Shown: piece by piece, positions 1 to 38,638 of the stretch | Layout: each line of letters starts with the position of its first letter | Numbering within the stretch: the stretch's first letter is position 1 | From: an uncultured Clostridium sp. | GTDB lineage: Bacteria; Bacillota; Clostridia; TANB77; CAG-508 | Reading direction: 5' to 3' | DNA: 38,638 nt | Assembly: GCA_947388675.1 (NCBI GenBank) | Contig: CANDRW010000017.1 | Location: 1-38,638 of the forward strand | The notes under the pieces: model-generated | Databases searched by the model: none | Told to the model about the DNA's origin: nothing | What the model saw: the letters and a program-made list of their open reading frames with translations, nothing else | Program-made: the position numbers and the translations under genes

Positions 1-25
1 CTTGAAAATAGAGGAGTGTATCTAA

Positions 26-343
26 ATAAAATCTAAAATTAGTTTACACTACCTATTAGAGATAGGGGGGAAACGAATTTATTACAGTGGTGATACAAAA
101 ACAATTTCGGAAAAAGTGATACAAGAATTTCGAGAAGGAAAGTTAGATGAGTTTTATCAAGATGTTAGTAGATATGATACACCAGCACATATAAGTATAG
201 AAGAATTAAAAAGAATATTTAATCAAAGCGAAAGAAGCAAAATTACTTGTATGCATTTTGATGATGAAATAACCATGCAAATGGCAGAATGTGTTGGATT
301 TAATGTAGCAAGAGTAAAAGGATTAAGAGAATTGGAACGATAA
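26..343 (+). pseudogene. C-terminal half of a metallo-beta-lactamase-fold hydrolase, broken
   Basis: The ORF track starts this at a GTG (116), but the frame is open back to base 26 and the upstream codons read like protein: LLEIGGKRIYYSGDT. YSGDT is the family's metal-bridging Asp motif, HISIEEL follows, and CMHF supplies the last metal-ligand His of the fold. What remains is therefore the C-terminal half of an MBL-fold protein (RNase Z/hydrolase type). The N-terminal HxHxDH half is absent; the frame meets TAA at 23-25 and the window edge is just beyond. No good start codon follows that stop: the GTG has no ribosome site and would begin after the GDT motif. It could be a pseudogene, or an intact gene with a sequence error near base 23. 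Fold assignment is fairly sure; substrate is unknown. Confidence 0.6.
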
Positions 344-350
344 TATAGTT

Positions 351-389
351 AAAAAACAGTAGAAAATTTAAAAAGCTACTGTTTTTTTA
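351..389 (+). terminator. Rho-independent terminator
   Basis: AAAACAGTAG pairs with CTACTGTTTT around a short AT-rich loop and is followed by a T run. It ends transcription of the MBL-fold remnant. Confidence 0.8.
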
Positions 390-455
390 TTTTAGAAAAA
401 TCTGGAACGGATAAAATTATTCATGATGGTAAAAATAAAAATGGGAGGGAAAGAA

Positions 456-1457
456 ATGATATTTAAACCAACTGCTATTTATTTTGAAAAAGATATAGAA
501 AATTATGAGTTAGGGAAAAAGTTATTAGAAAAATATAAGGATGTTCCTAAAATCCAAATTGAAAATCATAACAATATAGAAGAAATGAGAAAAAAGGAAA
601 ATTCAGAATTTTTGAAAATGAAGAAAAATTTAATTATTGGTACAAGGAAAACACATAAATTTGTAGAAAATCACAAAGTATCTGACTATTTAGTACCATA
701 TACTTCTTCAGGTTGTATTGCTAGTTGTATGTATTGTTACTTAGTGTGCCATTATAATAAATGTGCCTATATGAGACTATTTGTAAACAGAGAAGAAATG
801 CTAGAAAAAATTATCAAAACAGCAAATAAATCAGAAAAAGAATTAACTTTTGAAATCGGAAGTAATAGTGATTTGGTATTGGAAAATACGATAACAAACA
901 ACTTAGTTTGGACAATAGAAAATTTTAAAGATACTGAAAAGGGAAAACTAACCTTTCCAACAAAATTTGCTTATGTAGATGATTTATTGCCATTGGACCA
1001 TAGACATAAAGTGATTATTAGAATGAGTGTTAATCCTGAATACATTATTAATCATGTGGAGTTTGGAACTTCAAGATTAAAAGAGAGAGTAGAAGCAATT
1101 AACAAATTAGTAGAGGCAGATTATGAAGTAGGAATACTAATTGCACCTGTTATCTTTTTAGAAAATTGGAAAGAGTTATATCATGAATTAATTGTATATT
1201 TGCAAGAAAATCTAAGTGAAAAAGCAAAAGAAAAGATATTTTTTGAAGTGATTTTTATGACATATAGTTATGTACATGATGCGATTAATAAAGAAGCATT
1301 TCAAAATAGTATAGAAATATTTAATAAAAGTAAAATGACAGGAAGAGGAAAAGGTAAGTATATGTATCAAACAGATATTAGAAAAGAGGGGGAAGAGTTT
1401 TTTAGAAAAGAATTAAATCAGTATTTTAAGGATAATAAAATATGGTATATAGTATAA
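456..1457 (+). CDS. splB: Spore photoproduct lyase family radical SAM protein
   Basis: Homologue of spore photoproduct lyase, the radical SAM enzyme that directly reverses the UV thymine dimer of spore DNA. The ORF track begins at 423, but GGGAGG (443-448) lies just before the ATG at 456, giving 333 residues, close to the 342 of Bacillus subtilis SplB. The radical SAM cluster motif CIASCMYC (CxxxCxxC, residues about 87-94) is present, and both tyrosines of the known radical relay (MYCYL) are kept. The C-terminus GKYMYQ...WYIV also matches the family. Oddity: the family's H-atom-donor cysteine (Cys141 in B. subtilis, in ASCTSD) aligns with serine here (GSNSD, about residue 136), although nearby extra cysteines occur in LVCHYNKC. 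Family membership is confident; normal repair activity is less so. Confidence 0.88.
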   Translation: MIFKPTAIYFEKDIENYELGKKLLEKYKDVPKIQIENHNNIEEMRKKENSEFLKMKKNLIIGTRKTHKFVENHKVSDYLVPYTSSGCIASCMYCYLVCHYNKCAYMRLFVNREEMLEKIIKTANKSEKELTFEIGSNSDLVLENTITNNLVWTIENFKDTEKGKLTFPTKFAYVDDLLPLDHRHKVIIRMSVNPEYIINHVEFGTSRLKERVEAINKLVEADYEVGILIAPVIFLENWKELYHELIVYLQENLSEKAKEKIFFEVIFMTYSYVHDAINKEAFQNSIEIFNKSKMTGRGKGKYMYQTDIRKEGEEFFRKELNQYFKDNKIWYIV

Positions 1458-1636
1458 TTCAAGGAGTTACTTTTATATTCAACTTTTGAGTTGATAAAAA
1501 CTGATTTTGTCGTAAATAATACTTTGTGGAAAGAAGGTAAATAATGAGTTTAGAAAAAGTAGATAATAATTCCATGATTATTAAAATCACAGTTAGTATA
1601 TAGTTTATAGTCTTAACAAAGTTTTTTAAAAAAAAG

Positions 1637-1664
1637 TTTACAAACATAAAGGCTATGGTATAAT
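1637..1664 (+). promoter_or_regulatory. Sigma-A-type promoter upstream of the pilin-like remnant
   Basis: TTTACA and TATAAT are separated by 16 bases. It lies 53 bases before the ATG of the disrupted pilin-like gene and would also serve the glycosyltransferase behind it. The rest of the 1458-1636 gap shows only a small AACTtttgAGTT hairpin and a 19-codon ORF I do not trust. Confidence 0.7.
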
Positions 1665-1717
1665 ATAAACAAAATTAGTAAATACTTGAATTAGTAGAAA
1701 AGAAGAAAGGAAATGAG

Positions 1718-1921
1718 ATGAAGATAAAAGATTAAGGAATAACATTAGTAGTCCTAGTAGTAACAATTGTGGTATTATTGATATTAGCGGGAATCACAAT
1801 AGTATATGTATTGGGAGATAATGTAATATTTAAGTTGGCTCAAGAAGCGAAAGACAAAATGGACAAAGCAAAGAAGGTGAAAAATGAAAGAAGACATTGT
1901 AATATTAATTCCAGCATATAA
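1718..1921 (+). pseudogene. Small class III-pilin-like secreted peptide, nonsense-disrupted
   Basis: Not in the ORF track because of an in-frame stop. Reading from the ATG at 1718, which has a GAAAGGAAA ribosome site, gives MKIKD, then TAA (1733-1735), then GITLVVLVVTIVVLLILAG and a charged tail rich in Lys and Asp. The hydrophobic stretch is the pilin-like N-terminal helix very common in clostridial surface proteins, usually preceded by a short basic leader ending in KG. The stop sits exactly in the leader, one codon before the Gly; a single change AAA to TAA would explain it. The 3' end overlaps the next gene by 38 bases. It may be a recent pseudogene, a sequence error, or a read-through leader. 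A larger gene at 24745 has the same kind of helix and is also broken in its leader. Confidence 0.55.
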
Positions 1922-2558
1922 TCCTAATAGTAAAATTTATGAATTAGTACAAAAATTACGAGAAAATGGATTTTTTAAAATAGTTGTAGTAGATGATGGA
2001 AGCAGTAAAAAGGATTTTTTTCAAAGTATAGAAGGCTCAGTAACTTTACTACATCATAAAAGTAATTTAGGAAAGGGGAGAGCTTTAAAAACTGGAATGG
2101 CTTATTGCATAGAGATGTATCATAATATAATAGGAATTATAACAGTAGATGCAGATGGACAACATAAAATAGAAGATGTTTGTAGAATATATGAAGCTTT
2201 TAAAGAAAATAGTGCAGGTATTATTTTGGGAAGTAGAAATTTTAGAAAAACTGGAATACCAGTAAAAAGTAGAATAGGAAACATTGCATGTTCTAAATTA
2301 TTAAAATATAAAATAAAAGTAAAAATAAGAGATACACAAACAGGATTAAGAGCCATACCATTTTGTTTGCTAGAGTCTTTTAAGGAAATAGGAGGAGAAC
2401 ACTTCGAATATGAAACCAATGTATTAATATACTGTTGCAAAAGAAATATAAATATACAAGAGTTACCAATAGAAAGTATATACATAGAGAAAAATAGATC
2501 AAGCAATTATCGACCAATAAGAGATTCTATTAGTATTTTAAAACAGTTGTATAAATAG
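1884..2558 (+). CDS. Family 2 glycosyltransferase (polyprenyl-phosphate sugar transferase type)
   Basis: A 224-residue GT-A fold transferase of the DPM1-like subgroup, expected to move a sugar from a nucleotide donor to a lipid phosphate or similar acceptor at the inner membrane face. Visible motifs are the nucleotide-binding start IVILIPAYNP, VVVDDGSS, SNLGKGRALKTG, and the DxD-type metal site VDADGQ (about residue 90). RDTQTGLRA is the usual acceptor-side signature of this group. There is no C-terminal membrane segment, so it is the short soluble form. It follows the disrupted pilin-like gene and overlaps its 3' end, sharing that promoter. Donor and acceptor cannot be told from sequence. 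Confidence 0.85.
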   Translation: MKEDIVILIPAYNPNSKIYELVQKLRENGFFKIVVVDDGSSKKDFFQSIEGSVTLLHHKSNLGKGRALKTGMAYCIEMYHNIIGIITVDADGQHKIEDVCRIYEAFKENSAGIILGSRNFRKTGIPVKSRIGNIACSKLLKYKIKVKIRDTQTGLRAIPFCLLESFKEIGGEHFEYETNVLIYCCKRNINIQELPIESIYIEKNRSSNYRPIRDSISILKQLYK

Positions 2559-2602
2559 AAAAAACAGTAGAAAAGTTACACTTCACTTCTACTGCTTTTT
2601 TT
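2559..2602. terminator. Bidirectional terminator between glycosyltransferase and crp
   Basis: AAAACAGTAGAA pairs with TTCTACTGcTTTT, flanked by A run and T run, so it can stop the two convergent genes from either side. It touches the stop codon of the crp-like gene. Confidence 0.75.
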
Positions 2603-3224
2603 AAGTCAAAGTAATTTTATTCTTATTCTTCTTAATAATCTTCTCATCTTTTAATCTTTTAATTTCACGCATCATGGCAGTTCTTTCAATCATCAAATAG
2701 TCAGATAAATCTGTCAAAGAAAGTGGAAGTTCAAAGGTTTTACTACGATTTTCAGAAGCTAAGATTTGAAAATAGGTGAGAAGTTTATCCCTAACACTTT
2801 TATTAGTAAGAAGTAGCATTCTAAAGTTTTGCTTAGCAATACTAGAAAAAACAAGGTCAGGAAGGTTTTTTAAAATCTCAATATGATATAAACAATCTTC
2901 AGTACAATTTTCAGCAGCATCATAAGGATAAAAAAGAACTTTACATTTTTCTTTGGCTAAAACAAATAACTCTCTATCCATATAAATTTTGAAGAGAGGT
3001 TCACCAAATACATCGTTTTTCGTATAATAATATAAAATCTTTTTATTGCCATCTTTATCATAAGTTAAAAGCTGTGCTCTTCCTTCTAATAAGATGCAAA
3101 ATTGATTTCTTTTTGAAAGTAAAGTAGTAACAATTTCATCAGCTTGAAATTCCTTGATTTCAATAAGCCTACAGTTACTTTTAAATCTATCTACAAAATT
3201 ATCGCTATCGAAATTTCTAATCAT
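2601..3224 (-). CDS. Crp/Fnr family transcriptional regulator
   Basis: A 207-residue regulator with an N-terminal cyclic-nucleotide-binding-like beta-barrel (CILLEGRAQLL, NDVFGEPLF), a dimerisation helix (about 115-140) and a C-terminal winged helix (LSLTDLSDYLMIERTAMMREIKRLKDE in part). AGGTGA lies before the ATG. It carries six cysteines (NCRLIE, FCILL, KCKVLF, NCTEDC, the last contributing two), but no FNR-type N-terminal cluster motif, so the ligand is unknown; redox, NO or haem sensing are possible. It is divergent to nrdD, and two identical palindromes lie between them. One overlaps its own promoter region, pointing to autoregulation; the other precedes nrdD. It is probably a regulator of anaerobic deoxynucleotide synthesis. 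Confidence 0.85.
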   Translation of the reverse strand: MIRNFDSDNFVDRFKSNCRLIEIKEFQADEIVTTLLSKRNQFCILLEGRAQLLTYDKDGNKKILYYYTKNDVFGEPLFKIYMDRELFVLAKEKCKVLFYPYDAAENCTEDCLYHIEILKNLPDLVFSSIAKQNFRMLLLTNKSVRDKLLTYFQILASENRSKTFELPLSLTDLSDYLMIERTAMMREIKRLKDEKIIKKNKNKITLT

Positions 3225-3259
3225 TCAAATCACCTATACCAATACTATATCATAAAATA

Positions 3260-3273
3260 GTTGCCATAGCAAC
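3260..3273. promoter_or_regulatory. Operator palindrome at the crp promoter
   Basis: GTTGC-CATA-GCAAC, a perfect 5+4+5 palindrome identical to the one at 3401. On the minus strand a TATAGT-like -10 lies about 20 bases downstream of it, so the site falls on the -35 region of the crp-like gene, where binding would repress. Crp/Fnr proteins bind 14-16 base palindromes of this layout. Confidence 0.7.
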
Positions 3274-3305
3274 ACTGAAAAAATAAAAAGTGAATTCATG
3301 TGGGT

Positions 3306-3334
3306 TTGGATAGAGAAATATTTTGTAATATAAT
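3306..3334 (+). promoter_or_regulatory. Possible promoter for nrdD (upstream of the second operator)
   Basis: TTGGAT and TATAAT separated by 17 bases. If used, the second operator would lie inside the 5' leader at about +65. A second candidate start, with -10 TAAAAT at 3440-3445, lies downstream of the operator. Confidence 0.45.
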
Positions 3335-3400
3335 TGTAATATTAGAGAAAAACATAGTTAATACAAGGCTTATCACAAACTAAAAAAAGAAAATTACAAA

Positions 3401-3418
3401 AAGTTGCCATAGCAACTT
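3401..3418. promoter_or_regulatory. Operator palindrome before nrdD
   Basis: AAGTTGCCATAGCAACTT, an 18-base perfect palindrome whose 14-base core repeats the site at 3260. It is centred about 42 bases before the start point predicted from a TAAAAT -10 at 3440-3445. That is the classic position for class II activation by a Crp/Fnr dimer, which would fit the weak -35 there. Confidence 0.7.
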
Positions 3419-3528
3419 TCCTAAAATCCAATTTTCAAATAAAATATAACCATCCTAAAGAGAAGAACCATCAAGATAAAAAACAACACACAGGATTAAA
3501 GAACGATAAAAAACATAGGGGGTAAAAC

Positions 3529-5781
3529 ATGAAAATAATCAAAAGAGATGGAACAATAGTAGAACATAATCCTGAGAAAATCAGAATAGCTATTGGAAAA
3601 GCAAACAATGAAGTAAGAAGAAAGGAAAGAGCAACAAAGGAAGAAATCGAGGAAATTATTGAGTATATTGAAGAACTAGGTAAACCTAGAATGCTTGTAG
3701 AAGATATCCAAGATATTATTGAACAAAAATTAATGGAAATTGGAAGATATAATTTAGCAAAACAATATATTACATATCGTTACACAAGAGCATTAATTAG
3801 AAAAGCAAATACAACAGACCAAAGTATTAAAGAATTAATCGAAGGTGAAAGTGAATATTGGAATAGTGAAAATGCTAACAAAAATGCTAAAGTAGTAACA
3901 ACACAAAGAGACTATTTAGCAGGAATTACAAGTACAGATATTACTAGAAGATTTTTATTGCCAGAAGATGTAGTAAAAGCACATGACGAAGGAATTATCC
4001 ATTTCCATGATGCAGACTATTTTGCGCAGAATGCTTTAACCAATTGCGAATTAATTAATTTAGATGATATGCTACAAAATGGTACTATTATGAATGGAGT
4101 TATGATTGAAAAACCACACAGATTTATTACAGCATGTACCATTGCAACACAAATTATTCTAGCAGTTACCTCTTCTACTTATGGTGGTGCCACAGTATCT
4201 CTATCTCACTTAGCACCATTTGTAAAAAGCAGCTATGATAAATACTATAAAAAATATAAAGAAAATGGATTGACAGAAGAACAAGCGAAAAAGTTTGCAG
4301 ATTTAGATACTAGAAAAGAAGTGGCAGATGGAGTACAAACCTTTAATTATCAAGTTAATTCAATGACAAATACCAATGGACAAGCACCATTCTTATCAGT
4401 TACTATGTATTTAGGAGAAACAGAAGAATACAAAGAAGAATTAGCCTTAATTATTGAAGAATTCTTAAAAGAGAGAATTTTAGGATTTAAGAATGAAAAA
4501 GGTGTATACATTACCCCAGCTTTCCCTAAATTATTATACGTTTTAGAAGAAGATAATGTTCATGAAGAAAGTAAATATTGGTATTTAACAAAATTAGCAG
4601 CAGAATGTACTGCTAAGAGAATGGTTCCAGATTATATTTCAGAGAAAATGATGAAACAATTAAAAGTAAATGAAGTGGGAGATGGAGATTGCTATCCTTG
4701 TATGGGATGTCGTTCTTTCTTAACACCAGATAGAACTATGAGCCTTGGAAACTTAGCTAATGCAAAGAACTACAAAGAAGGAAAAGGAAAATATTATGGA
4801 AGATTCAACCAAGGTGTAGTAACCATTAACTTAGTAGATGTTGCTCTATCTTCAGGAAAAGATTCAAAGAAATTCTGGGATATTTATGAAGAAAGATTAG
4901 AATTATGCCATAGAGCATTGCAAGTAAGACATGAAAGATTAGCAAAAGCAACTAGTGATATAGCACCAATTTTATGGCAACATGGAGCTTTAGCAAGACT
5001 TCCAAAAGGAGCAAGCTTAGAACCATTACTACATAATGGATATTCTACAATTTCACTTGGCTATGCAGGTTTATATGAATGTGTAAAATATATGACTGGA
5101 AAGAGTCATACAGATAATGGAGAAGCAAAAGATTTTGCTACTCAAGTTATGCAAAAAATGAATGATAAATGCAAAGAATGGAAAACGGCAGAAAACATTG
5201 ATTATAGTGTTTATGGAACCCCTATTGAATCAACAACCTATAAATTCTCTAAATGCTTAAAAGAAAGATTTGGAGTAGTAGAAGGAATTACAGATAAAAA
5301 CTACATTACAAATTCATACCATGTACCTGTAACAGAAGAAATTGATGCTTTCTCTAAACTAAAATTAGAAAGTGAATTCCAAAAGTTAAGTCCAGGTGGA
5401 GCTATCTCTTATGTAGAAACACCAAACTTACAAAACAACTTAGATGTTGTAGTTCAATTGATTCAATACATTTATGATAATATTATGTATGCTGAATTAA
5501 ATACAAAATCAGATTATTGCCAAGAATGTGGATTTACAGGTGAAATTCTAATTGATGATAATTTAGAATGGTATTGCCCAGAATGTGGAAATAGAAACCA
5601 TGATACATTAAATGTAGCAAGAAGAACTTGTGGATATATTGGAAGCAATTTCTGGAATAAAGGAAGAACACAAGAAATTAAAGAAAGAGTACTACATATT
5701 GATAATAAAGATTATGATGAAAAAGAAGATGAAGGATGTAGTCATTGCCATACTACAGCAGTAGTACAAGAAGCGGTATAA
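3529..5781 (+). CDS. nrdD: Anaerobic (class III) ribonucleoside-triphosphate reductase
   Basis: Glycyl-radical enzyme that makes dNTPs from NTPs without oxygen, in the cytoplasm. The 750 residues begin with an ATP-cone (MKIIKRDGTIVEHNPEKI, about 1-90), the allosteric site. The catalytic barrel carries NALTNCELINL and CYPCMGCRSFL, which hold the thiyl-radical and partner cysteines. Near the C-terminus CQECGFTGE and CPECGNRNHD form the zinc site, followed by the glycyl radical loop RRTCGYIGSNFW. All expected elements are intact. GGGGG sits seven bases before the ATG. The activase nrdG follows after a 149-base gap holding a long palindrome. Divergent to a Crp/Fnr gene with shared operators; no clear NrdR box was seen. 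Confidence 0.97.
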   Translation: MKIIKRDGTIVEHNPEKIRIAIGKANNEVRRKERATKEEIEEIIEYIEELGKPRMLVEDIQDIIEQKLMEIGRYNLAKQYITYRYTRALIRKANTTDQSIKELIEGESEYWNSENANKNAKVVTTQRDYLAGITSTDITRRFLLPEDVVKAHDEGIIHFHDADYFAQNALTNCELINLDDMLQNGTIMNGVMIEKPHRFITACTIATQIILAVTSSTYGGATVSLSHLAPFVKSSYDKYYKKYKENGLTEEQAKKFADLDTRKEVADGVQTFNYQVNSMTNTNGQAPFLSVTMYLGETEEYKEELALIIEEFLKERILGFKNEKGVYITPAFPKLLYVLEEDNVHEESKYWYLTKLAAECTAKRMVPDYISEKMMKQLKVNEVGDGDCYPCMGCRSFLTPDRTMSLGNLANAKNYKEGKGKYYGRFNQGVVTINLVDVALSSGKDSKKFWDIYEERLELCHRALQVRHERLAKATSDIAPILWQHGALARLPKGASLEPLLHNGYSTISLGYAGLYECVKYMTGKSHTDNGEAKDFATQVMQKMNDKCKEWKTAENIDYSVYGTPIESTTYKFSKCLKERFGVVEGITDKNYITNSYHVPVTEEIDAFSKLKLESEFQKLSPGGAISYVETPNLQNNLDVVVQLIQYIYDNIMYAELNTKSDYCQECGFTGEILIDDNLEWYCPECGNRNHDTLNVARRTCGYIGSNFWNKGRTQEIKERVLHIDNKDYDEKEDEGCSHCHTTAVVQEAV

Positions 5782-5788
5782 ATTAATA

Positions 5789-5908
5789 AAAACATATATG
5801 ATAACGTTTGACCTTGCTGGTCGCAACCTTCTTATTTAAATAAGGTTGGTTGCTCCATGCTCGCTTCGCTCAAACACTGCGTGGTCATTACTTTATCATA
5901 TATGTTTT
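5789..5908 (+). repeat. Family B structured palindrome between nrdD and nrdG
   Basis: Outer arms AAAACATATATGATAA and TTATCATATATGTTTT pair perfectly over 16 bases. Inside are the core ACGTTTGACCTTGCTGGTCG, an AT-rich hairpin (GCAACC...GGTTGC), and ACTGCGTGGTCATTAC. GACC near the left arm pairs with GGTC near the right arm. It starts seven bases after the nrdD stop and has no strong U tract. Copies at 23408 and 13812 share the core with compensating changes. In a bicistronic transcript it could stabilise the nrdD part or set the nrdD:nrdG ratio. Confidence 0.75.
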
Positions 5909-5930
5909 ATTAGTATATAAGGAGGAGAAT

Positions 5931-6422
5931 ATGCGATATAATAAAATTCGTAAAATGGATATTTCAGATGGACCAGGAATTAGAGTATCTATTTTTATGC
6001 AAGGATGTGCTTTTCACTGCAAAAATTGTTTCAATCCAGAAACACATGATTTTAATGGTGGAAAAGAGTTTACAGAAGATACTATTGATACGATATTAGA
6101 GTTATGTGACAATGAAACAATAGAAGGGTTATCTATATTAGGTGGAGAACCAATGCATCCAACCAATATAGCAGGAACTACGAGATTAGCAAAAGCATTT
6201 AAGAGAGAATATCCAAATAAAACAATATGGGTATGGAGTGGATTTCTATTTGACAGAGATTTAAAGAATGAAGAAGTACTAAACTATATTGATGTATTAG
6301 TAGATGGACAGTATGTAGATGAATTACATAACCCAACTTTAAAGTGGAGAGGATCAGAAAATCAAAGGGTCATTGATGTGCAGAGGAGTTTGAGAGATGG
6401 AAGTGTTGTAGTACTTGAGTAA
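5931..6422 (+). CDS. nrdG: Anaerobic ribonucleotide reductase activating protein
   Basis: Radical SAM activase that uses S-adenosylmethionine and a [4Fe-4S] cluster to create the glycyl radical on NrdD. CAFHCKNC is the CxxxCxxC cluster motif (about residues 26-33), with SILGGEP as the SAM-binding GGE motif. The ORF track starts at 5850 inside the preceding palindrome; AAGGAGGAG at 5919-5927 sets the ATG at 5931, giving 163 residues, normal for NrdG. It is cotranscribed with nrdD as far as can be seen, since no terminator with a T run lies between. Confidence 0.95.
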   Translation: MRYNKIRKMDISDGPGIRVSIFMQGCAFHCKNCFNPETHDFNGGKEFTEDTIDTILELCDNETIEGLSILGGEPMHPTNIAGTTRLAKAFKREYPNKTIWVWSGFLFDRDLKNEEVLNYIDVLVDGQYVDELHNPTLKWRGSENQRVIDVQRSLRDGSVVVLE

Positions 6423-6478
6423 TGCTGACTAGATGTATGTCCTCAAAATAATATATTGCTAAAATTTTAAAATATATG

Positions 6479-6507
6479 TTTACACACACTGGGAAACAAT
6501 GTATAAT
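6479..6507 (+). promoter_or_regulatory. Sigma-A-type promoter for the MazF-like gene
   Basis: TTTACA and TATAAT separated by 17 bases, 33 bases before the next start codon. AAAAGAGGA is the ribosome site. Confidence 0.8.
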
Positions 6508-6540
6508 ATAACTAATAAGTAAAGAAAAGAGGACAAATAA

Positions 6541-7050
6541 ATGAAAGAAAACTTAAGTGAATTTTTAAAATTAGCTTATAGGCACAACAAAATTAGAGAT
6601 GTACAAGAAGCATTTGAAGAATTTCCAGTGGAAGAAGAATGGCATAAAGGAAAAATAGAAAATATCTTAAGAGAAGATGAAGAGCCTTATGCACTAAACT
6701 ATGCTATAGGGGATATTGTATTTGTTAAGAAATATACATATTCTGATGGAAAAATAGGAAATAATCATTTATTTGTTATTATAGATCAAGACAATATAGC
6801 AGTTTCTATTGAAAACTTTGGAATGCTGATATCATCCAATTTAAATAAATTAAAATTTACATCAAACGAATTATTGAGAAAGGATGAACTGAATCATTTG
6901 AACAAAAATAGCTTAGTAAAAACAGATGTAATATATAAAATTTTAAATGAACAAATTGAATTTAAAATTGGAAAAGTAGATATGGAAAAAGTGGAAGAAT
7001 ATAAGAAAAGTTTTTGTGAGACAGTAATAAATGACAAAAATAACTTATAA
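6541..7050 (+). CDS. PemK/MazF-like domain protein with an N-terminal extension
   Basis: 169 residues. The first 50 or so (KLAYRHNKIRDVQEAFEEFP...) are charged and helical. From about residue 55 the pattern follows MazF/PemK endoribonuclease toxins: AIGDIVFVKKYTYSDGK, HLFVIID, and near the end LNKNSLVKTDVIYKI, then IGKVDMEKVEEYKK, matching the family's final strand and helix. The usual RP of MazF (E..RPV..) is NHLFVI here, so RNase activity is unproven. It has its own strong promoter and is monocistronic. No separate antitoxin gene lies beside it; the N-terminal extension might play that part, or the protein may be a non-toxic relative. The fold is a motif-level inference. Confidence 0.55.
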   Translation: MKENLSEFLKLAYRHNKIRDVQEAFEEFPVEEEWHKGKIENILREDEEPYALNYAIGDIVFVKKYTYSDGKIGNNHLFVIIDQDNIAVSIENFGMLISSNLNKLKFTSNELLRKDELNHLNKNSLVKTDVIYKILNEQIEFKIGKVDMEKVEEYKKSFCETVINDKNNL

Positions 7051-7054
7051 TTTG

Positions 7055-7083
7055 TTTACATATTTAAAATTATCATGTATAAT
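7055..7083 (+). promoter_or_regulatory. Sigma-A-type promoter for lysS
   Basis: TTTACA and TATAAT with 17 bases between them, 92 bases before the lysS start. The leader contains the 7096-7124 hairpin. Confidence 0.8.
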
Positions 7084-7095
7084 AGTTAACAATAG

Positions 7096-7124
7096 ATAAG
7101 ATATCATTTTTTATGATATCTTAT
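7096..7124 (+). promoter_or_regulatory. Leader hairpin of lysS
   Basis: ATAAGATATCAT pairs with ATGATATCTTAT over 12 bases around a T5 loop. It begins only a few bases after the predicted start point and lacks a trailing T run, so it is a 5' stem-loop rather than a terminator; it may protect the lysS mRNA. No T-box motif is present here. Confidence 0.5.
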
Positions 7125-7175
7125 TATGTATGTTAAAGTATATAGAATCTTTATATGAGAAAAGGAGATGGGCTT

Positions 7176-8672
7176 ATGGAAGAAAATAATAATCAAGAGC
7201 CAGAATTAGACTTAAACCATTTAATGGTAGTAAGAAGAGAAAAACTAGCCAAACTACAAGAAGAAGGCAAAGATCCATTTAAAATTATTAATTTTAATGT
7301 AACACATGATAGCAAACAAATTAAAGATAACTTTGAGGAATTAGAAAATAAAGATGTTACAATAGCTGGTAGAATTATGGCAAAACGTATCATGGGTAAG
7401 GCCTCTTTTTGTCATATTCAAGATGAAGAAGGGAAAATTCAAAGCTATATTAGTATTAATGAATTAGGAGAAGAAAGCTATAAACAATTTAAAGAAGATG
7501 ACATAGGAGATATAATTGGTATTACTGGTTTTGTATTTAAAACCAAAACAGGTGAAATTTCTATTCATGCAAAAGAAGTAACTTTACTTTCAAAATCTTT
7601 AAGACCATTGCCAGAGAAATTCCATGGATTAAAAGATACAGATTTACGTTATCGTCAAAGATATGTAGATTTAATTATGAATCCAGAAGTAAGAGAAACT
7701 TTTAAAAAGAGAACTGCAATTGTATCAGAGATTAGAAGAATTTTAGATGCAAAAGGGTATATGGAAGCAGAGACACCAATATTAAATACTATTCCAGGTG
7801 GAGCAAATGCACGTCCATTTATTACACATCATAATTCATTAGACTTAGATATGTACCTAAGAATTGCAACAGAGCTATATTTAAAAAGATTAATCGTAGG
7901 TGGATTTAACAAAGTATATGAAATTGGAAGAATTTTTAGAAATGAAGGAATGGATATTAAACACAATCCAGAATTTACGACTATTGAGTTATATGAAGCA
8001 TATACTGACCTAGAAGGTATGATGAATATTACAGAAGAGTTAATAGTAGAGTGTGCAAAAAAAGTAGCAGGAACGACTAAATTAACTTACCAAGGGGAAG
8101 AAATTGATTTAACACCTCCTTTTAGAAGAGTAACTATGATTGATGCTATCAAAGAAGTAACAGGGATAGACTTTAGTAATATTACAACAGACGAAGAAGC
8201 TCAAAAAGTAGCAAAAGAATTACATGTAGAATTAGATCCAATTAAGATTTCAAGGGGAGATATTATTGCACAAATTTTTGATGAAAAAGTAGAGGAAACA
8301 TTAAGACAACCAACTTTTCTTTATGAATACCCAATTGAAATTTCACCACTTGCTAAAAAAGATCCAGAAGATCCAACAATGACACAAAGATTTGAGTTAT
8401 TTATAGCTGGTAGAGAATATGCTAATGCTTTCTCAGAATTAAATGATCCAATTGACCAATATGAAAGATTTAGTAAACAAGTAGAAGCAAGAGAAGCAGG
8501 AGACGAAGAAGCCAACATGATGGATACAGATTTCGTAACAGCCTTAGAATATGGTATGCCACCAACAGGAGGAATGGGAATGGGAATTGACCGTTTAGTT
8601 ATGTTATTAACAGATTCAGCATCTATTAGAGATGTACTATTATTCCCAACAATGAAGCCACTTTCAGAGTAG
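7176..8672 (+). CDS. lysS: Lysine--tRNA ligase, class II
   Basis: Charges tRNA-Lys. AAAGGAG before the ATG at 7176 favours it over the track's ATG at 7155, giving 498 residues, a standard length. An OB-fold anticodon-binding domain ([20 protein letters not shown], about 60-145) precedes the class II catalytic core. Motif 2 is [15 protein letters not shown] and motif 3 is [15 protein letters not shown], with SIRDVLLFP and P-rich end typical of bacterial LysS. Preceded by its own promoter; the next gene follows after 73 bases without an obvious terminator. Confidence 0.97.
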
Positions 8673-8745
8673 GTAGTGTCATAAAGGTAGAAAGAAAAAA
8701 CGAAGTAATAAAGAGCTTTATAGTTAGTAAAAGTAGCAAAATAGT

Positions 8746-9321
8746 ATGAAGGATATTCTAATTTTTGGTGTACCAAGAGTTGGAAAAACGACACTATCAA
8801 AGTTACTGATAGAAGAACTAAGAGATTATCATATTTTTTCAATAGATGCTATTAGAAATGCATTTGGAGATATATTTCCTGAACTAGAAATTAATGATAA
8901 AGGTGGAAAAAATAATGAAATCATACTACCAAATTACGTATCTAGGTTACTATATTGGCAGCATGATGAGTTAAGAAATAAGCAGGGATACATTATAGAA
9001 GGATGTCAAGTATTGCCAGACAAGGTAAAAGAAGTATTTGATTTGGAAAATTCAATAGTTATTTATTTAGGTCATGGAACATTATGCCTAGAAGATATTT
9101 GGAAAAATATTAGAAAATATGACACGCCAGAAGAATATTCTTATAAAAGAGATGATGAGACTATGCTAAAGCAATGTAGAGAGTATTATGAAATAGAAAA
9201 AATGAATATTGCTAAGTGTAAAAAATATGGATTTATATATGTAGATACTTCTACTAATAGAAAAGAAGTATTAAGAAAACTAGTAAATCAAATAAAATCT
9301 ATAGTGGAAGAGTTTAATTAG
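8746..9321 (+). CDS. P-loop NTPase/kinase-like protein, paralogue of 11345
   Basis: 191 residues beginning with a Walker A motif directly after the start (IFGVPRVGKTTLSK), as in small nucleotide or shikimate-type kinases and zeta-toxin-like proteins. No lid or substrate motif points to a known family. The C-terminal part (KYDTPEEYSY...CREYYE...YVDTSTNR) closely matches the gene at 11345, so the two are paralogues. The ribosome site is weak (AGTAGCAAAATAGT before ATG). A terminator follows at once. The set 8746-11923 (P-loop, HD protein, MATE-like transporter, P-loop) looks like an accessory block between lysS and housekeeping genes. Function unknown; a small-molecule kinase is my best inference. 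Confidence 0.7.
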   Translation: MKDILIFGVPRVGKTTLSKLLIEELRDYHIFSIDAIRNAFGDIFPELEINDKGGKNNEIILPNYVSRLLYWQHDELRNKQGYIIEGCQVLPDKVKEVFDLENSIVIYLGHGTLCLEDIWKNIRKYDTPEEYSYKRDDETMLKQCREYYEIEKMNIAKCKKYGFIYVDTSTNRKEVLRKLVNQIKSIVEEFN

Positions 9322-9329
9322 GAAAGAGA

Positions 9330-9377
9330 TGTATCTCAAATGTTAGAGAAATTTAGCATTTGGAGATACATTTTTTT
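9330..9377 (+). terminator. Rho-independent terminator
   Basis: TGTATCTCAAATG pairs with CATTTGGAGATACA (one bulged base), followed by seven Ts. Ends the first P-loop gene. Confidence 0.9.
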
Positions 9378-9416
9378 ATTTTTATGATATAATCTGAAGG
9401 AAAAGGTGGGAAAACA

Positions 9417-10073
9417 ATGGAACAGAAAATAAAGAATTTATTACAATTTTATTTATTAGCCACAGAGTTGAAAAATAAAATCAGAAGTGGTTGGAAAGTA
9501 TGGAATATTGAAAGAGAACGAATAGAGAGTGTTGCAGAACATATTTATGGTGTTTGCATTTTAGCAATTTCTATTGATTCTCAGTTTGAGTTAGGTATTG
9601 ACTTATATAAAGTAGTAATGATGTTAGTATTACATGAAATAGAGGAAATTAGAATAGGTGATTTAACACCATTTGATAAACAAACAAAAGAAGAAAGAAG
9701 AACCTTAGGTAAACAAGCAGTGGAAGAAGTATTAAGTATACTAGATAAAAAAGTACAATATATAGAATTGATAGAAGAATTTGAAGAAATGCAAACTAAG
9801 GAGTCACTTTTTGCTAAAATGTGTGACAAGTTAGAAGCAGATATTCAAAGTAAGATATATTGTGAAGAAGGATGTATGGATATACAAAAAGCAGAAAATC
9901 AGTATCTGTTAAAAGATGCAAGAATTCAAAAGTTATTAGAAGAGGGTGCAAAGTCTATTTCAGATTTGTTTGTAGAAAATGATAGACCAATTTTTACAGA
10001 AAAAGTTTTTGAAAATATAGCAGATTATGTGAAAGAAAATGAATTGCTACAATTAAAAAATAGAAAATATTAA
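9417..10073 (+). CDS. HD-domain hydrolase, YfbR/HDDC2-like
   Basis: 218 residues of the HD_3 group that includes 5'-deoxynucleotidase YfbR. The N-terminus RSGWKVWNIERERIESVAEH has the family's R.GW...R.ES.AEH pattern with the first metal His. The central motif reads LHEIEEIRIGDLTPF, where the usual HD pair is HE, so a metal-ligand Asp is replaced by Glu. The later Asp in MCDKLEADIQ corresponds to the last ligand. Ribosome site AAGGTGG; a TATAAT at 9388-9393 is a likely -10. It sits between two P-loop paralogues, which suggests nucleotide or phosphate ester chemistry, but the substrate is not known. Confidence 0.78.
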   Translation: MEQKIKNLLQFYLLATELKNKIRSGWKVWNIERERIESVAEHIYGVCILAISIDSQFELGIDLYKVVMMLVLHEIEEIRIGDLTPFDKQTKEERRTLGKQAVEEVLSILDKKVQYIELIEEFEEMQTKESLFAKMCDKLEADIQSKIYCEEGCMDIQKAENQYLLKDARIQKLLEEGAKSISDLFVENDRPIFTEKVFENIADYVKENELLQLKNRKY

Positions 10074-10127
10074 AAAGAAAAATATTGAATTTTAAATAAA
10101 GTAAAACAAGGAGCAAAATGCAAAAAA

Positions 10128-11348
10128 ATGAATAGATTGTTAAGAGTTGGAATAGATACACTTTTTACATCCATTACTCCAATTTTAGGATGGTTTCTAT
10201 TAGGAATATTAGTAGACAAAAATTTGATTAATATATTTACTTTAATATATCCCATGCAATTCGTTATTAGTGCTATACAAAGTGTTTTTGGGACAGGCGC
10301 TAATATAAGTGCGATTAGAGACAAAAATAAATCGGCAGTATTTTCAGGAATATTTTGTGGAGCAACAATTGGATTTATTATATTAGGTGGTGTTATACTA
10401 AACATTGATAGTTATATTCAATTTATGAATATGGATATTACAATTTATAGAATATTTGCAATTTATGCAGTAGCCCAAATGTTTTTACAGTTATTATTAA
10501 ACTTATCTTTATATAAATTATATTATGAAAATAAGAACAAAATAGCAAATCAATATAGCTTAACTTTCAACTTGATTAATTTTTCTGCACTTATTCTTAT
10601 GAGTATCTTAACTAAAAGTCAAGTAGCTATTGCTAGCATTTCTTTTACTATTACTATGATTTTTACTTTTTGGATGATATGCCATATTGTAGAAAAAGAA
10701 AAGTTTAAAATTAATATATTGAATTGTATAAAATATGATTCAGCCTATTTATTTGCAGAGATTAGTATGTTTATTATCTATTTATTTGGATTTAAAAATT
10801 CTTTTAATTTTGGAGAAAAATATATTTTGGCAACTTCATTTGCTACACTTATCACAGATACACAATGGGACATTTCAGGAGCAATTAAAACAATTGCACA
10901 AATTGATATTGCTAAAAAAGAGTTCTCATATGAAGAACATATAAAAAATAGCAGAAAATTAGTGGGATTATTAATTTCATCTAGTCTTGTAATGGGAATA
11001 GTCCTATATCCAATTTACCAAGTAGATATAACAGCTACATTGATTATAGTAAGTGTGGAATTAATAACAATGTATTTATATCCTTCCTATTTAACAAGAC
11101 TTACTTATATTCAATTAGAGCATTCTGCAATCAAGGCAACTGTTCAAAAACAAATTGCTAATATTCTTAGAATAGTGTGTTCTTTTTTAGCAACACCATT
11201 TTGTACCTCAATTGGATTGACATTTTCAGCTATATACCAATTAATGTCAACACATTATATTATAAAGAAGAATGGAATTTATATGGAAATGAAGGAAGAA
11301 CAAGAAAAACGATTAATAAATAATGGAAAGGAAGTATGGGAACAATGA
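10128..11348 (+). CDS. Multidrug/polysaccharide (MATE/MOP-like) membrane protein
   Basis: 406 residues with about 11-12 hydrophobic segments and a short charged C-terminus. The start (RVGIDTLFTSITPILGWFLLG) and the GTGANISAIRDKNKS loop resemble the MATE/MOP flippase superfamily, so an efflux or lipid-linked flippase role is likely; it is shorter than the usual 440-460 residues. AAGGAG is 14 bases from this ATG but only four from an ATG at 10118, which opens a five-codon frame (MQKNE-stop) across an A7 run; with six As that ATG would be in frame. The gene ends in an ATGA overlap with the second P-loop gene, so the two are translationally coupled. Confidence 0.65.
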   Translation: MNRLLRVGIDTLFTSITPILGWFLLGILVDKNLINIFTLIYPMQFVISAIQSVFGTGANISAIRDKNKSAVFSGIFCGATIGFIILGGVILNIDSYIQFMNMDITIYRIFAIYAVAQMFLQLLLNLSLYKLYYENKNKIANQYSLTFNLINFSALILMSILTKSQVAIASISFTITMIFTFWMICHIVEKEKFKINILNCIKYDSAYLFAEISMFIIYLFGFKNSFNFGEKYILATSFATLITDTQWDISGAIKTIAQIDIAKKEFSYEEHIKNSRKLVGLLISSSLVMGIVLYPIYQVDITATLIIVSVELITMYLYPSYLTRLTYIQLEHSAIKATVQKQIANILRIVCSFLATPFCTSIGLTFSAIYQLMSTHYIIKKNGIYMEMKEEQEKRLINNGKEVWEQ

Positions 11349-11923
11349 AAAATATTTTAATTATGGGAATTGGTAGGGCAGGAAAAACAACGTTAAGTAA
11401 TATGGTAAAGGACAAATGGACTAGTTATAATTTATTACATAGTGATTCTTTAAAATGGGCTATTATTCGAGCACAAGATAAAGAGGCATATTATAGAGAA
11501 AATGTAGATATTCAAAAAGAATATGAACATGGAGAATTTTTTCAAAGGACTCTCTTAGAACAGTACAAGTCTCTTATCAAAAATGATAAAAAAGGTTATG
11601 GATATATTTTAGAAAGTGGACAGTTGCATCCTAAGATAGTTAGTGAAATGATAGACTTTAGTACAACCATTGTAATCTGTTTGGGATTGGGAGATTTGAC
11701 AGCAAAAGATATGGTAGAACAATGTATTCAATATGATACGGAGGAAAGCTGGACTTATAGATTACCTAAGGAATATTTACTAAAGCATGCACAAGATTGG
11801 TATCAATGTAATGAGACGCTAAAACAAGAATGTCCTAAGTATCATATTAGATATATAGATACTTCTAAAAATAGAGTAGAGAAACTTGAAGGAATTGTGA
11901 AAGAATTAGAAGAACTAATATAA
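11345..11923 (+). CDS. P-loop NTPase/kinase-like protein, second paralogue
   Basis: 192 residues from the ATG that overlaps the upstream stop (ATGA). The track's ATG at 11336 is three codons earlier, but MKNILIMGIGRAGKTTLS aligns with MKDILIFGVPRVGKTT of the gene at 8746, so 11345 is preferred. Walker A is intact. Shared blocks include the run YDTEESWTYRLPKEYLLKHA against YDTPEEYSYKRDDETMLKQC, and RYIDTSKNR against YVDTSTNR. Coupled to the membrane protein, so it may act on or with its cargo. No assigned function. Confidence 0.7.
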   Translation: MKNILIMGIGRAGKTTLSNMVKDKWTSYNLLHSDSLKWAIIRAQDKEAYYRENVDIQKEYEHGEFFQRTLLEQYKSLIKNDKKGYGYILESGQLHPKIVSEMIDFSTTIVICLGLGDLTAKDMVEQCIQYDTEESWTYRLPKEYLLKHAQDWYQCNETLKQECPKYHIRYIDTSKNRVEKLEGIVKELEELI

Positions 11924-11926
11924 ATC

Positions 11927-11955
11927 TTGAAAATTCTAGTATGATATGATATAGT
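11927..11955 (+). promoter_or_regulatory. Promoter for the site-2 protease gene
   Basis: TTGAAA and TATAGT with a 17-base spacer, right after the second P-loop gene and 67 bases before the next start. Confidence 0.65.
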
Positions 11956-12022
11956 ATGTGTGCAATAGAAATTCCAAAAAATGGAATAGAAATAAGGGGA
12001 ACTATAAAAAGAAAGGTAAGAA

Positions 12023-12754
12023 ATGATGTATTTTGATAACAGATATTTATATATTTTTTTAGTAATTATTGTTGCTATGAATTTAGCAGGTGGAGGATTT
12101 GATTTATTAAGTTTATTACTAACTATACCAGGTGTTCTAATCGCTATTACTTTTCATGAGTTTGCACATGGATTTGCAGCTGATAGATTAGGGGATGATA
12201 CACCAAGAAATCAAGGAAGACTAAGCTTAAATCCTTTGTCACACTTAGATCCTATAGGTGTTGTCATGCTAATATTTGCACATATTGGATGGGGAAAGCC
12301 AGTTCAAATTAATCCTAACAACTTTAATAGGAAAATATCAGCACGTACAGGAGAAGCAATAGTATCATTTGCAGGACCTTTAATGAACTTCATTTTAGCA
12401 TTTGTATTTGCCATTATTTTCTATGCACTTCAAACTCTTGCTACTAGTTTTGCACTTACTACACAAGCAGGGATAATTATTATGACTATGATACAATGCA
12501 CAGTGCTAGTAAATGTAGGATTAGGGGTATTTAATTTAATACCATTACCACCATTAGATGGTTCTAAAATATTAATGGCATTTTTACCATATAACGCAAA
12601 AAGATGGTTTGAAGACCATACACAGTTATTCTATATTATCTTTTTAGTAATTTGGATAACACCAATTTCAGGAATGATTATTTCACCAGTAATCGAAGCG
12701 ATAACAGGTGGAATTGATGGAATAGTAAGCAGTTTATTTGGATTATTTGGTTAG
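12023..12754 (+). CDS. Site-2 protease family metalloprotease (M50)
   Basis: 243-residue intramembrane zinc protease of the compact YwhC/Rip type. HEFAH (about residue 48) in ITFHEFAHGFAADRLGD is the HExxH site; NLIPLPPLDGSKIL near residue 175 is the LDG motif with the third ligand Asp. About six membrane segments are visible and there is no PDZ domain. The first ATG of an ATGATG pair follows GAAAGGTAA. Likely cleaves membrane-embedded substrates; target unknown. It precedes tsaD by 57 bases and may share a transcript with it. Confidence 0.9.
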   Translation: MMYFDNRYLYIFLVIIVAMNLAGGGFDLLSLLLTIPGVLIAITFHEFAHGFAADRLGDDTPRNQGRLSLNPLSHLDPIGVVMLIFAHIGWGKPVQINPNNFNRKISARTGEAIVSFAGPLMNFILAFVFAIIFYALQTLATSFALTTQAGIIIMTMIQCTVLVNVGLGVFNLIPLPPLDGSKILMAFLPYNAKRWFEDHTQLFYIIFLVIWITPISGMIISPVIEAITGGIDGIVSSLFGLFG

Positions 12755-12811
12755 TGTCAGTTTTGGGGATACACCTTGAATGTGAGAAAAGGAGAAATAT
12801 AAAAAGTAAGA

Positions 12812-13801
12812 ATGAAAGAAGATACATATATATTAGGAATTGAATCAAGTTGTGATGAGACTTCAGCTTCTATTGTTAAAAATGGAAGAGAAGTTCTTTC
12901 TAATGTCATCAATTCACAAATAAAAATACATGAACAATTTGGAGGAGTAGTGCCAGAAATAGCTTCTAGAAATCATATTGAGGCTATTTCAAATGTAGTA
13001 AGTACTGCTTTAAAAGAAGCCAATATAGAAATGGATAGAATTGATGGAATTGCATGCACTTATGGACCAGGATTAGTAGGTGCTTTATTAGTAGGGGTTT
13101 CATATAGCAAAGCATTGAGCTATGCATTAAATAAACCTTTGATAGGAACAAACCATATTCATGGGCATATTGCAGCAAACTATATTACACATCCTGAATT
13201 AGAACCACCATTTTTATGTTTAATTATTTCAGGTGGACATACTCATTTAGTACATATCAAGAGTTATACAGAATTTGAAATATTAGGAAAAACAAGAGAT
13301 GATGCGGTAGGAGAAGCTTTTGACAAAGTGGCTAGAGTAATAGGGCTTGGATATCCTGGGGGACCCAAAGTGGATAAATTAGCGAAAGAAGGAAAGTCAA
13401 CTATAGAACTTCCTAAAACACATTTTGATAATTTAGATTTTAGTTTTAGTGGAATAAAGACTGCAGTTATCAATTTACATCACAAAGCCCCAGAACTAAA
13501 TAAAGCAGACTTGTGTAGCAGTTTTGAGAAAGTGATAACAGAAGAATTAATAGAAAATACCTTAAAAGCAGCTAAACAGTTAAAGATTAAAAAGATTGCT
13601 CTTGCAGGAGGCGTATCAGCAAATTCTTATATGAGAGAACAATTCATTAATCTAGAAAAACAAGGATACCAGATTTTTTATCCAGAACCTATTTTATGTA
13701 CAGACAATGCAGCAATGATAGCTTCAGCAGGATATTATCAATACCTAGCAGGTACAAGATCAGACTTAAGCTTAAATGCAGTACCTAATTTAAGTCTTTA
13801 A
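12812..13801 (+). CDS. tsaD: tRNA N6-threonylcarbamoyladenosine transferase subunit
   Basis: Transfers threonylcarbamoyl to A37 of ANN-decoding tRNAs, with TsaB and TsaE (not in this window). 329 residues of the ASKHA fold: [15 protein letters not shown] at the start, the metal-binding HIHGH (about 108-112), SGGHTHLV and the late [12 protein letters not shown] and TDNAAMIA motifs. Length is normal. AAAAGGAG lies 18 bases ahead of the ATG. Followed by a long palindrome. Confidence 0.96.
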
Positions 13802-13811
13802 TATTCAGTTC

Positions 13812-13951
13812 CATTAGTTAAGATATTATTACACTTGTTCTTGCTGTCCGTTGCTTTCATATGCGAAAACGCAAATCAAAGAAAGCAACGGAAGGCGCTC
13901 GACAATGTCTCGCCTTGCGCGAACTACGTTCTCATAATATCTTAACTAATG
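13812..13951 (+). repeat. Family B structured palindrome after tsaD
   Basis: Outer arms CATTAGTTAAGATATTAT and ATAATATCTTAACTAATG pair perfectly over 18 bases. Inside, CCGTTGCTTTC pairs with GAAAGCAACGG (11 bases, enclosing TGCGaaaaCGCA), followed by AAGGCG...CGCCTT. The core ACTTGTTCTTGCTG and GCGCGAACTACG match the copies at 5789 and 23408, with GTTC/GAAC in the position of GACC/GGTC and GTCC/GGAC. It begins 11 bases after the stop of tsaD. Confidence 0.7.
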
Positions 13952-13976
13952 AAACAAGAAAAGAAAGAGAGAAAAC

Positions 13977-14684
13977 ATGGCAATATATGTAATAGCAGAC
14001 TTGCACCTTGCCTTTAGTGAAGATAAGCCAATGAACATATTTGGCGAAAATTGGGAAGGGCATACTGAAAAGATAAAGGAGAATTGGATAGCAAAAGTGA
14101 AGCCAGAAGATACAGTTGTATTGCCGGGCGATTTTTCGTGGGCAATGTATTTAGAAAATACTTATCAGGATTTTGCTTATCTAAATGCACTTCCAGGAAA
14201 AAAGTTATTGTTAAAAGGAAATCATGATTATTGGTGGACAACAGTAACCAATATGAAAAAGTACTTAACCGAGAACAAATTTGAAAATATTGATTTCATC
14301 TATAATAATAGCCATTTGGTAGAAAATAAGATTTTAACAGGTACTAGGGGTTGGAATTTAGCGGATACAGAAAATAGCAGTAAGATGATGAATCGAGAAA
14401 GCATTAGATTAAAATTAGCAATTGAAGATGGTATTCAAAAATATGGAGAAGATAAAGAAATTATCGTATTTATGCACTATCCGCCAGTTACGCCTAATAG
14501 TATTTATAATCACCAATGTATGGACTTTGTCAACATTATGAAAGAGTACAAAATTAAAAGATGCTATTATGGGCACTTACATGGAAAGTCCCATCAAGAT
14601 GCCATAGAAGGAGAATATGAAGGCATTATATTTAAGTTAGTTAGTAGTGATTATTTGAATTTTGATTTGATAAAAATAGATTAA
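13977..14684 (+). CDS. Calcineurin-like metallophosphoesterase
   Basis: 235-residue cytoplasmic phosphoesterase. All five metal-site blocks are present: IADLHLAF (D-x-H), LPGDFSW (GD), LKGNHDYWW (GNHD), MHYPP (H) and YGHLHGKSH (GHxH). The sequence resembles the stand-alone predicted phosphohydrolases common in clostridia. AAAGAGAGAAAAC precedes the ATG. Substrate unknown. Confidence 0.88.
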   Translation: MAIYVIADLHLAFSEDKPMNIFGENWEGHTEKIKENWIAKVKPEDTVVLPGDFSWAMYLENTYQDFAYLNALPGKKLLLKGNHDYWWTTVTNMKKYLTENKFENIDFIYNNSHLVENKILTGTRGWNLADTENSSKMMNRESIRLKLAIEDGIQKYGEDKEIIVFMHYPPVTPNSIYNHQCMDFVNIMKEYKIKRCYYGHLHGKSHQDAIEGEYEGIIFKLVSSDYLNFDLIKID

Positions 14685-14717
14685 CATAAGTTTAGTAAAA
14701 TACAATAGCGATAGGGC

Positions 14718-14745
14718 TTGCATTTTACGGAAAATGTGATATAAT
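14718..14745 (+). promoter_or_regulatory. Promoter for tig
   Basis: TTGCAT and TATAAT with a 16-base spacer, 36 bases before the trigger factor ATG. Confidence 0.7.
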
Positions 14746-14781
14746 GAACAAGCGAATTAATTTTGAAAGGAAGATTAAATA

Positions 14782-16068
14782 ATGAGTGTAAAAGTAGAAA
14801 ACACAGAAAACAAAAATGAAGTAAAATTAAGTTTCACAATAGAAGCAGCAAAATTTGATGAAGCAATGAAGAAAGTATATGTTAAAACAGCAAAATACTT
14901 TACTATTCCAGGCTTCAGAAAAGGAAAAGCACCAATGCAAATGGTAGAAAAACACTATGGTAGTGAGATTTTCTATGAAGATACATTTAATGAATTAGTA
15001 CCAGAAATTTATGATGCAGCAATTAAAGAAAATAATATAGCAGCAGTAAGCCGTCCTAACATTGATATTACTCAAATTGGCAAAGGACAAGATTTAGTGT
15101 TCACAGCAGTTGTACAAACTAAACCAGAAGTAAAATTAGGAAAATATAAAGGAATAGAATTACCAAAAGTTGAGTATAATGTGTCTGATAAAGATGTAGA
15201 ACATGAATTAGGACATATGGCAGAGCATAATGCAAGATTAGTATCTATTGAAGACAGACCAGTAGAAAAAGGTGATATCGCAGTTATCGATTTTGAAGGT
15301 TTCTTAGATGGAAAGCCATTTGAAGGTGGAAAGGCTGAAAAACACGAATTAGAAATTGGAAGCAATACTTTTATTCCAGGATTTGAAGACCAAGTGATTG
15401 GTATGAAAATTGACGAAGAAAAAGACTTGAATGTAACTTTCCCAGAAGACTACTTCTCAAAAGATTTAGCAGGAAAGCCAGTTGTATTTAAAGTAAAAGT
15501 TCATGAAATTAAGCATAAAGAACTTCCAAAAATGGATGATGAATTTGCAAAAGATGTTAGTGAATTCGACACACTTGCTGATTTAAAGAATAGTATTAAA
15601 GAGAAAATTCAAAAAGAAAATGACGACAAAGCAAAATATGAAACAGAAGACAATGCTATCAAAGCTGTTTGTGATGGAGTAGAATTAGAAATTCCATCAG
15701 GAATGATTGAAACAGAAGTAGATAACATGGTAAAAGATGTAGAACAAAGATTACAATATCAAGGCTTAACATTAGAACAATATTATGCTTTATCAGGAAA
15801 ACCAGAAGCTGTTATGAGAGATGAAATGAAAGAAACAGCTGAAAAAAATGTAAAATCAAGATTAGTCATAGAAGCAATTATCAAAGCAGAAGATATTAAG
15901 CCAGAAGATAAAGAAGTAGAAGAAAAATTAAAAGAAATGGCTAAAAACTATCAAAAGACAGAAGAAGAGATGCTTCAAAATACATATTTGAAAGATTACA
16001 TTACAGAAAATATGAAAGTAGAAAAAGCAATTCAATTTGTTATTGATAATGCTAAATTCAAAAAATAA
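14782..16068 (+). CDS. tig: Trigger factor (ribosome-associated chaperone, PPIase)
   Basis: 428 residues, standard length. The N-terminal ribosome-binding domain holds the signature PGFRKGKAPMQ (about residues 42-52). The FKBP-type prolyl isomerase domain follows (DIAVIDFEGFLDGKPFEGG, FIPGFEDQVIGM, about 160-245), then the helical chaperone arms. It meets nascent chains at the ribosome exit. It heads the conserved tig-clpP-clpX order. Confidence 0.97.
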   Translation: MSVKVENTENKNEVKLSFTIEAAKFDEAMKKVYVKTAKYFTIPGFRKGKAPMQMVEKHYGSEIFYEDTFNELVPEIYDAAIKENNIAAVSRPNIDITQIGKGQDLVFTAVVQTKPEVKLGKYKGIELPKVEYNVSDKDVEHELGHMAEHNARLVSIEDRPVEKGDIAVIDFEGFLDGKPFEGGKAEKHELEIGSNTFIPGFEDQVIGMKIDEEKDLNVTFPEDYFSKDLAGKPVVFKVKVHEIKHKELPKMDDEFAKDVSEFDTLADLKNSIKEKIQKENDDKAKYETEDNAIKAVCDGVELEIPSGMIETEVDNMVKDVEQRLQYQGLTLEQYYALSGKPEAVMRDEMKETAEKNVKSRLVIEAIIKAEDIKPEDKEVEEKLKEMAKNYQKTEEEMLQNTYLKDYITENMKVEKAIQFVIDNAKFKK

Positions 16069-16169
16069 AAAGTAAATTCCTATGACAAGTACATAAAAAT
16101 TAGCAATAATTCACAAGAAAAAATGCTAATAACATCAATAATTATTAGTAAGAAAGGGTGGTCAAATAA

Positions 16170-16775
16170 ATGAAAGAACAAAACAGTTTAGTACCTTATG
16201 TTATTGAACAAACAGCAAAGGGAGAAAGATCTTATGATATTTTCTCAAGACTTTTAAAAGACAGAATTATATTCTTAGGAGAGGATGTTAACCAGACTTC
16301 AGCAAGTTTAGTTATTGCACAATTACTATTCCTAGAGTCAGAAGACCCAGATAAAGAAATTCACTTATACATTAATAGCCCAGGTGGTTCTATTACAGAT
16401 GGAATGGGAATTGTAGATACCATGAACTATATTAAATGCCCAGTTTCTACTATTTGTATTGGTATGGCAGCTAGCATGGGAGCAGTATTGTTAGCAGCAG
16501 GCGAAAAAGGAAAAAGATATGCTACACCTAATGCAGAGATTTTAATTCATCAACCATTAATCGGTGGTGGAGGATTATCTGGTCAAACAACAGAAATCAA
16601 AATCCATGCAGACCATATGGTAAGAACAAGGGAAAAATTAAATAAGTTCTTAAGTGATAGAACAGGTCAATCATTAGAAACAATTGAAAGAGATACAGAA
16701 AGAGATAATTATATGACAGCAGAAGAAGCACTAAAATATGGACTTATTGATGGCATAATGGAAAAAAGAAACTAA
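16170..16775 (+). CDS. clpP: ATP-dependent Clp protease proteolytic subunit
   Basis: 201-residue serine protease that forms the double heptamer degrading chamber fed by ClpX. Catalytic Ser102 lies in GMAASMGAV, His127 in [10 protein letters not shown] and the Asp in the ERDTERDNY block. The start [20 protein letters not shown] is typical. AAAGGGTGG precedes the ATG; GGTCAAA right there is only a half CtsR-like site, so no CtsR control is claimed. Confidence 0.97.
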
Positions 16776-16897
16776 ATTTTAAAAATAATCAGCATCTTGC
16801 GTCGTTGAAAATCATTTTAAAGCAGTCACATACAAAAGTATGCTCCTTGGCTTTAAAATGATTTTCGCCTAGCAATATACTAATTCTTTTTAAAATT
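16775..16897 (+). repeat. Nested palindrome between clpP and clpX
   Basis: Outer arms AATTTTAAAAA and TTTTTAAAATT enclose GAAAATCATTTTAAAGC paired with GCTTTAAAATGATTTTC (17 of 17), whose loop holds CATACaaaaGTATG. It starts at the last base of the clpP stop codon. The architecture resembles family B (arms specific to the locus), but I see little sequence identity with its core. It may protect or process the clpP end of a clpP-clpX transcript. Confidence 0.65.
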
Positions 16898-16918
16898 AAA
16901 GTGAAGGAGTTAAATTTT

Positions 16919-18253
16919 ATGGCAAATAATAAAAACCAAAATATTAGATGTTCCTTTTGTGGAAAGTCCCAAGAAGCAGTAAATCGTATTATTGCAGGAC
17001 CAGGAGTATATATTTGTGATGAATGTATCAAGGTTTGTACAAATATTATAGATGATGATGTTTACCAAGATGCAGAAATTACTTATACTACTACAGGACA
17101 GGAAAAATTGCCAACACCAGCTGAGATAAAAGACATTTTAGATTCGTATGTCATTGGTCAAGAAGAAGCTAAAAAGACACTATCTGTTGCAGTATATAAC
17201 CATTACAAAAGAATAAATCATGAAAATGATACAGAAGATGATGTAGAATTACAAAAAAGTAATGTCTTGTTATTAGGTCCAACTGGTTGTGGTAAAACCT
17301 TATTAGCACAAACCTTGGCTAGAATTTTGCAAGTACCATTTGCGATAGCAGATGCTACTACCTTAACAGAGGCTGGATATGTAGGTGAAGATGTTGAAAA
17401 TATCTTACTAAAACTAATCCAAGCTGCTGACTATGATGTAGAAAAAGCACAAAAAGGTATTATCTACATTGATGAAATTGATAAGATTTCTAGAAAATCA
17501 GAAAATCCATCTATTACAAGAGATGTTAGCGGGGAAGGTGTACAACAAGCCTTATTAAAGATTGTAGAAGGAACTGTTGCATCTGTTCCACCACAAGGAG
17601 GACGTAAACACCCACATCAAGAGTTTATTCAAATAGATACTTCTAATATTCTATTTATCTGTGGTGGTGCATTTGAAGGACTAGAAAAAATTGTAAAAGA
17701 TAGAATGGGTAAAAAGTCAATTGGGTTTGGTGCTCAAATTGAAAGTAACAAAGATATTGATAAATATAAAGTGTTTGAAGAATTATTACCACAAGACTTA
17801 TTAAAGTTTGGTTTAATTCCAGAGTTCGTAGGAAGATTACCAATCATTGCAACCTTACGAGAATTAGATAAAGATGCTTTAGTTGATATTGTCACAAAAC
17901 CAAAAAATGCTTTGGTAAAACAATATCAAAAACTATTCAAATTGGATAATGTAGAATTAGAATTTGAAAAAGAGGCATTAGATAAGATTGTAGATAAAGC
18001 AATAGAAAGAAAAACGGGAGCAAGAGGTCTTCGTTCTATTATAGAGGAAATTATGAGGGATGTCATGTTTGAAATTCCTTCTAATCCTAAAATAGAAAAA
18101 TGTATGATTACTGGAGATACTGTGGAAAATGGCGAGGCTCCAAAGATTATTATAAATAATAATCGCGAGATACCAGTCAAAAAGCCACAAGCACAAGCAC
18201 CAGCAAAAACAAAAAGAGCGAAGACAACTAAGAGAACAGGAACAAGTGCATAA
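16919..18253 (+). CDS. clpX: ATP-dependent Clp protease ATP-binding subunit
   Basis: AAA+ unfoldase that selects and threads substrates into ClpP. GAAGGAG before ATG 16919 sets the start six codons inside the track ORF, giving 444 residues. The zinc-binding domain (CSFCGKS...CDECIKVC), Walker A GPTGCGKT, Walker [10 protein letters not shown], the pore loop GYVGED and the ClpP-contact IGF loop (KKSIGFGAQ) are all present. An Ala/Lys/Thr-rich tail (about 25 residues, [18 protein letters not shown]) extends past the usual end. Confidence 0.97.
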
Positions 18254-18288
18254 TGTCGAATTTTGTCGCACGAAAAATAAAAAAATTG

Positions 18289-18317
18289 TTGAAAAAATGA
18301 CTAAAAAATAGTATAAT
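18289..18317 (+). promoter_or_regulatory. Promoter of the tandem-hairpin RNA
   Basis: TTGAAA and TATAAT with a 17-base spacer, 35 bases after the clpX stop. The next real gene is about 300 bases away beyond a terminator, so this promoter appears to drive the short repeat RNA alone. Confidence 0.65.
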
Positions 18318-18323
18318 GAATAT

Positions 18324-18478
18324 ACTGAAAGAAAACAAAAATGAGAGAGTTCCTGCTTTAGTGGAAGATGAAAAATGAGTGAGCTCATACTTTAGTTGAG
18401 GATATAAATGAGAGAGTTCCTGCTTTAGTGGAAAATTTAAAATTAATAGGGGGTTCAAAAAGAACCCTCTATTTTTTT
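18324..18478 (+). ncRNA. Candidate small RNA with three tandem hairpin repeats
   Basis: Bounded by a promoter (18289-18317) and a terminator (18448-18478), about 155 nt. It has three 33-34 base repeats starting at 18341, 18375 and 18408. Each has a 4-base stem and a fixed loop TRCTTTAGT: TTCC/GGAA in copies 1 and 3, CTCA/TGAG in copy 2, so both stem sides change together. Each repeat also opens with ATGAG and encodes a six-residue frame (MREFLL, MSELIL, MREFLL) ending in the loop's TAG. It could be a sponge or protein-binding RNA, or a set of mini-ORFs; the paired changes favour RNA structure. I know no named family for it. Confidence 0.5.
18448..18478 (+). terminator. Terminator of clpX and the tandem-hairpin RNA
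   Basis: GGGTTC pairs with GAACCC around five As, followed by CTCTA and seven Ts. Confidence 0.85.
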
Positions 18479-18481
18479 GAG

Positions 18482-18577
18482 TTCTAGGAAAGTGCTGTAT
18501 AGCACTTGACGTAGAAATCAATTATTGCGAATGTTACAAAATCTTAAAAGCTTTGCTTTTTAGAATTTGTTAATTCG
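18482..18577 (+). repeat. Family A two-hairpin element, copy 1
   Basis: First hairpin: TTCTAGGAAA, variable tip GTGCTgtatAGCAC, then TTGACGTAGAA. After the linker ATTGCGAATGTTAC comes a second hairpin, ACAAAATCTTAAAAGC...TTTAGAATTTGT, closed by CGAAT/ATTCG. The minus-strand copy at 37934-38037 matches it along the full length except for the hairpin tips; a shorter relative is at 19141. Confidence 0.8.
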
Positions 18578-18614
18578 TTTTTTGTATAAAAAAATAAAAA
18601 AAGGAGGAGAAAAC

Positions 18615-18845
18615 TTGGAAATAAAAAATGGAAAATTGGTAGTATATGATGTAGATAATAATTATAGAAACTATTTAAGAAAAGAAGCAATAGTAAATGA
18701 AATTTTAGAGAAGACAGAAAAAGTATTAAAAATTCTAGAAGATAAAACACATCATGATTATCGATTTTTTAAAGGAATTTGTTGTGATTATCAATTATTA
18801 GAACAGAAATGTCAAGAATACATAAAAATCCATTTAACTACTTGA
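18615..18845 (+). CDS. Small hypothetical protein, TTG start
   Basis: 76 residues. AAAGGAGGAG followed by TTG at 18615 sets the start, 16 codons inside the track ORF. The protein is charged and helical (RKEAIVNEILEKTEKVLKILED) with two adjacent cysteines (GICCDY) and a third later; no signal or membrane segment. The strong ribosome site argues that it is real. It lies between a family A element and the ileS T-box, and its last codons overlap the T-box promoter. No family recognised. Confidence 0.6.
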   Translation: MEIKNGKLVVYDVDNNYRNYLRKEAIVNEILEKTEKVLKILEDKTHHDYRFFKGICCDYQLLEQKCQEYIKIHLTT

Positions 18846-18870
18846 AAAACTATAAAAAATATGATACACT
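18842..18870 (+). promoter_or_regulatory. Promoter of the ileS T-box transcript
   Basis: TTGAAA and TACACT with a 17-base spacer, overlapping the stop codon of the small upstream gene. Confidence 0.6.
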
Positions 18871-18876
18871 AAATGC

Positions 18877-19136
18877 CATAGGAAAAAGCGATAATAAAGG
18901 ACAACACAATAAAGTAAAAAGCCTAACAGAGAGCCAAATAACTTGCTGAGAGTTTGGTAGGAAAATAGCTTATTGTTATCACCTTTTGGCTATTGAATTG
19001 AAATAATAGTAAATTCAATCGTAATTCTTGCGTTAAAAGAAAATGAGTGAAAAGAATATTTATTCTTTTAAGTTAGGTGGTACCACGGAAGTTTGAAGCC
19101 ATTTCGTCCTAAATAATAAGACGAAATGGCTTTCTT
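18877..19136 (+). promoter_or_regulatory. Isoleucine T-box leader of ileS
   Basis: Leader RNA that binds uncharged tRNA-Ile and then favours an antiterminator, so ileS is read only when isoleucyl-tRNA is short. Stem I shows the AGAGAG loop sequence and GCTGAGAG, and the specifier ATC (18978-18980) directly precedes ACCTTTTGG, the usual position. The T-box sequence AGGTGGTACCACGGAAG is at 19075-19091; its TGGTACCAC bulge pairs with the tRNA end. The terminator stem follows. The Ile specifier agrees with the gene controlled. Confidence 0.93.
19096..19136 (+). terminator. T-box attenuator terminator
   Basis: AAGCCATTTCGTC pairs with GACGAAATGGCTT, 13 bases, followed by a short T-rich tract. The 5' side lies next to the T-box sequence, as the competing antiterminator requires. 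Confidence 0.88.
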
Positions 19137-19140
19137 TAAG

Positions 19141-19216
19141 TTCTAGGAAAATGCTTTAGTATTTGATGTAGAACTTAATGATGCAAAAATTTATTAAAAA
19201 ATAAAATTTTGTATTC
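19141..19216 (+). repeat. Family A element, short or decayed copy
   Basis: TTCTAGGAAA, tip ATGCTttAGTAT, then TTGATGTAGAA; the flanks TTAAGTTCTA/TAGAACTTAA extend the stem. Downstream similarity to the other copies (ATGATGCAAAAAT...ATTTTGTATTCAT) is partial. It sits between the T-box terminator and ileS, so it forms part of the 5' untranslated region. Confidence 0.65.
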
Positions 19217-19242
19217 ATATAAAAAATAGAGGGGGAATAAAT

Positions 19243-22011
19243 ATGTCAGAAGAAAAGAAAGACTATGGACAAACATTAAATTTACCAAACACAGAGTTTC
19301 CAATGAGAGGAAATTTACCAGAAAAAGAGCCCAAAATTAAAGAAGCAGTTTTAGATAATGGCTTATATGAAAAAATGTTAAAAAAGAATGAAGGAAAAAA
19401 ATCATATGTATTACATGATGGACCTCCATATGCGAATGGAGAAATTCACATGGGGCATGCTTTAAATAAAGTATTAAAAGATACTATAGTACGTTTTAAA
19501 AACTTACAAGGATATTATACACCATATGTACCAGGATATGATACACATGGACTTCCAACAGAGAAAAAAGCAATTCAAAAATTAGGTATTAAACGTGAAG
19601 AAATGAGCATTTCTAAGTTTAGAGATATTTGCCATGAATTTGCTTTAGAATATGTTGGAAAACAAACAGAAGGCTTCCAAAGATTAGGTGTACTTGGAGA
19701 CTGGAAACACCCATACATTACATTAGAGCCAGAATTTGAAGCAAGACAAATTGGTGTATTTGCAGATATGTACCAAAAAGGATATATTTATAAAGGGTTA
19801 AAACCTGTATATTGGTGTACAGACTGTGAAACAGCACTAGCAGAAGCTGAAATTGAATATAAAGATGTAGATAACGTATCTATCTATGTAAAATTTCCAG
19901 TAGTAGAAGGAAAAGGTATCTTAGATAATGACATGAAAATTGTAATCTGGACAACAACACCTTGGACATTACCAGGAAATACTGGTATTACTGTTGGTGG
20001 AGAATTTGAATATAGTGTGATTGACACAGGAGCAGAAAAGCTAGTGATGGCAACATCAGAGGTAGCAAGAGTTATGGAAGTAGCAGGTATAACAGATTAC
20101 AAAACTATCAAGACAATGCAAGGTGCAGAATTAGAAGGAATTTTATGTCAGCATCCATTTGCAAAAAGGACTTCTAAAGTTGTTATCGGAAGTGAGGATA
20201 CAGTTAACGTAGAACTTGGAACAGGTACTGGTGCAGTTCATACAGCACCTAGTTATGGTAAAGAGGACTATTTATGTGGTCTGAAAAATGGACTAGAAAT
20301 TATTGTATGTGTTGACGGGAAAGGATATCAAACAGAAAAAGCTGGACAATTTGCAGGTTTATCTTGTGAAGAGTCTAACAAAGTTATCACGAACTGGTTA
20401 CAAGACAATGGATATTTATTGGCAACAGAAAAAATCAGCCACTCTTATCCACATTGCTGGAGATGTAAAAATCCAATCATCATTAGAGCAACAGACCAAT
20501 GGTTTGCATCAGTTGACGGATTTAGAAAAGAAACGCTAGATGCCATCAAGACTATTAAATGGACACCAAGTTGGGGAGAAGAAAGAATTGCTAGCATGGT
20601 AAAAGATAGAAATGACTGGTGTATTTCTAGACAACGTACTTGGGGTGTGCCAATTCCAATCTTCTATTGTAAAGAATGTGGCGAAGAATATGCTACAAAA
20701 GAAGGATTTGAGAAAATCAAGCAAATCTTTAGAGAAAAAGGTTCAAATGCTTGGTATGATTTAGATGAAAAAGATTTAATGATAGAAGGTTCAACTTGCC
20801 CTCATTGTGGTAGTCATGAATTCAAGAAAGAAACAGACATTATGGATGTATGGTTTGACTCTGGTTCTTCACATCAAGCGGTACTTGTAGAAAGAGGAAT
20901 TGACTATCCAGCAGACCTATACTTAGAAGGACATGACCAATATAGAGGATGGTTCCAATCATCACTATTAACATCAGTTGCAACACAAGGTGTGGCTCCA
21001 TATAAAGGAATTTTAACACATGGTTGGGTTATTGATGAAGATGGAAGAAAAATGTCTAAGTCATTAGGAAATGGAATTAGCCCACAAGATATTATTAAAG
21101 AATATGGTGCAGATATTTTAAGACTTTGGGTATTATCTTCTGACTTTAAAACAGATATTAGTATTTCTAGGGATATCTTAAAACAAATTAGTGAGGCATA
21201 TAGAAAGATTAGAAACACTGCAAGATACATTTTAGGAAATATTGCAGATTTTGATCCAGAAAAGCAAGTTAATTATAGTGATATGCTAGAGATTGATAAA
21301 TGGGCATTATTAAAATTATATCAATTAGTAAAGAATTGTACACAGAATTACGAAGATTTCAATTTCCATATGGTATATCATGATATCAACCAATTTTGTG
21401 TATCAGATATGAGTAACTTCTATTTAGATATTATTAAAGATAGGTTATATACCTCAAAAGTAGATTCAGTAGAAAGAAAATCAGCACAAACTGCTATGTA
21501 CATTATTTTAGATAGCTTAGTAAAAATGTTAGCACCAATGATTTGCTATACAACTGAAGAAATTTGGAGTTATATGCCATATAAAAAAGACGAAAATGTA
21601 GAAAGTGTTATGCTTAATTACTGGCCAGAAGTAAATAGCGAATATGAAAATCATGAATTAGAAGAAAAATGGAACCATATTTTAGAATTAAAAGAAATAG
21701 TAGCAAAAGAGCTAGAAGTAGCAAGAAGCGAAAAAGTAATTGGTCATTCGCTAAATGCAAAAGTTACAATTTTAGCAGATGAAAAAGAATATGAGTTCTT
21801 AAAAGAAAACCAAGAGCAATTAGAAACAGTATTTATTGTGTCTAATTTACAAATTGAGCAAAAAACAGCAGAACAAACAGAAAAATTAGTAGTTAAAGTA
21901 GAAGTAGCAGAAGGAGAAAAATGTGAAAGATGTTGGAAATATTCTACAACAGTAGGTGAAGATAAAGAAAATCCAACTATTTGTCATAGATGTAGCAAAG
22001 CAATTCATTAA
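19243..22011 (+). CDS. ileS: Isoleucine--tRNA ligase
   Basis: 922-residue class I synthetase, bacterial short form. HIGH-type motif PPYANGEIHMGHALNK (about residue 60), editing CP1 domain with WTTTPWTLPGNTG, KMSKS loop RKMSKSLGN (about 600), and a C-terminal zinc finger CERCWKYS...CHRCSKAI. All functional motifs are intact. GAGGGGGAA precedes the ATG. Controlled by the isoleucine T-box upstream. Confidence 0.98.
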   Translation: MSEEKKDYGQTLNLPNTEFPMRGNLPEKEPKIKEAVLDNGLYEKMLKKNEGKKSYVLHDGPPYANGEIHMGHALNKVLKDTIVRFKNLQGYYTPYVPGYDTHGLPTEKKAIQKLGIKREEMSISKFRDICHEFALEYVGKQTEGFQRLGVLGDWKHPYITLEPEFEARQIGVFADMYQKGYIYKGLKPVYWCTDCETALAEAEIEYKDVDNVSIYVKFPVVEGKGILDNDMKIVIWTTTPWTLPGNTGITVGGEFEYSVIDTGAEKLVMATSEVARVMEVAGITDYKTIKTMQGAELEGILCQHPFAKRTSKVVIGSEDTVNVELGTGTGAVHTAPSYGKEDYLCGLKNGLEIIVCVDGKGYQTEKAGQFAGLSCEESNKVITNWLQDNGYLLATEKISHSYPHCWRCKNPIIIRATDQWFASVDGFRKETLDAIKTIKWTPSWGEERIASMVKDRNDWCISRQRTWGVPIPIFYCKECGEEYATKEGFEKIKQIFREKGSNAWYDLDEKDLMIEGSTCPHCGSHEFKKETDIMDVWFDSGSSHQAVLVERGIDYPADLYLEGHDQYRGWFQSSLLTSVATQGVAPYKGILTHGWVIDEDGRKMSKSLGNGISPQDIIKEYGADILRLWVLSSDFKTDISISRDILKQISEAYRKIRNTARYILGNIADFDPEKQVNYSDMLEIDKWALLKLYQLVKNCTQNYEDFNFHMVYHDINQFCVSDMSNFYLDIIKDRLYTSKVDSVERKSAQTAMYIILDSLVKMLAPMICYTTEEIWSYMPYKKDENVESVMLNYWPEVNSEYENHELEEKWNHILELKEIVAKELEVARSEKVIGHSLNAKVTILADEKEYEFLKENQEQLETVFIVSNLQIEQKTAEQTEKLVVKVEVAEGEKCERCWKYSTTVGEDKENPTICHRCSKAIH

Positions 22012-22051
22012 AGAAGAACCTTAAAGAATAATTTGTTTAAAGGGGATAAAG

Positions 22052-23422
22052 ATGAGAAAAAGAAAGCATGGCAAAAGTAGCATAGTTAAAAATATTCTAT
22101 CAATAGCAATAATGGTAACATCCATTATTGCTTTGGTTGTTATTTATAGTAAGTATAATTATAATGATTTTATCAAAAGTGTACGTGAAAGGGAGAAGAC
22201 CTCTTTTGTACGCGACCAAGAAATAAAATGTTCCGAAATGGATAGTTATAAAATAGAAAATACAGACTATAATGACGCTATGTTTTATGAAACCATTTCA
22301 GTAACACCAAATACCCCATATAAAGTAACTTGTAAAGTAAAGGTTGAAAATGTTATCAATGAAAATGATACGAAGTCTGGTGGAGCACATATTTCTATTG
22401 CAAGTACAACAGAGCGTTCTATTATGCTAGCTGGAACGCAAGATTGGCAAGAAGTTACTTTCTATTTCAATTCTAAAAATAGAGAGGAAGTAGATGTTAG
22501 TTTTAGATTAGGTGGTTATGATGAAAAGTCAAAGGGAACTGCTTGGTTTTCAGATTTTAAAATGGAAGAAGGGGTAGCAAGTCAAAGTAATAATTGGAAG
22601 TTTGTTTGTTTCATTTTTCCAGAAATAGATGTTGATGTTGAAGTAAATGGAAAAGTAGAACATGTTAGTCTCAAGATGTCTGATAGTGATATACAAGATT
22701 TAAAAGATGATATGGCAAGATTCCAAACTTCTATCAAAACGATGAGCCGTAATAAAATGAGTGTTACTTATGACATGTATACGATTCATGAACCAATCAA
22801 ATCACTTTCTTATGATGAGGAAAATGGTTATTATGTTTCCGTGGAGGATGTACATGAGTATATCAAAAGTTATGTAGAAGAAAATGAATATGACCACATC
22901 TATATTGGAATTAGAATGGCTAATTTACAAAAGGGAAGTAATACTTTAACCAATGACTGGATAGGTCTTGGTGGAATGCAGTATCTTGGAATAGGATATT
23001 CTAATATTCGTTTGCCAGACAGCGAAAATAACTATGCCTATAAATATCATTACCGTATTAATACATTCCCAGAAGAAGTGTATATTCATGAATTTTTGCA
23101 TACTTTAGAAAGAAATGCGCAGGAATATGGTTATGAAATTCCAGCTTTACATGATTATGCCCAATATGGTTATAGAGAAGAAAAGATAGAAGGACAAAAG
23201 AAATGGTATATTGCCTATATGAATAAAGAAATTAATGATAATGGAAAAATGATAGGCTTGCCAGAAGAAGTATTTAGTTATAAGCCAACACATGAAAGTA
23301 ATTTTAAATATGGTCGACAGATGAAAGTATTGAAAGAACCTGAAAACTTTATTGAAGTGATTAGAAGTGTTTTTGATAGAGTTAGTAAAATTTTTAGTAA
23401 TTATAAAGAGCAAAATATATAA
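22052..23422 (+). CDS. Membrane-anchored extracellular HExxH metalloprotease-like protein
   Basis: 456 residues. A basic start (MRKRKHGKSS) and one membrane helix (IAIMVTSIIALVVIYS, about 18-35) place the rest outside. Residues about 60-190 look like a carbohydrate-binding/jelly-roll domain (VTPNTPYKVTCKVKVE, DWQEVTFYFNS, TAWFSDFKMEEG). The C-terminal half holds EVYIHEFLHTLERNAQEYGY, an HExxH zinc site with a Glu and a later LHD that could give the third ligand. It is not a family I can name. It is probably cotranscribed after ileS (40-base gap), and its last codons form the left arm of the family B palindrome. Confidence 0.6.
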   Translation: MRKRKHGKSSIVKNILSIAIMVTSIIALVVIYSKYNYNDFIKSVREREKTSFVRDQEIKCSEMDSYKIENTDYNDAMFYETISVTPNTPYKVTCKVKVENVINENDTKSGGAHISIASTTERSIMLAGTQDWQEVTFYFNSKNREEVDVSFRLGGYDEKSKGTAWFSDFKMEEGVASQSNNWKFVCFIFPEIDVDVEVNGKVEHVSLKMSDSDIQDLKDDMARFQTSIKTMSRNKMSVTYDMYTIHEPIKSLSYDEENGYYVSVEDVHEYIKSYVEENEYDHIYIGIRMANLQKGSNTLTNDWIGLGGMQYLGIGYSNIRLPDSENNYAYKYHYRINTFPEEVYIHEFLHTLERNAQEYGYEIPALHDYAQYGYREEKIEGQKKWYIAYMNKEINDNGKMIGLPEEVFSYKPTHESNFKYGRQMKVLKEPENFIEVIRSVFDRVSKIFSNYKEQNI

Positions 23423-23515
23423 TAACGTTTGTCCTTGTTGGTCGCAGGCTTCGCTGCGACAGGCGTTCACTTTGTTCACCTTACGCGGACTGCACTTTTA
23501 TTATATATTTTGCTC
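23408..23515 (+). repeat. Family B structured palindrome before queA
   Basis: Outer arms GAGCAAAATATATAATAA and TTATTATATATTTTGCTC pair 18 of 18. The left arm contains the last codons and stop of the metalloprotease gene, so the right arm is an inverted copy of a coding end. The core ACGTTTGTCCTTGTTGGTCG is nearly identical to that at 5789, and GTCC pairs with GGAC in ACGCGGACTGCAC. The track's queA ORF wrongly runs into this element. Confidence 0.75.
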
Positions 23516-23548
23516 AATAGTAATTACTACATAAATAAAGGAGCAAAA

Positions 23549-24604
23549 ATGAAAGTAGCAGATTTTAATTATGACTTACCAAAAGAATTGATAGCACAAG
23601 TGCCAATTCAAAATAGAGATCAATCTAGATTAATGGTATTAGATAGAAAAGAGCAATCAATTGACCATAAGATTTTTAAAGATATTATTGATTATTTAGA
23701 ACCAGGAGATTGTTTGGTTAGGAATAATACAAAAGTTATTCCTGCTCGTTTGTATGGAGTAAAAGAAGAAACAGGTGCACATGTAGAGTTCTTATTATTA
23801 CACCGAATAGAAGGTGATATATGGGAAGTTATGGTAAAGCCAGGAAGAAAATTAATGCCAGGAACAAAGGTTGTTTTTGGAGAAGGTTTACTAGAAAAAA
23901 GTGATAATCCTAGAATTTTACTAAGAGCAGAAATTTTAGAACAATTAGAAGGTGGAAGTAGAAAAGTAAAATTTGAATATGAAGGTATTTTTAATGAGAT
24001 TTTAAATGAAATTGGCTTAATGCCATTACCACCATATATTCACGAAAAGTTAAAAGAAAAAGACAGATATCAAACAGTTTATGCTAAATATGAAGGTTCG
24101 GCAGCTGCACCAACAGCAGGGCTACATTTTACAGATGAGTTATTAGAAAAAATCAAAGAAAAAGGTGTAGAAATTGCCAATGTCACTTTACATGTTGGAA
24201 TAGGAACCTTTAGACCTGTGAAGGTAGAAAATGTAGAAGAACATGATATGCATTCAGAGCATTTCTATATCAAACAAGAAGATGCAAATAAGATTAACAA
24301 AGCAAAACGTGAAGGACATAGAGTTATTGCAGTAGGTACTACTTCTTGTAGAGTATTAGAGTCGATAGCAAATGAAAATGGTATGGTAGAAGAAGCGGAG
24401 AGTGATACAAATATTTTTATTTATCCAGGATATCAATTTAAATGCTTAGATTGTTTAATTACAAATTTTCATTTGCCAGAATCTACTTTGATTATGTTAA
24501 TATCTGCTTTAGCAGGAAGGGACTTTGTGATGAAGGCTTATGAAGAAGCGGTAAAAGAAGAATATCGTTTCTTTAGTTTTGGGGATGCAATGTTGATTAA
24601 GTGA
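23549..24604 (+). CDS. queA: S-adenosylmethionine:tRNA ribosyltransferase-isomerase
   Basis: Makes epoxyqueuosine in tRNA by moving the ribosyl part of SAM onto preQ1. The start is ATG 23549 after AAAGGAGCAAAA; the first 40 codons of the track ORF lie in the palindrome. 352 residues. Typical motifs: [58 protein letters not shown] and [11 protein letters not shown]. Normally adjacent to tgt; here about 7.1 kb separates them. Confidence 0.97.
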
Positions 24605-24686
24605 TTTACAAAATAAAGATTAAGGATTTTCTATATTCTTAAAAATAACAAGATTGAAATATAAATTATTGACATATTTTGTAAAT
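24604..24686 (+). repeat. Locus-specific inverted repeat after queA
   Basis: ATTTACAAAATA, starting at the last base of the queA stop, pairs 12 of 12 with TATTTTGTAAAT at 24675-24686, which lies in the spacer of the next promoter. It has the same placement as the family B arms but lacks their core. Possibly a decayed member or simple terminator-like pairing. Confidence 0.45.
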
Positions 24687-24698
24687 GTATGTTATAAC
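24669..24698 (+). promoter_or_regulatory. Promoter of the Hint/pilin accessory cluster
   Basis: Consensus TTGACA with TATAAC 18 bases on (or TTATAA at 17), 47 bases before the ATG at 24745. The right arm of an inverted repeat falls within the spacer. It gives the cluster its own transcription start, separate from queA. Confidence 0.7.
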
Positions 24699-24744
24699 TA
24701 TAATACATATGAAAAAAGAAAAAGAAAAACTTAGGAGGAGAAAG

Positions 24745-27268
24745 ATGAAAGCTGAAAACATTGATACTCTAAAGAGCTATAGTTTAGAGAACAAAAAAAT
24801 AAGAAATAATAACCAGAGTTATCTTAGTTGTAATCGGCAAATCTTTTACAGCAGGAATAACTCTGATTGCTTTGGTTGTTACAATTGTAGTTTTATTGAT
24901 ATTGGCTGGAATGACACTTAATTTGGTTATGGGAGAAAATGGCATAATGGGGCAGGCTAATTGGGGAAAAGAACAATATCAAAGGGCATCTAATGAAGAA
25001 AGATTACATTTCTTTTTAACGAATGCTAAATTAGATGTAATAGCAGGAAATGAGAATATTACAATAGATATTTTAAAAACAAAATTAGAAAAAGAAGATT
25101 GGATAATTAGTGTAGAAAAAGAAAGTGACAGTGAATTGAAGGTAATCACAGAAGGTGAATATTTATTTTTAGTAAATTGGGAAAATGGAAATTTTACAAT
25201 AGAAAGTCAAGGTAAAGATGACGGAGAGCCATATCCAACAATAAAGTTAGAGCAATTGCCAGGAGAAGGAGTACCAGGAGAAATTATAAAAATAAAGGTA
25301 ACAGCTACAGTAAATGCAATCGGAAAGACAACAGGAATAAAGACAGTTGAAAATATGACGACAGGAGAAAGTAAACCATATGAAGAAGGTGGAGTCATAT
25401 TTGAAGTAAGCCAAAATGGAGAATATATATTTAAAGCAATTACCAATGTTGGAAAAAGTAAAAAAGCTAAAATACTGATAAATGTTTCAACAGGAGGACC
25501 AATAAGTATAAATATAGTACCAACTACACCTAGAAATACAATAAAAGAAGGGACTAAAAATCAAATAGCAACAGGACCAATCACTGTAAATATAAGATGG
25601 GGAGAAATAAATATTGCAAGGGATGACAAATTCCAGTATAGAATAGGAACAGAAGGAGAATGGAAAGTAAGTAAAGAAACTACTACTAGTTTACAAGTAA
25701 CAGAAAATACTATTGTTACAGCAAGATATTATAATGGAGAAGAATCTATAGGATTACAAACTTATAATATTCAAAATGTAGATAATGTAGAACCAAACAA
25801 TTTTACACCTACAGCTACAAGTACAACAAATACAATAGAAGTAACTGCTAGCACAATTGACACTGCAAGTAGTGGCGCAGCAGAAGGAATAGCAGGTATA
25901 TTAAGATATGAATATAGTATGGATGGAAATGTTTGGCAACAAGAAAATGTATTTTCAGGACTAGCTCAAGATACAGAATATACAATACAAGTAAAAGCAA
26001 TAGACAAAGCAGGAAATGAAAAAATTGGTACAGTTAGTATTAAAACAGAAGCAATACCAGGAGGAGATGACATTAGCTTTAAAGCAAGCACAACTTCATG
26101 GACAAATCAGAATATAACTGTAGAAATTCAATTTCCAAATATAGCAGGATATACAAAACAATATAGTTTAGATAATAGTAGCTGGGACACATATACAAAA
26201 GCGATAGAAATGAGTAATAATGGAATTATATATGCAAGATTAGTAGATAATGGAGGACAACCTGGTAAGATAGGTCAATATCAAGTAAATAAAATAGATA
26301 AACAAAAGCCAAATGCGCCAAGTATAAATGTAAGTTCTGGTGTTGTTGGAAATGAAAGCTGGTATAGAAGCAATGTAGTTGTTTCTATAACAAATGGATC
26401 AGATGCATTAAGTGGAGTAGAAAATAGTACATATACTGTAAGTGGAGCTCAAACATTAGGAGAAACTAGTGGAAATAGTATAAGTATAACTGAAGAAGGG
26501 ACAAGTACAATAACAGCATATACATATGATAAGGCAGGCAATAAATCAGAGGCAGCCACTCTAACAATAAAAAAGGATTCAGTAGGACCAGTGTTTAGTG
26601 GTGTACAGGATTATAAACAATATGATACAAGTACAAGTATTCTAACCAATGGAGTAAAGATAAGTGATGCAACAAGTGGTGTTACAAGTTCAACAGCATT
26701 TACATATAATCCTAAGTCACTAAGTTACGGAGAGAATATTATTACATATACAGCAACAGATAAGGCAGGCAATACTACATCAGTACAAAGAAAGATTACT
26801 GTAGAAAGTGGAGTATGCTTTGTAGAAGGCACGAAAGTATCTACACCAAATGGCTTAATTAATATAGAGAATTTAAAAGTAGGAGATATTGTATACACAT
26901 ATAATGAGCAAAATGGAAAAATAGAAGAAAAACCTGTTGAGAGAACTTTTATAAATAGTTCAAGCGAAATAGCGAGTATAACATTTGAAAATGGAGAAAA
27001 AATAGAAAATACTAAACCACATCCATATTATGTAATAGGAAAAGGTTGGACAGAAACAAAAGATTTGAAATTAGGAGATAAAATATTAACACAAAGTGGA
27101 AAAGCAGAAAAAATAGTAAATATTAAAACAAATATGAAAGCTAAAGAGATTTTAGTGTATAATTTAAGAATACAAGATAATCATAATTATTTTGTTGGAA
27201 CTACAAAATTATTAGTTCATAATACTCTTGCTGGTTCATGTGGACTAGAAGAATATCCAATAGAATAA
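24745..27268 (+). CDS. Pilin-like Ig-repeat surface protein with C-terminal Hint domain (5' frameshift)
   Basis: AGGAGGAG and ATG 24745 start a leader (MKAENIDTLKSYSLENKK), but the body lies in another frame; the track's TTG at 24872 cuts into the helix. Removing one T from TTTT at 24844-24847 joins them as NRQIFTA-GITLIALVVTIVVLLILAG, the usual class III-pilin-like helix. Next come Ig/fibronectin-like repeats, several ending in DKAGN, suited to a cell-surface stalk. From the Cys at 26816 a Hint domain follows: CFVEGTKVSTPNG, KPHPYYV, then LLVHN (His 27218, Asn 27221) and Thr. Just 14 residues (TLAGSCGLEEYPIE) remain after the Asn, so no toxin domain is attached. Hint could cleave or splice, adding that tail to the stalk. 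The frameshift may be sequence error or phase variation. Confidence 0.75.
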
Positions 27269-27281
27269 TAGTTGAGGTTTT

Positions 27282-28118
27282 ATGAAATTAAAATTTATAT
27301 TTATTATATTATTATGTTTATTATTAATTATTTGTGGTTTATATGTAAATAATGTAATGTTAGAATCTAATGCAGAATTACAAAATAATTCAGAATATAG
27401 CATGCAAAAATTTGATTTAAGAGAGAAAATAAGCCTAAAACCAGAATATCAAATTAGAGCAACTTACAAATCATGTTATGCTTATGCTGCATTAGATTCT
27501 ATAGAAACTTATCTATTGCTACAGAATGGAAAAGAATATAATTTTTCAGAAGCACATGTGGAATATATGACAAGTAATTTATTAGGTGGAAAACGAAAAT
27601 TTAATTCTAGTGGGAATTTTTATGATATTATAAATTATATTAAAGAAGGTAAAGGCCCTGCTTTAGAAAAAGATATTCCAAATAGAGAATATAACCCAAA
27701 AGAATATAACATGTTAAGAAATAATATAAGAGCTATTTTTAAAGATATTAGAACAGTAGATTATGTTAGAGAAGAAGAGAATTTTAGAGATAAAATAAAA
27801 CAACATATTGCAAAAAATGGTTCATTATGTACATCAATTTATTTTATGCCTAATGATAATAAATACTATAATCATTCAACATATTCATACTGTAACTTAA
27901 ATGAGCAAGATGGTAATCATATGGTGTCAATTATTGGTTGGGATGACAACTATCCAAAGGAAAACTTTAGTAAAGAAAATAGACCAAAGCAAAATGGAGC
28001 ATATATTGTAATGGCTTATTGGAAAGAAGCGGATAATGATAATATCATTTATATTTCTTATGAAGACTGTTTAGTGGAAAAAGTAATGATAGGAATACAA
28101 GAGTGCATTTTGTATTAA
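27282..28118 (+). CDS. Secreted papain-like (C1) protein with degenerate active site
   Basis: 278 residues. Signal or membrane anchor at 1-21 (KLKFIFIILLCLLLIICGLY). The papain-like pattern is visible: FDLRE, then YKSCYAYAALDSIE with the nucleophile Cys65, and GNHMVSIIGWDD with His213. The oxyanion Gln normally six residues before Cys is not in place, and the usual Asn in KNSWG is replaced (VMAYW), so activity is doubtful or altered. It starts 14 bases after the Hint protein, surely in the same operon, and may bind or process it. Confidence 0.68.
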   Translation: MKLKFIFIILLCLLLIICGLYVNNVMLESNAELQNNSEYSMQKFDLREKISLKPEYQIRATYKSCYAYAALDSIETYLLLQNGKEYNFSEAHVEYMTSNLLGGKRKFNSSGNFYDIINYIKEGKGPALEKDIPNREYNPKEYNMLRNNIRAIFKDIRTVDYVREEENFRDKIKQHIAKNGSLCTSIYFMPNDNKYYNHSTYSYCNLNEQDGNHMVSIIGWDDNYPKENFSKENRPKQNGAYIVMAYWKEADNDNIIYISYEDCLVEKVMIGIQECILY

Positions 28119-28179
28119 AGTAAAATTTTCTAGAAAGGAGATTATGAATATTTAGATTATTAAATATATCATAAAAAGT

Positions 28180-28641
28180 ATGATGAATAATAGAAACAAA
28201 AGAATTATGTTTATTATGGGTATTATAATTATAATTTTAATAATATTTATGGGATATAAGGTAATAAACAAACAAGATAAAGATAATAGCAATGAGTTTA
28301 ATAAGACAAATGCAATAGTACAAACAATTGAAGATGGTCAAAAAGTAAATAAAAGTGAAAAAATGAAAGAAACAAAAAAGCTAGGAAATATAGAAATTAG
28401 TAATATTATTTTGAATTTTCAAAATAATGAAAGTCAATTAACAGCAAAAGTAAAAAATGTAGGAAGCGGAAAAGATGGAGATTATTTTATAAAAATAACT
28501 ATGATAGATGAAAAGGGGAATTCAATAGGAGAAGTAAAGGGCTATATAGATAAAATAGAAGCAGGAAGAGAAAAAGATATTAGTATAAAAGTAAGTGCAG
28601 ATTTAGTTGATGCTTATGATATAAAAATAGAACGAATATAA
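28180..28641 (+). CDS. Membrane-anchored FxLYD-like domain protein
   Basis: 153 residues: a short basic start, a membrane helix (IMFIMGIIIIILIIFMGY, about 9-26), a polar linker, and an extracytoplasmic beta domain (LGNIEISNIILNF, TAKVKNVG, DYFIKITMIDEKGN) ending in AYDIKIE, the pattern of FxLYD-type domains. The strong ribosome site AGAAAGGAG belongs to an ATG at 28144, which is in frame but stops after three codons (MNI, TAG). Translation of the gene then needs reinitiation at 28180/28183, which lacks its own site. Role in the cluster unknown. Confidence 0.6.
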   Translation: MMNNRNKRIMFIMGIIIIILIIFMGYKVINKQDKDNSNEFNKTNAIVQTIEDGQKVNKSEKMKETKKLGNIEISNIILNFQNNESQLTAKVKNVGSGKDGDYFIKITMIDEKGNSIGEVKGYIDKIEAGREKDISIKVSADLVDAYDIKIERI

Positions 28642-28647
28642 GGAAAA

Positions 28648-30357
28648 ATGATGGAAATGATATTTGTCTTAATTTATTTAATATTATTAATAGGAACTAT
28701 AATAGTTCCTATTAATAATATTAGAAGTAATTTTTTATATAGAAGTATTTTAGGAATAATTATGATTTTTGGTATCAATATCATTATTTCAATTATTACT
28801 TATGTAATAGGAATTAAATGCTCAATAGAACTTTTAAGTGTTATATATTTTTTTCTATTAATTCCTATTATATATAAAATTTTAAAAGAAAAAAGAATAC
28901 AATTACTGTATATATCAGCAAAAGATATTATATTTGGAGTATTTTGTGGTATTCTAATTATTATGGTTATGATTAAGCAGTATGGAATGCCATTAAGCAT
29001 AAAGTATGAAACAACGGATGCATCGACCCATTTTTCAGCGGCTATTTCTTTTATGCATGATAAAACCCTATTATTAAAAGACGATAGTAAACTAAATGAA
29101 AAATTTGAATTTAATAATTTGATGTTTGGAAGTTATGTAAATACAGGTATATTCATATCTATTTTTAAAAGCTTTTTACCAGAAATTGAGTTATATAAAT
29201 TATATATTATCTTTGATATGATTATTTTATGGCTATCTGTATTAATATTTTATATTACATTAAATAATAAAGATGTTTTAAGGCGAAAAATAGTAATATG
29301 GATTTTTAGTCTTATTTATATTTTATCTTATCCATTAAATAGTGTATTAATGGGAAGTGCCTATTTAACTTTATCATTATTATTGGTTACTACAATTTTA
29401 TTTGTATTTATCAATAGGCAAAAAATGAAGTCATCATTGTTTTATTCTATATTATTTGTGCTGAATACAGCATTAATTAATACTTATATGTTATTTGCGA
29501 TTATAGTTTTTATATCTGAAATAATATATGTAGGTTTTAAATTAAAGAAAATAAAACCATGTATCCTTATAATTCTTCCAGTATTTTCAATACTATTATA
29601 TGCTAGCAATATTTCAGAAAAATTACAAATAATACAAGAAGAAGGTCCAATGTACAAAAATTATTATTCTAATTTTATTATATTTGTTCCATTGATATTA
29701 ATAAAATTTTATAATGATATAAAACATAAAGAATTTTTTAACATTGAAAATGTTTTTATTTTAGTAAATTTGATAACGATAATATGTACATATATATTGA
29801 AACAAAATGGCATAATCTCTTCTTATTATTGTTTAAAATATTATTATATATTATGGATATTCACTATATTCATAACATGTGAAATGCTCTTGAAATTATC
29901 TAGTTATAGATTAAGTTTAGGCATATTATCTGCTATCGTAATATTCATGACAATATCTATCTTTAATTTAGATTATACTTATAGTGAAGATGAGTTATCA
30001 AAAGATATTACGAAAGAAAATATTTTTTCCATAGGAGATGGAATTAAAAATAATATTAATATTATATTAAATAAAAAGTGTATATTGAATGAAGAAGAAT
30101 TAGAAATAATTAATAAAGCGAATGAGATGGACATAGATGAATTTTGTATTTTAGGTGGAGAAGGACAAATCAGATGGGTGTATGCTATATTAAATAAATA
30201 TATAGATAGTAATATTAATGTAGAAGATTTAGATTATAAATATTTGATTTGCTTTAAAAGAGCTACGTATATGCATCAAAATGTACAAGAATTAAAAGAA
30301 AAGTATGAATTTATTTATGAAAATAAGTATGGAGGTATTATGAAAATATATGAATAA
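28648..30357 (+). CDS. Polytopic GT-C-like membrane protein
   Basis: 569 residues with about 11-12 membrane helices and a C-terminal soluble part of about 110 residues. After the fourth helix the loop KYETTDASTHFSAA carries acidic residues next to a helix, as in lipid-linked-sugar-dependent GT-C transferases of the PMT/ArnT type. The C-terminal part (FCILGGEGQIRWVYAIL) is not recognised. Seven bases separate it from the previous gene, and its stop overlaps the next start (ATGAATAA). If it is a transferase it may glycosylate the secreted cluster proteins; that is inference. Confidence 0.5.
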   Translation: MMEMIFVLIYLILLIGTIIVPINNIRSNFLYRSILGIIMIFGINIIISIITYVIGIKCSIELLSVIYFFLLIPIIYKILKEKRIQLLYISAKDIIFGVFCGILIIMVMIKQYGMPLSIKYETTDASTHFSAAISFMHDKTLLLKDDSKLNEKFEFNNLMFGSYVNTGIFISIFKSFLPEIELYKLYIIFDMIILWLSVLIFYITLNNKDVLRRKIVIWIFSLIYILSYPLNSVLMGSAYLTLSLLLVTTILFVFINRQKMKSSLFYSILFVLNTALINTYMLFAIIVFISEIIYVGFKLKKIKPCILIILPVFSILLYASNISEKLQIIQEEGPMYKNYYSNFIIFVPLILIKFYNDIKHKEFFNIENVFILVNLITIICTYILKQNGIISSYYCLKYYYILWIFTIFITCEMLLKLSSYRLSLGILSAIVIFMTISIFNLDYTYSEDELSKDITKENIFSIGDGIKNNINIILNKKCILNEEELEIINKANEMDIDEFCILGGEGQIRWVYAILNKYIDSNINVEDLDYKYLICFKRATYMHQNVQELKEKYEFIYENKYGGIMKIYE

Positions 30358-31492
30358 ATTTATTATAAGCTTATTAACTATTTTAATATCTAGTATATCA
30401 TTACCGAATTTTAATAATGAGCTAATGGAAAAAAATAAAACACTAAATGGAGAAGTGCCAAGCTATTGTAATCCAATTATTCCAAAGGGATTTAAAATAT
30501 CTGACGAAGGAGCCAGCTGGGAATATGCAAATGATAAAGTAGAAGGTTGGAATGAAGGTTTAGTAATTGAAGACATCAATGGTAATCAATTTGTATGGGT
30601 GCCAGTTAAAGATGGAATAGGTGAAGATGGTAAATATGCTGATAATAATGAAGTAAAATATAAAAAATGGTATATAGATGAAAAGAAGGATCTTGTAGAT
30701 GAAAAAACGAAAAGGGAATTAGAAGAGTTACTGAAAAGAGATATTACGGGAGATTTAATAACAGATGAACAAATAGTAGAGGACAAGCTTCCACAAGAGG
30801 TTATAAGTGAACAAGAACAAATTATAAAATATGGAGGATTTTATATTGCTAGGTATGAGGCAGGAATAGAAAAGAGTATATTACAAGAGCTTTATTGTTT
30901 AGCTGAGAATGATGATGAAATTACTGTTGACGAGCGAAATAATACTATATCATATAAGCCAGTTAGTAAAGAAAATGTGCAAATATGGAACTTTATAGAA
31001 TATTCAAATGCAAAAAGAGTTGCTGAAAATATGTATCATAATGAAGAAGTAAAAAGTGGCTTAATGACAGGGAGACAATTTGATACTATAATGAGATGGG
31101 CGGTTAATAATCATTATAATTTAGAAGATACAACAACTTGGGGAAACTTTTTGGATACCTATCATAATAATTATAGGTACAGTTATGCTTCATATTTAAG
31201 AAAAAAGTCTCAAGACTGGAAATTAAAGGGCTATGGAAATAAAGATAAAAATAATATTATATTTACTAGTAGTGGAGGTTTAGAAATTGCCAAAATGAAT
31301 TATATATATGACATTGCTGGAAATGTATTTGAATTTACCACTGATTTATATGAAGGAGAAATTAGTTTAGTAAGAGGAGGCTGTGCAGCATATTCAGGGA
31401 AGAAAGATTCTCCACATCCAGTTATAGCAACCAGTATGGGAGATTCGCTACATTATGCTATTGGGTTTAGAGTGGTATTGTATGTAAACTAA
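30350..31492 (+). CDS. Secreted SUMF1/C-type-lectin-fold protein
   Basis: 380 residues with a signal-like start (NKFIISLLTILISSISL). The pattern GLVIEDINGNQFVWVPV, YGGFYIARYEAG, LMTGRQFDTIMRWA, YDIAGNVFEFT and LVRGG...AIGFRVVLYV is the formylglycine-generating-enzyme/SUMF1 fold common in clostridial surface proteins. The catalytic cysteine pair of true FGE is not seen (only one Cys, in RGGCAAYS), so it is probably a binding module rather than an enzyme. It overlaps the GT-C-like gene by eight bases. No reverse transcriptase or variable repeat was seen, so this is not a diversity-generating target as far as the window shows. Confidence 0.78.
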   Translation: MNKFIISLLTILISSISLPNFNNELMEKNKTLNGEVPSYCNPIIPKGFKISDEGASWEYANDKVEGWNEGLVIEDINGNQFVWVPVKDGIGEDGKYADNNEVKYKKWYIDEKKDLVDEKTKRELEELLKRDITGDLITDEQIVEDKLPQEVISEQEQIIKYGGFYIARYEAGIEKSILQELYCLAENDDEITVDERNNTISYKPVSKENVQIWNFIEYSNAKRVAENMYHNEEVKSGLMTGRQFDTIMRWAVNNHYNLEDTTTWGNFLDTYHNNYRYSYASYLRKKSQDWKLKGYGNKDKNNIIFTSSGGLEIAKMNYIYDIAGNVFEFTTDLYEGEISLVRGGCAAYSGKKDSPHPVIATSMGDSLHYAIGFRVVLYVN

Positions 31493-31500
31493 GCTACTTT

Positions 31501-31587
31501 TTGCAAAAGCTGGAAGAATCCTATAACTTGGGAAAAGACCTGAAACTGACCATTGAAGGAACCGAATTTACACTTGAATTAGTATAA
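31501..31587 (+). pseudogene. Short gene remnant before tgt
   Basis: The frame reads LQKLEESYNLGKDLKLTIEG, then TEFTLELV and stop. Codon choice (GACCTGAAACTGACC, GGAACCGAA) is richer in C and G than in the neighbours. No start or ribosome site is convincing, so it looks like the 3' end of a lost gene at the edge of the cluster inserted between queA and tgt. Family not recognised. Confidence 0.35.
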
Positions 31588-31594
31588 AAAATGC

Positions 31595-31624
31595 AAAAGG
31601 CGGTTACATTGTAACTGCCTTTTG
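31595..31624 (+). terminator. Terminator at the end of the accessory cluster
   Basis: AAAAGGCGGTTAC pairs with GTAACTGCCTTTT around ATT. The T run is only four bases, but A-tract and T-tract positions fit. Confidence 0.7.
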
Positions 31625-31658
31625 TGATATAATTATTGCAAATAACCAACATATTACA

Positions 31659-31687
31659 TTGACATTCATAGGATAGAAAGATAAAAT
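31659..31687 (+). promoter_or_regulatory. Promoter of tgt
   Basis: TTGACA and TAAAAT with a 17-base spacer, 77 bases before the tgt ATG. It shows that tgt no longer depends on queA transcription. Confidence 0.75.
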
Positions 31688-31755
31688 AGGAGAAGTTAAA
31701 AAATGAAGACATTGAAAAATTAATGTATCAAGTCAATTATATAGAAACGAATTAG

Positions 31756-32892
<1,137 letters not shown>

Positions 32893-32894
32893 AA

Positions 32895-33008
32895 TGTCGC
32901 ACGTAGGGACAGATGTCGCACAAACTATACATTTCACTGCGTTACATCGCATAAATCATCTGTAGTTGGCTTCGCTTCACACAGCTGACTTAACGTCCCT
33001 TATGCGAC
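32895..33008 (+). repeat. Long palindrome after tgt, probable family B relative
   Basis: TGTCGCAcgtAGGGAC pairs with GTCCCTtaTGCGACA across about 85 bases, starting two bases after the tgt stop. Inside, GGCTTCGCTTCACACAGC resembles the GCTTCGCTCAAACACTGC part of the copy at 5789. TGTCGCAC is repeated within the element. The core seen in the other three copies is not clear, so membership is tentative. Confidence 0.5.
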
Positions 33009-33024
33009 AAAATAGGAGGAAAAC

Positions 33025-34587
33025 ATGAATGATTTAATTGGCAATAACTATGAGCAAAGTAATGACCAACTAAAAGCAAAAAAATGGATGAAGATAATAG
33101 GCGTTATTTTAGTACTACTATTTTTGGTTTGCATTGGCTTAATTGCTTTTATGTATTATTGGGATTCAACACAATTAAAAATCACAATAGATGGAAAAGA
33201 AAATGCCAATGTAGAAAGTATTTTGCTAATACAAGATGGACAGGTTTATCTACCAATTCGAGCGTTTGCAGAATTCGTAGGGTATGAGTCATATAGTGGG
33301 GATTATAAGCAATATGCAGAGGATAACACAAAATGCTATGTGCAATGTACTAATGAAATAGCATCTTTTACGATGAATTCAGACAAAATATATAAGCTTT
33401 TAACGAATGGAAATGATTATGAATATTTTACAATTAATGAGCCAGTTAAGATGATAAATGGTGTACTATATACAACAAAAGAAGGCGCTGAAAGGGCATT
33501 TAATATTATATTTAATTATAATCAAGAACAAAATAGAATTACAGTTTATACATTACCATATTTAGTAACACAATATGCAGCAAAATTTAAAGATTCAGCT
33601 ATTGCAGGAGATGGCACGAATTTCAGTAATCAAAAAGCATTGCTAGATGATAGGTTAATTGTAAGAAATACAGAGAATTATTATGGGGTATCTGATTTAT
33701 CTGGGAATGAAATACTAGGAACCAAATATACTAGTATCCAATATGTAGAGAGTACAAGAGAATTTATTGTAACAACAGCAGAAGGCAAAATGGGAATTAT
33801 GTCTTATGATGCTACTACCAAGATTAGCCCAGATTATGACCAAATTAAACAAATTGATAAAGATGCAGGGCTATATTTAGTAACAAATAGTAATAAGCAA
33901 GGTGTTATTAATAACTCTGGAAGCATTATTGTTCATTTAGAATATGACCAAATTGGAGTAGATGCTAATAGATTTAATAGTAATAATATTAAAAATCAAT
34001 ACCTATTATATGATAATTGTATTCCAGTTAAAAAAGGTAACCTATGGGGCATTTTTGACAAAACTGGTAGACAGATTTTACCAATAGAATATGAAGATTT
34101 AGGCTGTATCGCAGGAGCAGGAAATTCTACAATCCAAACTGCTAATAACATTTTACTAATCCCAGATTATAAAGGAATTGTAGTAAAAAAAGATAATTTA
34201 TATGGTGTAAAAGACTTTGAGGGAAAAGATTTGATACCAATTGCTCTAAAGACAGTTTATTCTACTACTTCTGCAGGAGAAGAAACTTATTACATGATAT
34301 ACAATGATCAAGTTATGAATGTAATTACATATATTCAAACATATGTAGTAAAAGACACAAATCAGTCAAATACAAATAACCAAAATACTAACAATGTAGA
34401 TAATAATGATATTACAAACAATACAGTAGTAAATGATACTACTAACAATGAAAATAATAACGCAATAGGAACCAACAACACACAGGCAACAAATGCGAAT
34501 GTAGTAAATGAAAACTCACAGACAATAGGTGAGAATAATTCTGTACCCAATGAGAATTTGCAAGGAAATGTAGTAGGAACTAATTAA
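33025..34587 (+). CDS. Membrane-anchored stalk-domain and WG-repeat protein
   Basis: 520 residues. Cytoplasmic start of about 23 residues, one membrane helix (IIGVILVLLFLVCIGLIAFM), then a copper-amine-oxidase-N/stalk-like domain (ITIDGKENANV, DGQVYLPIRAFAEFVGYE, about 50-170). From about 215 to 420 come about five WG-type repeats, e.g. GVSDLSGNEILGTKYTSI and GIFDKTGRQILPIEYEDL. The tail of about 75 residues is almost pure Asn, Thr and Val with Asp/Glu, a likely wall-spanning or disordered stretch. Clear exported surface protein; partner unknown. Confidence 0.82.
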   Translation: MNDLIGNNYEQSNDQLKAKKWMKIIGVILVLLFLVCIGLIAFMYYWDSTQLKITIDGKENANVESILLIQDGQVYLPIRAFAEFVGYESYSGDYKQYAEDNTKCYVQCTNEIASFTMNSDKIYKLLTNGNDYEYFTINEPVKMINGVLYTTKEGAERAFNIIFNYNQEQNRITVYTLPYLVTQYAAKFKDSAIAGDGTNFSNQKALLDDRLIVRNTENYYGVSDLSGNEILGTKYTSIQYVESTREFIVTTAEGKMGIMSYDATTKISPDYDQIKQIDKDAGLYLVTNSNKQGVINNSGSIIVHLEYDQIGVDANRFNSNNIKNQYLLYDNCIPVKKGNLWGIFDKTGRQILPIEYEDLGCIAGAGNSTIQTANNILLIPDYKGIVVKKDNLYGVKDFEGKDLIPIALKTVYSTTSAGEETYYMIYNDQVMNVITYIQTYVVKDTNQSNTNNQNTNNVDNNDITNNTVVNDTTNNENNNAIGTNNTQATNANVVNENSQTIGENNSVPNENLQGNVVGTN

Positions 34588-34689
34588 TCACTAGATAGCA
34601 CAGTAGCTACACAACAATAATATAATACTTCTAAACTCCTTTTAGTAAGCATACAATAAAACAAAAGCTTATTTAAGAGGAGTTTTTGT

Positions 34690-35118
34690 ATGGAAAAAGA
34701 AAATATTTTGAAAGCTAATATTACAACAGAAGAAAGTGAAATAAAAAAGAAGGCGATGGCTGTTATAAAAGGATGTTTATTTGCCATGATATTTTCTGTT
34801 ATTTTACTTACAATTTATGCCTTATTACTAGCCAATACTGCCATTGCAGAAAATACAATGATGCCAGTAGTATTAACTATTACAGGAATTAGTATTTTAA
34901 TTGGTGGAACAATTAGTAGTAGAAAAATGAAGAAGAATGGACTAATTTATGGAGGAATTGTTGGTTTAGTTTACGTTTTAACTCTGTATTTAGCTTCTAG
35001 TGTTTCAATGGTAGGTTTTTCGCTATCAACCAATTCTTTTATTATGTTAGGAGTAGGAGTGATAACAGGTATTATAGGAGGAATTATTGGAGTGAATATG
35101 TCAGTAAGGAGAAAATAG
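34690..35118 (+). CDS. TIGR04086-type small membrane protein
   Basis: 142 residues with four membrane helices (for example GCLFAMIFSVILLTIYALLL and GVGVITGIIGGIIGVNM). Length, helix spacing and the tgt-secD neighbourhood fit the TIGR04086 membrane family of clostridia, of unknown function. AAGAGGAG lies before the ATG. YajC, usually found in this interval, is not present. Confidence 0.65.
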   Translation: MEKENILKANITTEESEIKKKAMAVIKGCLFAMIFSVILLTIYALLLANTAIAENTMMPVVLTITGISILIGGTISSRKMKKNGLIYGGIVGLVYVLTLYLASSVSMVGFSLSTNSFIMLGVGVITGIIGGIIGVNMSVRRK

Positions 35119-35121
35119 AAA

Positions 35122-35174
35122 AAAGTAGCAACTATTTTTATGAAGAAATTCTGGAAAATAGTTGCTATTTTTTA
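35122..35174 (+). terminator. Rho-independent terminator
   Basis: AAAGTAGCAACTATTTT pairs with AAAATAGTTGCTATTTT, then further Ts. Ends the TIGR04086-type gene. Confidence 0.85.
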
Positions 35175-35221
35175 TGTTTTAGGGTAATATATACATTAGA
35201 AAAAACATAGGAGGAAGAAAT

Positions 35222-35881
35222 TTGATAACATTAGAAGATGTAAAGCAAAATGAAGAAGTAAAAGAATTAATTTTAAGTTCACAAAAACAATTAAATGCAT
35301 TAGGTTATACGGAACATTCTATAAGACATATTAGTATTGTATCTGAGCGTGCAGGAGAAGTTTTGAGAACTTTGGATTATCCAGAAGAAAGAATAGAACT
35401 TGCAAAAATTGCAGGATATATGCATGATATTGGAAATTGTGTTAATCGTACAGACCATGCACATTCAGGAGCAATACTTGCCTACCAGATTTTAAAAGAT
35501 ATGGGCATGGAAGCACATCATCGTACAGAGATTATGATGGCAATTGGAAATCATGATGAACAAACAGGAACAGCTGTTAGCGATATTTCAGCAGCATTAA
35601 TTTTAGCAGATAAATCAGATGTACATCGTGATAGAGTAGTAAACACAAATATTTCTACCTTTGATAAACACGATAAAGTGAATTATGCAGTAACTAATGC
35701 AAATTTTATTATGAATAGAGAAGAAAAAAAGGTTATTTTAGACTTGAAAATTGATACTGAAATATCACCAGTATTAGATTACTTTGAAATATTTATGGAT
35801 AGAACTATGATGAGCAAATATGCAGCAAAGTATTTAGGTATATGGTTTGAGTTAATTATTAATGATACAAAATTATTATAA
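35222..35881 (+). CDS. HD-domain phosphohydrolase
   Basis: 219 residues; TTG start after AGGAGGAAGAAAT. Metal ligands typical of HD hydrolases are seen in order: HSIRH (His), YMHDIGN (HD), DHAHSG (His), AIGNHDEQ (His-Asp) and LADKSDVHRDR (Asp). The last block, with the C-terminal LDYFEIFMDR, is common in clostridial HD proteins found beside secDF. Cytoplasmic; substrate likely a nucleotide or phosphate ester. secD starts 20 bases later, so the two are probably cotranscribed. Confidence 0.85.
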   Translation: MITLEDVKQNEEVKELILSSQKQLNALGYTEHSIRHISIVSERAGEVLRTLDYPEERIELAKIAGYMHDIGNCVNRTDHAHSGAILAYQILKDMGMEAHHRTEIMMAIGNHDEQTGTAVSDISAALILADKSDVHRDRVVNTNISTFDKHDKVNYAVTNANFIMNREEKKVILDLKIDTEISPVLDYFEIFMDRTMMSKYAAKYLGIWFELIINDTKLL

Positions 35882-35901
35882 ATAATTGGGAGGAAAGAAA
35901 A

Positions 35902-37257
35902 GTGAAAATAGAGGAAAAATTAAAAGTAACATTAGTCATTTTAGTGATAATATTAATTTCACTAATTTCATTTGGTGGAATTTATGTTCAAAAAATGAAA
36001 TTTGTAGAGAATATGATTCCAGACTATCAATTAGGAATGGATTTAGGAGGAAGTAGATTATTAACATTAGGAGCTGATACTTCTAAAAATACAGTTATTT
36101 ATGATAAGGATGGAAATGTAGTTACTAAAGAAGGAGAAGGGACTACTAAAAAGGAAGAACCAGTCAATCCAGAAGATACTCTAACAGAAGAGAATTATAA
36201 TGCAGTAAAGAAAATTGTTCAAAAAAGATTAGATATGATGAATGTATCTGATTATACAATTAGACAAAATGAAAAAACTGGTGAACTATATGTGCAAATT
36301 CCAGAAAACTCCAATACAGATTTAATAGCGCAATATATGGCAATTAAAGGAAAATTCACAGTACAAAATGAAAATAAAGAAGTGTTGTTAGATAATAGTC
36401 ATGTAAAAAAAGCAGAAGTTAGATATAGTTCAGGAACCACTGGAACCACTGTATTTTTAACTATTCAATTAAATAAAGAAGGAGCACAAATTTTCCAAGA
36501 TATTACAAAAACTTATGTAACATCAACCGATGAAGAGGGAAAGGACAATTCTAAAAAGATTACTATGAAAATAGATGATTCTACTTTATTAGAAACAGCA
36601 TTTGATAATGAAGTTTCTAATGGAATGATTCAAATGTCCATTGGTACTGCTAGCACAGACAGTAGCACTTTAGAGGGATATGTAAGAGAAGCATCTAATA
36701 TTACTGTATTATTAAATAGTGGAGAGTTACCACTTACTTATACAAATTCAGAAAATAGATATGTAATGTCAGACTTGACGCAAGAAATGTTTTATATTCC
36801 TGTAGCAGTAATTGGAGTAGTGTTATTAATTGGATTAATTTTCTTAATCATAAAATACAAAAAGAATGGTTTATTAAGTGCTATTTCTTTAATTGGATAT
36901 ATTGCAGTATTATTACTAGTGTTACGTTATACCAATGTTATGCTAACAATGGAAGGTATGATAGCAATTGTAATTACAGTTGTATTAGATTACATCTTTA
37001 CCATTTATTTATTAAACTTAATCAAGCATCAAGATAGTAAAACTCTAGCAGAAGCATCTACAACATTTAAAGAAGCATTAATCAAAACACTATTTATTTT
37101 CATTCCAGTAGCAGTTACAGCAGTTGTATTATGTTTTGCTGGTTGGCTTCCAATTTATAGTTTTGGAATGGTAGCTTTTTGGGGATTATTATTAATTGTA
37201 CTATATAACCTAATTATAACAAGAACTTTAGTTGTAGATACTAAAAAAGCGAACTAA
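35902..37257 (+). CDS. secD: Protein translocase subunit SecD, divergent
   Basis: Membrane component that uses the proton gradient to aid Sec export. GTG start after GGGAGGAAAGAAAA, 451 residues. First helix (LVILVIILISLISFGGIYV), then the family's GLDLKGG-type motif, here LGMDLGGSRLL, which is one residue shorter. A periplasmic P1 domain with KKIVQKRLDMM follows, then five helices. In the fourth helix, where SecD normally has DANVLI.ERI, this reads VLDYIFTIYLLN: the Asp is kept but the Asn and the ERI end are lost. Function is probably retained in modified form. Confidence 0.87.
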   Translation: MKIEEKLKVTLVILVIILISLISFGGIYVQKMKFVENMIPDYQLGMDLGGSRLLTLGADTSKNTVIYDKDGNVVTKEGEGTTKKEEPVNPEDTLTEENYNAVKKIVQKRLDMMNVSDYTIRQNEKTGELYVQIPENSNTDLIAQYMAIKGKFTVQNENKEVLLDNSHVKKAEVRYSSGTTGTTVFLTIQLNKEGAQIFQDITKTYVTSTDEEGKDNSKKITMKIDDSTLLETAFDNEVSNGMIQMSIGTASTDSSTLEGYVREASNITVLLNSGELPLTYTNSENRYVMSDLTQEMFYIPVAVIGVVLLIGLIFLIIKYKKNGLLSAISLIGYIAVLLLVLRYTNVMLTMEGMIAIVITVVLDYIFTIYLLNLIKHQDSKTLAEASTTFKEALIKTLFIFIPVAVTAVVLCFAGWLPIYSFGMVAFWGLLLIVLYNLIITRTLVVDTKKAN

Positions 37258-37277
37258 CATAGAAAAGAGGGAAAAAA

Positions 37278-37928
37278 ATGAACAAAAAAATATTTTATGC
37301 TATTTTAATATGCCTTATCATTGCAGGGGCAATTGTTATTGCTACAGTAGGACTTAAAACAGACATTACGTATAGTAAAAATCTAAGACTGGATGTATAC
37401 CTAGGAAATGAATATACAAGAGAAGAGGTAGAAACAATTGCAAAAGAAGTATTTGGAAATGAAAGAATGTTAGTGCAACAAGTAGAATATTATGGAGATA
37501 TGTTTTCTATTACAATGTCACAAGAAGTAGAAGAATTAGATACTAAAATAGAGCAATTAACAAATAAATTAAACGAAAAACTAAAATTAGAACTAAAGGC
37601 GGAAAATATTACAAAGGTGTACCAACCACATATTAGATTGTCTAGTGTATTAAGACCATATTTATTACCATTAGCAATTAGCATGATAGTTATCTTAGTA
37701 TATGTATTAATTCGCTTTAGAAAAATTGGAGTGTGGAAAACTTTAGCTTTATATGTACTAACAGTACTAGCTAGCGAGCTACTATATTTAAGCATTTTAG
37801 CAATTTGTAGAGTTCCAATTAATCGTTTAGTAACACCAATCGGTTTAGCTATTTATGTAGTTGTGATTACGGTTATTACTGCCAGACAGGAAAAGAAATT
37901 AACGGTCTACCAAGAAGAAAATAAGTAA
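37278..37928 (+). CDS. secF: Protein translocase subunit SecF, short form
   Basis: 216 residues against roughly 290-320 in typical SecF. Helix 1 (IFYAILICLIIAGAIVIATVG), the P4 domain (LRLDVYLGNEYTREEVETIA) and helices 2-4 are visible; the protein ends after VITVITARQEKK, where SecF normally has NDTIVVFDRIRE and two more helices. The stop is followed by a family A repeat and a terminator, and no further SecF-like frame was seen, so this is a natural short form or an old truncation. It starts 20 bases after secD. Confidence 0.8.
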   Translation: MNKKIFYAILICLIIAGAIVIATVGLKTDITYSKNLRLDVYLGNEYTREEVETIAKEVFGNERMLVQQVEYYGDMFSITMSQEVEELDTKIEQLTNKLNEKLKLELKAENITKVYQPHIRLSSVLRPYLLPLAISMIVILVYVLIRFRKIGVWKTLALYVLTVLASELLYLSILAICRVPINRLVTPIGLAIYVVVITVITARQEKKLTVYQEENK

Positions 37929-37933
37929 ACAAA

Positions 37934-38037
37934 AGCGTATTAACAAATTCTAAATAACAAAGTCATTAAGAATTTGTAATATCCGCAATAACTATCTTCT
38001 ATGTCAATTACACGCTTACGCGAGTAATTTCCTAGAA
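37934..38037 (-). repeat. Family A two-hairpin element, minus-strand copy
   Basis: Read on the minus strand: TTCTAGGAAA, tip TTACtCGCgtaaGCGtGTAA, TTGACATAGAA, linker TTATTGCGGATATTAC, then ACAAATTCTTAA...TTTAGAATTTGT and TAATACG. It aligns along its length with 18482-18577 apart from hairpin tips, which differ yet stay paired. It lies just after secF. Confidence 0.8.
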
Positions 38038-38060
38038 TATAAAAAATAAACAAAAAATCG

Positions 38061-38097
38061 ACAATACTCATATAATATAATGAGTATTGTTTTTTTG
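38061..38097 (+). terminator. Terminator of the secDF operon
   Basis: ACAATACTCAT pairs with ATGAGTATTGT, followed by seven Ts. Confidence 0.88.
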
Positions 38098-38157
38098 TTA
38101 TAAAATTTTAGTATAAAAAAAGAATACTTGAAAATAATAAAGAAGGAAAGTGAAAAA

Positions 38158-38496
38158 ATGTTAGAAAGGATAAAAAGAATTTTTTATAGAAGTATGGACC
38201 ATCAAGAAATAAGTTATTGTCAAGCGAAGAAAATGTTAATTGAAAAACCAAATACTATTTTATTAGATGTAAGAAGCAAACAAGAATATGAAGAAGGTCA
38301 TCTTTCTGGCAGTATTCCTCTTTGCCTATACGATATATGCAAACAAGCAAATCAAATACTTCCTGATAAAGAGCAAACGATTATTACTTATTGTTCTTCT
38401 GGAAGCAGAAGTAAAGAAGCGCAAGAAATGTTAGAAACAATGGGATATGAAAATGTATATAACTTGAAAGGTGGACTAGATAATATTAACAGTTAG
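38158..38496 (+). CDS. Rhodanese-like domain protein
   Basis: 112 residues from ATG 38158 (AAGGAAAG ahead); the track's TTG at 38128 lacks a site. A single rhodanese domain: LDVRSKQEYEEGHLSGSIPL and the active loop YCSSGSRSKEA with the catalytic Cys, ending in GYENVYNLKGGLDNI. It transfers sulfur as a persulfide, acceptor unknown. The 142 bases after it hold no gene I can support. Confidence 0.9.
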   Translation: MLERIKRIFYRSMDHQEISYCQAKKMLIEKPNTILLDVRSKQEYEEGHLSGSIPLCLYDICKQANQILPDKEQTIITYCSSGSRSKEAQEMLETMGYENVYNLKGGLDNINS

Positions 38497-38638
38497 TGAA
38501 ATAGAAAAAGAAAGACTTTCAATTTATGAATAGAACATGTTACCGTTTGAAGCTAGTAAGAATAAAATATGGAAGACATATTAGAAAGACCAACTATAAA
38601 AAGTCAATAGATTTTTGAAAAAATTTTAAAAAAGTTTT

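Follow-up and report, generated by a model that had tools for sequence, protein, structure and literature searches.

A genus-restricted family of MITE-like palindromic intergenic repeats with arms that pair within each locus

Three stretches of a 38,638-nt window (contig C17 of a 2.09-Mb draft genome of an uncultured Clostridium sp.; G+C of the window, 29%) combine a common core with flanking arms that differ between loci and yet are complementary within each. Is this a conserved RNA, or is it something that is kept palindromic as DNA? The initial annotation spoke of a conserved RNA (or cruciform) fold. Its three copies, at 5789, 13812 and 23408, are all found in place, with the motif (CTTGYTGKYCG) and the inner stems GACC/GGTC, GTTC/GAAC and GTCC/GGAC that it had described. 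The features, all on the + strand, are:

5789..5804, +: copy 1, left arm (AAAACATATATGATAA); the copy is flanked by nrdD and nrdG-like genes
5805..5892, +: copy 1, core (P1 GACC/GGTC; GGTCGCAACC subtype)
5893..5908, +: copy 1, right arm, the reverse complement of the left arm
13812..13829, +: copy 2, left arm (CATTAGTTAAGATATTAT); the copy is flanked by tsaD and a metallophosphoesterase gene
13830..13933, +: copy 2, core (P1 GTTC/GAAC; P2 TCCGTTGCTTTC/GAAAGCAACGGA; P3 AGGCG/CGCCT)
13934..13951, +: copy 2, right arm
23408..23425, +: copy 3, left arm; the upstream ORF runs into it, its last codons (E Q N I stop) making up the first 15 nt
23426..23497, +: copy 3, core (P1 GTCC/GGAC)
23498..23515, +: copy 3, right arm; queA lies downstream

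The genes around the three copies are ordinary and mutually unrelated (copy 3 lies between an ORF without Pfam match and queA). Both strands of every copy fold much better than shuffled sequence (z of -5.3 to -7.9). With a skew of about +0.25, G is in excess on the + strand of the window, so that all three copies probably have leading-strand sense. None of them has the G+C-rich stem and trailing T run of an intrinsic terminator, and a terminator scan of the window returned four terminator-like sites, with no copy of the family among them. Two other repeats share the window: an intergenic palindrome at 16775-16897 whose arms are long and imperfect and enclose a perfect stem of 17 bp (GAAAATCATTTTAAAGC), and, at 18470-18590, a different dispersed repeat (TTCTAGGAAAGTGCTGTATAGCACTTGACGTAGA...) that has many copies in sister genomes.

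The unit, designated family B, consists of an arm of ~19 nt, CGTTT, P1 (GNCC, then TGC), TG, the P2 hairpin, the P3 hairpin, P1' (GCG, GGNC), TGCACTT and the second arm; that is, a core of ~100 nt that folds as a three-way junction is enclosed by terminal inverted arms of ~18-19 nt. Helices P1 and P2 covary. Among 11 copies, two-sided changes occur at 10 of the 24 core pairs (0/500 shuffles; 1-3 pairs in slid controls), and the larger alignment that the initial annotation had called for, of 62 copies, again places covariation above chance, with 169 two-sided cells as against 36 in shuffles. Arm pairing in 74 copies is 95-100% at the first ten positions, stays mostly at 88-97% until position 17 and is at background at position 20-22, and this sharp end at ~17-19 nt is common to old and young groups of copies. 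(The pairing is private to each locus: arms taken from different loci mostly score 3-7, compared with 16-22 within a locus.) The P3 loop carries an insertion containing GACGTTGTAATCGGCAAAGCCTCAACA in L036:2132, L083 and L046, and orthologs of the first two are without it. That no named family corresponds to these elements is borne out by Rfam, which yields no match at gathering or at permissive thresholds.

A covariance model trained on 11 cores finds ~45 copies in the window genome, where the motif CTTGYTGKYCG has 17 exact matches, and more in relatives: 34 in G020 and 20 in G029, both sister genomes, and 9-24 copies each, of divergent subtypes, in the congeners G002, G023, G017 and G026 (counts based on searches and retrieved stretches of genomes). 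By the same model, 19 of 30 congeners have no copy above threshold, and 29 sampled relatives from other genera have 0 copies. When 84,980 species genomes were scanned with the exact pattern, matches came only from the 'Clostridia bacterium' MAGs ABMPRH_45_2_1 and ABMPRH_45_1, which correspond to G020 and G029, and from one other genome, whose match the covariance model does not recognise; 32 short-pattern matches in viral contigs are, by that model, every one due to chance. A left-end pattern used in search of a long autonomous version returned essentially short copies only. Family B is thus short, non-coding, multicopy and dispersed through intergenic regions. We conclude that it is a new family of MITE-like palindromic intergenic repeats, genus-restricted in the genomes sampled.

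Other palindromic elements occur in these genomes. Family C, unrelated to family B, has the motif AAATGTTCCTCGACT, a centre of 112-115 nt and arms that are specific to the locus and pair perfectly over as much as 24 nt. Copies of it lie at the following places:

Family C: L006:2779; L036:144 (-); L133:545 (-); L140:551; L146:519

Since family C has locus-specific arms as well, such paired arms are a general behaviour in these genomes. A third palindromic element, L153 (G000:C50:12317-13338), has perfect 20-nt arms (AGAATTAGTCTTAATAGAGC/GCTCTATTAAGACTAATTCT) at a place where the sister genome has family B. Elements are also nested: the P2 loop of a family B copy (L008 versus L101:30) contains a second palindromic element that is lacking from this copy in the sister genome, and in copies from G002/G023 (L050, L058, L065, L066, L071, L072) the core and inner arms are enclosed by a larger palindromic element whose outer arms resemble GACGGARATTTTNGGCAA; one core-less outer copy, L243, is present.

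Covariation across repeat copies is widely read as evidence of a conserved RNA, and a structured RNA (leader, intercistronic or trans-acting), with selection on the transcript keeping core and arms paired, would account for the strength of the covariation, for the conservation of the unpaired segments TTGYTG, GCGC, CGTTT and TGCACTT, and for the gene context: in tandem arrangements, where the usual site is between a stop codon and the start of the next gene, family B shares the sense of the genes on either side in 59 of 69 cases. With selection acting on an RNA strand, however, G-U pairs should be favoured, and these are no commoner than A-C mispairs, either in the arms (20 vs 23 in 121 copies, p=0.76) or in the core (45 vs 65, one fixed U-G pair excluded). 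Inverted cores at orthologous loci, random neighbour genes, the lack of family B in most congeners, the existence of decayed copies and the like arm behaviour of unrelated family C also speak against an RNA, which we regard as unlikely; on the sequence comparisons made here, the RNA reading is not supported. The symmetric mispairs, the inverted cores and the unrelated neighbours point instead to the DNA level, and the first two of these, with an unrelated family behaving alike, make it most likely that the covariation, including paired replacement of whole arms, arises there. Thus, the fold and its covariation stand as initially annotated, its RNA nature is not supported, and a DNA cruciform or hairpin fits better. 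Family B offers a natural test case for telling RNA selection from DNA concerted evolution by the G-U/A-C symmetry test.

Where do the arms come from? In the young groups of copies, whose cores are 92-94% identical pairwise, the arms have a consensus, from which they deviate at ~15-20% of positions. Against the consensus for G002 and G023 (TCCCACAATTGTATTA; 29 copies) paired changes number 58, one-sided changes 25 and double-different changes 8, where ~6.6 paired ones are expected by chance; against that for G017 (TTCAAACTAAATATATTG) there are 10 paired changes, with ~1 expected. An arm consensus common to the copies implies that arms belong to the element. In the older G000 group (median core identity 78%) the arms have fully diverged between loci with pairing kept: outer arms from different loci are on average no more similar than random flanks, but some pairs are clearly related. 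The initial statement that outer arms differ completely and still pair is therefore right about pairing and too strong about difference, both for the younger families and for the visibly related pairs L004/L081 and L078/L080. The arms are thus terminal inverted repeats that belong to the element itself. They evolve in concert and outpace the core, and this explains their fixed length as well as their apparent locus specificity in the old group.

Orthologous copies compared at about 82-98% flank identity have unchanged arms at many loci. At others (L020/L085, L084/L101, L039/L070, L082/L091, L051/L217) replacements are paired, and the double substitutions include T-A to G-C, A-T to G-C, C-G to A-T and C-G to T-A. 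At L017/L096 the whole arm is replaced on both sides of a similar core; L185 and L151 show one-sided decay. At the orthologous loci L015/L136, L074/L048 and L035/L063 the core is inverted in one genome relative to the other, but at two of these three the cores are of different subtypes and may be separate insertions.

Our preferred reading, which we hold to be probable, is that family B is a non-autonomous palindromic MITE-like repeat in which complementarity between the arms is maintained at the DNA level, most plausibly by polymerase template switching in a hairpin. When a polymerase switches template between short inverted repeats, the arms are reported to become homogenised and the spacer to be inverted (PMC8604942). 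Both outcomes are found in family B. When a strand becomes single-stranded the palindrome would fold, and a polymerase could switch template between the folded arms, so that a mutation in one arm would be copied into the other or erased; the core would occasionally be flipped in the process. Arms would then drift fast but jointly, leaving each locus with a private matching pair, and collapse of the palindrome would leave short core-less palindromes. Both the maintenance of pairing at the DNA level and template switching as its mechanism are inferred. That arms change faster than the core is not a necessary outcome of homogenisation alone, and the arms might also stay paired because a DNA hairpin is under selection, for instance as the substrate of a transposase. 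Close relatives would allow short-inverted-repeat template switching to be measured over tens of independent loci.

Between close relatives family B is present or absent, many orthologous sites being without core, as is expected of a mobile element, with the polarity of gain and loss not fixed. Some core-less sites retain one arm, some a short palindrome and some neither. One-armed sites made flank copying a strong candidate at first: on insertion, ~10-20 nt of the left host flank would be copied inversely (by snap-back synthesis, at a new 3' end), and arms would be locus-specific from birth. Only the left arm is present at the sister sites L163, L171, L177, L132 and L176, and different arms accompany near-identical cores (L054/L062, L050:727). 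In window copy 3 the outer GAGCAA of the left arm is coding, and it is conserved in G029, which lacks the element there; TTGCTC lies opposite on the right. This copy remains a real anomaly, in which pairing has spread into host sequence. Taken with the unrelated arms of near-identical cores (L054/L062, and also L008/L100), it suggests that some arm sequence may be host-derived. (The left arm of L100 lies 3' of an RluD-like stop codon and is non-coding.) Flank copying was nonetheless demoted. Whole arms are common to copies of young families, L171 and L172 retain an ACG that resembles the core edge, and palindromes are collapsed at some sites (one, GTCAATTGAC, in L219), so that one-armed sites are at least as likely to be deletion scars; polarity, too, is without an outgroup to fix it. 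We therefore consider flank copying quite improbable as the origin of the arms. The more specific proposal of a hairpin element that spreads by snap-back DNA synthesis, its folded 3' end copying ~10-20 nt of host strand at insertion, is likewise improbable; if true, it would give each copy a private inverted target duplication and make a transposase unnecessary.

Core-less palindromes at orthologous loci (L159, L160, L172, L155 and L107; also L156 and L169; ~14-20 bp) are also what would be expected if family B had as its target the loops of ~20-bp hairpins already in place, such as terminators, the arms being host palindromes. The occupation of the same intergenic region by different families in sister genomes (L100/L153, L025/L146, L089/L133) and the nesting of palindromic elements (L008 vs L101; the composite in G002/G023) are consistent with such a target. 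The palindrome is, however, absent from most sister sites, young families have shared arms at many loci, and 0/3 window copies score as terminators, all of which leaves little probability for insertion into hairpins. The core-less outer element L243 (in G023) was considered as a virgin target and set aside, since deletion between ACAATT repeats would also produce it and no second example was found. As for target-site duplication, the junctions show only AT-rich repeats of 3-6 nt, which are inconsistent between sites. Searches turned up no mobilising enzyme: families of Y1 transposase and of RT are present alike in carriers and non-carriers and so do not discriminate, and none of the listed Y1 genes of carriers adjoins a listed family B copy.

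Among known systems, structured RNAs in Rfam share with family B a branched fold with covariation, and differ in that family B has no match there and no strand-specific G-U signature. REP/REPIN sequences with TnpA-REP (RAYT) (PMC3116915, PMC8266576) are likewise short palindromic dispersed DNA that is plausibly handled as a hairpin. Theirs, however, is a short hairpin served by a Y1 transposase, whereas family B is a ~140-nt three-way-junction unit with no linked Y1 transposase gene found. One defining feature of each of these two classes was tested and found to be lacking, and family B is accordingly assigned to neither. Template switching, or quasipalindrome correction (PMC8604942, PMC7202029), predicts the homogenised arms and inverted spacers that family B has, but has been reported at isolated loci; here it would span a whole repeat family and drive its arms apart. 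The closest likeness is to the MITE-like repeats (Correia/NEMIS, ERIC/IRU, RUP, RPE; PMC2229807), which are also <~200 nt, palindromic, non-coding, multicopy and intergenic, with terminal inverted repeats, no encoded protein and, in some cases, a location between co-transcribed genes. In those families a common terminal repeat is described, while in family B the arms are almost wholly different between copies and paired within each, and no consistent target-site duplication is established. Family B behaves, then, as bacterial MITEs or small mobile repeats do, with an unusual regime of arm evolution.
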